Shown here: positions 1 through 64,000 of the stretch, piece by piece | Numbering within the stretch: the first letter of the stretch is position 1 | Layout of the letters: every line of letters starts with the position of its first letter | DNA from: Hydrangea macrophylla | Lineage: Eukaryota; Streptophyta; Magnoliopsida; Cornales; Hydrangeaceae | Direction: 5' to 3' | NCBI GenBank assembly: GCA_033977485.1 | Contig: CM066992.1 | Coordinates: 102,188,140-102,252,139 of the forward strand | Length of the DNA: 64,000 nucleotides | Position numbers and translations under genes: made by a program | Notes under the pieces: generated by a model | Database searches by the model: none | Seen by the model: the letters and a program-made list of their open reading frames with translations, nothing else | Told to the model about the DNA's origin: nothing

Positions 1-1
1 C

Positions 2-251
2 ACAAGGGATTGGTTGTATGGAAGGACAGGTAATAAATATGAATTATTGATAATAACTTGGCAAGTGACAACACAAATGCTTTATAAAGAACTAACTATA
101 ATTTCTTTGACTTTCTCTTTGTCATTTAGAAAATGAACAAGTGACATTAGATGAGCTTACTGAAGATGTGATGAAGATGAACTTGATCAACAAAGACGAG
201 GATCAATTAGAATATGGGAGTTCAAATACAACTGTTAACTTTGATTCTTAA
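2..251 (+). CDS. 3' end of a spliced gene, possibly hAT transposase-derived (partial)
   Basis: Two exons can be read. Bases 2-29 end at a GT donor (30-31), a 100-bp AT-rich intron ends in TTTAG at 129, and the last exon runs 130-251 to a TAA stop. The split codon joins in frame to give RDWLYGRTE followed by NEQVTLDELTEDVMKMNLIN, an acidic tail. A Trp-Leu motif (DWL) followed by an acidic, poorly conserved end resembles the C-terminus of plant hAT-type transposases and their domesticated relatives. That family call is inference from a short motif; the splice model is seen directly. Everything upstream lies outside the window, so function and intactness cannot be judged. Confidence 0.42.
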
Positions 252-450
252 TGGATGGTAAGTGAAGAAATTTTTTTATACAACTAGTAAAAACTATATT
301 TCTTCTTATTCATTTTGTTTGGATGTGCTTGGGTGTTAAGTTTATAATAGTTGGATATTGTTATATTTGTAGTATTTTGGTATTTAAGATGATATGTAAT
401 ATGTGTTAATAATTGACACATTTGATGAGAAGACTTGTTTGTGTTCTTAG

Positions 451-656
451 TAGGGGTTGTAAGCTTTTTTTGAATAACCAAACCGAGCTAGTCGGTCGGT
501 TTTCTTAAAATTACCTACAATGAAAAAACCGATCTGACTGCCCAAATTGGCAAAATCGACCAAAAGGCGAAAAAATAGACCGAACCGACCACTTCGGTTG
601 GTTTTCAAAACATGGAAAAAATCAAAAATAAAAAAACCGAACCGATGACACCCCTA
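451..656. repeat. hAT-like MITE candidate, TAGGGG...CCCCTA ends
   Basis: The segment starts TAGGGGTTGTAAGC and ends GATGACACCCCTA, so the terminal 8-13 bases are imperfect inverted repeats. The interior is full of AACCGA / TCGGTT words in both orientations, typical of non-autonomous hAT elements. No 8-bp target duplication is recognisable (left GTTCTTAG, right CACGGATT), so the ends are uncertain. Confidence 0.35.
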
Positions 657-805
657 CACGGATTAGACGGATTAAACGGGTGACCCGTTTATGACCCGGC
701 ACGATTATGACCCGACACGATTATGACACGTTAAAAATGATACGATTATGACCCGACACGATAATGATCCGACACGATTATGACCCGACCCGACTGCCAC
801 CCATA
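657..805. repeat. Degenerate minisatellite of ATTATGACCCGACACG units
   Basis: About six imperfect copies of a 16-bp unit (ATTATGACCCGACACG and variants with GATCC or CACG changes) are arranged head to tail. It abuts the TIR-like segment and may be part of the same hAT-derived repeat. No coding content. Confidence 0.6.
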
Positions 806-1413
806 GCTAAAACACCCTTGATATATATGGCCCTTTATATAATAATAAAAACCAAAAATCTTCTTCTGCTATCTAATTTATGGGTCTTCCCGTGTCATGC
901 ATACACTACTGGTTAGTACCGCACATTTAGAATTTGGGTATTTTATTATTATCATCAAAGGTCATTTATTGCCCAATTAGCCTTAAAAGTAACGAGTGAA
1001 ACCCAAAATTTCCAAAAGATGACACTTTCATATCTACCTATTCAATCCTCCAATTCTCCAAATGGAGGTGAGATACGAACATATATACCTATCTATTAAG
1101 CATAGAATTTTCCGTGATTCATATACCAATATTATATGCATGTCACACAGTCACACACTAGTCCTCGTTAATATGACTCTAGCTTAATTAGAATAACTCA
1201 TGGTCACATGCTCCAATCCAACCTTTGTGGATGAGAGGCGAGGTGGGATCAATAAAAAAAGATATGAGTATATCCCCATAAACAGTTGCATAGTCAGCAC
1301 AGTACGGTAACAATGATTCAATGGATAAGCATATCTAAAAATAATTTGGGCCCACAAAGGCCACAAACGATATCCACTATAGTCTATATGTGAGCAAATT
1401 CTTAAATCTCTTT

Positions 1414-1424
1414 CTATATAAATA
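1414..1424 (+). promoter_or_regulatory. TATA box of the J-domain gene
   Basis: CTATATAAATA lies about 70-80 bp upstream of the chosen ATG. Transcription would be expected to begin near 1445-1455, downstream of the in-frame ATG at 1430. That is the main reason for choosing the ATG at 1493 as the start codon. Confidence 0.6.
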
Positions 1425-1492
1425 AGGACATGTATACACACTCCTCTACAACTCACTCCCACCATAACAAACCAAAATTTCGTTGTTCTGAT

Positions 1493-1837
1493 ATGGCTTC
1501 GAGTTCATCATTTTATGAGGTTTTGGGGATTCCGGCGAGCGCCAGCTGTCACGAGATCAAGGCGGCGTATCGTAGACTGGCTAGATCTTGTCACCCTGAT
1601 GTGGTGGCTGTAAATCAAAAAGAATGGTCAGCCAATGAATTTAAAAAAATTCATGTGGCTTACTCAACTCTGGCGGACCCAGATAAAAGAGCTAATTACG
1701 ATCTGAGTTTAAGTAGGCAACGTTGGCGGATTGCCTCGATTTCTACAACGAAACCCAGAATGGAGGCAGCCACGGTGGGGATAAAGTTGGAGTATTCATA
1801 TACCGGCCGGAATTGGGAGACGGATCAGTGTTGGTAG
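1493..1837 (+). CDS. Small J-domain co-chaperone (DNAJ11-like)
   Basis: Single-exon gene of 114 residues. A J domain spans about residues 7-72: FYEVLGI opens helix I, the basic helix II KAAYRRLAR is followed by the HPD motif at 34-36 that stimulates Hsp70 ATPase activity, and DPDKRANYD closes helix IV. There is no G/F-rich or zinc-finger region, so this is a type III (class C) J protein. The C-terminal GRNWETDQCW is the recognisable tail of the plant 'chaperone protein dnaJ 11, chloroplastic-like' group. Family members usually have a longer N-terminal transit peptide; this protein begins only six residues before the J domain, so plastid import is not supported by the sequence. An in-frame ATG at 1430 would add 21 residues (MYTHSS...), but it lies at or upstream of the expected transcription start and does not look like a transit peptide. 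The frame is intact and expression is plausible. Confidence 0.9.
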   Translation: MASSSSFYEVLGIPASASCHEIKAAYRRLARSCHPDVVAVNQKEWSANEFKKIHVAYSTLADPDKRANYDLSLSRQRWRIASISTTKPRMEAATVGIKLEYSYTGRNWETDQCW

Positions 1838-2106
1838 CAGCAATTAGTATTGCAATTTGCTTTCACCTATTAGATATGTAAATTGGTAGTTGGTATGAAT
1901 TACTCTTTTGGTCCCTTAAAAATAGTTTAACTTTTTTTTTTTTTTTTTGAAATGTTTTAAAATTATTATCCACTTTTTAAATGGAGTATCTAATTACTTA
2001 GCTTTTGTGTTCTAATTTGGTAGTAGTACATAATTAGACCCAAATTAGACCTTCGAGTCAAGAGCTGAATTAAAGTTGATGTTGCATGTTTGTGCAAATA
2101 TTACTT

Positions 2107-2137
<31 letters not shown>

Positions 2138-2191
2138 CAAAGATTCTCTAAAGAGGGCGCCCTCTCTTTATTAAAGAGAGGGCCTAGGGCC

Positions 2192-2227
<36 letters not shown>

Positions 2228-3588
2228 TAGTTTTAGATCACATGCGTTGCACGTGGAAGGTATACAAAAAGGAAGATGTTAACAAATTGAGCGAGCAAAC
2301 TGGCTAAATATTTGACTCGTACAAACAATTCCTAATTTCGATTGTTGAAATGAAGTACTCAAACACTTTCTAATTGTTTGATTTAATTTAAGTCTTAATT
2401 TTTAGGTTTAATTATATTTTACCCCTTGTGGCTAGACCCATTTTCACTTTACCCATATGCTTTAAAAATTGACACTTAACCCCGTTGGTTACTGTTAAGG
2501 TTTCTCTCAAAACAACCTTACATAAAGATTAAGTGTTAAAATTAGTTCCAAATAGAGAGTCCATCTTTACACAATTTATATTGCCCTTATACTTCAGTCT
2601 TTGAAATTAAGTTAGAAAATCGCATTGTGGAATATAAAACTCGAGTACCCTTTGATTGCAGCTTACATTATGAATATAATTTTTATCTATATATCTTTAA
2701 AAAAAACTATTCGACCTTGTATTCTTCATTATGGTAAATGCAAAGTTATACAAATATATTGAGTTTATAGCACAAAATAGTATAATGTTGATTATCTATG
2801 TAACTAAACCATAAATAGACAATGAAATGCTTGGGTGAGCAAAAATTTGGCAGAGCAAATTTATTTTCTGTAACAAAAAAAAAAATATGCGACAAATGTT
2901 AAAATAATAGAATGAACTCAAATCAAATCTTTCTCTTACTATATTTTATCATAGAAGATAATCAAATCAAAGTCGTAGTAGATATTATAATAACTAAAAA
3001 TTTCAAACTCTAAAATAAGTCTTAAATGGAATACTCTAACAATTGTACTGTTACAAAAATCATGTTACAAAATTGTTCGAGATATGCAAAGACATATGAA
3101 ATTACAAAAAGTTAAATGCAAATGAAATTCACAATTAGTTCGATAGAATAAATAAAATAGTAAGAAATTATGATTACCTCGAATAGATCACTTGAATGTT
3201 ATCTATGTAATGATCAATCAAGTTTAGTTTGATTGTAATACAATATTAGAAGATCATCTGATTCGTGACTATTAAATTATGAAGAAAGCCTCTAAAACTA
3301 TGAAGAACATGAAAAGTGCAGATGTCTATTTCTCACTCTATTTGATATAATTTGGATGATTTTTAGAAGTAGTTTTATACTATTAGTCTTCTAATCTAAA
3401 AATAATTGGAAGCATGAACCTGGCAAAACTTCAAGCAAAAAGAAATAAAACTTGAATCTCAATATGAACTTTAGATTTAGCATATCAACGCAATATCGAT
3501 TCGATCCGAGCTCTCTTATCATCTAGTTGTATAGCACCAGCGTGCACATAGATGTGTCCTTTTCATTTTTACTTATGACTTAAATTTT
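1838..3588. other. Intergenic AT-rich region
   Basis: Contains the 3' flank of the J-domain gene, a TA microsatellite holding a MITE fragment (2108-2224) and about 1.3 kb of AT-rich DNA with no ORF, RNA or recognisable repeat ends. The words ATGCGTTGCACGTGG near 2241 resemble decayed dispersed-repeat ends, but I cannot assign them. Confidence 0.6.
2108..2224. repeat. One-ended copy of a TA-microsatellite MITE (family A)
   Basis: Between two TA runs lies a stretch beginning ACAAAGATTCTCTAAAGAGG and containing the palindrome CCCTCTCTTTATTAAAGAGAGGG written as two arms (CCCTCTCTTTA / TTAAAGAGAGGG). It matches the terminal arm of the fuller copies at 16626-16775 and 43925-44100. The second arm and core are missing, so this is a truncated copy. 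Confidence 0.55.
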
Positions 3589-3593
3589 GTAAG

Positions 3594-5069
3594 TAATCGG
3601 CGACGAATAGTTGCCGTTATAATTCTAAAAATACGCTTTGTTAGCCCATTTCATGTAGTTATTAGTTATTTTTTAATAAGTATTCTAAATTTTATAGGAT
3701 TTGGAGCTTTAACTTGAAAATGCACAAAAATTCAATGATTAGTGGCTTTGGAAGTCATTCTGGGCTCAAACGGTGATTCCGGAGAAAGTTGAATGCAGTA
3801 GCAGTCTCAAAATATTGTATTTTTGATAAAGAATACTTTGGATTTGAGAAATTTCTCCAGATATATAAAATATAGATCTTCGAGTTATGGACGCGTGGCT
3901 TCAAACGGAGAGTCAATCCGAGTTCCGACCAAAATGTTATCGCAATTCTACGAAAGTCGCACAGTGTAGCGAAAAGGACCTCGCGCGAGCGGGTCGCGCG
4001 AGCGACTTTTGAAAAAACCAAAAACGCGTATTTTATTAAATTAAAGTGCCCAGCGAAGGTAGTTTGTGCATATGACGTCCAGAAACGTAAATATAGCAGT
4101 TTTAGTACGATTTGGCTTAGGAAAACTTCCTAAATCCTTCCAAACTCTATATAAATCCTATTCTAAATCAAATTTAAGGTTACAAATCATTACACAACAT
4201 TAGATACAGCCATATACAACTAAAACTCCAGCCATTGAAGAGAGGAAAACAATGAGAAGAAGAAGAAGATCAAGGATTTCCATGGCCTCCTCTATCAACC
4301 TCTTGCCATTCATCAATTCTATGGCCAACTAAACCTAGATCTAGGGTTTCAATGAAACCCTAGCCAAGTAATAGGGTTTTATTTATGTTTTTATTTTAGT
4401 TTTATTATGTATGGATGACAGTTACATGTTTAGAGGATTTTTATAAATAAATCGTACTTATAATAATAAAATCATTACTTTCAAAGTTTATTCTTGTCTT
4501 AGATCTATTTTGACTGTGATGTGCTCAATGATCTATATTTGATGTGCTTGTATAGATTGTTTACATGTAATGGTGCTTAAATTGAATTGTGCTATCAAGT
4601 ATCCGAATAGTCCATGCCTAGATTAGACGGATTATACCACAACCCTAGTTTAGTGTGGGATAATTCGTGCTAACCGAAGATGGATTATGTTGGTGCTTGA
4701 TCCATAGTTATTTTCTTGACGGAGGAATTGGGCTTGTAGCTACAATTCTCCATTATCATCCAACTTAATAGGCTAAAGTAATTCATAAATATTCCTATTA
4801 TGAAGCTAGTGGTGGATTTGCAATCCTAGGTTCCTTTAAACATATTTACAAAAACATTTTTAAATCGCTTTTATAATTTAGATCTATTTTATTATTCTTA
4901 GTTTAATTAAATTCAAGATCAAAATCTCGTTTTTATAATTAATTAGATTTAAGTTTTAAAATTAAGAGTCGTAGTAATTCAATCTCTGTGGGTTCGACCT
5001 TTGCTTTCACTACTACAAATCCTTAGAAAAGTAAAGTACACTTTTTATATCTTGATATTGACAACATCA
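3594..5069 (+). repeat. 5' LTR of the Athila element
   Basis: 1,476 bp ending ACATCA. The first two bases are TA where the 3' LTR has the canonical TG, a G-to-A change. A TATA box (CTATATAAATCC) lies at about 4147-4156. A CpG-dense block CCTCGCGCGAGCGGGTCGCG lies at 3979-3998 in U3. A tract of AGA codons and two short direct CCCTAG / TAGGGTTT words follow the TATA box in the probable leader. Confidence 0.92.
4252..4332 (+). other. 26-codon micro-ORF in the LTR leader
   Basis: ATG at 4252, five AGA arginine codons, then a hydrophobic stretch including SINLLPFINSMAN and a TAA at 4330. It lies about 100 bp after the LTR TATA box, so it would be the first ORF on transcripts from the 5' LTR. The same ORF is intact in the 3' LTR at 11636-11716. 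No homology is claimed; it may be chance conservation in young sequence. Confidence 0.3.
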
Positions 5070-5074
5070 ATTTT

Positions 5075-5092
5075 TGGCGCCGTTGCCGGGGA
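5075..5092 (+). other. Primer binding site (tRNA-Asp)
   Basis: TGGCGCCGTTGCCGGGGA starts five bases after the 5' LTR. Its first 16 bases complement the 3' end of plant tRNA-Asp, the primer used by Athila-lineage elements. Confidence 0.85.
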
Positions 5093-5565
5093 TTGCAAAT
5101 TACTACCTTTAGTTTTAGAATCTTAGTTTAGTTGTAAATATTAGATTAGGTTTTCTTTTCTTATTTTTCGTTTTATTTTGAGTTACTAACTTTTTTTTTT
5201 TTTTTTTTTGTTGTTTCTCGAGTCGTCAAAATTCTAACGTTTTCGGTAGGAATAGCTTAGCGCATCAAAGGAGCTTACGCGAAAAAATAAAAAAAAATAA
5301 ATAAATTGTTTCTTTTGAAATTCGTTTTAAACCACTGTAAGTCAGAGCGCTGTGACGCACTATTTGCATTAGTTTAGGGTTAATTGCACTGCATTAGCTA
5401 GGAAACCCGAGGCGATGGGCTTGACGCGGTCATTGTATTACAGGATAATATTCATGCATCACTGTAGTTGAGTGCTTGTTATCTTAGTTGCGTGATTGCT
5501 ATTTGTTTTTTTTTTATTATTTATTTGAGTCAGTGTTTGTTTTTAGTTTATTTTCTTTTTAGTTT

Positions 5566-8252
5566 ATGTTTGGTACACGTTCAAATACACCTGAATTAAA
5601 ATTTTTCGATCTTGAACTTGAACGTACCCTTAGAATTAGTAAGTCTTTAACCCAAGCTCCGAGAGCTCAGTTGGAAATAGAGGACGATTCGACTCCAAAA
5701 CCATCGTTGTTGTTTGAGGCCGAAATTCAAAGTACCCTTAAACGGTTAAGGAGAACTCGAACTTTTAAAATAGAACCTATTCCAATGGGCGACATTGGAA
5801 ACAACGTAAATAATATGAATAATCTTAATATACCGCCACCACCTCCACTTAAAGATTACCTTATTCCTACGACTTATACGCCACAAACATGTATTGATTT
5901 ACCGGAGGCGACGGCATCTCACTTTGAGATAAAGTCGTCTACCATCTCGCTACTTCCATCTTTCCATGGCCGTCTAAATGAAGATCCATATCAACACTTA
6001 GGAGATTTTTAGGATATATGCTCTACTTTAAAAATTCAAAACTTAACTGATGATGAATTGAAATTGCGGCTCTTTCCATTCTCTTTAAAAGATAAAGCTA
6101 AATATTGGCTCCAATTTTTGGAGCCAAATACAATTAGAACATGGGAAGCCTTACACACCGCATTTTTACAAAAGTTTTTCCGTATTATGCGTACGAATCA
6201 GATAAGGAAATCTATAACAAATTTTGTGATGCAAAATGGGGAAACGCTTTATGATACTTGGGAGAAGTTTAAAGAATTATTACGCTCGTGTCCACATCAT
6301 CAGGTTCCTAATTGGCAGTTGGTACAGGTCTTTTATGAGGGACTTATTCCCTCAGTCCGTAATACCGTCGACGCTGTTTGTGCGGGTACCTTCCTACACA
6401 AAAGTGCCGACGAGGCCTGGAAAATCTTTGAAACATTAAGCGAGAATTCGATGCATCAGGCTGTGTCAGTACGTTCCGAGGGATATCATTCACAACCTAA
6501 GAGAGAGGTAAAGTTCGAGTCAAGTCATTCAATTGAAATAAAAGAACTATCTAAAAAACTTGACCGACTTTTAACAATGAACCAAACGACAGCCCCACCC
6601 CCGCTCATGAAATTTGTGCATTATGTTCTGATCCGTCACATTCTATCCTAGCATGTCCATCGGCGAGTCAATTTCGGAATTCGTGGAGGAACACATTAAT
6701 TCTATTCAACAATACCCACGGAATAATTATAATTCGACTAATAATAATCCGGACGCGACATGGCGAAATCATCCTAATTTTTTGTGGAAAAATAATAATA
6801 ATAATAATCCTAGTGAGGTGACTAATTTTCCTAATGCATATCGACCCCAGTTTCAACCTAATCAATACCAACAACCGCCTCCTAATCCGAACCCTCCAAG
6901 GGGTAACATTTTTTAGGAAAAGGTGTTGGCATCCCTTAATAAAATCGAAACACAAGTACAGGCACAAGCACAAATAGTGCACTCACACACACAATCTATT
7001 GCGAAGCTTGAATCCCAAATGGGACAACTAGCTACTGTAGTGAGTCATAGAAACGAGGGGACGTTGCCTAGTCAAACAATTCAAAACCCTAAGGGACAAT
7101 ATGAGGTTAAGGGGTCGAATGAGCAAGTAAACGCCGTCTCAACTAGGTTGACTACACGAGAGGAAGAGGTAATAGAAATGCCGAATGAGAATGTGATAGA
7201 TATGAATATTAACTCTAATACGAAGAATGGTGAGGACGCAAGCCAAAATAAGAAAGAAAAAGAACCGGTCCCAACGAATTATATTCCGAGAATGCCATAT
7301 CCACCAAACGTTGAGGAACCGTCAAATTTTTCTAAGAAAGGGTCAAAAGCTGAAGATATACTCGAGGTGTTTAAACAAGTAAAAATTAATATTCCATTCC
7401 TCGATGCTATAAAACAAATTCCCGTTTACGCTAAATGTCTAAAAGACCTTTGTACTCAAAAACGTAAACTGCGTAGTCATACTCCGAAAAAGGTCTTTCT
7501 CACTGAAAAAGTAAGTTCTATTTTTCAACACTCACCTCCAAAGTATAAGGATCCTAGTACACCAACTATTTCATGTGTCATAGGTGACACTGTCATTCAT
7601 AGGGCTCTCCTTGACTTAGGAGCAAGTGTTAATCTCTTACCTTATCACGTTTATAAACAACTAGGTTTAGGTGAACTTAAACCTACGGCCGCTACTATTC
7701 AATTAGCGGATCGTTCCGTTAAAATACCTAGAGGAATCGTCGAGGACGTCTTAGTTAAAGTTGACAAATGCTATTATCCTGTTGATTTCATGGTCCTTGA
7801 TACTGAACCCGTACTAGATGCTAGGAAGCACACTCCTGTCATTCTAGGTCGTCCATTCTTAGCCACGGCTAATGCGCGTGTCAATTGTCGAACGGGTGTA
7901 ATAAAAGTGTCGTTTCTGGAACATGAACCTCAAACTAAACGTTTTCCACGCTATTGATCAACCTCCTAAAGACGACGATTACCTATGTGAGGCGGAGAGT
8001 GAGGTACGACGGAATATTGAACTTAATATAGGAATAAATACGTGTGAGGAAAATATTATGGTTAGTGATAAAAGGACGAATTTGAATAATTTAGATCCTA
8101 ATGACGAATTTACTCAAAAGGTAAAGAATCGATTTGAAACCGAAAAGGATGAACCGTCAAATGAATTAATCCAAAGCAATATTATTTCTGCTTACCACCG
8201 AGCTCTTCCTGATATCCTTAGGGGTACACAGTCCGATTTACGGCCTCCATAA
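5566..8252 (+). pseudogene. Broken Athila gag-protease reading frame
   Basis: Gag starts at ATG 5566. The capsid-like region (for example LRLFPFSLKDKAKYWL after 6058) is in the same frame but interrupted by TAG at 6010-6012. The frame shifts near 6570-6609 into a zinc knuckle (CALCSDPSHSILAC, CX2CX4HX4C, about 6615-6656), shifts again just after it into an Asn/Pro-rich tail, and meets a further in-frame TAG at 6914-6916. From 6923 the frame holds a coiled-coil-like segment and the retroviral aspartic protease (DLGAS, catalytic Asp codon at 7613-7615; flap-side GRPFL near 7850). A last frameshift near 7923 leads to a 109-residue acidic tail ending at 8252. At least two nonsense changes and three frameshifts make it non-functional. 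Normal family proteins continue into reverse transcriptase; here that part is absent. Confidence 0.88.
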
Positions 8253-10976
8253 ATCTTGAGCTATAACGGTCTAGCTAAAGACGTAAAAGATAGCGCTTCT
8301 TGGGAGGCAACCCAAGCTTTAATTCGTTCGTTTCTTTGATTTTTGCATGTTTTTGGGTCGTTTTGGTCAGTATTTGAGTTTTTTGAACAGGTTTAGGGGT
8401 CGGGGATAATTTACTTTGAACTTATATACATTTTTATACTAAAAAAGAGGAAAAGACCACAGTTGCGCGCGCGACCCGCTCGCGCGACAGGTCGCTCGCG
8501 AGGTCCGCTCGCGCGAGATTCCCCCATAGACAAAATATTTCAAGTTTTTTTTTTATATATGTAGCCTCAGTATCACCTCGCGCCACGATTCGCGCGCGCG
8601 AGGGGGTTCGCTCGAGCGGTTCGCTCGCGCGATTTGAGGCCTTAAAAATTTTTCTTTTATAAAACGTAAAACAAGTTTCTGCTTAAACTTGCGGAAGGGA
8701 TTCGCGCGCGCGAGGCCCGCTCGCGCGAGGTAGGGTTTTCTGGTTTTTCTCCTTTGTTCTCTTCCCTCCTCTCTCCATACCTGGTCAGTGTTTTTTTTTA
8801 TACTTTCTATTTGTTCTTTTAGCCCTGTTTAGGTTCGTCTGTCTTTGTTTTTATAAGTTCTGTTTGTTTCTTTTATTTTTATTGAGTCTCTTGATTACGG
8901 TTTAGATTCTATTATTCTATTTTAAAAATAATAATAATAATAATAAAAATAAAATATAAAATAAAAAATAAAAAAAATCTAAATATTTAGCTGTTATTGT
9001 TATTATTTTGTTTTTTTTTTATTTTCTATTGTTAAGTATTACCAGGTGATTAGTAGCTTCGTTTGAACCCTGATTGAACTTTGATTCCATATTATTATAC
9101 GTTCACCTGGTTTGTGTTTGCCGAGATCGAGGTAATATCGTTCCTTTCTTACCTACTCTCTGTTCTTTCGTTTTATTGTTTCATTGGGTACAATGAAAGG
9201 TTTAGGTTTGGGGGTATGCACACACATGCACATTATTATGCACTAATTTAAAAAAAAAATTCAATTCTTGTGCTTAAATAAACAATGTTACCGACGTTTT
9301 TGCAATCTTGATTTGATACTTCTTGTTATGTAACTATGATTGTTATAGAATGGTAAACAAGAGAAGATGTGATTAAACATTTGCTAAAGTCATGATATGA
9401 TGTAATGTTTAAGTTATGTATTGTTTGAATCATAGTTTTATATCATAGATTTGCACATAAACCTATGCACTGCATGTAGTCGCTTGAATACATGTTTGAT
9501 GTGAACTATAATATGATTCAGATTTCTAGATAACACAAGGTGGAGACTAGACCCTGTGAGCTTTTGAGCCTATTTTTTCTGTTTTGAGGGTTATAAATAC
9601 ACATTGTGTTTGTCGAATTTCATTGAAATAGCGCATCTACTTGTTGTTTAGTCTCATTATTCTTGTTTTGGTTGATAAGTCAAGTTAAAATATTTGCTAC
9701 CATGCTAAATAGTCTTCCGTTGTAAACATTAAAGAACCATATGACCATAGGAGATGATTTGTAGGACTTCTTTGTTTACTAACCGATAAATGATAAAAAT
9801 TTCCTTAGTTCGCCCTTTGAGCCATTAAAATGCCATTTCTTTCTTTAATTACCATTATCCTTGTTTTTGCTCCGACTTGACAAACTTGGAGTTCACCACT
9901 GAGAGATTTGTCACCTTTTAGTGGTGTTAAGGCAATGTGTGATTGGGAAGAAGAAGATAAGATGATGTTTGGGGTGGTTGCCTTGGTATTCAATGAATGG
10001 TTGTTTCAAAAGCAACGAAAATAAAGAAAAAAGAATAAAAAAAAGAAAAAAAGGTTGGAAAAAAAAAAGAAGAGGAAAGAAATTAAAAAAGAGAATATGA
10101 AAAGAAGGGAATGAAAAGATAAAGTTGGTAGAAGAGAGAATGAAAGAAATCGAACATGCCTTACAATGCCATTCTAAAACTACCTAATGAATCCTTTCTA
10201 TCCTTTTCCATTGTCTGAGGCACATTACAACCTTTGAAAAGTCCTATTTGATCCTTGGAAACATGGTTTGGATATGAAAACGATGGGAGGGGGATTAAAA
10301 CATGGTAATGATTAATTTTTCTTGATTATTGGCATCCTATCCATGAGACTACTGTTCTTTCGTGTCATGCGTCTTGTTCGAGTCATATGTGAGCATTTCT
10401 CATTTTGAAAACATATTTCCTTTACTCACATATTTTAGAAAAATTACACCTGTTTCTGAGTGTTTCATTTTAGAGTGTAATTGACATTGTGAGATTCGTA
10501 GTTGAGACATAGTTAAATGGTTATCCGAGTTATATTCCAAGTTCATGACATGCGCGTGTTCATTTGACTACCACATCACACATGTGCTATTTTATGAGAA
10601 ACTCTATTGATTTATACGATGCATGTGCTTGAGATTGTTTTTCATGATTTAGGTCGATGTTTCATTATGTTTCTTTATGTTCGTTATTCTATTTCAAATC
10701 TTTGTTATATGATGAAGGAGTATTGAATATTATGTTCTTTATATTTAATAAAAGTTTTTAAATTGATAAGTTAATAAAGATGGTTGTGGGTAACTTGTTG
10801 ACGAGAACCCTCACGAGACCTCACTCGTCCGATTAGGGACACCTAGAGGTTTAAAAGGCTTGTTGCATATGCTAAATGCAATCGTGATCCATGCGAAAAT
10901 GAAATAGTATTTGTAGTAGTAGTTTTATGTTTCTGTTCTTTTTGCTCGAGGACTAGCAAAGAGTAGGTTTGGGGTG
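8253..10976 (+). other. Athila 3' non-coding region
   Basis: Starts with the conserved TGGGAGGCAACCCAA motif (about 8300-8315) that normally follows pol in this lineage. It then contains three CpG-rich blocks (8463-8735), an AT-rich stretch, a polypurine tract (about 10010-10150) and a final AGGTTTGGGGTG polypurine primer next to the 3' LTR. No env-like ORF is present. A second AGGTTTGGGGG word occurs near 9201. Confidence 0.75.
8463..8735 (+). repeat. CpG-dense GCGCGCGA...CCGCTCGCGCGA blocks
   Basis: Three clusters (8463-8518, 8578-8634, 8700-8731) repeat words such as CGCGCGCGA and CCGCTCGCGCGA. The first shares CGCGACCCGCTCGCGCGA with the chromovirus LTRs at 53.5 and 60.7 kb. The surrounding sequence is AT-rich, so the CpG density is local. 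Confidence 0.85.
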
Positions 10977-12453
10977 TGATCGGCGACGAATAGTTGCCGT
11001 TTATAGTTCTAAAAATACGCTTTGTTAGCCTATTTCATGTAGTTATTAGTTATTTTTTAATAAGTATTCTAAATTTTGTAGGATTTGGAGCTTTAACTTG
11101 AAAATGCACAAAAATCCAATGATTAGTGGCTTTGGAAGTCATTCTGGGCTCAAACGGTGATTCCGGAGAAAGCTGAATGCAGTAGCAGTCTCGGAAAATT
11201 ACATTTTTGATAAAGAATACTTTGGATTTGAGAAATTTCTCTAGAGATATAAAATGTAGATCTTCAAGTTATGGACGCGTGGCTTCAAACGGCGAGTCAA
11301 TCCGAGTTCCGAGCAAAACGTTATCGCAATTCTACGAAAGTCGCGCAGTGCAGCGAAAAGGACCTCGCGCGAGCGGGTCGCACGAGCGACCTTTGAAAAA
11401 ACCAAAAACGCGTATTTTATTAAATTAAAGTGCCCAGCGAAGGTGGTTTGTGCATATGACGTCCAGAAACGTAAATATAGCAGTTTTAGTACGATTTGGC
11501 TTAGGAAAACTTCCTAAATCCTTCCAAACTCTATATAAATCCTATTCTAAATCAAATTTAAGGTTACAAATCATTACACAACATTAGATACAGCCATATA
11601 CAACTAAAACTCCAGCCATTGAAGATAGGAAAACAATGAGAAGAAGAAGAAGATCAAGGATTTCCATGGCCTCCTCTATCAACCTCTTGCCATTCATCAA
11701 TTCTATGGCCAACTAAACCTAGATCTAGGGTTTCAATGAAACCCTAGCCAAGTAATAGGGTTTTATTTATGTTTTTATTTTAGTTTTATTATGTATGGAT
11801 GACAGTTACATGTTTAGAGGATTTTTATAAATAAATCGTACTTATAATAATAAAATCATTACTTTCAAAGTTTATTCTTGTCTTAGATCTATTTTGACTG
11901 TGATGTGCTCAATGATCTATATTTGATGTGCTTGTATAGATTGTTTACATGTAATGGTGCTTAAATTGAATTGTGCTATCAAGTATCCGAATAGTCCATG
12001 CCTAGATTAGACGGATTATACCACAACCCTAGTTTAGTGTGGGATAATTCGTGCTAACCGAAGATGGATTATGTTGGTGCTTGAACCATAGTTATTTTCT
12101 TGACGGAGGAATTGGACTTGTAGCTACAATTCTCCATTATCATCCAACTTAATAGGCTAAAGTAATTCATAAATATTCCTATTATGAAGCTAGTGGTGGA
12201 TTTGCAATCCTAGGTTCCTTTAAACATATTTACAAAAACATTTTTAAATCGCTTTTATAATTTAGATCTATTTTATTATTCTTAGTTTAATTAAATTCAA
12301 GATCAAAATCTCGTTTTTATAATTAATTAGATTTAAGTTTTAAAATTAAGAGTCGTAGTAATTCAATCTCTGTGGGTTCGACCTTTGCTTTCACTACTAC
12401 AAATTCTTAGAAAAGTAAAGTACACTTTTTATATCTTGATATTGACAACATCA
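10977..12453 (+). repeat. 3' LTR of the Athila element
   Basis: 1,477 bp, TGATCGGCG...ACATCA, followed directly by the GTAAG target duplication. TATA box at about 11532-11541. Nearly identical to the 5' LTR after the U3 region; the CpG block here has lost one CpG (GGGTCGCACG). Confidence 0.92.
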
Positions 12454-12458
12454 GTAAG

Positions 12459-13162
12459 TTATTACACTTAATGCATGAAAGTAGTGGACAAAATAAATAT
12501 GCAACTTTATTATGATATAATTCCTATAACAATGTTCTTTTGTAAGTATGTAATATAGTTGTACTTTCATAATTATTATGAGTGAAGTTAGATATAATAC
12601 TAAATCAAGTTGAATATTAACTACACTTTGTACTTTCTTCCTAAAACACTAATTTGAGTTTTTTTTAAGATAAAATATTAGAGTTAAATCCTCACCATAT
12701 AGTTAAAAGATAGTTAAAAAAAAGATTCCAATGGTAAGTATTAGCATAATATAATCGTGATTAGGACTTTAGCTAATTGATCAATACAATTTTTGGACTA
12801 ATCTACCCCTCTATATAGCATATTTTCACCACCATCATCGTCTCACAATTTTTTAAAATATAATTTTTATAAAAAAAATTAATTTTTAATTTGAAAGATA
12901 TGGATTTTTGAAGTTTGAAAAATCTTTTAGAAAGTTAGTTTTGGGATAGACTGTTAGTGAGTTAGAGAGCTTGTATGATAATTCATTTTAAATTAATAAA
13001 CAATACTGGACATATGACACAATATAGTCAAATTAAATTAAAATAATTTTAAAAATGAGTTGTAAATGTTCATTTTATTCCTCTCCCCCTAACTTCTCTA
13101 AGATTCCATTTTTTTCAGTCTCGTGTCGGTGTTTTTGTTTTAAAAATATTAAGTCTAGTTCC

Positions 13163-13202
<40 letters not shown>

Positions 13203-14410
13203 TATGTTTTTGTTTCCTTCTTAGTTTAGTTTTAATTTGATGTCTTCTATGACTATTTTAAAATAAAAAATTATAGTCTTAATTTTATTTTTAACTTTTC
13301 ACTCCATAAGGTTTCACCTTTTTTTTTCCAATCGTCTATGAAACTACTTATTCTAAAATAATTAAGTTTGATTTATTACTCCTCTTCGAATTCATCCTTT
13401 TTTTCTCTTTTTCTTTTTTTATTCCAACAATTGTTTTAAAAAATAGCTTAGTATCATTTGCCTCATCTGTCCTCTATTGAATCCACCCTTTTTTTTTAAT
13501 TTTTTTTTTATCTCTTCTCACCACTATTTATTCTTGAAAAACACATTTAGTTTGTAGTACGTGGTTTTCTTCTAATTTTGATTCAGTCACACTTTCCAAA
13601 AATCCCATGGATTTTTTTTTTAAGTCCAAACTTTATTTCAAATGAAACACCATTACACCTATAAAGAATTAGTATTGACAATGAAGCTATGTAATTACTC
13701 ATGAATAAATTATTCGAACCTTTTCAAATTCATTTTTCAAATTTTATACATTCTAGATTTTTGTATGTATGTGTTATTATTTATATCTATAATGATATTT
13801 TCATGAAATTTTATACAATAAATTTTTACAATATATGCAATTTCCTAAATATTTATATGCTTTATTTACTACAAGATTATTTATCTAATGTAAATAAGTA
13901 TATGACAGTAATATTGATAGTATATATATATATATAAGGCTATCCTAAGTAAATAAGTAGCCATGGTTATTGGACCTAGCGATGTTAATCGTTCGATCGG
14001 CCATTTTTTTTTTGGTATAAAAACTGACCATTGAGGGACGTTTCAGTCGATTTTGTCATGTTTTTATCTGTATGAATTTTTATTAAGCTATGTGTTTTTT
14101 TGAAAACCGATCGGTTAGTCAGTTGGTTCAGTCCATTCGATTTTCCTAACACCTCAGTCTATGATCGAAAGGGAATAAAGATGCTTATTTGAAGTTTTAC
14201 CTAATAGTGAAAACAATATAGATAGAGAAAGTAGAAAACCAATGACATTGTTAATAAAAATTGGTATTCTTGTATTTGCATAGATTCTAACATAAACTAC
14301 CAAACGAATCCTTAATTACTAAATAGTGAAGTAAAAAAATAATGCATTCAAACAAAGTATAAAGAAGTATATAATATGTATATGCACATAATACATGTAA
14401 AATAAAATTA
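12459..14410. other. AT-rich intergenic region
   Basis: No gene is visible. It contains poly-T/poly-A runs, a TA-then-TG microsatellite at 13164-13201, and at about 13975-14165 a short segment with inverted CGATCGG / CCGATCGG words that may be a decayed hAT-type MITE. Short ORFs such as 13701-13937 are Ile/Tyr/Phe-rich translations of AT-rich DNA. Confidence 0.6.
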
Positions 14411-15042
14411 TCACATGATGATGCCAAAATTTGGTTAAAGTAAATTACAGCAATTTAAGAAGAGAGAGAGTGAGAGACTATTTTTTGTATGTAGTTCGGC
14501 CCTGTTAATGAAGGTACCTACGTCCACGTGTGTGTCTGAGCAGGTTCACTATACTGTAAAAAAGCCGGGGGCCTGTGGTGAACCAACAAGTCTGGAGCTA
14601 CCGTAGGCCGGCCGGGCATGTTCATGAATGCTATACAGGTACTGTGTAGACTGAAAAGTCGGCCCCTTTAATGAGGGGTGAGAGGTCTCTTTTATAGATG
14701 TAAGAGACCTACTCGTACAAGGAAAAGGAAACATAATCCAATTGACATAGATTGGCATTAATTGTAGGGGTTTCCTAATTGGATTAGGAAATAGTTTGCA
14801 CTTTCCATTAGTCTTCTAGCTTGAGTAGGAAACTGCCCGGAATGTTCGGGATCATGCCTGTGGGCCCGGATGAGATGTTCCCGTGGTGGGATGTGCCTGC
14901 GCGATCTTCCCGACCTGTTGGTCGGGTCGTGGATGAACCGCTCGGGAGGCATCAGGTAGACCAACCCGCTCGGGATGATGCTTGTCTGTAGTTGCAGAAT
15001 AGAACCGCTCGGGCATGGGCTGATTTTGGGTGTATCATCACA
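14411..15042. mobile_element. Solo LTR with TCACA target duplication
   Basis: A 622-bp sequence (14416-15037) begins TGATGATGCC and ends GGGTGTATCA. It is flanked by TCACA on both sides (14411-14415 and 15038-15042). It is GC-richer than its surroundings and repeats the word CCGCTCGGG. TG...CA ends plus a 5-bp duplication and no internal region make it a solo LTR left by LTR-LTR recombination. No matching LTR elsewhere in the window, so family and orientation are not assigned. Confidence 0.78.
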
Positions 15043-15590
15043 TATATTCTAATAAACATTCTTCTTTATTACTCACATTTTCTTAGCAGTTGGAATATAG
15101 GTTGTATGGTGCTGATTAATATTGCTATTTGAATGCAATAGTTAATACTCGTAGAATGGGGAGGAAGATAAACCAATACATAAAATTCCTATTTTGATTG
15201 TACTACTTAGGTCAATAATAATGAGTCCCAATGATATGGTAAAAAAATTTAATAGGTGGCTTCAGCCACAGTCCCCTCAAATAAAATATGCCCAAGCTAA
15301 AACTTAAGCTACTTTTTAACTCGCTAAGTCTTTTTTTCTTGTTTTGGTAGAACAATGCCCTTTTATGCCTAAAAAATTTTCAAATTGCTATAACAAAAAC
15401 ATATTCCTTTTGTAAAACTGGCACTATAAATGCATAGATCTAAAAAGAATACATGAAAAACACACACACACACACACACACACAAAGTCTGAAAATTTAT
15501 TAATTTTTTTATTTGCAGACAGACAAAATCCCAAAATCAGGCTTCAAATTACCTATTTTTGGAAAGTTTCCAAGTCGAATACGTAGATAT

Positions 15591-15626
<36 letters not shown>

Positions 15627-16620
15627 ACCCCACCCAGATAGCCCAAGAATTGGGAACGTTGACGTCATTAATACATATTACATGTTTGCAGACAGATAAC
15701 AGATAAGATTACTTGTTGCAGACAGATAAAATCTCAAAACCAGGCAGCAACTTATCTTTTTTTGTAAACTTTTCAAGTCCAATGCATAGATCTCGAGGAA
15801 ATACATAAAACTAAATAAACAAAATAAACAAATAAAAAATCGTCCACAAAGGCCAAAAATGACGAAATTATATATGGTCATTTTCGTCAATATTATCTCT
15901 GTCAGCAAATTATTTTGTCTATTTTGATAAATAAAATAAAAAAACAGGGTTTCCAAATTTTTTTTTTCTGGATACAATTTTCAACTGCAATACGTAGATC
16001 TCAAACAAATACATGAAATCCAAAAAAAAATTCACCAAAAAAGCAAAGAGCGAGTAAGTTATAGTAGTTTAAAATTGGTAGATAATGTTATCTGTGGGTA
16101 GTGATGGGCTTTTCACCAAATTGAAAAAGTAGCGAGGAGATTTTAAAAAATTGTTAAATCGTGTGGGGTTTTGACTAATACACCTATTATTGAGGGGTCT
16201 ATCACCTAACAATCCTTTCTTATAAGAAGTAGAGTTCTTGATGGTCTAGGACTCCATTTAATGACATTAATAGAACAAATAGGACTCGTTCACGTGGGGG
16301 ACCTAATGGGTAATCTAGAAACAATTAAAAGATAATAATTTATGTACCAATAGAACTCTATTCAACGTACTAAATAGGGATCGAACCAATGGTAAAAAAG
16401 ATTTGGCAATTGTAAAACATTAGGAATTGGGTAAATTAATTAGTGGAAAAAAAAGTTGTATAATAGGACTCTCATTGACGGACCGAATAAAAAAAATTGG
16501 CATACTAAAAAAAAGGTTATTAAAACTCTAAGAAAATCACTGAAGTAAAAGTGCACCGATTGATAAAAGTGTAAAACATTTATCCCCATTGTACATTTAT
16601 ATGTATTATAGACATATACA
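15043..16620. other. Intergenic region with degenerate repeats
   Basis: AT-rich, no gene. 15400-16030 carries a degenerate repeated module (listed separately). 16040-16620 shows only short A-runs and no feature I can support. Confidence 0.55.
15400..16030. repeat. Degenerate tandem module with CA microsatellites
   Basis: Four diverged copies of a module can be aligned by eye, each holding words like TTTTCAAGTCCAATACGTAG followed by ATCTCNANNAAATACATGAAA. They lie near 15415-15470, 15550-15600, 15765-15815 and 15960-16020. Perfect CA runs follow the first (15462-15484) and second (15593-15620). The GCAGACAGATAAAATC word also recurs at about 15517 and 15718. Confidence 0.55.
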
Positions 16621-16625
16621 TACAG

Positions 16626-16775
16626 TCAGGCTCCAGAGAGGACTCCTTCTCTTTATTAAATAGAGTGTCTCTGTTTTGGACGTCAGATCCATTTTTTAAA
16701 CACGATCCTACGATCAAAACAGAGGCCCTCTCCCTCTCTTTAATAAAGAGAGGGCATCCTCTCTGGAGAATTTTT
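16626..16775. repeat. TA-microsatellite MITE, family A, full copy
   Basis: About 150 bp with long inverted ends. The left arm reads CTCCAGAGAGGACTCCTTCT and the right arm in reverse complement CTCCAGAGAGGATGCCCTCT, followed on both sides by CTTTATTAAA, CTCTGTTTTG and a GATCC-type word. It sits between TATGTATTATA-type sequence and a TA run. Related to 2108-2224 and 43925-44100. Confidence 0.7.
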
Positions 16776-16801
16776 GTATATATATATATATAGAGAGAGA
16801 G

Positions 16802-16987
16802 AGAGCCCTTCTGATGAGGGATTGATCCCTCATTTCATTAAAACGAGGACTTCTATTCCTGGCCGTTGGAGATCAAATAATCAATGCAGTAAAAGTGAAA
16901 TTCACTGTGCAGTAAATGATCTCCAACGGCTAGGATTTGAAGTCCTCATTTTAATAAAATGAGGGATCCTCATAAGAAGCTTTCCTT
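16802..16987. repeat. Second fold-back MITE in the same microsatellite (family B)
   Basis: About 186 bp with arms of roughly 65 bp that pair almost throughout. Left ATCCCTCATTTCATTAAAAC and GGCCGTTGGAGATCA face right-arm complements ATCCCTCATTTTATTAAAAT and AGCCGTTGGAGATCA. It is separated from the family A copy only by TATATA plus GAGAGA, with another TA run on the right. A 62-codon ORF read across it is a by-product. Confidence 0.7.
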
Positions 16988-17182
16988 ATATATATATATA
17001 TATATAAATAATAATCTTATTGAAGTGAAAAATCTTTGTCCTTCTGGTGATGTAATATTATGCTCAGCATGGGTTTGATAAGGACATTCGAGGAATCAAA
17101 ATCGCCCATGTCAACCAACAAGATGATAAGAAATTGTGACAAATCAATGAACATTCTTGAGGTTGATATAAATCATGAGATT

Positions 17183-17416
17183 TGTTAAGAGGAAGGGAGA
17201 GAGATGGATACAATTGTATTGTATTGAGATGTGTGGTAAACATTACAATAGGTAGTCTTTATATAGGCTAATAGAGAATCCTAATTAAGAGAAAGAAGAG
17301 TAATACTAGGTAGTACAAGGATGTAGTACAACTATAGTACAATGAATCTAGACCACAAATGTAAAGAGGTACAGTGGTGAATGAATCTAGACTAGTGTTC
17401 TAACAATATTCTAACA
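17183..17416 (-). repeat. 3' LTR of the copia element
   Basis: 234 bp, TGTTAGAATA...CTTAACA on the minus strand. Contains TATATAAAG near 17258-17266 (minus strand) and closely matches the 5' LTR, apart from a shorter GA tract. Confidence 0.9.
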
Positions 17417-17429
17417 GCCCTCCTCAAAC

Positions 17430-18420
17430 TCAAGGTGGTAGAATGGATACCAACTTGAGTTTGGAAACCAAATCCTGAAGACATCCTGGTGGATGAGCTT
17501 TGGTAAATACGTCAGCAGTCAGATCAATGGAAGAAACTGGGATAAGACGAATGGTGCCAAAAGAAAGATGATGACGTACAAAATGACAATCAATCTCAAT
17601 ATGTTTTGTATGTTCATGGAATACATCATTATAGGCAATTTGAATGGCACTTTGATTGTCACAACATATGATTGTAGCAACGGGATGGTTGACCCCCATG
17701 TCCTCAAGTAACCAGCGTAGCCAAAGAAGTTCCTAAGTGGTATCAATAAGGGCATGATATTCAGCTTCTGTACTAGAACGGGCAAGAACAGTTTGCTTCT
17801 TGCTGCGCCAAGAGATGAGAGAGTCACCCAAGAAGAAGCAATACTCAGTGGTGGAACGACGATCAGTATGATCTCCTGCTAAGTCTACATCAGAGTAGGC
17901 ACGTAGCTTAAGAGAAGAGTAAGCAGAGAAATGAAGGCCATGAAACAAGGTCTCCTTGATGTACCTAAGAATGCAGAGAACTGCTGCATAACGAGGAGAA
18001 CGAGGAGCAGAAAAAAACTGGCTTACGACAACATATGAGATATCAGGTCTGGTAACTATCAGATAAACGAGACTCCCAAATAACTGACGATATAGAGTAG
18101 GATCATCCAAGGGTATACCATCCATAGGAGTGAACCTACAGTTAGGCTCGAGAGGGGTGGTGTTAGTCTTGCGGTATGTAAGTCTTGCCCGTGTAAGCAA
18201 GTCAGAGGCATACTTGTCTTTAGAGAGATAATATCCATCGAAACTGGAAGTGGTCTCAAGGCCCAAACAATAGTTAAGCTTTCCCAGATCTTTCATTTCA
18301 ACATATTGGTTGAGATAAGTTTTGAAATCCAAGATTCCAGATGTATCATCTCTGGTGATAATCATGTCATCCACATAGAGGAGGAGAAGGATAGTACCAC
18401 GGTTTGATTTGCGGATGAAG
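17430..18420 (-). pseudogene. Copia reverse transcriptase end and RNase H (broken)
   Basis: Read on the minus strand, it starts with LFIRKSNRG and the active-site YVDDM (about 18360-18380). It continues through the thumb (LGKLNYCLGLE, DDPTLYRQLFGSLVYL) into RNase H (YSDVDLAGD at about 17880, SRSSTEAEYHALIDT) and ends at 17430 with DNQSAIQIA...KHIEIDCHFVR. One stop at about 17731 separates two frames; YSDVDLAGD has Val-Asp-Leu where active relatives have Ala-Asp-Trp. It continues upstream at 20100 on the far side of the insert. Confidence 0.88.
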
Positions 18421-18433
18421 AGGGCAGAGGTAT

Positions 18434-20085
18434 TGATGAGGGCTGATATTTGTAATATATTAGCCCGAAAAAGAATAGAATTGGTCCAATTAATCTTAGC
18501 CCCAGATCTCTAGTTTTACGTGAATTTGTACTTTAATTTATCTCTTTACATAACGTGTAATTTTGTGGTATGCTGTTGTGTTTAGTTCTTTAAATACAAG
18601 TCCTGAAGTTGGAATGCATAATAAGGTAAAAAGGGATAGCTCAATAAACAAAGAAGACTTCTCAAAGATAAAATTCAAGTCCTAATCGATTGCCATCGTT
18701 TAGCAATCGATTGGTATCCTTTCCCAACCAATCGATTGTTCTAAATGCCAATCGATTGGTTTCAGTATTCAATTGATTTGTGAAAGCTGGAAGTCAAACC
18801 TCTTTAATGGAGCAGAATCTCAGCAAATCATAGTTAATGACAATGATTAGCGATTACAGAGTGAACATGGACACTCCCTACTCGTAGAGAAATTAGTATA
18901 TATAGGGGAGAGTTATAGGAGTGAGGGGTTGGCTCACATTTTGGTTGTTTTGTAGGTTTTACTATAGATTTATTATTTCTGCAAACTACTTGAAGTTCTA
19001 GAGGGTAGTAATCAGATTCTGTTTGTAATTATGGTTTTCTTCAGTTTTTCTTTTTCATTCTGTGCTTGATGGTAATTGTTTCAATATAGTATTGCTTGAG
19101 ACTCCATTGAAATTTTGGTTTAACATTTGAATCTATGTTTAAATTGCACTTTATCAATATGTTAATTCATATTCATGTTTCTGTAGTTGAAATAATGCTA
19201 GCTTAGAATCCTAGTTGGGAATAATGTGATGAAACATTGTTCCCATCCACTACCATAAATCTGTATGAAATCTAGTGGCAATCGATCGGACACAGAATCC
19301 AATCGATTGCCATGGATCCCAAGCCAATCGATTGGTACTATTACCAATCGATTGGGAGACATCTCAGATCAATCGATTGGTAACCACGATAATCAATTGG
19401 TATGCTTATTATGTCTTGGGCATAACTTTTTTTAGTATTGCAGTAACTTCTATTTAAGAAACTAAGCCCAAATTGATCTTTTAAAGTTCAAATTGCAAAC
19501 AAATTTTGAAATATAAGCGTTTTAGGTCGATTAACTCAATGAACACGCATGACGAACACATCAATTATCTTATACTTGATTTGTTCATTATAGTTCATAG
19601 TTTTAATCGCTTGATTATTTCAGTTTTTCATAGTAAGTAAGATAATCCAATCACTAGTTATGTTAAACTCACATACTTAGTGCCTAGGTTATTTCACTTA
19701 ATCCCTTTTCTGAAATAAGCAATACTAGAAAAGTGAAGCCCTAGTTGTTTGACATTGTTAAACCATGGTAGTGGTTGGGGCAATGTGGATTTACATGTTC
19801 CCAACACTCTTTAAATAATTTTAACTCAAACTCTTTTACTCGGTTAAACCAGTCGTCTTTATTTTAGTTAAGTCAGTAGATTTTCTTTTCGTTAATAATT
19901 TAACTAAACTTTTAATACAATAGGATCGTTAGAATCTCCATTCTCAAGAAACCATCTTTTATTTCATCTTTAGGTCTCAATCTAAATTCCTTTGTCCCCA
20001 GTTTCTGTCTCTTGGGATACAACTCGATCTTATCAATTTCCCGTCTACACTTGGACGTACTCTTAGGAGAACACATTTTTAGTCA
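18434..20085. mobile_element. LTR-like insert (probable solo LTR) in the copia reverse transcriptase
   Basis: The copia frame breaks off after FTSSPHN (minus strand, about 20091) and resumes with NTSALFIRK at 18434, so about 1.65 kb is inserted. The insert begins TGATGAGGGC and ends TTTTTAGTCA. It has a leader-like middle (GAGGGTAGTAATCAG, then AT-rich) and an end resembling Ty3 LTR 3' ends (CTTGGGATACAACTCGATCT). No coding region. The flanks GGTAT and TGTTA do not match as a clean 5-bp duplication, so exact ends and the solo-LTR call are inference. It carries at least ten copies of the palindrome CCAATCGATTGG or close variants. Confidence 0.6.
18680..19402. repeat. Two clusters of CCAATCGATTGG palindromes
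   Basis: Cluster 1 (about 18680-18780) and cluster 2 (about 19277-19400) each hold five to seven copies of AATCGATTG, most extended to CCAATCGATTGG or GGCAATCGATTGCC, spaced roughly 15-30 bp apart. About 500 bp of ordinary LTR-like sequence separates them. Each unit is a perfect or near-perfect palindrome. Confidence 0.8.
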
Positions 20086-20090
20086 TGTTA

Positions 20091-22520
20091 GTTATGCGGG
20101 CTAGAAGTGAATCCGAAGTCCCTAACAATCGTGCTAAACTTGGCGAACCAAGCCTGAGGAGCTTGCTTGAAATCATAGAGAGCTAGACAAAGTTTGCAAA
20201 CCTAGTGAGGATGGTGGTGATAACCAAGAGGAGGTTACATGTAGACTTCTTCAGTGAGGTCACCATTTAGAAAAGCATTTTTCACATCCATCTGAAATAA
20301 TTCCCACCGACAGACCGCAACAACTGCAATTAAGCTACGAACTGAAGTGAGACGGGCAATTGGGAAAACAATCTCCTCATAATCGATCCCATATTCGTGT
20401 GTAAATCCCTTCGCTACTAGACGAGCCTTATAGTGATCAATGGACCCGTCAGAGTGAGTTTTGATTTTGTAAACCCACTTGCATCCCATAGCCTTCTTGT
20501 CATTTGGTAGGTCCACCAAATCCCATGTGTGATTTTGGTCAAGAACCTGTAGTTCATCAGCTATTACTTTCTGCCAAAGAGGGTTAGAGTTGGCCTCATG
20601 GTAAGATTGAGGCTCATGGTGAGAGAGAATTGTTGAAAAACAATGGTAATCCCGAAGATGAATTGGAGGAGATTTTACTCGGTCGCTACATCTAGGAAGA
20701 GAATTAGGGTCTGGTGTAGACCCATCAGATGGAGCAGACAGCCCAATAGAGACTGTGATGGACTAATCAGATGAAGACTTGAAGGTATGAATGTGGATAG
20801 AGAGGCAGGCGAAGATGCTGATTTAGAATGAGAACTTGTATCAGGAGTGTCAGGAAATACATCTACTGAGTGGTCAGTGAAGTAGAAAGAAGTATTGGCA
20901 GGAGATAGATTAAATTAGGCCATGGAGGAGAACATTTTGTGTTCCCAGAAGACAACATGACGTGACACACGAAGATGTTTGGTGTAAGGGTCCAACACCG
21001 ATAGCCTTTGTGTTCAATACCATACCCCAAGAAACAACATACGGGCTTGAGATTCTAGTTTTGTGCACTCATGTGGTTGTAGTAAGACAAAGCAAGTAGA
21101 ATTGAAGACTTTGAGGGTATCATAGTCAGGAGGGTGGTTATATAGACGCTCATACGATGACTGATTTTCAGTAGTGGGAGAAGGGGCATGGTTCATGGTG
21201 TAAATGGCAGTGAGGGCAGCCTCTCCCCAAAATTGTTCAGGACATGAAGCAGATGTGAAAAGAGCTCAAACAGTATTAAGAATATGTCTATATTTGCGCT
21301 CGACTCTCCCATTTTGTTGGGAGGTGCTTGGACAAAAATGATGAGGAAGAGTGCCATGCTGGCAAAGAAAATTTAGAACACATTTTTCTTTGTATTCTTG
21401 GGAATTATCAGCTCGAAACACTTTGATATTGCAAGAAAATTGAGTTTGATCATGTTGGAAAAATCAAAGTAATTGGGATAATTCAGATCAATTTTTCACT
21501 AAATATAGCCAAGTGTATCGTGAAAAATCATCAACAAAGATTACATAATATTTGGATCCTCCCATTGTGACAGTTACCCCAAACATCAGAGTGAATTAGA
21601 TCAAAAGGTGCAGAGGACATAGAGTCATTGTTATTAAATGGTAAAGTTGGTTGTTTGGAAATTTGAGAAGCTAGACAATCAACATTCTCGACTTTAATTT
21701 TACCTAACTGACCACTAGACGCTAAGGATTTTAACCGACTTAGCGAAATCTGACCTAAACAAGAATGCCAGAGGTGAAAATGTGAGGTTGCCGATACTAA
21801 AGCTGCAGTTTGAGTAGGTGAAATGGAGCGAGATGGTATGTGGAGATTGTTAAGTTCAAATAATCATCCAATTTTATAACCTATTTCGAGAGTCTGTCCT
21901 GTGTGTGGATCTTGTACCAGACATCCAGAGTTAGATAAAGAGGCGGTAAGGTTGAGTTCACACAATTGACCAACAGATATGAGATTTAAAGTGAGTTTAG
22001 GAATGATATAGGTGTTAGGGAGAGATGGGTGAGTGGTAGAGACTTGTCATATGTGACTGACGTTCATACAAGAACCATCAGTTGTGTGTATGGATGGTGC
22101 ATTATGGGTAGAATATTTGGTAGGAAATGTAGTTGGATCAGAGGTCATATGGTTACAACAACCAGAATCAAAGAACCAAGAAGATGTACCTGGGGGCAAC
22201 AGATAGAGCTGTAGGAGACGTGTTACCAAAATGATAAAGAACTCGTTTGATGATGTCCGCAAGGAGGGAAATAGGGATGGATGAAGGGGTAGGAGACTTA
22301 GAAGATGAAGACCCCTTGGTAGAAACACTAGTGGACGATGATGAACAACCTCGGGACCAATTATCCTATGAATATTTGGTAGGATTCTCATTGCAATCAT
22401 TGAGATAATGGCCTGGTCCACGTTTATGACAGATACACACTCTGATAGGACAATGCAATAGAATATGTCATGATTTGTGACAGTATCTACAGAAGGGATT
22501 TATGAGAGGCTCCATGATGT
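20091..22520 (-). pseudogene. Copia gag end, protease, integrase and N-terminal reverse transcriptase (broken)
   Basis: From 22520 downward on the minus strand: two zinc-knuckle remnants (CRYCHKS...HC with a stop, then CHKRGPGHYLNDC), the copia protease (WFFDSGCCNHM near 22160-22190), GAG-pre-integrase (LWHSCLGQISLSRLKSLAS, about 21700-21770), integrase core (YYVIFVDDFSRYTWLY at about 21505-21555, FRADNSQEY near 21400, QQNGRVERK near 21310), and reverse transcriptase from CKWVYKIK (about 20480) through ARLVAKGF and [14 protein letters not shown] to ALYDFKQAPQAWF. Several stops and frameshifts are present. The catalytic integrase and reverse transcriptase motifs are still readable although the gene cannot be translated. 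Confidence 0.88.
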
Positions 22521-22853
22521 GTAAAATAAGTTTAAGAGTAGTAGAGCTGATCTGGGTGGCGGTGGATGGGCGGTAAAGGTGGTGGCCGAGGGGCTGAGGT
22601 GGTGACAGCGACAAAACTCGAGTAGAGGTGGCCTGATAATGGAGGTGACCGGAAGGAGGATGATGGGCAGCGGAGGTAGCAGGGCTAAGGCGGCGGGTAG
22701 CAGAGGTGGCAGGGCTGAGGCGGCATGACTACGAACTTGAGTCAATTATAAGAGGGATTTCTGATGTGGAGGATCCACTATTGTGGCAACCACAGAGCAT
22801 GCTTTCCTCTTGAGAGGTCACCGGGATGAGGAAGAGGTCACCAAGAGCTTATA

Positions 22854-22865
22854 GCTCTGATACCA
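22854..22865 (-). other. Copia primer binding site (initiator tRNA-Met)
   Basis: On the minus strand TGGTATCAGAGC directly follows the 5' LTR, the classic copia primer site. It fixes the LTR inner edge at 22866. Confidence 0.88.
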
Positions 22866-22899
22866 TGTTAAGAGTAAGGGAGAGAGAGAGTTAAGAGTA

Positions 22900-22930
<31 letters not shown>

Positions 22931-23146
22931 AAGATGTGTACAATTGTATTGTATTGAGATGTGTGATAAACATTACAATAGGTAGCCTTTATATAGGCTA
23001 AGGGGGAATCCTAATTAAGGGAAAGAAGAGTAATACTAGGTAGTACAAGGATGTAGTACAACTATAGTACAATAAATCTAAACCACAAATGTAAAGAGGT
23101 ACAGTGGTGAATGAATGTAGACAATTATTCTAACAGTATTCTAAAA
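22866..23146 (-). repeat. 5' LTR of the copia element
   Basis: 281 bp; longer than the 3' LTR because of an expanded GA tract and a duplicated GTTAAGAGTAAG word at 22866-22930. The outer end reads CTAAAA on the plus strand, so the canonical TG start (minus strand) is mutated to TT. Confidence 0.88.
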
Positions 23147-23358
23147 AGATTGATCATATTAATTTATGAAGCTACAAATTAAACACCTAATTAATATAGT
23201 AAGCATGTTTTTATTGTGTGTCTTTCACTTATAAATATGAGTGGCTTGCTAGACCTGAGTGACCGAACAACGTACGTTAGCTTATGTCTTTGTTATTTCA
23301 TTCCTCGTGTTTCTATTATTTTAATTTTTATCACAACACGAATCCCAATTTGTATGGT

Positions 23359-23460
23359 AAATGATGTGACATCGGATTGCATATATTACAGTGCTATCAT
23401 TTAAAAAACAAATGATGTGACATCGGATTGCATCTATTACAGTGCTACCATCTAAAGAAC
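23359..23460. repeat. 51-bp direct tandem duplication
   Basis: AAATGATGTGACATCGGATT...CAGTGCTATCAT repeats once at a spacing of 51 bp with three or four mismatches. Confidence 0.8.
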
Positions 23461-24200
23461 TAGTTTAGTGGTTTCATGAGATACAACTTTGGATACAAAC
23501 TAGCTTTGAGCTCTTTGGACACAGGGGCAGAGGCAGAGGCAGCGGGGGGCGGGGGGGACAGGTGGGGGCCACGACCCCTCAAAATTTTTTAAAACATTTT
23601 TTGTATGAGTAGTTTTGGAAATTTTCAAATTTTATTTAGGGCCCCTCCAAAAATAGTATGATTATTACATAACCCCCCAAAAATATTAGTAAGGCTCAAA
23701 ATAAGAATTTAGATTTAGTATGTTGGCCTAATTGTAATCGAACCTCCCAAAAATTGAAATAAAGTATGTTATATGTTATATATATTGGTTAAATTGTAAT
23801 CTAACACATTCTAAATATTTAAACCAATAATCTTTCTTCTCACTTACTAATTGAATTCAGCTTAAATCATTTTACCATCATTGCTCTCTTCCTTCTAACG
23901 TACCATTTGAATCCAACCCAAATTATGTTACCATCATTAAATTTTACATGCAATAGCGGATCTACGAATAGACCCAAAAACTTCGCCTCAAGAGCGTTGC
24001 CCCCGAATCCCCGTGTAATTCTAAGCCCCTATACAAAGCCCTCCAAACTTTTATTACTGGAATGAAAACAATACTATATTTGTACAAGTACACCTGAGAA
24101 TCACCAGCAACAAATTCCTTTAATATCCCACTTTTAAATAGGTAATATAATATGAACTTATCATTTCGAACGAGTACAGTGCTACCTTACACAACTAAGA

Positions 24201-24547
24201 GCCCGTTTGGGTTAGTTGAAAAATAAAAATTAAGTGATAAATAACGGTTTTTGAGAAGAAAACAAAAAAGTGATCATTTTATAAAATAGAAGTATTTGGT
24301 TTAGCTTAAAATTTTAGTACTAAAATAAATCAGCTGGAAAAAATAGTTTATTTTTTAAAATAATCACTTAATTTCATTTTTAAGTTGTTAACAAAAATGC
24401 CTTCATGCAACTTAAAAATAAAAGAGTTGAAAAATATTTACTTGTTGTCCTTTTTGGTCATTTTATACAAACAATCATTTTTTTAGCTAGTTTCTCAAAC
24501 ACTATTGTTTAGAATAATCACTTAATATTTTACCTAACCCAAGCAGG
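24201..24547. repeat. TIR element (MITE), GCCCGTTTGGGTTAG ends
   Basis: Left end GCCCGTTTGGGTTAGTTGAA and the reverse complement of the right end CCTGCTTGGGTTAGGTAAAA are imperfect inverted repeats that extend into AATTAAGTGAT. About 347 bp, AT-rich, no ORF. The target duplication is not clear, so the superfamily is unassigned. Confidence 0.55.
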
Positions 24548-25290
24548 TTATATTAAGATTTTTGACTTATATATTGGTGTGTACATATATGTATATAATA
24601 TGTATATATATATAGAGAGAGAGAGATTCAACAAGTAGATTTATTGGTGGAGAAACAACCCATTACTTATTCATCTAGGGACGGAGTCAAGATTTTTGGC
24701 TAAGGGGGCCTAGTGTAAGTATAAATACCAATTTGAGAAGTCGATAAATAAAACGTTCCGATTTTTTGGGAAGAAAAATTATAATTTGAATTTCTAGGTT
24801 TTTAAAAATTGAAAATCTAAAACCACAACATTACAAAATGGATCCTAAGACTTTGTTTTCTATCACAAAATCTATTAACCAAACAAAGCTTAAGTAATCC
24901 ACTTGACGAACTTGTTTGTTTTATTTGTATTAGACTATGCAAAATCTCTTGGAAATCTCTTAAGTGGGTTACAACTTACAAGCTAGCCAACAACAATGCA
25001 ATACTTAATCCTCAATTTAAAAAAAAAATAAAATTTGAGGAGATTTAATCCCTAAAATTTAGATTCAGGGGAAAAGTGTAAAACTTAAAAAATAAAAGCT
25101 CGCAAATTTTGAGTTATTTTATGCAATTTCTATCAAGCAGGTACCAAATAAATAGTTTTATTTATCATGGGCCAACTGCCTCGTGATAGGGCCTGCACTC
25201 AAGCAGTGCATATGCATAAGCATAATTTTAATTTACATAGCATTAACAAATTTAAAAAAAAAAAAAAAATTCAAACAGTAATATTACCTC

Positions 25291-25738
25291 TGTTTAGGGC
25301 TGTCCAACTTCACCTGATACCTGAGAGACCCGACCCAACCCAACCCAACTGACACGAAGACAATGAGTCGGATTTGGTGGGTGGTGGGTGGAGTCACGGG
25401 TTGAGCAACCCACGCCCGATGTCTTATGGATCGGATGTCGGTTCTTGTAACTTGAAACGTGTGAAAACCGACCTGACCCGACTACACTTAAAAGAACCCC
25501 TGCGTTTTTTTATCTGTCTATACATCTATATACATATACAGACCCTAAGTGCACTGCAGCCGCCTCACTCCTCACTCAGACACAAACCCAAAAAAAAATA
25601 TCTCTAGTCTCCACTCTCTTTTCTATCATCTCCACTTTCTTCTTCTCTGTGATTTTTTAAGCTATTGGTATTTTGAAGGGAAGAGGAGATCTGATCAGGA
25701 CTGATTTAGTAAAAAACGGACCGAATCAACTTGTGTTG
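25291..25738. other. hAT-like repeat fragment and leader-like sequence
   Basis: 25298-25500 starts TAGGGCTGTCCAAC and is full of CCCGACCCAACC / GGGTTG words. Its apparent partner, ending in ACTCCCCTA, lies beyond the chromovirus remnant at 32877-32925, so an hAT-type element may have been interrupted. 25540-25670 is pyrimidine-rich (CTCACTCCTCACTCAG, CTCCACTCTCTT), like a plant 5' leader. Confidence 0.4.
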
Positions 25739-25869
25739 ATGGTCATGGTGTCAAATCCGATCTCGAACCCAAGCACGCGAGTCATCAACAATGACGACGA
25801 CGACGACGAAGAAGAAGAAGAAGAAGAAGAAGAAGAAGAAAAGTCAAGCCACCACCACAGAAAATTGAG
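25739..25869 (+). CDS. Candidate first exon of an interrupted gene (acidic tract)
   Basis: ATG at 25739 opens MVMVSNPISNPSTRVIN, then five Asp, eleven Glu and KSSHHHRKLR. A GAG|GTACTT donor sits at 25869/25870. A pyrimidine-rich leader lies upstream. The Asp/Glu tract comes from a GAC/GAA trinucleotide repeat, so part of the frame may be low-complexity chance. No second exon is recognisable because retroelement sequence begins about 100 bp downstream. If real, the gene is truncated or disrupted. I do not recognise the protein. Confidence 0.28.
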
Positions 25870-26300
25870 GTACTTCTAGATCTAAATCTTTTTTATCTGA
25901 ATCTTTTTTCTTGTAGATCTTGTAGAAATTCATGGTATTAAGACTTGTAGATATGAATTTTTTTTAGTTGAGTGGTTTCACTTGTAAGTTGGATAGCGTC
26001 ATACCACGAAACTTGGGAATAGGAATTCCCTAACCATACATAGAAATACAAATAGGCCTTGTGGATAGCTAGACACCTTATATACTCGAATGACTCTATA
26101 TTCCTTAGATAGTATGTGATATACAAAGTAGGATAAGTCGAGATATCCTTGTAGACACCAGCTCATACATAAGAACGCGCGAATCTTCACAACGTCTGTT
26201 ACACTTGCAATCTGCCAGGACCGAACTTCGAAGATCTACCATCCGATCAGGTTTCATTTGCTAGTACTGTAGCAAGAAGGGTCATCTTCTCAAGGACTGT

Positions 26301-27970
26301 TTGATGCGAGGGCACACAAAGACAATGCTTTTCAACAACCAGAAGCGCATGAGAAATTGGCTTAATTGAATACCTGAGTCGTCGATGGAAGACGCGAGAG
26401 TAGAACGTACCTTTAACAGATCGAACAACCTCATAGACTGCTGACATCGACCACGTTCAGTCACAATGAACGACTCGCACCGGGAACACTAGTAGATGAG
26501 TACTACATTCCACTTTCGAGTAAAAAAAAAATAGATCAAGCACATGGCCTACCGAGAGAAGAAACGTTTTGGGTTCACAACATCGACGTTCCATCAACAC
26601 GTTGAAGAAATGCATCTCTGACCCTTGTGCACATTACAAATTAAGACCATATAAGGCTGAGTAATTGTATTCATTTTTTTGATTTAACTCCCTTTCAGTA
26701 AATCCACTATTTTCTATCATTGGTTGCATTTGATCGATTATCCTTATGATGAATCTTGATACATTCTTTATTGTTCCATTAATTGACAGTTATTCATTGT
26801 CCCCTCTAATATCACTTAACAAGATTTTGGATCATCTGATCAGTGATAAATACAATTGTGAATTCATTTGCTTTCTAATGCTATAAGTCACCTCTTTGGA
26901 CTTATCATCATGTAAATCAATTCCAACAATTCATTTATAAACCAATCGCAGTAAGTCATTTGAACTTATGATCTGTTAAATTAATCTTTATAAATCATTT
27001 GGACTGTCAACCATTTGGCCAACTTTTGCAAATGCGTGCCCCTTGACACTATTGCAAAAGAGCTCTCTGCATTTGTTCACCTAAGGAACTCAAGCACATC
27101 GCACCCCTTTGTAAACTAGTCTTCGTTTCCTTTCATTTCACAAGTTCTTCTTATTGGTAACTTTAACTTTTATCATTAAGACTTCACCTCAATTATTGGC
27201 ACACGAGACAAGGAATTCTTATGCCCTACCTTGGAGGCCTTACGCCTTTAGTTATTACATTACTATGTTGTCCCATAGTAATTATCCGATGATTATTCTC
27301 AGAAACTCATTCTATACATTGTGATCCTACGAATGAGTGATCATGTACCCTGCCGTTTTCTAACTCAGTACATAATGAGTATTCATTTTGTTATGAATTC
27401 AACTCCTTACAAGTAAATTCGATCCTACTTCAATTACCCATAACACCTTATATGATATGTATTAATTAATGTACGAGGAAATTGCTTAACGGCTTGTGTC
27501 ATCGCCTACGATGCCGAAACTCCACAATGATTTCATATCAACATGCGAAGGAACTCAATCACAACAACACGGTTAAAAGAAAGCCAACACCCCTACAAGT
27601 TATACAAGACAATTGTGAGACCAACTAGATTTCGCAACCAATCGCATCAAGAAGCTCAGAGGTAAGAATCTTGCCCGATTAAAGACACAGAAGAAACAAA
27701 ATAGTGACACCAACAGCTACTCGAATACAGTCCACAATCACTAAGGGAAACTCTAGGTACATCAAGAATTGTCACAAGATGAGAGGCGCGATGCTTCAAT
27801 TGTTGAAAGACTGGACGTGTGCGCAAGGATTGTCTGGAATGAGGAATTTAGAATAAGGTACCACTGCCACGAAGATCCCGAAAGAGAGCTCGCAGATCAG
27901 AAATCAATCTCAGTATAAAACAAGATGAAAGACCGAAGGTGCCATATTCAATGTCAGAACTTTTGTAAGT
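26301..27970 (+). pseudogene. Unreadable remains of chromovirus gag-pol
   Basis: Lies between the zinc-knuckle remnant and the chromodomain-like end. It is the right place for protease, reverse transcriptase and integrase, but at about 1.7 kb it is far too short for all of them, and no catalytic motif is readable in any frame. Internal deletion plus heavy decay is the simplest reading. Confidence 0.45.
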
Positions 27971-28029
27971 TGGGTAGGACTAGCCGCTTCTAGATTTCGG
28001 GGACGAAATCTCTTGTAAGTTGGGTAGAT

Positions 28030-31000
28030 TGTAGTACCTATAAAATCCGTATTGCTTTATTAATATAATTTCCTAAATTCCTAATTTCTAAGACGAACCA
28101 TGTATGTTATTATATATTTGGTTGTCGCATTAACCTTATAACTACATGTTTTACTACATGGGTCACTATCGCATTAATATTGTAACTATAGAATATACTA
28201 TATTATCTGGACCCGCTATCATGTTAGTTTTACAACTAGAATTATAATACATAGTATTGATATTTTTATTTTAGACCCGAACTAAATTCTTAGACCCGGA
28301 CTATATATGGACTCGAACCGTATATATAAACCCATACTGAATAGTAATTGTGACCTCGATGTTTTAATTCTAGTTAGAATTCGTAGGTGGACTTATACTT
28401 AGACTCATACACAGCCTCGTACGTAGGCACAATTATAGTTGCGCACGTACATCGAGATATGCACGCAATCTTATATTATGACACATAAATCGAGTCGTGG
28501 GTCCCCCACATGGCCACGTGGTAGCCATGCATTGCCCCACCGTGTGTCACACATACACACACCATGCACAACACTTGGCACCCACTTTAGGACACTTGTC
28601 AATACCCTTTTCCCCATTTATATATATACCCAGTTTACACACACACATTCAGGAGACACCACACACACACACACACACACATTACATATGTATATAGCAT
28701 ACACCACACACATATACCACTGCCACCCCACGCCCCCAAACTGACTACCTACTGCCACACGCCACCTCTCCACCTCATGACCACTGCCACTGCCATAAAC
28801 ACAATGCACACACATACACATTATATTATATATATGCATGTAGTGTGTGTGTGTGTGTATTATATATATATATATATGTATATGTGTGTGTATTATGTGC
28901 ATTTGTGAGTATTACTATATATATATAGAGTGAACCCGAGAGAGAGGAGAGTAACTGGGAGAAATTAAGAGAAAGAGTGAGAGAGAGTTACGGGTAGAGA
29001 CAGAGGAAGAGAAACCCAAACCCACAAACACACCCTCACCCTCTCTGCCCCCCTCCCCCCTCACTCTCACACACAAACACACACACAATCCACAGCAAGA
29101 AGAAGAGGCGCAGAGGAAAGGACAAGGGAGTGATCAGAGAAGACAAGGGTGATTTGAGATCACCCACCTGAGGTAAACCCAACCCCTCTCACACATTCTT
29201 GAGTCTTTGCATGTCAATTAGGAGACCTTAGGACCACATGCCTGCAGCCAAACAGAGCCGTAGGCCCTGGTTCTATCGTGACCACCATTGAAGCTCGTTC
29301 GAGCTCGAGTTTTTGGACCGGCACCAAAACCCGCAAATTCAATGCCAAAATGACCCTAACGATACCCTTAAGACTCTCGATGAACGGTTCGATGCTTAGA
29401 CCACGTTTGGTCCTCCTACGATTGAATTATTCTTTTATGGTCGTGACTGTTTTCCCCCCATACGGAAAGACCGTTGAGATTTAGGCTTCAAGATCTATAC
29501 CATTAGATCGGGCTCGTCGAGACACTCGATTTTAACTTAAAGTTTGCGTATTTTTGTTAAGAAATGAGGGAGTTATGATCGTTTCAAGTTTATGTATATA
29601 TATACGAAATACATATATATGTATACTGTATCTTCACGTTGGGGAATGTTGGGCTTAGGCCCGTTTGGGAAATCAGATTATGGTTGTGTTTCTGTGTATT
29701 AAAAATGTGACTTGCCAAACATAGCCTTATATATTAGATAATATTTGATTTAAATCTTTATATAGTTTTACTAATATTAATCTTCATAAATTAGTATTAT
29801 TAATATAATTCTGAATATTACTAATTAATATTCTTATATTATATTATATATTTACATATTATGCTTATTATTTATTTAGAACATTTATTTAGTTCTAAAT
29901 AAATAATAAGGGTTTGGTTGTTTTAAAATAAAATAATACTAGTGATTGTTAAATGATTTCAAAATAGTTTTATATGTTATTATTAAACTTTTTAAAAAAT
30001 TCTGAAATATTATTTTATAGTACTTCTTAAGCTCTGATATTTTATTATTATTTATATATTGCACTTATTAATTATTTGGGTTCGAACAAATAATAAAAGT
30101 TAGTTTTAAAGGATAATAATTAGGTATTAAATACCTAATGGCCAATTTAAATTCCAGAAAAATTATTGTACTATTCCCAAGGTCAAATATTACTGCTTTA
30201 TAAATTATTTATTTATAAAACCTAAATCTGACATTTTATTTATTTAAATAAAGAAACCGTTTGGTTGTCTTTTAAATCATTTTAAATACCAAATGAGTCC
30301 CAAGAATTATGAGAAAAATATCACTAGCATATTTTAAGGCCTAGTATTTAATAAAAATATTTCTAGGGACCGCTTGTCCTTCTAAGTTATATTTTATGAT
30401 TAAAAGACTCTGAAGACTATAATTATATAAATATGACTTCAATAAATCGTAATAAATAAACCGTAGCCCAGAAAAATACGCGGTCAACTCCCAGAGCCTT
30501 AGAATAATGCCTAGAAATATCTCACTTGAGTTTGGAGACCTTTTCACATGGTCGAAAATACAGCTTACCTGTAGGGCCCACACTGGTATAGAAAACCCGG
30601 TCTTTTATGTGACTGACTCCGATTTGAGTCTAGTCAATGGCGTTGGACTTAGAATGACATGTAGATCACTATTTTGAGGTTTATAACCTCATTTGATAAA
30701 ATTACCATTTTGCCCCTATAGTTGTACTCATACATTATTGGTATTTCTTCCGTTTATTGTTGTAGAACTTGAAGATTATTTGCTTTTCGAGGATCGGTGA
30801 CTCAAGGTCAGTTTTCTAACCTCACTTTAATCAGTACTAAGATTTATCCAAGATATCTATAAGCCACCTATACGATGTATTGTTCATACTTTGTGTTGAT
30901 AATGATGCTATGTACTTCCAGTATCTGTGCCACTATGAATATTCGTGCTATGGTAGTGTTATCGCATAGATGAGCATGTTAAGTGTTTTATCTATATGGT

Positions 31001-32876
31001 TGTTGGTATCAAATCCATGTTATAGATCTATGAGCTGTATGCTATATTTCCGTTATTGTAGATATGGTATATTGATGAATACAGTAATATAAGCCTAATT
31101 CTACTATGACCATTGATAGTTCATGCTCAAGCTATAAGTATGTTGTACAACATGAGTATCGCATTGATAGTGATTGGTTATGTTTCCATCGTAAGTAGTG
31201 ATGGTTAGTCGTGCTCTGGTTGTACTACTAAGGATATGAGCAGGTGAAAGTGTTCGTGTAAGTGAGGAGCTTATGAAGATGTGCTATGGGACTGGAATGA
31301 TTATAAGTGTAACGATTGATGTACTATATTCGGAAGTCGTGTAAAGAGCCTAATCTCGAAATATGTAAATATGAGTATTGTTGATTTATGGTGGGGGCGT
31401 GAGTATTGTTGATATATGTCGGGAATCAGCACGGTGATGTCAGGAGTGGGTCAAGTTGGAATGGATTGTTGGGTTAAGTAAACAAAGCCGCGGAGGTCGG
31501 GATAGTGAGTAAAAGATGTGTTTGATGGGTTGTGAAGTGATGACTATTGTGTATCGTTTCGGGTCTTCGTGACGAAAGGGGGTACGGTAAACGCTTCTGT
31601 TCTTCGTGATGACAAAGTGGTGGTTCTTAGAGTGAAGACTCCTTTCGGTTCTTAGTGATGGAATGGATGTTCTTGCACTCCGTAAACGCTTTGGTTCTTC
31701 GTGATGGCGAAGTGGTGGTTCTTAGAGTAAAGACTCCTTTCGGTTCTTAATGATGGAATGGATGTTCTTGCACTCCGTAAACGCTTCGGTTCTTCGTGAT
31801 GGCGAAGTGGTGGTTCTTAGAGTGAAGACTCCTTTCGGTTCTTAGTGATGGAATAGGTGTTCTTGCACTCCGTAAATGCTTCGGTTCTTCGTGATGGCGA
31901 AGTGGTGGTTCTTCGTGACAAGGTGGTTGGTGAAAGATGTTTTGGTTGATGAGAGATGGTTTGGTTAGTACAAGATGGTTTCGTGAAGGTTGTGGGAACA
32001 CTTTGGTTCTTCGTGACAAAGTGAAGGTTAGAAGTGGTTTGGTTAATGAAAGATGGTTTGGTTAGTGCGATGTGGATCGACTGATGAACGATGGTTTTGG
32101 TTAGTATGGTGCCAGCCTTCGGGTGGTGTTGTTCAAAGTTGGGACTCCGTGCTAGGCTGGTAATGGACTGTGATAACATTCTGGGATGTTGAAGCGAGTT
32201 GTATCGATTATTCGTATTCATCTTAGAATACTTGGTCAGGCAAGTTAGTAGTTGTTATTTGCATACGTGATTTTAGTTAATGTTGTAGTATATGGATGCC
32301 TCATTTATAAGGAGAATGTATTCTATGAAAGAAATGTTGAGATATGTGTACTGCTTACATGTGTTAGCTGAGACCTTTGCCATGCTTACGAAAGAATGCG
32401 TCTTGTGATAAGAGATTTACCGTATCTTAAGATACTGATCTATAACGTGAGCTGAGAGATGTTTTGTATTATAGATTATTGTGTGGATATGTTACTCAAT
32501 CATCTTTGTTCCAAAGCTGGCGACATTTTACATCCTGGGCATTCCCATGTCCAGAGTATTGCAGGTTGCAGTACTGAGGAGCTAAGAAAGGATAGAGCCG
32601 AGCCGGAGATCGGAAGATAGTTAATTCAGAGTTTAAGCTTATGCATAAGTTTAGTATGTCCTTATGTAATAAGTTCAAAAATTATTGTAAATCATTACAT
32701 TTCTGCTGTTGTATTATGTATTCAGTTAAGATTAAGTTATGTTTATGCTTTAGCACCGACTTATGATTACCTGTGCGGAGTTAGAAAGGACAGAACGATT
32801 AATCAACCAGTCACGTGTCCACGGATCCAAAAGTGGAAATTTATTTTTCCCTATTTTGCTACTCCGGGGCGTGACA
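28030..32876 (+). repeat. Large 3' LTR of the decayed chromovirus
   Basis: TG...CA ended, 4,847 bp. Includes TATATATA and CA/TG microsatellites (28620-28680, 28840-28925), a GA-rich leader with a possible splice donor (CTGAG|GTAAAC near 29173), AT-rich DNA at 29700-30500, and a hairpin minisatellite (31553-32025). Nested insertions inside it cannot be excluded. Small ORFs here, such as those at 28439-28902 and 31747-32221, are translations of repeats. Confidence 0.65.
31553..32025 (+). repeat. 95-bp tandem repeat with hairpin units
   Basis: TTCTTAGAGT recurs at 31624, 31719 and 31814, and GGTTCTTCG again at 31909, an exact 95-bp period. Within and around it the loop word GTTCTTCGTGA is flanked by pairing arms that differ: TTTCG/CGAAA (31557-31577), CTTCG/CGAAG (near 31786 and 31880), CACTTTG/CAAAGTG (31999-32023). 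Confidence 0.75.
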
Positions 32877-33168
32877 TCGGGTGAGGGCCAAACCCGACTC
32901 ACCCGACCTATGGACTCCCCTACCTCTGTTTTATATATGGAATTTATTTAACAATGTCAAGAATGTTTGTATTTTAGTTAAGTTATCCAGTGTTAATCCA
33001 ATTGAGGTCTCAAGTTAAAGTTAATGGAATATAAAGATTAAGACTAATCACTTGATGATCATAAAATATCAAGGTTCTAAATTCTAATGGATGTTTGGAT
33101 AGTGAATCTTCATTAGTTGGTGTTGCGAACTATTAAATCGTACATAATTACACTTTACTTCTATTCAG
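32877..33168. other. Short intergenic stretch
   Basis: 32877-32925 (TCGGGTGAGGGCCAAACCCG...ACTCCCCTA) may be the right part of the hAT-like repeat begun near 25298. No gene. Confidence 0.4.
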
Positions 33169-33169
33169 A

Positions 33170-33350
33170 GTAAAGATTGGGACATACCCAAAGACACAAC
33201 TTTTGGGACACAACCCAAAAGGTGTGTCTATATCTCTCTTGTGATAGTGTGATGTCACTAGACACCACAGTGACACAAGAGAGAGAGATAGACACATCTC
33301 TTAAGTTGTGTCCCAAAAGTTGTGTCTTTGGGTGTGCCCCAAGTATTACC
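33170..33350. repeat. Fold-back MITE, family D, complete copy
   Basis: Two arms of about 90 bp pair almost completely. ACCCAAAGACACAACTTTTG and GGGACACAACC on the left face the complementary ACCCAAAGACACAACTTTTG and GGGACACAACT on the right, then ATGTGTCTATCTCTCTC near the tip. Copies or parts also lie at 44133-44325, 44400-44520 and 52355-52446. ORFs on both strands here simply read the hairpin. Confidence 0.75.
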
Positions 33351-33589
33351 CTTCTATCAAAGACAAATAGTGATGTTGAATGGACAACTCTCATCCAGCT
33401 GAGTGTAGAGAGTAATTAACTAAATGAGTGTAATTAGTAGTTCTTTTGTATAAATTTGAGAGTTTTATAACAATTCCATACTCTTTTTTTCCCCTATTTT
33501 TTCCCTATGGAAGAATTCAAAAAATATAACAGGATATTGTTATATTAGAATAGCAAGACACGGGAAGCCAAGAAGGAGTATACAAGCGG
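33351..33589. other. AT-rich spacer
   Basis: No feature that I can support. Confidence 0.5.
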
Positions 33590-33825
33590 AGAGGATTATA
33601 GCCCAATTGACAGTCTCTCTCTTTCCAGTGGGGAGGGAGAGGGTGTTCAAATCCCCATAAGGGACTCTAGTTGTTTGCCCTCTAGTTACTCTTCAGTCGG
33701 AATGAATGGCCCTTGTTGGGCTTTGCTGTGAGGGGAATTTGGGGTTAGGTCGAGGCTAGGGTGTGCGTGTGTGTGTGGGGTGTGTGTGTACCCAGTCCGA
33801 ATCTAGGTAAGCATAAAAAAAAAAG
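33590..33825 (+). mobile_element. tRNA-derived SINE candidate
   Basis: ATAGCCCAATTGACAG (box A-like, about 33599-33614) and GTGTTCAAATCCCCATAAG (box B-like, about 33644-33662) are about 45 bp apart, the arrangement of a tRNA-type RNA polymerase III promoter. An unrelated body follows and ends in a run of ten A. No target duplication was identified, so the ends are approximate. It differs from the Au-type SINEs at 42.7, 43.1 and 49.4 kb. Confidence 0.55.
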
Positions 33826-34351
33826 GGGAGAGGGGCGGGGGGGGGGGGAGGAATTAATCCAAATTAAGGAAAGTGTGGTGATTTAGGCATAACTAGCAAA
33901 AATATTTGAGATTAGGCCCACTCCTTGGTATCTTGACAAATCTACCCTCAATATTGGTCTTACACCAAGAGTTTTACCCCCTGTACCTACGGCGACCTCA
34001 TCTGACCTCCGGCGACTTCTACTATCACCTCGTTTAAACTCCAATGACCTTGCCTGAACTCCGACGACAACCATCACGACCTTTCTTGCCTCCACCGACC
34101 ACCACTACCAGCAACGATCACCACCACAACCTCACCTTACTTCTGACGACCACTATGACCTCATATGATCGACCTTTTTCTCAACCAAACCACCAGATCA
34201 ACATACAATGATCATAAAACAATTTTCTCATACCACCAAAAAGTTGTGAAATTTATATAAAAAAAAATGTTGTGAATTTATCAAAAAAATCCATAACCTT
34301 AACACATGATTTTTCCAGTGGAATTTTTTTTTTTTGAAAACTCAGATCAAC
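33826..34351. other. Low-complexity and AT-rich spacer
   Basis: Contains a G-rich run (33829-33852) and a CGAC/ACCACC-rich stretch (33990-34165). No gene. 34200-34260 matches the target region of the solo LTR at 34741-35785 and so is an older local duplication. Confidence 0.5.
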
Positions 34352-34643
34352 TTAGGCTTAGTTTGGCCCCCACGTGGCTTTTTAAAAGGAGCTTACGAAA
34401 TTTATTACTAAGTTTTTTTTGATAGTTTTATACAAGTGACACACTACTCTTCAAAAAGACATCATGAAATCAAAAAACAACCTTGAGCTTTTAAAAGCTC
34501 TAGAATGGAGCTTTTAAAAGCTCCCTCCAAAAAATCCCCAAGTTCACTTTTTGCAAAGCTCATAAACTAGTTATCAAATGAATTAACATGAAATTGTGCT
34601 TTAAAAAAGGAGAAGCACCACGTGGGGGCCAAACTAAGCCTTA
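34352..34643. mobile_element. Tourist-like MITE (family E), TSD TTA
   Basis: The 286-bp element (34355-34640) begins GGCTTAGTTTGGCCCCCACG and ends with the complementary GTGGGGGCCAAACTAAGCC. TTA flanks both ends. A 3-bp TTA/TAA duplication with GGC...GCC termini is typical of PIF/Harbinger (Tourist) MITEs. A second copy lies at 37885-38187. Confidence 0.82.
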
Positions 34644-34735
34644 ATAGAGCATTCATAACCTGGAAACAAACCAAATTAAAGCTACATTGATTCCAAAAAA
34701 AAAGGGGTGAAATTTTTTCATACAATGATCACAAA

Positions 34736-35790
34736 ACAAATGTCATAGCCCGGTCCCACAATAGCAGAACCGAAGCCCGTGGTACGCCACCGAGGCTCGC
34801 CCAATATGAACTAAACAATATATATCTATGAACTAACACATGCTTTTCATACAAAACATGAATACATGCCAAGAAATCATTCCAAAACACACAGTTGAAT
34901 CACTCACCTCTGATTAATGCTCCTAAAATTCGTTCCAAAGAAAACCCGAGCACAAAGAACGTGCAGAAGTCCGTCTAATACAATTCCTATGGATCAAAAG
35001 TCCGATTAACAACTTTTTAGGAAAATTCTAGAAAATAAGTTTATGGAAAACTTAACCAAACAAGTCCTAGTAGATATCAAAACGAATCTCTTACCTCTAA
35101 GAATTCGAAGATATGATTTTGGTTGAAAACAAACGGACGAACGGTCGTTTGGCGTTGTGAAGATCAAAGCTTCTAAATATCCCTTTTTGTCTCTTTAGAT
35201 TTAGGTTATAAAATTTTTGTAATTGAAAATGTCTCACCTCTTTCTATATATAGGCATGACTCTCAAAAATTACGTTTAACTCCCCACGAGTTCTCAAAAC
35301 TTCTAATTATTCATCGAAACGTCTTACATGTCTAATTTATTGCTTCATGAGTGCAAACTATAAATTATAAAAGTTTTCGACTAAGTTTCATTTGGTTGCT
35401 TAAACGCGATTCCACATGATTTTATGAAATTAATAATTAGCCTACCAATTATGTAGCGTGTTAATTCGTCCTCACAAGGATACTAAAATTAACAACAGAA
35501 ATATATTTTAAACTAGATAATAATACAGATAGTGAAATACACAAATAAACATTTATTTTCAAATAAACATTTAGGGCATTCCACAATGAACGTCTCACTC
35601 TCGGAGAGACTTCACAACATCAAAACATCCATTCTATACTGTCTCAGAGGGTTCTCTTATACAAACACCCAAATCAGCTCGTGAGTCACAACTCACTCAC
35701 ACATGTGCCACAAATGCACATCTCATCACATTATCATGCATGGCAAATGTAATGAAATACCATAAACACGCACACGGGTGTTATAACAAA
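34736..35790 (-). mobile_element. Solo LTR of a chromovirus-like element, TSD ACAAA
   Basis: On the minus strand the 1,045-bp LTR (34741-35785) begins TATAACACC and ends CGGGCTATGACA. ACAAA flanks it on both sides (34736-34740 and 35786-35790). The start resembles the TGTAACACC start of the 52-kb chromovirus with one G-to-A change, and the ends are also alike. Joining the flanks restores a sequence that matches 34205-34260, confirming the empty site. Confidence 0.75.
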
Positions 35791-36396
35791 TTTCTTATAC
35801 CATTGAAAAGTTGTGAAGTTTCATAACGTTTGTGAAAATTCACAAAAATGTGAAAATGCTCACTGCACTGGCTTGTGGTCATGTGATGGTCGTGGATCTG
35901 GTCGTGGTGGTCCCGATGGTGGTAGATCTGGTCGCAGTGGTAGTGGATCTAAGATTCATGGTGGTCAAAGGAGACAAATCTCATCAGGCAAGTTATGCGA
36001 CCAGCGTTGGCGGTGGTGGTGGCAACGACAGAGGTAGTGGTGGTGGTGGTGGCGACAACAGTGATGGTGGTCGATGTTGAGAGAGAGAGAGAGAGAGAGA
36101 GGTGGTCGATGTGGTGGTGGCGACCATCAGTAGTGGCGACAACGATGGTGGTGGTGATGGCGATGAAGGTGATGGTGGTCGTTGGTCACTGCTAAGAGAG
36201 AGAGAGAGAGAGGGATGAAAATGAATAGGGATCTATTATAACAGATTCCTTGCAAGCATGGACTGTTCACTTTAAATTTTTACTTTGTGTGCTATTACCA
36301 AATACATTTCATAAACAGGAATTTAACACCAAATTTCCGACAAAAAAGAAAAAAGAAAAAGGAAGGGTTCTACAAACCTAAATGCATGATAGTTAC

Positions 36397-36444
<48 letters not shown>

Positions 36445-36862
36445 GAATTTTAGTAAAAAAAAAATCCCTTAATTTGAATTTAACGAGTTAAAAGTCAATT
36501 CTGTTTTTAATTGTGGTCTAAACTCCATCACAAATGAAGCTTTGCCAAATCAACTCCTTGACCAATGTAATTGAATAATATCATGACCAAAATACCCTCT
36601 ATCAAGTTCCAACGACTTCCACACACAGATAACATAAAAAGAGAGTGTGTAGCATCCAACAAAGCAGTAGGCGACCGGCGAGCGTCGTCGATGGTGGTGT
36701 CGAGGGACCGATACATGAAGAAGAGTCCGTCCAACGAGATCTCTCTCCCTTTCGATCTGCGCCAAACGCTAGATCGCTGCCTTCGCTGGTGAAAGTGTGA
36801 TCTTTCAGCTGCTCAACTACTTGATTGATCTGTTGGACAATTTAGACAGTGTTTTTGACTAC

Positions 36863-36898
<36 letters not shown>

Positions 36899-37884
36899 TA
36901 GGGACAAGAAAATGGAGTTTTCATCTAAGTTGGAAATTGAGAAAATGTTGCTAGAAAAATACAATAGGTGATTATTAGATACACGCACGTGCACGCGCGG
37001 GCGCACACACACACACATACACACATATATATATATATATATATGCATACATATAACTGAAAATATACGGGTAGACCACATTGCTAAAGCCTTAATTTAG
37101 GGCACAGAATAAAGTGGGGGACAAACACGAATTGAAGACTAACTGGAGAGCAGGAAGTGCCAGGAACAATCCCAGACGGTTGGCTACCTTCAAGGAAAAA
37201 ATGGTTTAGAGTTTGTTTGGCAAGGGGTCCTTCTTTTCACATAATGTAAAATTTCACATAAGCAAAAGTTATGTGAAATTTCACATAATTTTTTCTTATG
37301 TGAAATTTCTCATAACTTTATAACATTTGTTTATGTGAAATTTCACATATTCACATAAACAATTTGAAATTTTAGATGCTTTAGGGAATTTCACATGATT
37401 TTTTCTTTTCATATGAACAATGTGAAATTTTCAGATGCTTGAATAAATTTAAAAAAACTTTCTTTTTATGAAATTTACATAACTTTTTTCCTTTTAACAA
37501 ATTTCATATAGCTAATTGTGAGAAATTTTACATAAAAAAGTTGTGTGAAATGTCACACAACTTTATTTTTCCAGAATTTCATAGCGACAATGATAATTGT
37601 TTGATATATCTCGTCGAGTACGTTCCGAAAATATAAATTTTGCAAAAAAAAAAAATTGGATTTCTAGGTTGGAAGTTATGGATTTTTAAAATTTGAAAAA
37701 AAATAAATAAAGTCTAGTTTTACAAGCTGAAACTCACGCATGTATATACAAAATGGGGTATTTCTGTCCAAAACATTATTGAGGACTTTTCACTTAAATT
37801 AAAAACAGGTTGGATGTATCACTAAAAAGTCTAGTTTTTATTATTATTATTATTATTTTTTTTTTAATTTAAACTTTTGACTAA
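35791..37884. other. Low-complexity intergenic region
   Basis: GGT/GGC-rich triplet repeats (35860-36195), GA tracts (36080-36101, 36191-36211, 36866-36893), an ATA run (36400-36443), CA and TA tracts (37005-37044) and a TGTGAAATTTCACA-rich stretch (37210-37570). Overlapping Val- or Gly-rich ORFs at 35813-36195 are products of the triplet repeat. A 73-codon ORF ending at 36792 has no recognisable domain. Confidence 0.6.
37210..37570. repeat. Palindrome-rich repeat, ATGTGAAATTTCACAT words
   Basis: At least eight copies of TGTGAAATTTCACA or half-sites of it in about 360 bp. Full 16-bp palindromes ATGTGAAATTTCACAT occur at about 37272 and 37334, and a further TGTGAAAT(G/T)TCACA near 37544. Confidence 0.6.
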
Positions 37885-38190
37885 GGCTCAGTGTGGCCCC
37901 CATTTTGCCATTTTGGTACTTCTCCTTTTTTAAAGTACAATTTCATGTTAATTCATTTGGTAACTAGTTTATGAGCTTTGCAAAAATTGAACTTAGGACT
38001 TTTTTTTTTTTGGGGGGATGGGGGAGAGCTTTAAAAGCTCTAGAATTGAGCTTTTAAAAACTAAAGGTTGATTTTTTATTTCATGATGATTTTTTGGAAG
38101 AGTAATGTATCACTTGTATAAAATTATCAAATAACTTAATAAGAAATTTCATAAACTACTCTTAAACACGTGTGGCGAAACTAAGCCTAA
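37882..38190. mobile_element. Tourist-like MITE (family E), second copy, TSD TAA
   Basis: 37885-38187 begins GGCTCAGTGTGGCCCCC and ends CGAAACTAAGCC, flanked by TAA on both sides. Internal sequence matches the copy at 34355-34640 in inverted orientation (shared AGCTTTTAAAAGCTC region and AATTCATTTGGTAACTAG). More diverged than that copy. Confidence 0.8.
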
Positions 38191-38210
38191 ATCCCCCTAA
38201 TAATAATACA

Positions 38211-38413
38211 ATAATGATAGATGCATAACGAATTGCACAAACGTTCAGCACATGGTTGGACATTGTGCTAAAAACCATGTACACACGTGTACAAACTTTT
38301 CAGCACATGTACAGACTTTTCAGCACAAGGTCCAATCATGTGTATATGCTTTTCAGCACAAAGTCCAACCATATACTGCACATTTGTACAATACGTTGTG
38401 TGCCTATCATTAC
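38211..38413. repeat. Fold-back MITE (family F)
   Basis: Left arm words ATAACGAATTGCACAAA, CAGCACATGGTTGGAC and TTGTGCTAAAAA pair with right-arm complements ACAACGTATTGTACAAA, CAGTATATGGTTGGAC and TTGTGCTGAAAA. Arms about 80-90 bp; CTTTTCAGCACA repeats three times near the tip. No clean target duplication. Confidence 0.6.
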
Positions 38414-39461
38414 TCGTAATGATAACTTGACCCCATAGGCCATAGGCCACTAGGCATAAATCCAGTCCCCAATTTCGATTTCGATGGAAGGTAGGGACAG
38501 TTTCTTCTTCAAGTCCAAGCCCATTGGAGTATCTGGGCTCTTTTTCCAACGACTTACATGCCGAAGGCCTAGTGAGGTATTCAAATGAAGTATTGCTCCA
38601 CTCACACCAAATTTTACACTTAATAATTTGGATTTTTAATTTTAATGAGCTCCGTGTAGGACCCATATGAATCTCACATGAGCCCCACTCAAAATCAAGG
38701 ATCATAATATGTTTAAGTGTGAAATTTGGTATAAATAACGTTTTTGGTTAAGTAGATATATAGCCTTTTGCGGATATTCATGCCAGAGTCCCAACATCAA
38801 TGTAAACCCCATTTTCTTTTAATTTCACCTCCTTCAAATTTACCACAAATTTGTTTAAAGTGTTTTTTTTTTGGTTGTCTAGGATTCCCATGCACTCGAG
38901 TTCAAACCTAACCTTCAAATAAGAATCTATAAAATAATTCCCTTGTCAAGGATTGAAAAAAGTCGTTCTTTTATTTTCTTGATTAAGTTAGGGTTATCAA
39001 TGCAATAAGTAATGCTAAATTTATTGCAACTTTCTATCTAAGTTCCAACCAATCTAAGTTTTCTTTTCAACTCGATGTGACTTATTGTGTAATGGGCTGC
39101 GGTTTAACTTAAATGGGCTATGGTGGTGTTCAAGTGTCTTATTAATCTCATCGTCATATGGACAGAAATGGGTGACGTTAATGCTTCTCAAATATTATAT
39201 TGCAAATGTGATTTTCAACACATGTAGTTGTGGGATTATTTTCAATAATGTTATGATCTCTTCAACACCCTCTAATGAAAATTAAGTAGATTCACTGCCA
39301 CATGTGTTGAGAACAACAATTAGGATACAAATTTTAGAATCATACATTTTCGATTAAAGTTAAGGAGCTTATACAAAGAATGCCCTCATGAACTTAATGT
39401 CTTTGCAAAAGCAGAGAGAACATTGATTCTCAACAAGTACTGTTAATATTTGTATATACTA
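38414..39461. other. Intergenic region
   Basis: No gene or repeat ends recognised. The minus-strand ORF across 38268-38705 overlaps the fold-back MITE and has no domain. Confidence 0.5.
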
Positions 39462-39996
39462 CACGCGCGTAGAGGTGTAACGTGGGCTGATCGTAGCCCA
39501 CCAAAAAGCTTAACCCAGCCCAACCCAATCCACGAAGTCCGACACGTAAACGTGGGTTAGTTTGGTCCTAAACTTTTGAAGCACGAACCTAGCCCGGGCC
39601 AGTACGCCTCTGATCATGGCCAACTCAGCTCAAACTAAGTGTTTTTTTAGCATAAAATACAATTTTGTAGAGAGAGGGATCTGAAACCATAAACTCTTGT
39701 ATAAAGTAGACTCATTCATCCACTATTCTACTTGTTCCTTTAATTTGAGAAATACTTCCACAATAATTAATATATTATCTCAGCCTGCCAACCCAGTCCA
39801 TTTCAACCCGGCCCAAACGAACCAGCTTGTTAGGGTCATGCTATGTGGGTCAGTTTGGGTCCATCCATTAGTCTCCAAACCCGACCCGGGCCACTCAGAA
39901 CATAGACCCGACATGACCTAACCCGCAACGTATCGACCCGCTATTTGAAGGGCCAAGTTGGCCCAACCCGACACGTTTTACACCTCTGCACGTGCG
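39462..39996. mobile_element. Non-autonomous hAT element, 8-bp TSD CACGYGCG
   Basis: The 519-bp element (39470-39988) begins TAGAGGTGTAACGTGGG and ends ACGTTTTACACCTCTG. Flanks CACGCGCG (39462-39469) and CACGTGCG (39989-39996) differ by one C-to-T change at a CpG. Both halves carry GGGTT / AACCC words in opposite orientation. No transposase. Confidence 0.75.
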
Positions 39997-40002
39997 TACA
40001 AG

Positions 40003-40033
<31 letters not shown>

Positions 40034-40318
40034 CCATGCATTGTATTTTCGATTGAAAAATTAAGAACAAAGAAAACGAATGTTAGCTTTCTTATTAGAT
40101 GAGAGAGATTGTTAATTATCCATAACAAAATTTAGTTAGTTACTTGGGTTATCACAAATATTAACTGATTAAAACACTGATTTATTACGTACCCCTAAAA
40201 AAAAAAAAAACCCATTGATTTATTCACTACTAGTTGGTATTAGAGAATTGAATATGATCCGAACTGGACAAATGTACATTGGTAGGGAACGATAGAAAAC
40301 CAGAGTTCTTTTAAAGTA

Positions 40319-40742
40319 GAACACGTTTATTGCTGCTTTCCATGATGTAATTTTTGCTATCATGGAAGCTTTTCAAGCAACTTCGGTTGCCCCCTTTGGT
40401 GATGCTTCTTCACCTGCTTGGACTTGGCTTTGTGCCGTCTTTTTTCTTTGGGTGGTCTCTATCATCTACAAGACTGAAGTTGTCCTGGGTTCTGGATCTT
40501 TCTACTCGGCGGTCCTTGTGGCGCAGTGGTGGATTCCTTTTGCAGCTGACATAGGATTTTCTGTGGTCGCTTATGCTTCCTTATCTATTGTACTCTTGGT
40601 TGTTTTGCCTTTGCTTGTTCTTGTCTTTATTTTTGTTGTTTGTTTGATTTTTTGTGTAAGGTTTATTTTTCATTAATAAAATTTCAGTTTTTGAGCAAAA
40701 AAAAAAAAGAAAAAAAAAAAGAAAAAGGAACACGTTTATTGC
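40319..40742 (+). mobile_element. Retroposed fragment with poly(A) tail and 15-bp TSD
   Basis: Perfect direct repeats GAACACGTTTATTGC (40319-40333 and 40728-40742) enclose 394 bp that end in an A-rich tail preceded by TTAATAAAATTTCAG, a plausible polyadenylation signal. This is the signature of LINE-type target-primed retroposition. The body is most simply the 3' end of a 5'-truncated L1-like LINE, or of a reverse-transcribed mRNA. It holds a 104-codon frame (40362-40676) rich in Val/Leu/Phe that runs to the tail; I do not recognise it and treat it as 3' UTR-like or incidental. Confidence 0.8.
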
Positions 40743-41863
40743 AGGTATACTTTTTTTTTTTTTTTTTAACTCCCAAAAAGTATAGTAGGCCAAAATAGAT
40801 GAAGCGCGCGTTATGTTTAGTCAAGATTATTACATATTCATAAACATCTAGTGACGTTGAAATTATGGAGGTCTATTCACACGTACGTACACACACACAC
40901 ATATCTATATATATATATATATATATCTGCTAGTGTAGTTGTACTATGGTCGATAACGTATCAAACTCTTTCAATTCCGCTTATAATGATACAGCACGTT
41001 TTGATATTGGGAATCCAATGTCGTCTAGTCCAAATTTTCTATTTGCTGGTTTGGATGCATATGGGGTATGGATGACAAATGAAATAATTTATTACCAAGC
41101 AATCAAAGCATATATATATGCTGCATGTGTTTATGCATATATACATATGTGTATATATATATATATGTCTACGTATATGGGTATGTATCTGTGATTCTGT
41201 ATATATTGCTCTTGAAGCTTCTTACAAGAAAAAAACAAAGAAGACGAGAGGTTGGACTTGGACATACATAGAAAATTGACCGTAGTTGACAGTATCGGAT
41301 CAGATGGTATTGACGATTGAGTAAATAATTATGTACAGTAACCGATTCGAATTATCCTTGGTATTGTCTTCGTCCTTATATATATATATATATATATATA
41401 TCAATTATCTTCGTACTATCATGTAAATATGTAATAGATCGATCCATGGTTCAGTGGATCAACCTTGTGGGATGGTCTATTTTTTGTCCCAGAGTCCGAA
41501 TCTTCTTTGCACTTTCCTTCCACTGATTTTAATTTCTTTGGACCACAAATAAAAAAACTCAGTTCACAGTCGGAAATGAAAATTTATGTGCTGCACTAAC
41601 TCATAGTTTTGCTCTTCAATTATGCATTCATCTTTTTGTGCTACTTCAATTTTGTGAATTACTCAATTTGTTTGAATATTTTGTTGTATATCCCCAGGGC
41701 CATGTGAACCATGATTTGTGTCATGAAAACTTTTGGATGACCCCCGTAAATTAATTTATTGTTCTTAATTTGTCTAACTTTTTCCTTCTTTTTTTTTTCC
41801 CTGTACGTATTTCCTCTTTCTTCTCTTTCTTTCACAAATTCTGAATAACATTTTAACTTTCAG
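40743..41863. other. Intergenic region with TA microsatellites
   Basis: CA/TA tracts at 40888-40927 and 41380-41401. A short frame at 40946-41065 (DNVSNSFNSAYNDTARFDIG) is followed by a GGG|GTATGG donor-like site but has no partner exon. Near 41446-41505, GGTTCAGTGGATCAACC and GAGTCCGAATCTTC look like decayed box A and box B of a tRNA-type SINE. Confidence 0.45.
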
Positions 41864-42425
41864 AATATGTTCAGGGCCAGTCTTGAGTATTTGGAGACCC
41901 GGGACGAACTACTAAAAGTGAGACCCTTATGGTAGACGATTTTTTTTGGAGTCTATTTATATATAATTGACAATTTTTTAAGATTTACTTGTACATAATT
42001 GAAATTTTTTTTGGGATCTATTTATATAAAATTGGTTATTTTTTAGTATTTACTTATACATAATTGTCGATTTTTTTGCGATCTACTTATAATATGAGTC
42101 TATTTGTGAAACTTAAACATTGTATAGTATCTTTCAAAATTCTAGAGGGGTCTATTTCTGAAACTTAAAAAATCTTACAATAAAAGTGCAATTTTCAAAA
42201 TTCTAGGGCCTTTGCTTTTGAGTTTTATATACATGTATATCAATGTAAATATGTAATTGATAACACTAAATTGAGCCTTGAGGAGACCTAAATGTAAAAC
42301 ACTAAAAATCTCACGGTGAAAATGTTATTATGAAAATTTCATAGAGACCCTTAAAATTTTATGAACATTGATGGCCCAGAGCAGTTACCCTTTTTGCCCT
42401 CCTTTGGGCCGGCCATGAATATGTT
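41864..42425. mobile_element. Non-autonomous hAT element, TSD AATATGTT
   Basis: Perfect 8-bp duplications AATATGTT (41864-41871 and 42418-42425) flank a 546-bp element that begins CAGGGCCAGTC and ends GGGCCGGCCATG. CAGGGCC-type ends plus an 8-bp duplication fit hAT. The interior is AT-rich with a roughly 55-bp imperfect repeat (ATTTACTTATACATAATTG words). No ORF. Confidence 0.82.
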
Positions 42426-42670
42426 TGTGGAATACAAGAAGCAGTTCAGTAATTTAAAAAATAAAAAAAAAATTGGTTTGTAGTAAATAGTTAGTGTACG
42501 TATAGTTGCTTTTTAGTTATTTTGTAGCACATAACTTGCTAAAAAATGTCTCCAAAATTGGTTCTTTGTCAACTAAGAGTATCTCCAATACAATGCTAAA
42601 CATCATGCTATATTGCCAAATTATAGTATAATCTAAAAAAAAAATCACTCTTCAATGGTTTAACCACACT

Positions 42671-42854
42671 CTTTTGTGGTCGAGTGGGAAGTTTTTTAGA
42701 TGTACTACCCAAGAGGTTTATGTTCGAGTCATAAGAAGCGTGATCACTAGAGAATTATCCCGGCGACTACAGGGCAACAGGACCATGGGGGGATTAGTCG
42801 AGGTACGTGCAAGCTGGCCCAAACAATCCCAATTACCAAAAAAAAAAAAAAAAT
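42671..42854 (+). mobile_element. Au-type SINE, copy 1
   Basis: Starts TTTTGTGGTCGAGTGGGAAG (box A-like), has TTATGTTCGAGTCAT (box B-like), then the Au-family 3' part GGGGATTAGTCGAGGTACGT and GCAAGCTGGCCC, and ends in 16 A. RNA polymerase III-type element with no coding capacity. An overlapping 105-codon ORF is incidental. Confidence 0.82.
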
Positions 42855-43095
42855 TCCTTCAATGCTGTGCCAAAGGTCATGCGGTTCACGCCTTAATAGC
42901 AATGTTATATATATTATGTGCTAAATTTTGTTATGACTTTTGGTATTGCTATAATTTAGCAGCACCTTTGGGCCTTTGGCCCACCGTTTGAGATGTATTT
43001 TAGTAAATGAATAGCATTTCTTTTGGCATGTACAATTGGACCACATGTGATAAAATATAAATTAACAATGTACGTAGCAATACCAAAATATAACA

Positions 43096-43280
43096 AAATT
43101 AATCAAGTCCCTTGTGGTCGAGTGGTAAGCTTCTTGGGTGTACTACCCAAGGTTTAGTGTTCGAGTCATGGAGAGCGTGGCCACTGGAGTATTCACCCGG
43201 CGCCTCCAGGCCTCGGGGGATTAGTCGAGCTGCGCGCAAGCTAACCCGGACACCCCCGATTACCCAAAAAAAAAAAAAAA
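43096..43280 (+). mobile_element. Au-type SINE, copy 2, with TSD
   Basis: CTTGTGGTCGAGTGGTAAGC and GTGTTCGAGTCATGG are the A and B boxes; GGGGATTAGTCGAGCTGCGC and CAAGCTAACCCGGACACCCC form the conserved 3' part; a 15-A tail follows. CCAAAATATAACA is repeated at 43083-43095 and 43281-43293. Confidence 0.85.
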
Positions 43281-43329
43281 CCAAAATATAACATGAAGAA
43301 GATAACATTTAGCATTGGAGATACTCTAA

Positions 43330-43924
43330 ATAATATTTAACATTGAAGATGCTCTAACATAAGACTAGTTTTTCTTTTCTTCATAAAAATCAGATAAAAA
43401 TAGACTGAAATTAAAACTGATCCTATATATATTACTCCGTAAGTTTTTCCAAATATACCCTAACAATCAGTCTATTGACATTTGACCCATGCCTTGTGAC
43501 CATTAAATTGTGAGATTCTTTGTCCCACCACCACACATATATACATATATACTTTGCTTGATGATTTGTAAAGAATGCCCTAGCTAGCCTTATATTGCTG
43601 TATACAATTCATTCTGCTGTTTCAATCAATTGGATTTTCTTCTCGATCAATTTGGGGAAGAAGATGATGGAACCCCTAAAGACTTATTGGGAACATCATG
43701 CTTAACAGCCATGGCTAGGTCCTAGGGCTCATCAATTCTAACACAATTGACTCTTTTGTTTTTTGTTTTTTTGCCTTCAACCATGTATAATAGTGAAGAA
43801 TGTACGAACATAGACTCTGGTGTACATCCGAAAACCATCAATTATTAAAACACTAGGAATTATTGAAATATGTTTACGATAATAATATGCCATTATAAAT
43901 ACCTAGCTGCATACATGGAGTTTA
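43330..43924. other. Intergenic spacer
   Basis: No gene or recognisable element. Confidence 0.5.
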
Positions 43925-44100
43925 CAAAGAGTGCGCTCTCCCTCTAATAAAGAAAGTACATCTGTTTTAGTCGTCAGATCGTATTTTCATTAAGAATATT
44001 TTCGTCATTTTAGATGATTAAAACATAATCTGACGGTCAAAACAGAGATCCTCCGTTTATTAAAGGAAGGGTGCCCTCTTTAGGGACTCCGACCTGTAGC
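43925..44100. repeat. TA-microsatellite MITE, family A, third copy
   Basis: Left end ACAAAGAGTGCGCTCTCCCT, AATAAAG, then TCTGTTTTAGTCGTCAGATC. The right end in reverse complement gives CTAAAGAGGGCACCCTTCCT, AATAAA, then TCTGTTTTGACCGTCAGATT. A TA run follows directly on the right (44104-44130). Same termini and GTCAGATC core as 16626-16775. Confidence 0.68.
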
Positions 44101-44132
44101 TACATATATATATAGATATATATATATATGTC

Positions 44133-44325
44133 ATAAAATGATAACTCTTGGAACACATAAAAAATCTCACAAAAATAATATATAATGTGTCTGTCGACTC
44201 TCTCCTGGTGGGGTCCATTGACACTGTGAGGTCCACATAGGAGAGAGATAGAAATATAAAGTTTATATATCTTATTTTTGTGAGATCCTTATGCGCCCCA
44301 AGAATTATCTATCATAAAATAATTT
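44133..44325. repeat. Fold-back MITE, family D, second copy
   Basis: ATGATAACTCTTGGAACACA and ATCTCACAAAAATAATATAT pair with right-arm complements ATAATTCTTGGGGCGCA and ATCTCACAAAAATAAGATAT. CTCTCTCCT and GTCCA words near the tip match the other family D copies. A further partial copy follows at 44400-44520. Confidence 0.65.
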
Positions 44326-45615
44326 GGGGGTTGTGATTCTTTTGTTTCTACCTTATACTAATCAAAGCAATGTCCAAATGATAAAAAGTTAAAACATGTT
44401 AAGTTACATAATGTTAGTGGACTCTACATTGTCAGTGAACTCCACCAAAAAAGAGATAGACACATTATAATATTTATGGTTATGTTTGTAAGAGATATGT
44501 TTGTGCCCCAAAACATACTCTTTTAGAAAATGATGCATCAACTTTGCCTGAAAGGAGCTTTTGATATAAGGGTTGGAGATGGTCTTATGAACCACCACTA
44601 TCATTCCGTTCACAAGATATTGGTGAGACTGTATGTTTCATAACGTATGCATAACGCTGAAAATTCAGTGGTATGAACCCATGTGATCTAAGAGTGTTCG
44701 CGGTTGATTTTTTTTTTTTTCCCTTCAGTTTTTTAGTGGTTTTAAAGAGTCGATCATTCGGTTTCGGTAGGTTAATTTTGGCGGTATCAGTTGGTTTTAA
44801 CTTTGTGCACTACTTTGAAAAATCGACCAATCAGTATTTAGTCGGTTTGGTCTCAATTTTTCAATATTCATGAACGGGTTTAATGTGATCCCTAAAGATA
44901 GAGTGTGTAGGATATGTTGATTATCAGCAATTAATGTCATGCTCACCTAAAAACATGTGTTTCATAGCCCATTATTATTGAGAACAAAATTTACTCACCC
45001 AATTTTTGCTCACTTAGTCATCTTATTGGGTAACAAGTAGGACGCACCACATTAATGCATTTCTATTTTGAGAGCATTTTTCTCACCCATATTTGGTTTA
45101 CCATTGCCCCTCCAAGCCTTCACTTGATGACACGTGCCATATTTCAGTAATTGTGTTGATAGTACAAGGATAAAATGGGACATGTGTCACCAATAAAGTC
45201 TAAATGAACAATATTGGACCAAAAATAGACGGAAAAAAAATGCTATCTTCCATTTTATTCGTGGATGATAGTAGATTTCACTTGCTTACCTTTGGGTGAA
45301 CAAATTAATGGGTTCTCATTATTATTTGGGCATCACATCATTTATTAGCATAATAACTAATAATGTGAGAGTCACTCTCACCGAATAATTTCTCCTTTAT
45401 AAGAGCTAGCAAAAGTAGTCGTCTGTTGTTCAGTCACACATCAAACTACGTGAGCACTGTTACGGAGTAGTCAGCCTTTGATTGGATCGACCCAAAAAAA
45501 AAAAGCCTTTGATTGGAGGGTCTAATTTACTAATCAATAACGAAGCATAGAGAATTTTTCTCCTTTTCATGCAGTGAATGCGGCTTTTGAGTTTTCACCA
45601 GCCAATTACTCTTCC
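44326..45615. other. Region upstream of the ARO gene
   Basis: Contains a partial family D MITE (44400-44520) and a GGTTTT / AAAACC-rich hAT-like stretch (44695-44880). 45000-45600 shows no repeat ends and probably includes the ARO promoter. Confidence 0.5.
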
Positions 45616-45624
45616 TATAAATAT
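45616..45624 (+). promoter_or_regulatory. TATA box of the ARO gene
   Basis: TATAAATAT in the context CTTCCTATAAATATGG. A GA-repeat tract follows at 45656-45681, the usual place for a plant 5' leader. This gives a predicted leader of about 330 nt before the ATG at 45983. Confidence 0.55.
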
Positions 45625-45982
45625 GGTTTGCAGCTTGTACGTAACTGTTATTTTCTAGAGAGAGAGAGAGAGAGAGAGAGAAATAATAGTAATAAGTGAG
45701 AGAATTACGTTAAGACCATTCCCAAACTACCGATCTCCACCGGCATCCCCCTCGCCGGTGATCGCCATTTCAAATTCTCTAAACAAAACCAAATACTTTC
45801 CAACCTATATTCCTGACGTGTCATAAATGTATATATAATATAATAATATACTTATGTTCATCACTCGAACAAAAGTTACATACACGTAAACACTAATTTT
45901 CATTTAAGAAGGGGTACCCATCTTTCTCTCTCTAGAATTTTTGAGGTGTGGGCTCTTTTGAAAACGGGGGTCCGCTGTGACC

Positions 45983-47920
45983 ATGGCGGACATTGTGAAA
46001 CAAATCCTAGCAAAGCCCATACAATTAGCCGATCACGTCACCAAAGGCGCCGACGACGCCAGCTCATTCAAGCAAGAGTGCGCCGAGATCAAAGCGAAGA
46101 CGGAGAAGCTGGCGGGACTTCTCCGGCAGGCGGCGCGTGCGAGCAACGACCTCTACGAGCGCCCCACGCGCCGCATCATCGACGACACCGAACAGGTCCT
46201 CGACAAGGCCCTAGCCCTCATCTTCAAGTGCCGCGCCAACGGAGTCAAACGCGTTTTCACTATCATCCCCACCGCCGCGTTTCGCAAGACGTCGCAGCAG
46301 CTCGAGAATTCAATCGGCGACGTTTCGTGGCTCCTCCGGGTGTCCACTCCGGCCGACGACCGCGACGACGAGTATTTGGGGCTCCCTCCTATCGCCGCCA
46401 ACGAGCCGATCCTATGCTTAATTTGGGAACAAATCGCGATCCTCTGTTCCGGGTCAATCGAAGAAAGAGCCGACGCGGCCGCCTCGCTCGTCTCTCTGGC
46501 TCGGGACAACGATCGCTACGTGAAGCTCATAATCGAGGAAGGTGGGGTCGCGCCATTGTTGAAATTGGCGAAAGAGGGGCGCATGGAGGGTCAAGAGAGC
46601 GCTGCGAGAGCGATTGGTCTTCTGGGACGTGACCCGGAAAGCGTCGAACACATTGTGAACGCTGGTGTCTGCTCAGTGTTTGCGAAAATGCTCAAAGAAG
46701 GTCACATGAAGGTTCAGGTTATGGTGGCTTGGGCTGTGTCTGAATTAGCCGCAAATCACCCGAAATGCCAAGACCACTTTGCCCAGAACAACACCATTCG
46801 ATTGCTTGTGAGTCATCTTGCTTTTGAAACAATTCAAGAACATAGTAAGTATGTGATTCCAAATAAACAAACCATGTCAATACACACAGTTGTTATGGCA
46901 AATTCATCAAATCCCGTTTCCAGCAACAAACAAGACGATGATGAAAAGAAAATCTCCGGTCAGATTTCTCGCCCAACGGGCAGTGAAACTCAAAATCAAA
47001 TGCACAATGTGATTACAAACACTATGGCCATGAAAACTCAATCCAAGGAAAACCCGAATCAATCCAAAACTAGCCTCAACACTTCAAAATCAAACCAACA
47101 TAACCACAACCAGTTCAATGTTAATATAGCCGGGACTAGCATTAAGGGGAGAGAGTATGAAGACCCAAGCACAAAAGCCCAAATGAAAGCAATGGCCGCG
47201 AGAGCTCTTTGGCATTTATGCTCCGGAAATGTACAAATATGCCGAAGCATAACAGAGTCAAGAGCGCTTTTATGCTTTGCAGTTTTGTTAGAGAAAGGCC
47301 CTGATGAAGTTCAATACAACTCGGCCATGGCGCTTATGGAAATCACAGCAGTAGCAGAGGCAAATGCAGAATTGAGACGCTCTGCGTTTAAGCCCACCTC
47401 ACCGGCTGCGAAAGCTGTGGTGGACCAGTTAGTGAAAATAATTGATAAAGCCGATTCGGACCTATTAATACCCTGCATCAACTCAATTGGACACTTGGCT
47501 AGAACATTCAGAGCCACCGAAACAAGAATCATAGCCCCCTTGGTTCGACTTCTTGATGAGAGGGAAGCTGAGGTCACTAGGGAAGCTGCAATTGCACTAA
47601 CCAAATTTGCTTGCACCGATAATTATCTACACGTTAATCACTCAAAGGCGATAATCGAGTCAGGGGGTGCTAAGCATTTGATTCAGCTTGTTTATTTTGG
47701 TGAACAAATTGTTCAATTATCGGCTTTGATTCTATTAGGTTACATTGCATTGCATGTTCCAGATAGTGAGGTTTTAGCCCAAGAAGAGGTTCTTATTGTG
47801 CTTGAGTGGGCTTCAAAGCAAGGGGCTTTGATGCAGGACCCAGAAGTTGAAACACTGTTATTGGAAGCCAAGAGTAGATTGGAACTCTATCAGTCTAGAG
47901 GTTCAAGAGGATTTCATTAA
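45983..47920 (+). CDS. ARO: ARMADILLO REPEAT ONLY (ARO) family protein
   Basis: Intronless gene of 645 residues. The N-terminus MADIVKQILAKPIQLADHV, the long conserved region through LAGLLRQAARASNDLYERPT and the GDVSWLLRVS segment (about residues 1-125) are diagnostic of plant ARO proteins. Armadillo repeats follow at about 155-285 (for example EEGGVAPLLKLAKEGRMEG) and about 390-635. They are separated by a hydrophilic Ser/Asn/Gln/Lys-rich linker at about 288-388. Family members are 600-670 residues and usually single-exon, so length and structure fit. In Arabidopsis, AROs act at the plasma membrane as scaffolds that confine ROP GTPase signalling in tip-growing and other polar cells (ARO1 in pollen). 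I cannot tell which paralogue this is. The start is the ATG at 45983; upstream in-frame codons begin at a GTG. The frame is intact. The first ~650 bp are much GC-richer than the rest, producing false ORFs on both strands. Confidence 0.95.
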   Translation: MADIVKQILAKPIQLADHVTKGADDASSFKQECAEIKAKTEKLAGLLRQAARASNDLYERPTRRIIDDTEQVLDKALALIFKCRANGVKRVFTIIPTAAFRKTSQQLENSIGDVSWLLRVSTPADDRDDEYLGLPPIAANEPILCLIWEQIAILCSGSIEERADAAASLVSLARDNDRYVKLIIEEGGVAPLLKLAKEGRMEGQESAARAIGLLGRDPESVEHIVNAGVCSVFAKMLKEGHMKVQVMVAWAVSELAANHPKCQDHFAQNNTIRLLVSHLAFETIQEHSKYVIPNKQTMSIHTVVMANSSNPVSSNKQDDDEKKISGQISRPTGSETQNQMHNVITNTMAMKTQSKENPNQSKTSLNTSKSNQHNHNQFNVNIAGTSIKGREYEDPSTKAQMKAMAARALWHLCSGNVQICRSITESRALLCFAVLLEKGPDEVQYNSAMALMEITAVAEANAELRRSAFKPTSPAAKAVVDQLVKIIDKADSDLLIPCINSIGHLARTFRATETRIIAPLVRLLDEREAEVTREAAIALTKFACTDNYLHVNHSKAIIESGGAKHLIQLVYFGEQIVQLSALILLGYIALHVPDSEVLAQEEVLIVLEWASKQGALMQDPEVETLLLEAKSRLELYQSRGSRGFH

Positions 47921-48753
47921 TTCTATCTATTTTGTACATTATAGGTGAGAAAAAAATATTTCAGGTTTGTTTGTTTGGTTTTTTTTTTTTTTTTTTTTAA
48001 ATATAAATGGTTCTGCTCTATTTCAGTAACATATATATGGAATGTATATAGACTTTAGCTGTGTAATCAATATTTTCTTATGAGTCCTGGTTTTGTATAA
48101 TATTTCTACTGAAGTATCCAGATTTGTTCAATGTTCTTGCAATGTCTTTTTATTCTTTACATTTTTTTTGGACCCCGGTTAAAAGGCATGAACTGGTTGT
48201 TGATATGTCCTTATTGTGATATGTAATATCTAGGTAGTTTGTCCCCAAAATACATCGTAAAAAATCTGCGTCAAACAAAAAAGACCAAGACCACAACCAA
48301 CGACTTGACTGTGACAATGATCACGACCCAAAGACTTAGGCCGGGACAAACCCATGCTGGTGCGACATCCCAAGTAACGATACACTATGTGCACGCCCAC
48401 TCATAATATTCTCTCCTTCCCAATAGATTGTCTCAATTCTCATTCTAGACGGTTCATTCTGGAGCTTCAATCATCCATGTGTTACATCTCCTCACTATTC
48501 CATTCCTAAAAGAATTCACGGTATGCAAGTTGGTCTAAAATAAAATTTTGATTCTTCTCCCTAATATATACCACCCTTTTTTTTTTGGGTAGGGATTGGG
48601 GTTATTTATTTGGTTCTGTTTTTTGCAATTTTCTTTCGTACAAATGATGTTTTCATATTTGGGTCAAATCGTACAAATGACATGGTAATAGGGAATTAGA
48701 AGCAAAAACAAAGGAATTAAGATTTTACAAAATTCTTTGGAGGAACTAAAAGG

Positions 48754-48764
48754 TTTTTTTTTTT

Positions 48765-48795
<31 letters not shown>

Positions 48796-48800
48796 GGGGG
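48754..48800. repeat. T21-G26 homopolymer junction
   Basis: Twenty-one T directly followed by twenty-six G. Long G runs are rare in plant DNA and can fold into quadruplexes; they are also a common place for sequencing or assembly error. Confidence 0.85.
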
Positions 48801-48855
48801 AGGAGTTGTAAACCTTTGGATGAAAAATTAGTTATAAATACATCTCTGACATCCT

Positions 48856-48985
48856 AAGGAATCCTATGGCTCATTTCTCATTCAAAACTATACGGTGCTA
48901 GCTTACAATAATATTACCCAAAATATAGGAATCGTGTGGCTCCTTTCTCATCCAAAACTATACGGTGCTTACAATAACATTAACC
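48856..48985. repeat. Imperfect direct repeat (about 66 bp)
   Basis: AGGAATCCTATGGCTCATTT ... AACTATACGGTGCTAGCTTA repeats as AGGAATCGTGTGGCTCCTTT ... AACTATACGGTGCTTACAAT, followed in both by ACAATAAyATTAmCCAA-type sequence. Confidence 0.75.
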
Positions 48986-49388
48986 AAGATATTTAAGATT
49001 ATTTTTGGGCACATAGACAATGGTTTCTTCCATTCAATTAAACAAAATAAAGCCTTTTAAATATAATCAATGCTTTGTTTAAAGCTTTGTAAATGAAGCC
49101 CCAGCGCCAATAGTTTATTGTTCATCTAATTAGGTTGGGTTGGTTGGACTAGCAGAGCGTTACTTTGGCGTTCTATCTTCATTAAGTTAATAACTGTTTG
49201 ACTAAAGCGAAGGATCAAGGAAGTTCCACCTTAATTAATTGCAAAAATTTACTTATGGATATATGTGTGTGTGTGTGTGTCAAAGCTCAAAAGTTAATAT
49301 AGTTGATACACGTGAAAGCTGAAAAGTTAAACCGACCATGTAAAAACGTGTTGGTCAGGCTACTCAACTTCGGCGTTAGAATCTTAAA

Positions 49389-49563
49389 TTTTTTTTTTTT
49401 TTTGGGTAACCGTGGGTGTCCGGGTCAGCTTGCGGGCACCTCGACTAATCCCAAGAGGCCAGGGTGTCCGGGTGAATCACCTGTGGCCACCCCCTTGAGA
49501 TTCGAACTTGAGACCTCTGAGTATAACACCCAGAGCCCTTGCCATCCGGCCACAAGGGAAGTG
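49389..49563 (-). mobile_element. Au-type SINE, copy 3, with TSD
   Basis: Minus strand. A T run (the tail) at 49389-49403, then the complement of the Au 3' part (GCACCTCGACTAATCCC; reversed, GGGATTAGTCGAGGTGC), box B complement (GAGATTCGAACTTGAG) and box A complement (GCCATCCGGCCACAAGG). GTTAGAATCTTAAA is repeated at 49375-49388 and 49564-49577. A plus-strand ORF over it is incidental. Confidence 0.88.
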
Positions 49564-49577
49564 GTTAGAATCTTAAA

Positions 49578-50606
49578 ATTAAAGAGTGGAACTTTCATGT
49601 TAAATGGTAACGACGAACTGTTAATTTGTTGGTCTCTGAATTAATTTGATGTCAAGAATTTTAAGTCTTCTGGTTCTGGAGAAAACAATATTAGAGAGAG
49701 ATGAAAAACTTATGTAAAGTCGTAGTACCACAAACACTCATAATCATGAATTTTGACAACTGATGCTTCCAACAAATATACAACTGAATTTAGAAGAGTA
49801 CCATTAATTCCGAGTCCTCCCTCGTTGTGAGAAAATATTCAATGCAACCGTGTTTTCAATGGTTTAAAGCATAAAGAATTAATGTGGTATTTCTAATCTT
49901 CGTGTCAAGATAAGGAAGGAGGGAGGGTAGGGAGAGATTTGGAGTCTGATTTGTCCAATGAGACACAACAGTAAACTAAAATTGGGTCGCGTCAGATCGA
50001 AATGAAATCTATGCAATGTTTGGTTTGCATAGTGAAGAAAATAAAAAGTAGGAAAAGAAAAGAAATGTTTCTCGTAGAGGAGCTCATGCCTACCTGATAC
50101 ATTTCATGGGAACTATTTGGAAAGGCATAAAACCAGTTATATGACACGCAAGCGAACGAATTTCACAAATTCAAGTGTACATTTGGTAGAGGCCCTTTTG
50201 TGTGCATGGAAGTCTATGCTCAACATAAAATAATAGTTAAAACTTTTCTGTATCAAACCAAAATGATGCTAGTTTTCCTAAGAACTAAATTTAAAAGGAA
50301 TGAGAGTGTACCCTACCATATTGCTTTGTGTTTCCCAACTAGGGCCCTAGAATCAAGAGTTTAAAATTGTTAAAAATGTAATGAGAAATCGTTTTAAAAT
50401 TTTTAAAATATAATCAAGGGAACTAATATTCTTTATTTTTATTTCTTCGCTAAATTTGCAAACCATGTATCAAGTAGAGCCCTAGGCTGTGTTTTTTTCT
50501 TGGATTTAGTGAGGGAAAAGAAAATAAAACATAAAGGAATCTTTTTATCATTTGTTAGGTTCATAAGAAAAATGACCAGTAAAATAGAAAAGAAAAGAGA
50601 ATAAGT
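49578..50606. other. Intergenic DNA
   Basis: AT-rich; no gene, RNA or element ends recognised. Confidence 0.5.
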
Positions 50607-51135
50607 TAAGAAATAGGGTTAAATACACTTACACCCCCTGTGGTTTGACTAATTTGCACTTACCCCCCTTGTGCTTTAAATTTTGCACTAACACCCTTGT
50701 GGTTTGGACTAAAGTGCAATTATGACTTTTTCCATCCAAATTAGCTGGGTTTTAAACTTAATTGGGAGCCCTAATTTGAAGGAAAAAATGACTTTTTTGC
50801 TCCTGAAAGTCACATTAAAGGAAAATAAGTCATAAATCACTTTCTTTGGGTCAAGCACATGACCTTTCCCAAGAAAATCCTAAAAAATATCAAAGATTCT
50901 TTCTTACCCAATTCAAAATCATACGTTTCTCCCTAAACAAATTGAAGTAAATAGATTTTATTTTTAATATTGTTTTGAAGATTTGGGGGTAATTTGGTCA
51001 TTTTAGCTTGCTTCATTAGCTAATTTTAACTGTTGCACTTTAGTCCGATCCACAGAGAATACTAGCGCACTAGAAAAGGGTAAGTGCAAATCGGCCAAAA
51101 CACAAGGGTGTAAATGCATTTAACCCTAAGAAATA
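50607..51135. mobile_element. Mutator-like MITE, 9-bp TSD TAAGAAATA
   Basis: TAAGAAATA flanks both sides (50607-50615 and 51127-51135). The 511-bp element starts GGGTTAAATACACTTACACC and its right end in reverse complement starts GGGTTAAATGCATTTACACC. Inverted repeats continue for about 50 bp (TTTGCACTTACCC in both). A 9-bp duplication with long TIRs fits Mutator-like elements. No transposase. Confidence 0.8.
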
Positions 51136-52354
51136 AATTAAATATTTTAAATTTTGTGAGTCATTTTGCTTTCTAGTTATTCATGTATTAGAATTGTATT
51201 TAATTTTTTTTTAAAACTTTTAATGCTGATCAAGAATGGAGCGAAACACAAAAGAAAACATGTCCATGAATTAAACATATCCTTTGGGCCAATTTGTTTA
51301 TTTGTGGAGGGATGCGTCTCAAAAAACAGTAGACTGGGCAATCCCTATTTGAGTACGTCCTAAAATGACAATACCTAAGCCCAAAACATCCGGGCCATCG
51401 TAATAGGTCGAATAAAGAGATTGATGGGCCGGGCCCACTAATTTAAATCCCGAAAAATAATACTACTGCCATGCCCCAATTAGGGTTGTAATTGAGCCGA
51501 ACTTTTTGAATTCAAGTCGAGCTCGAATCTAGTTTTAAGAGGTGGCATGTTGTTTAAACTTGAGCTTGACTCGTTTATTATCGAATCGAGCCGAGCCTAA
51601 CTGTTATCAAGTCGAGTCTCGAGCTCTTGTTAAGCGGCTCAACTCGTGTACACCCCCAATAGCAAGTTTAAGTTGCCAACCAAAACTCACAGACCAAGTT
51701 CAATGGTTGACAGCTGACATATATATATATATATATATATTACCTGAAACAATTATTTGACACATAAATTTAGGACTATGCACATTATAATATGCCAACA
51801 TGCTTTCAATTTTAAATACTTGCATTATAGATATATATATATATATAATATTCTTTCAATTTTAAATACTTGCATTCTATATATATATTATATATTTTTT
51901 TGTAATTATCATATATATATATATATGTATATAATATTATTTTAATTTTAAATACTTTGCATTATATATATACTACGAGTAATAACCCGTGCCCGTGGGC
52001 ACAAAGCGAAAAAAAGAAAAAGAAAAAACGAAAGAAGAAATTCAATACTTCAAAAGATTAAATCTTTTGCGTAAAATTGCTCATGTCATTCAAACCCACG
52101 TGAAATTAATTGAGACAAAAAAATGTGGTAATTTACAATAAACAAAGGCAAAAATAGACAAAAATGATACGGAGTAGAAAACAATGAATACCAAAATAAA
52201 AGTAGAAGCACTCTCTTGATCAAAATCGAAGCAGATTTATGTAACTAACAAAATTACAGTGGATGTCAACTTCATGCTTTGTTTAAAAAATTCTAAACTT
52301 ATACCAAAATGAGTACTGTAACATTAAATTCATTCATTCAAACTATTTAAACAT
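51136..52354. other. Intergenic DNA with repeats
   Basis: 51484-51660 (TAGGGTTGTAATTGAGCCG ... GGCTCAACTCGTGTACACCCCCA) is probably a decayed hAT-type MITE. 51715-51975 is TA-rich with three copies of TTTTAAATACTTGCATTATA or close variants. 51960-52350 is AT-rich without features. Confidence 0.5.
51800..51975. repeat. Three copies of a TTTTAAATACTTGCATT word between TA tracts
   Basis: The words lie near 51807, 51859 and 51943; each is followed by a TA microsatellite. Most likely expansion by slippage or unequal exchange around TA runs. Confidence 0.65.
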
Positions 52355-52446
52355 GGGTAATTCTTGGGACACAAATTTTATACAATTTCACACAACATCC
52401 TAAAAGATGTGTCTATCTCTCTCCTATGTCACTGTGGGGGTCACTG
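52355..52446. repeat. Left half of a family D fold-back MITE, cut by the chromovirus
   Basis: GTAATTCTTGGGACACAAAT ... AGATGTGTCTATCTCTCTCC ... TATGTCACTGTGGGGGTCACTG matches the left arm and tip of the family D copies. The sequence then stops abruptly at the first base of the chromovirus LTR. The matching right arm is not in the window. Confidence 0.72.
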
Positions 52447-53483
52447 TGTAACACCCTGTATTTTCTTTTCCATTAATAAATGAATATTTTCATTTTAATT
52501 TCTCCTTATAATATATATATCTGGGGTCAAATTGTAATTTTCAAAGATATGGAAAATATTTTCTGTGGTTTCAAAATCAATATCTATATTTTTGTACAAA
52601 CCGGGAATTTATTCCTACGCAAAAATAATTTTCAGTGCTTTTATATCAACCGTAAAATACCAGTTTTGGTCTTAATCTGCGTTATACTGCGTTTTGGGTG
52701 TGGGAGCACGTGAGCTCAACCACACCGGGAGAAATCTCCCTATAACTTGGAGCCTACTCATATCAGTTTATATATATTTGTGTATTAACTCTCAAAAATC
52801 TCACAGTCTCTCAATTCACTCTCTATCCCTCTCAATTTCTCTATTACTCTCTCTATTCTCTCTATCACTCTCCTGATCACTCTCTCAAGAACACACATAA
52901 CACACATACAGTATATACATACTCATACACACATAAATAGTTATATATATATATATTTGGAGAGCAAAATCAAGAACGGAGGAAAATCCTCAACGACGGA
53001 TATTACGGCGGAAGTTCTCGGCTTTTAATTTTCTGTATAATCGTCTCTGTGAGTATTATAAACTCACTCGCCATGTTTATATATGCGTATTTCAGTATAT
53101 ATAAGTGTGTATATGTGTATATATATGTATTTCACCATTGAAGCTTGAAATTGGAGTTTTGTAAAACTCAATCAAATTCAAATCCGTGAATTGGAAATGA
53201 AAGATCTTTGTCCCAATAAGCTGTGGTTCGAATCCTACGCAATAATTCATCCGTATCACGACGAACGGTTGATTTAAAGTTTTGACACTCTAACTTTAAA
53301 CGTGAAAATTAAGCGATACAATCCATATTAGTTAAAATTGATCGCGTATTCTTAATCTACGCGGAAAACCGAGGAGATCCATATATTACATGTCCTGGTA
53401 CGAACAGAATTTGAAAATGGGTAAATTTCAGTCCAGGAATTGAAAACAGGGGAAAAACGAAGAAGATGACATTGTGCAAGAAC

Positions 53484-53641
53484 TCGCGCGCGCGACCCGC
53501 TCGCGCGAGGCTCGCTCGCGCGGACCATTCCCCCCCTTCGCGCGCGCGATCCGCTCGCGCGACCTGTTCTGCCCCTTCGCGCGCGCGATCCGCTCGCGCG
53601 ATTTGTTCTTTCCTTCGCGCGCGCGACCCGCTCGCGCGACC
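53484..53641 (+). repeat. CpG-rich repeat in LTR1 (four units)
   Basis: Four units of roughly 35-50 bp built on CGCGCGCGAYCCGCTCGCGCGA, separated by short C- or T-rich spacers. LTR2 has two full units and one partial (60716-60812). The first unit contains the 20-mer also found in the Athila LTR. ORFs on both strands (53428-53848) are Ala/Arg-rich translations of this repeat. Confidence 0.9.
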
Positions 53642-53936
53642 TGGCAGTTTGAGCAGTTTCTGTATTTTCTTATTAGGGACTGTTTGGAAAATGTTTTAAA
53701 AGTTTTTAAAGAACTGTTTGGCAAAAATAATGTTTTAAAGGTCTATGTTTTAAGAATTGTACAAACAAGAACAACTAAGGTCAAAATTTATGCTCGTACG
53801 ATTATCCGGCTTTGTGATTTATTAATGGTGTTATTTATGAAACATTGACATACATAAAAGGGTTGAGGTTGGGTCAACATGCATGTGTGTGAGAAAGCGT
53901 GAAAAGAGTAAAGGGTGGCAGTTTGGTGTGTGACCT

Positions 53937-54289
53937 CAATATCGATCGGATAGTATTCCTGGTATTGGAGGTGATAGTGTTGTGTACGACTTAGATATCG
54001 ATCGGATAGTATTCCTGGTATCTAAGGCGCGTGTTTCGGATATTGATCGGATAGTATTCCTAATATCCTAAGCGATGGTGATAGTGTTGTGTACGACTTA
54101 GATATCGATCGGATAGTATTCCTGGTATCTAAGGCGCGCGTTTCGGATATTGATCGGATAGTATTCCTGATATCCGGAGCGATGGTTGGTTGTGATCGGT
54201 CTAGATATCGATCGGATAGTATTCCTGGTATCTGATGCAGTAGTGTGGTGTGTGACTTCAATACCGATCGGATAGTATTCCTGGTATTG
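53937..54289 (+). repeat. Seven-hairpin minisatellite in LTR1
   Basis: Seven units each have the loop GATCGGATAGTATTCCT (17 nt) between 7-nt arms: CAATATC/GGTATTG (53937), AGATATC/GGTATCT (53993), GGATATT/AATATCC (54038), AGATATC/GGTATCT (54100), GGATATT/GATATCC (54145), AGATATC/GGTATCT (54203), CAATACC/GGTATTG (54259). Every stem pairs fully, counting G-U wobble. Spacers between units vary. It lies downstream of the TATA box, so it would be in the 5' leader of the transcript. The minus-strand ORF at 54022-54411 is a repeat translation. Confidence 0.92.
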
Positions 54290-54962
54290 GAGGCGATAGT
54301 GTAGCGTGTGAATTTGATGACTGAATACTTATTACTCCTGGTAGCTGAAATGATGTGTTGATTGAATTGGATTGTTCTAAAGGAAAGTATTGGCAAAATA
54401 AGATGTTTCACAATTCATGTACAATTTCGTATTTACTTCTTACTATATTCCCCCGTGATTCATGTTGGAATTGGAACCTTGAATCTATTGCTTTTAAAGT
54501 TAAATTGCACCGTTGTTTATATGCTTATATATACATTGCGAGCACTTGTTTATTTTACTCACCAGCTTTCATAAGCTGACGGCGTTGATGCGTCCTAGAC
54601 TGTATGTCCAGATTTTCAGGAGCAGGAGCAGCCAGGGTACTTCGACTATGCTAGTTAGAGGCAGGGAACTTCCCAGGAGGCTGCTTATTATTTTCCTATG
54701 TCTTTCATTTTTGAAGTTGTAATAGACTGGAGAATAGTTTTTGAATAAGGGCGTTTTGTGCCTAAGACATTGACTTATGTAATAGTTTAGTAAGTTTTAA
54801 ATTTCGGAGCTTATGTTTATTAGTATCCTTTCTTTTAGAAATGTTGTTAAGTTATTTGTTTGCAGGGACAATTGGTCATACTCACTTGTCACGACCTACG
54901 AGTCCATAAAGGAAATTAAATGCTTTCCTGAATTATGCTACGTCGGGGCGTGACAGGCTTTT

Positions 54963-54975
54963 TGGTATCAGAGCC
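54963..54975 (+). other. Primer binding site, internal region 1
   Basis: TGGTATCAGAGCC, complementary to initiator tRNA-Met, seven bases after LTR1. Confidence 0.88.
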
Positions 54976-55128
54976 AGGTTATGGCTCGACCAATTGTCCA
55001 GAACACATAGGATCTCCCGTTAAGATAGAATTAAGATAAGATAGTTCAACTTCATTCCGTGTTTAGTCATTTCCTATCATTTAGAATTTTCCTTCTTCTC
55101 GAGAGGTTGACCGAATTCTTGTTGATCA

Positions 55129-58100
55129 ATGGATAGGTACCGTTCTCTCGATTTTATGGCTGGAAGAAATCTCCGGAATCGTCCCGCTATTGAAGATGCA
55201 CCCCCGGTAATAGATCCAACCGGAATGTTCGAGGCTTTTGTAAGAAGATTGGAGAGGGTTAGTGATCAGAATGCAAGGAACAATAATCAGAATGGGAATC
55301 ACAACGGGAATGGGAGACAAGCCCACCAGACTGGAGACAAGCTTCTCAAGGAGTTTCGCGCTCTACGACCTGAGTATTTTGCGGGGACTGATGAACCCTG
55401 GCAAGCGGAACAGTGGCTACGCCAGATGGAGCGTATCTTTGAGACCATAGAGTGCACTGATCTGGAGAAGAAGCGTCTGGCTATCTTTCAGCTGTCTTAT
55501 GCAGCGGCTGATTGGTGGGATGCTGAAAAGGCGACCATCGGGGAAGAAGCTGCAAGGAGAATGCCATGGGTGGTGTTCAAGGAAAGGTTTCTCGAGAAGT
55601 ATTTCCCTGAAGAAGAGAAGGACAAGAGGGAGAAAGAGTTTATGGAGTTGACTCAAGGGAATCTGACTGTCCGTGAGTACACTACTCGATTTGAGCGTCT
55701 GTCTCGCTTTGCTCCACATATGGTGGACACACCCCAGAAGAAAATCAAGAAGTATCACCGGGGTCTCAACCTGTCTCTCCGACATTTGACTATGGGGCAT
55801 CTGGGCCAGTCATTTGAAGCTCTGGTGAGATTGGCTACGGGGTTAGAAAATGATGGTTGTCAGAATTCGAAGCCGCTTGGAAATCGACCTCTGCAGAAGG
55901 GTTATTCTGGACAGAAATCAGGGTACCCTCAAGGACAGAAAAGGACCTGGGATGGAGGAAAGAAACCTCAGCAGACACAAGCAGTTCAGCAGTATCAGCC
56001 TCTAGCAATAAAAGGAGCCAAAAACAATAACTGCTTCAATTGTGGAGTTCCTGGTCACCGAGCTAAAGATTGCAGAGCACCTAGGCGTGTGGATCGTCCA
56101 GGAGTCGTGTGCTATAACTGTGGCATGCCCGGTCACATAAGTCCGGACTGCAAGGCTCCCAGGAAAGGTAACTATGGTCAGCAAGGACAGGCCCGTCTGA
56201 ATGCTGTTATTCCCGAGGCTGCTGGCTATGAGGAGACAGGGTATGAAGAAGGTACCAATGAGGAGGGACCGCCCGAGCAACGAGCAGTGGAAGGTACTCT
56301 AACCTTGTTTAACTCTCATGTTAAAGTTTTATTTGACACGGGTGCTACACATTCCTTTATATCTGTGAAGATTGTTCAGAAGTTGGGTATAGTACCGCAA
56401 CGTTTAGATGAAGCTTTGAGTGCTGTCTCACCCTTAGGGACCACAGTCAAGTTATTACATGTATGTAAGTATTGTCCTCTACGGATTGAAGACCATGAAC
56501 TTTTGGCGAGATTGGTGGTTCTGTCGATGAAGGAGTTCGATATAATCCTGGGAATGGATTGGCTCGAGAAGAATCATGCGAAGTTGGATTGTGCAAGGAA
56601 GAAGATCACATTTGTGGACAAGGGGAATCAACTCTTCGATTTCCAATGTAACCCTTCGGGTGATATGTTCCTCACTAGATGCCTAGCAAACATTGAGGTT
56701 GTCAGTGCAGAGGTGACAGTATCATCAATCCCGGTGATCAAGGAATTTGAGGAAGTATTCCGAGATATTTCAGGATTACCGCCAGAAAGGGACATAGAAT
56801 TCTGTGTGGAATTGGTGCCAGGTACTCGACCTATAACCAAGGTTCCCTATAGGATGGCCCCTACTGAGTTGTTGGAGCTGAAAGAACAAGTTCAAGAACT
56901 TGAGAAATTGGGTTTTGTTCGTCCAAGTACTTCACCCTGGGGAGCACCAGTGTTGTTTGTGAAGAAGAAGGATGGGACAATGCGGTTGTGTATTGACTAC
57001 CGAGAACTGAATAAGGTTACTATCAAGAATAAGTATCCCTTACCTCGGATAGACGATCTGTTTGATCAGTTGCAAGGAGCCACGACCTTTTCTAAGATTG
57101 ATCTACGGTCAGGGTATCACCAGTTGAGGGTGCGGAAGGAAGACATACCTAAGACTGCTTTCAGGACGAGATACGGGCACTATGAGTTCTTAGTGATGCC
57201 GTTTGGGATGACGAATGCTCCGGCTGTGTTTATGGACTTGATGAACAGAGTATTCAAGCCCTATTTGGATCAATTCGTTATTGTCTTTATTGATGATATT
57301 TTGATCTATTCCAAGTCAGAGGAAGAGCACGAACAACATCTAAGGATCGCGTTGCAGACTCTCAAGGATCACCGCCTGTATGCTAAATTCAGCAAGTGTG
57401 AATTCTGGCTTCAGGAAGTTAAGTTCCTCGGGCATGTGATCTCACAACAAGAAATCGCAGTTGACTCTTCAAAGACCGATGCAGTGGCAAATTGGACTCG
57501 GCCGACCAATGCTACAGAAGTCAGAAGTTTTCTGGGACTAGCTGGTTACTATCGGAGATTTGTAGAGGGTTTCTCGAAGATAGCAGCCCCGTTAACTGGG
57601 TTGACTAAGAAAGTTTTGAAGTTTGAATGGACTGATAAGCATGAACGCGCTTTTCTGGAATTGAAAGAGAGATTGACAACAGCGCCAGTGCTTGCGATAC
57701 CAAAGGATGGTGAGAAGTTCACTATTTTTAGTGACGCCTCGTATCAAGGATTGGGATGTGTCCTTATGCAAGACGGAAAGGTCATCGCGTATGGTTCACG
57801 ACAGTTGAAGCCAAATGAATTGAATTACCCAACTCATGATTTGGAGCTGGCAGCAGTAGTGTTCGCGCTTAAGATCTGGAGACATTACCTCTATGGGGAG
57901 AAGTTTGATTTCTTCTCAGACCACAAAAGCCTTAAGTATTTGTTTACTCAGAAGGAGTTAAACATGAGGCAACGTCGGTGGATGGAACTGATCAAGGACT
58001 ATGACTTCACATTAGAGTACCACCCTGGTAAGGCTAACGTAGTCGCTGACGCCCTAAGCCGGAAACCTCAAGGAATGATTGCTTCATTGATGTTGAGGGA

Positions 58101-59628
58101 ATGGGAAGCCTTGGAGACAATCGCAGAATTTGATGTGCAGATTTCAGAGGGAAGTGCCGGGCAGCACTTTGGATGCCTCATGGTACAACCAACACTTGTG
58201 AGTCGAATCATCGAAGCCCAGAAGGAAGATGAGAAGTTTCAAGTATGGTTCGCAAAGATGTCAGAAAAGGACCCTACAGAATGGAAGGTTGGGGCCGATG
58301 GAGGATACCGATGTCGAGACAGATTGTGTGTGCCAGATTCAGGAGATTTGAGAAAAGATATTCTCGAAGAAGCACATAAATCGAGACTGACAGTACACCC
58401 AGGAGGAACAAAGATATATAAGGATTTGAAGAGAAATTTCTGGTGGGAAGGGATGAAGCGAGAAGTAGCCGAGTTTGTGTCTAAATGTTTGACCTGTCAA
58501 CAAGTGAAGGCCGAACATCAGAGACCCTCAGGATTGTTGCAACCCTTACCTGTTCCAGGATGGAAGTGGGAACACATAACTATGGATTTCGTGGTTGGAT
58601 TACCCCGGTCACAACAGAATCATGACGCGATTTAGGTAATTGTGGATCGTTTGACGAAGTCCGCACACTTCATCGCGTACAATATGACTTACCCAGTAGA
58701 AAGGATGAGTTGAATGTATCTACAGCAAGTGGTGCGACTGCACGGTGCACCTGTGTCAATTGTATCAGACCGCGATGCACGTTTTACCTCGGGATTTTGG
58801 GAAAGTTTGCAGAAGGCTATGGGAACTTCGCTCAAGATGAGTACTGCATTCCATCCTCAGACCGATGGACAGACCGAGCGTGTTAATCAGATTATGGAAG
58901 ATATGCTCAGAGCTTGTGCAATCGACTTTGAAGAGTCTTGGGAGACGCACTTGCCGTTGGTCGAATTTGCGTATAACAACAGTTATCACTCAAGTATTAG
59001 AATGGCACCGTTTGAGGCATTGTACGGACGGCCATGTCGATCTCCATTGTGTTGGGCAGAAGTGGGAGACACAGAACTTTTGGGACCAGATTTGGTGAGA
59101 GAAACCAATGAGAAGATTTCACTGGTCAGAGAAAGAATGAGAACTGCACAGAGTAGACACAAGAGTTATGCGGATCGGCGTCGAAAGGATTTGGAGTTCA
59201 GTATCGGAGATCACGTACTCCTTAAGGTTTCACCTGTTCGGGGAGTAGTACGTTTTGGTCAGAAAAGAGGAAAGTTGGCACCTCGTTTCATCGGGCCATT
59301 TGAGATATTGGAGCGAGTTGGAACAGTGGCTTATCGACTCGCGTTGCCACCAAAGATGTCTGGTGTTCATAACGTATTCCATGTCTGTATGTTAAGGAAA
59401 TACATACGGGATCCTTCACATGTGGTTAATTTTGATGATATTGAGACGAGTCAGAATGTTGTCTACAAGGATAGACCTGTGAGGATTCTTGACCAGAGTA
59501 TCAAGAGGCTCAGAAGAAGAGACGTTCCTTTGGTTAAGGTTCAGTGGAGGCATCATGACGAGGGAGAAGCGTCGTGGGAGTTAGAGTCAGACATGAGGAC
59601 TAGATACCCCGAGTTGTTTCAGGATTAG
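55129..59628 (+). pseudogene. Chromovirus gag-pol, two nonsense changes in integrase
   Basis: One frame of 1,500 codons from ATG 55129 to TAG 59626-59628. Gag occupies the first ~300 residues, with two CCHC knuckles ([14 protein letters not shown] from Cys302; [14 protein letters not shown] from Cys328). Protease DTGA is at 403-406. Reverse transcriptase spans about 560-780 with the active-site FIDDI (Asp722, Asp723). RNase H starts near 865 (SDAS, Asp869). Integrase has HHCC (His1083, His1090, then CLTC), catalytic Asp1153, Asp1214 and Glu1250. A chromodomain-type end (VKVQWRHHDEGEASWELE) closes it. In-frame stops TAG at 58633-58635 (where relatives have Trp) and TGA at 58711-58713 cut the integrase between its first and second catalytic Asp. 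Both fit G-to-A or C-to-T changes from cytosine methylation. All other domains are intact. Confidence 0.92.
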
Positions 59629-59659
59629 TTAGCTCAGATTTCGGGACGAAATCTCTGTT

Positions 59660-59672
59660 AAGGTGGGTAGAG
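59660..59672 (+). other. Polypurine tract before LTR2
   Basis: AAGGTGGGTAGAG directly precedes LTR2, after the conserved GGGACGAAATCTC motif. This is the expected plus-strand primer for internal region 1. Confidence 0.75.
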
Positions 59673-62126
59673 TGTAACACCCTGTATTTTCTTTTCCATT
59701 AATAAATGAATATTTTCATTTTAATTTCTCCTTATAATATATATATCTGGGGTCAAATTGTAATTTTCAAAGATATGGAAAATATTTTCTGTGGTTTCAA
59801 AATCAATATCTATATTTTTGTACAAACCGGGAATTTATTCCTACGCAAAAATAATTTTCAGTGCTTTTATATCAACCGTAAAATACCAGTTTTGGTCTTA
59901 ATCTGCGTTATACTGCGTTTTGGGTGTGGGAGCACGTGAGCTCAACCACACCGGGAGAAATCTCCCTATAACTTGGAGCCTACTCATATCAGTTTATATA
60001 TATTTGTGTATTAACTCTCAAAAACCTCACAGTCTCTCAATTCACTCTCTATCCCTCTCAATTTCTCTATTACTCTCTCTATTCTCTCTATCACTCTCCT
60101 GATCACTCTCTCAAGAACACACATAACACACATACAGTATATACATACTCATACACACATAAATAGTTATATATATATATATATATATTTGGAGAGCAAA
60201 ATCAAGAACGGAGGAAAATCCTCAACGACGGATATTACGGCGGAAGTTCTCGGCTTTTAATTTTCTGTATAATCGTCTCTGTGAGTATTATAAACTCACT
60301 CGCCATGTTTATATATGCGTATTTCAGTATATATAAGTGTGTATATGTGTATATATATGTATTTCACCATTGAAGCTTGAAATTGGAGTTTTGTAAAACT
60401 CAATCAAATTCAAATCCGTGAATTGGAAACGAAAGATCTTTGTCCCAATAAGCTGTGGTTCGAATCCTACGCAATAATTCATCCGTATCACGACGAACGG
60501 TTGATTTAAAGTTTTGACACTCTAACTTTAATCGTGAAAATTAAGCGATACAATCCATATTAGTTAAAATTGATCGCGTATTCTTAATCTACGCGGAAAA
60601 CCGAGGAGATCCATATATTACATGTCCTGGTACGAACAGAATTTGAAAATGGGTAAATTTCAGTCCAGGAATTGAAAACAGGGGAAAAACGAAGAAGATG
60701 ACATTCTGCAAGAACTCGTGCGCGCGACCCGCTCGCGCGAGGCTCGCTCGCGCGGACCATTCCCCCCCTTCGCGCGCGCGATCCTTCGCGCGCGCGACCC
60801 GCTCGCGCGACCTAGCAGTTTGAGCAGTTTCTGTATTTTCTTATTAGGGACTGTTTGGAAAATATTTTAAAAGTTTTTAAAGAACTGTTTGGCAAAAATA
60901 ATGTTTTAAAGGTCTATGTTTTAAGAATTGTACAAACAAGAACAACTAAGGTCAAAATTTATTCTCGTACGATTATCCGGCTTTGTGATTTATTAATGGT
61001 GTTATTTATGAAACATTGACATACATAAAAGGGTTGAGGTTGGGTCAACATGCATGTGTGTGAGAAAGCGTGAAAAGAGTAAAGGGTGGCAGTTTGGTGT
61101 GTGACCTCAATATCGATCGGATAGTATTCCTGGTATTGGAGGTGATAGTGTTGTGTACGACTTAGATATCGATCGGATAGTATTCCTGGTATCTAAGGCG
61201 CGTGTTTCGGATATTGATCGGATAGTATTCCTAATATCCTAAGCGATGGTGATAGTGTTGTGTACGACTTAGATATCGATCGGATAGTATTCCTGGTATC
61301 TAAGGCGCGCGTTTCGGATATTGATCGGATAGTATTCCTGATATCCGGAGCGATGGTTGGTTGTGATCGGTCTAGATATCGATCGGATAGTATTCCTGGT
61401 ATCTGATGCAGTAGTGTGGTGTGTGACTTCAATACCGATCGGATAGTATTCCTGGTATTGGAGGCGATAGTGTAGCGTGTGAATTTGATGACTGAATACT
61501 TATTACTCCTGGTAGCTGAAATGATGTGTTGATTGAATTGGATTGTTCTAAAGGAAAGTATTGGCAAAATAAGATGTTTCACAATTCATGTACAATTTCG
61601 TATTTACTTCTTACTATATTCCCCCGTGATTCATGTTGGAATTGGAACCTTGAATCTATTGCTTTTAAAGTTAAATTGCACCGTTGTTTATATGCTTATA
61701 TATACATTGCGAGCACTTGTTTATTTTACTCACCAGCTTTCATAAGCTGACGGCGTTGATGCGTCCTAGACTGTATGTCCAGATTTTCAGGAGCAGGAGC
61801 AGCCAGGGTACTTCGACTATGCTAGTTAGAGGCAGGGAACTTCCCAGGAGGCTGCTTATTATTTTCCTATGTCTTTCATTTTTGAAGTTGTAATAGACTG
61901 GAGAATAGTTTTTGAATAAGGGCGTTTTGTGCCTAAGACATTGACTTATGTAATAGTTTAGTAAGTTTTAAATTTCGGAGCTTATGTTTATTAGTATCCT
62001 TTCTTTTAGAAATGTTGTTAAGTTATTTGTTTGCAGGGACAATTGGTCATACTCACTTGTCACGACCTACGAGTCCATAAAGGAAATTAAATGCTTTCCT
62101 GAATTATGCTACGTCGGGGCGTGACA
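59673..62126 (+). repeat. Chromovirus LTR2 (shared by both units)
   Basis: 2,454 bp. It is both the 3' LTR of internal region 1 and the 5' LTR of internal region 2, because a primer binding site follows it rather than flanking DNA. TATA box near 59994-60006, a longer TA run at 60167-60187, fewer CpG units (60716-60812), and the same seven hairpins at 61108-61460. Confidence 0.92.
61108..61460 (+). repeat. Seven-hairpin minisatellite in LTR2
   Basis: Identical in unit order, loops and arms to 53937-54289, so it has not been scrambled since the two LTRs separated. Confidence 0.9.
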
Positions 62127-62133
62127 GGCTTTT

Positions 62134-62146
62134 TGGTATCAGAGCC
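62134..62146 (+). other. Primer binding site, internal region 2
   Basis: TGGTATCAGAGCC after LTR2. Its presence here shows that a second internal region begins. Confidence 0.88.
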
Positions 62147-62299
62147 AGGTTATGGCTTGACCAATTGTCCAGAACACATAGGATCTCCCGTTAAGATAGA
62201 ATTAAGATAAGATAGTTCAACTTCATTCCGTGTTTAGTCATTTCCTATCGTTTAGAATTTTCCTTCTTCTCGAGAGGTTGACCGAATTCTTGTTGATCA

Positions 62300-64000
62300 A
62301 TGGATAGGTACCGTTCTCTCGATTTTATGGCTGGAAGAAATCTCCGGAATCGTCCCGCTATTGAAGATGCACCCCCGGTAATAGATCCAACCGGAATGTT
62401 CGAGGCTTTTGTAAGAAGATTGGAGAGGGTTAGTGATCAGAATGCAAGGAACAATAATCAGAATGGGAATCACAACGGGAATGGGAGACAAGCCCACCAG
62501 ACTGGAGACAAGCTTCTCAAGGAGTTTCGCGCTCTACGACCTGAGTATTTTGCGGGGACTGATGAACCCTGGCAAGCGGAACAGTGGCTACGCCAGATGG
62601 AGCGTATCTTTGAGACCATAGAGTGCACTGATCTGGAGAAGAAGCGTCTGGCTATCTTTCAGCTGTCTTATGCAGCGGCTGATTGGTGGGATGCTGAAAA
62701 GGCGACCATCGGGGAAGAAGCTGCAAGGAGAATGCCATGGGTGGTGTTCAAGGAAAGGTTTCTCGAGAAGTATTTCCCTGAAGAAGAGAAGGACAAGAGG
62801 GAGAAAGAGTTTATGGAGTTGACTCAAGGGAATCTGACTGTCCGTGAGTACACTACTCGATTTGAGCGTCTGTCTCGCTTTGCTCCACATATGGTGGACA
62901 CACCCCAGAAGAAAATCAAGAAGTATCACCGGGGTCTCAACCTGTCTCTCCGACATTTGACTATGGGGCATCTGGGCCAGTCATTTGAAGCTCTGGTGAG
63001 ATTGGCTACGGGGTTAGAAAATGATGGTTGTCAGAATTCGAAGCCGCTTGGAAATCGACCTCCGCAGAAGGGTTATTCTGGACAGAAATCAGGGTACCCT
63101 CAAGGACAGAAAAGGACCTGGGATGGAGGAAAGAAACCTCAGCAGACACAAGCAGTTCAGCAGTATCAGCCTCTAGCAATAGAAGGGGCCAAAAACAATA
63201 ACTGCTTCAATTGTGGAGTTCCTGGTCACCGAGCTAAAGATTGCAGAGCACCTAGGCGTGTGGATCGTCCAGGAGTCGTGTGCTATAACTGTGGCATGCC
63301 CGGTCACATAAGTCCGGACTGCAAGGCTCCCAGGAAAGGTAACTATGGTCAGCAAGGACAGGCCCGTCTGAATGCTGTTATTCCCGAGGCTGCTGGCTAT
63401 GAGGAGACAGGGTATGAAGAAGGTACCAATGAGGAGGGACCGCCCGAGCAACGAGCAGTGGAAGGTACTCTAACCTTGTTTAACTCTCATGTTAAAGTTT
63501 TATTTGACACGGGTGCTACACATTCCTTTATATCTGTGAAGATTGTTCAGAAGTTGGGTATAGTACCGCAACGTTTAGATGAAGCTTTGAGTGCTGTCTC
63601 ACCCTTAGGGACCACAGTCAAGTTATTACATGTATGTAAGGATTGTCCTCTACGGATTGAAGACCATGAACTTTTGGCGAGATTGGTGGTTCTGTCGATG
63701 AAGGAGTTCGATATAATCCTGGGAATGGATTGGCTCGAGAAGAATCATGCGAAGTTGGATTGTGCAAGGAAGAAGATCACATTTGTGGATAAGGGGAATC
63801 GACTCTTCGATTTCCAATGTAACCCTTCGGGTGATATGTTCCTCACTAGATGCCTAGCAAACATTGAGGTTGTCAGTGCAGAGGTGACAGTATCATCAAT
63901 CCCGGTGATCAAGGAATTTGAGGAAGTATTCCGAGATATTTCAGGATTACCGCCAGAAAGGGACATAGAATTCTGTGTGGAATTGGTGCCAGGTACTCGA
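62300..64000 (+). CDS. Chromovirus gag-protease, second copy (runs off window)
   Basis: Open for 567 codons from ATG 62300 to the last base, covering gag, both zinc knuckles, the DTGA protease and the start of the region before reverse transcriptase. It matches the first copy with only a few substitutions: a Lys-to-Glu before the first knuckle (63182), a Tyr-to-Asp near 63640, a Gln-to-Arg near 63799. No break is seen in this part. Whether the integrase stops of copy 1 are shared cannot be judged, as that part lies outside the window. Confidence 0.88.
   Translation, partial: MDRYRSLDFMAGRNLRNRPAIEDAPPVIDPTGMFEAFVRRLERVSDQNARNNNQNGNHNGNGRQAHQTGDKLLKEFRALRPEYFAGTDEPWQAEQWLRQMERIFETIECTDLEKKRLAIFQLSYAAADWWDAEKATIGEEAARRMPWVVFKERFLEKYFPEEEKDKREKEFMELTQGNLTVREYTTRFERLSRFAPHMVDTPQKKIKKYHRGLNLSLRHLTMGHLGQSFEALVRLATGLENDGCQNSKPLGNRPPQKGYSGQKSGYPQGQKRTWDGGKKPQQTQAVQQYQPLAIEGAKNNNCFNCGVPGHRAKDCRAPRRVDRPGVVCYNCGMPGHISPDCKAPRKGNYGQQGQARLNAVIPEAAGYEETGYEEGTNEEGPPEQRAVEGTLTLFNSHVKVLFDTGATHSFISVKIVQKLGIVPQRLDEALSAVSPLGTTVKLLHVCKDCPLRIEDHELLARLVVLSMKEFDIILGMDWLEKNHAKLDCARKKITFVDKGNRLFDFQCNPSGDMFLTRCLANIEVVSAEVTVSSIPVIKEFEEVFRDISGLPPERDIEFCVELVPGTR

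Follow-up and report, generated by a model that had tools for sequence, protein, structure and literature searches.

Introduction

The psi packaging signal of retroviruses is composed of stem-loops in the 5' region of the genomic RNA, which are located downstream of or around the splice donor and are bound there by Gag. The hairpin array described in this study would also lie in the 5' region of a genomic RNA, but psi consists of a few unlike hairpins, whereas here one hairpin is repeated, usually 5–11 times, inside the long terminal repeat (LTR), with Gag as a candidate partner. The constitutive transport element of simple retroviruses similarly presents a repeated conserved loop in intron-containing RNA; it has two loops in one long stem, in contrast to the separate tandem hairpins reported here, for which such a role is a candidate. 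The Drosophila gypsy insulator, too, has conserved cores in tandem, and these are located in the transcribed leader of a Ty3/gypsy element. However, the insulator works as DNA, through a zinc-finger protein, while the stems of the present array keep pairing in the sense RNA.

In plants, tobacco Tnt1 has short tandem repeats within its LTR, and these are described as U3 repeats that control transcription (PMC3601003), whereas the present array is downstream of a TATA-like box and its stems keep pairing. Another LTR element of plants, BARE, has a spliced RNA that is separate from the packaged one and is therefore a plant precedent for distinct RNA pools; it is a Ty1/copia element with dimerisation and packaging signals, and the portion of that source available describes no hairpin array (PMC3735527). 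Among the papers listed in one open-licence library, judged by titles and the starts of abstracts, no described hairpin array of plant LTRs was found, nor were the first 16 letters of the loop found as text in that library. A retroelement RNA signal is already a known kind of element, and what is new here is the tandem design in thousands of LTRs.

Results

Host element and LTR context

The window, i.e., the whole stretch of 64,000 nucleotides of Hydrangea macrophylla DNA that was analysed, contains an LTR retrotransposon with the following features.

52447..54955 (about 2.5 kb), + strand: LTR1, TGTAACACCC...GGGCGTGACA, with ends placed from the sequence and from its repetition in the second copy
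52763..52830, + strand: promoter-like TATA-like box (near 52770) and CT-rich stretch, kept in 5/5 LTRs aligned there, window included
53049..53067, + strand: GTGAGT-ATTATAA-ACTCAC, a donor-like site inside a 6-bp hairpin, stems kept in 7/7 aligned LTRs
53937..54289, + strand: seven-hairpin array of LTR1, from loop count, alignment, single-unit folds and pairing count
53937-53967, 53993-54023, 54038-54068 and 54100-54130, + strand: units 1-4 of LTR1 (arm-loop-arm)
54145-54175, 54203-54233 and 54259-54289, + strand: units 5-7 of LTR1 (arm-loop-arm)
about 54312..54352, + strand: degenerate, non-folding eighth unit (fold z +1.59), recognised by eye through comparison with the final unit of L035/L036
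54563..54619, + strand: two small hairpins and then acceptor-like TTTTCAG (54613-54619); TTTTCAG and the first hairpin kept in 7/7 aligned LTRs
54963..54975, + strand: primer-binding-site-like TGGTATCAGAGCC, from the sequence
55126..59628, + strand: interrupted gag-pol frames with Retrotrans_gag, two CCHC knuckles, protease, RT, RNase H, integrase H2C2 and SH3_Tf2-1
59673..62126, + strand: LTR2, end placed by homology with LTR1
61108..61460, + strand: seven-unit array of LTR2, the same as the LTR1 array over its whole length

The gag-pol domains were identified by searching pieces of the interrupted frame apart, and a Chromo domain scored 19.8 bits, below the cut-off of 25.1. The element has the LTRs, the primer-binding site and the gag-protease-RT-RNaseH-integrase order of Ty3/gypsy elements. 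We take the primer-binding-site-like sequence to be of the initiator-Met type, and the element is a candidate chromovirus (Tekay/Del lineage), a group defined by a chromodomain at the C-terminus of the integrase. The second copy of the homologous stretch continues past LTR2 into gag up to the window end (98.1% identity over 4390 columns), and the element is arranged in tandem as LTR-internal-LTR-internal (52447-64000), and one more copy of part of the LTR is found beyond the window at C11:102256980. A similar three-LTR spacing was observed at C1:21812302/21819436/21826570.

The seven LTRs compared around the array include that of the window and are about 80% identical to it overall. Among them, the loop of the donor-like hairpin (fold -6.7 kcal/mol) varies, and a 27-mer with the window's version of this loop has 1,216 copies in the genome. 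The second small hairpin before TTTTCAG has one mismatch in the window copy. The first-pass annotation had placed the array in the 5' leader of the genomic RNA, which is plausible. Since the conserved GTGAGT and TTTTCAG flank the array, it might be absent from a spliced RNA; should they be true splice sites, the array would be intronic and would mark the unspliced RNA.

Other repeats were also seen. CG-rich, near-palindromic repeats of about 39 bp occupy 53483-53641 in LTR1, with fewer copies in LTR2. Elsewhere, the window holds a direct repeat at 3593-5069 and 10976-12453 (1.48 kb, 98% identical), possibly the LTRs of another element, a 95-bp tandem repeat at 31587-31913 (3.4 copies, 94% matching) and an intact armadillo-repeat-only (ARO) gene at 45962-47920, whose best match is in Davidia (86% identical).

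The seven-unit array

The loop GATCGGATAGTATTCCT occurs in 14 exact copies in the window and in none of its shuffles. Seven copies are in each LTR, spanning 53944..54282 and 61115..61453. The first-pass annotation had claimed seven units with one identical 17-nt loop, stems that pair at all 49 positions if G-U is allowed, and the same array in LTR2. All of this was borne out: the count is seven per LTR, 49/49 cells are paired with the arms as it had described them (its seven stem positions being alignment columns 10-16 with 34-40), and the two arrays are identical, with 0 differences at the 487 sites compared for this pair.

In single-unit folds, a lower stem of more than 7 pairs closed by G-U is followed by an AUC bulge, a GGA/UCC upper helix and a UAGUAU hexaloop. 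The z scores ranged from -2.15 to -3.67, except for unit 6 (-0.74), and the whole array folded barely better than its shuffles (z -1.27). No Rfam family matched the window at the gathering score.

A 107-bp segment is duplicated in units 2-3 and 4-5, and therefore only three stem types at positions 1-2 exist among the seven units. Percent paired and the covariation score were both beyond shuffles (0/500 each), but pairs changed on both sides numbered 4 against 2.9 in shuffles, and 155/500 shuffles were as high. With only three stem types arising from duplication, the seven units alone could not settle the question of selection.

Family sample across the genome

The H. macrophylla genome was reported as 2.22 Gb in 18 pseudochromosomes (PMC10734616). 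The assembly searched here was 2.22 Gb in 19 contigs, and all of our data come from this one genome. The exact loop was found 13,311 times (6,947 + 6,364; reversed control 0), which makes the hairpin claim testable, and the 34-mer of the first unit 1,524 + 1,484 times. We sampled 165 arrays from about 120 elements, giving 1,257 units and 310 distinct 37-nt cores. An array held 2-14 units, most commonly 7. The unit finder was gap-free, and units with loop indels were missed or misread. Overlapping duplicates (L018, L019, L020-L027, L030-L033, L037, L038, L041, L043 and L045) did not enter the unit counts.

Most of the sampled arrays were located by the loop or unit pattern, which favours presence. 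When stretches were located by the downstream flank, the array was present in 20/20, taken from 40 listed places whose LTRs are closely related to that of the window. It was present in 9/10 stretches located by means of the donor-like motif, for which 100 of the 1,216 places were listed; these ten (L214-L223) were used for the presence count only, L214 being the stretch without a unit. Of 16 further stretches guessed to be LTR partners, L079 carried an array and was retained, L081 gave a single spurious hit, and nothing was found in the other 14. The two mates of an LTR pair were sometimes different by two or four units (L057/L058, 5/7; L095/L096, 9/7; L106/L107, 9/13; L118/L119, 11/9; L136/L137, 6/8), which looks like gain or loss of a two-unit block.

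Outside the family, 16 viral-contig records had one exact 17-mer each without the flanking arms, and they look unrelated (probably phage coding sequence), because 13/16 share one flanking sequence. A 27-mer had 0 matches in bacterial and archaeal genomes. An RT piece gave 10 pattern matches in viral contigs, none of them a relative, and an array-derived peptide gave no protein match at E up to 10.

Neutral changes between LTR pairs

As a neutral control, 45 pairs of LTR copies were compared, mostly the two LTRs of one element and in some cases tandem copies. The differences were spread evenly over the loop (56/5576, 1.00%), the stem (63/6559, 0.96%) and the spacer (94/7884, 1.19%), and hence the loop is no mutational cold spot. 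When the stem pairs are counted outward from the loop as k, 22 of the changes at k0-k7 kept pairing and 36 broke it (36/58). There were 0 double changes among the 63 stem events. With no doubles and many broken pairs, arm repair after insertion was not seen in these LTR pairs.

Pairing in common and private unit types

A core was called common when it was present in 10 or more elements (n=18) and private when it was present in one element only (n=225), both thresholds being our own choice. In the 18 common types, k0-k7 were paired in 144/144 cells. Their 15 distinct arm pairs were paired in 120/120 cells, while shuffled arms reached 109.4 (sd 2.2, max 117; 0/2000 as high). The 225 private cores, on the other hand, had broken pairs at every position. 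One-sided stem steps kept or broke pairing at 13:0 between common types versus 22:39 in private ones (Fisher 1.4e-5), and at 16:1 versus 25:39 when the threshold was 5 elements (Fisher 5.4e-5); the counted steps were taken from a minimum spanning tree and do not represent reconstructed events. Two earlier, smaller analyses had given p values of 0.010 and 0.017 for k0-k7, and 0.047 and 0.10 for k0-k9. The pairs k8-k9 were unprotected (3 keep, 6 break). Broken types also occur among those present in 3 or more elements; several of these are, by eye, G-to-A changes at CpG sites and may reflect recurrent decay.

The first-pass annotation had stated that the arms change together. This holds between types, five two-sided pair differences being found between common types, but not for single events. 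Same-branch double changes were not enriched (2 observed against a null mean of 3.8; tree-based, 129 units), so that stem evolution appears to be stepwise, and most steps between common types were one-sided, stopping at G-U. Arms that vary independently, which the annotation had named as evidence against its reading, were seen in the private post-insertion copies and not among the common types.

The sense strand folded better than the antisense strand in 18/18 common unit types (means -12.45 vs -7.42 kcal/mol), and shuffling the arms among these types cost about 2.4 kcal/mol. The mismatch tolerated at k0-k7 was G-U on the sense strand, not A-C. These two asymmetries favour sense RNA over a DNA cruciform or an antisense RNA, although a copying bias (C-to-T and A-to-G on the sense strand) could imitate part of the G-U result. 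Selection on folded RNA, as proposed before, is supported by the difference between common and private types, and the cruciform offered beside it is disfavoured. The array shows what is expected of a selected structured RNA, namely pairing that shared lineages keep beyond the neutral expectation, and sense asymmetry. Judged from these comparisons, pairing at the eight inner stem positions is kept by selection on the sense strand, and the units are very probably selected sense-RNA hairpins.

Two other roles were considered and rejected. Kissing-loop dimerisation via GATC does not fit, as GATC becomes GAGC in common types and the UAKUAU loop is not self-complementary. The stems are also too short for small-RNA precursors.

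Conservation of the loop

The loop had been described as invariant, which is true of the window's seven units; among the common types of the family, however, position 10 is G or T and position 3 is T or G. Steps between common types occurred at position 10 (four), at position 3 (three) and at positions 7 and 13, and the last two both belong to the degenerate GAGCGGTTATTACTCCT unit. In 32 common contexts, the mean column heterozygosity was 0.045 in the loop, 0.095 in the inner stem, 0.445 in the outer stem and 0.405 in the spacer. Outside positions 3 and 10, which were set aside post hoc after looking at the data, loop:stem changes were 2:27 in common and 40:72 in private types (Fisher 0.0025), while for the whole loop the lineage and private changes (9:27 vs 42:72) were not significantly different (p 0.23). 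After insertion, loop and spacer mutate at about the same rate, but the loop is far less variable between types. On these sequences, the loop core is conserved beyond its mutation rate.

Discussion

In this study, we found tandem hairpins whose inner stems keep pairing between the common types of a large LTR family. We suggest, with a probability of about 0.5, that, in this Ty3/gypsy LTR retrotransposon, the array acts in cis as an RNA element which binds a protein multivalently on the unspliced genomic RNA. Each unit would fold in the sense transcript with a kept core (inner stem, AUC bulge, GGA/UCC helix and UAKUAU loop) and an outer stem that is free to change while still pairing. Transcription from the TATA-like box would run through the array, and, as the array would lie in an intron-like stretch (53049-54619), only unspliced RNA would retain it; that the array marks unspliced RNA is, in our judgement, an evenly balanced proposition. 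Many copies of one core may allow one protein to be bound many times, and this is the simplest role that we can propose, because the core is kept, the outer stems are free and the copies are many. The likeliest partner would be the element's own Gag, with its two CCHC knuckles, selecting unspliced genomic RNA for packaging, and a host export factor would be the next candidate. Gag packaging in particular is put forward only tentatively. The fuller proposal, that an LTR-intron array of duplicated hairpins is a multivalent tag by which either Gag or a host export factor selects the unspliced genomic RNA, the loop core being the recognised part and the outer stems drifting only within pairing, is likewise doubtful in all its parts together.

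The same RNA array might instead serve nuclear export or splicing control, with a host factor exporting intron-containing RNA or the intron being held unspliced. The position between conserved donor-like and acceptor-like sites, the former within a conserved hairpin, is consistent with this; however, such a role shares every observation with packaging, and we regard it as fairly unlikely. It is improbable that the array acts as DNA, as tandem sites of an enhancer or insulator for a host DNA-binding protein, each site including the dyad symmetry. Tandem cores conserved beyond the mutation rate would suit such sites, and the gypsy insulator offers a retroelement precedent, but the letters of the outer stem differ between types and yet pair, G-U and not A-C is tolerated at k0-k7, and the antisense strand folds worse in all 18 common types.

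Two explanations without functional selection were also weighed. Template switching or gene conversion between arms, a mechanism described in PMC8794818, could keep stems complementary; the paired states do recur, reverse transcription offers chances for template switching, and there are the five two-sided differences between common types. It is nevertheless very unlikely to be the cause, as most steps between common types alter one side and end at G-U, same-branch doubles show no enrichment and the loop core is left unexplained; the lack of doubles in the LTR pairs also speaks against it, within the limit that those are post-insertion changes, blind to errors of reverse transcription. A plain minisatellite, in which a few duplicated stem types give the appearance of covariation, agrees with the three stem types of the window, with its two-sided pairs being no more frequent than in shuffles and with the unequal unit numbers of LTR-pair mates. 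Against it are the 13:0 and 22:39 ratios in the genome sample and a loop that is as mutable as the spacer after insertion yet far less variable between types, and we give this explanation the least credit of all.

Taken together, the hairpin array points to an apparently undescribed RNA control element of a very abundant plant retrotransposon. The way in which plant LTR retrotransposons discriminate between genomic and messenger RNA has been worked out in few cases. With thousands of natural copies of the motif in one genome, its folding, selection and binding may be tested with natural variants. The comparison of common types with the changes between LTR pairs would also be a cheap way to separate selection on an RNA fold from neutral decay in any abundant retroelement.
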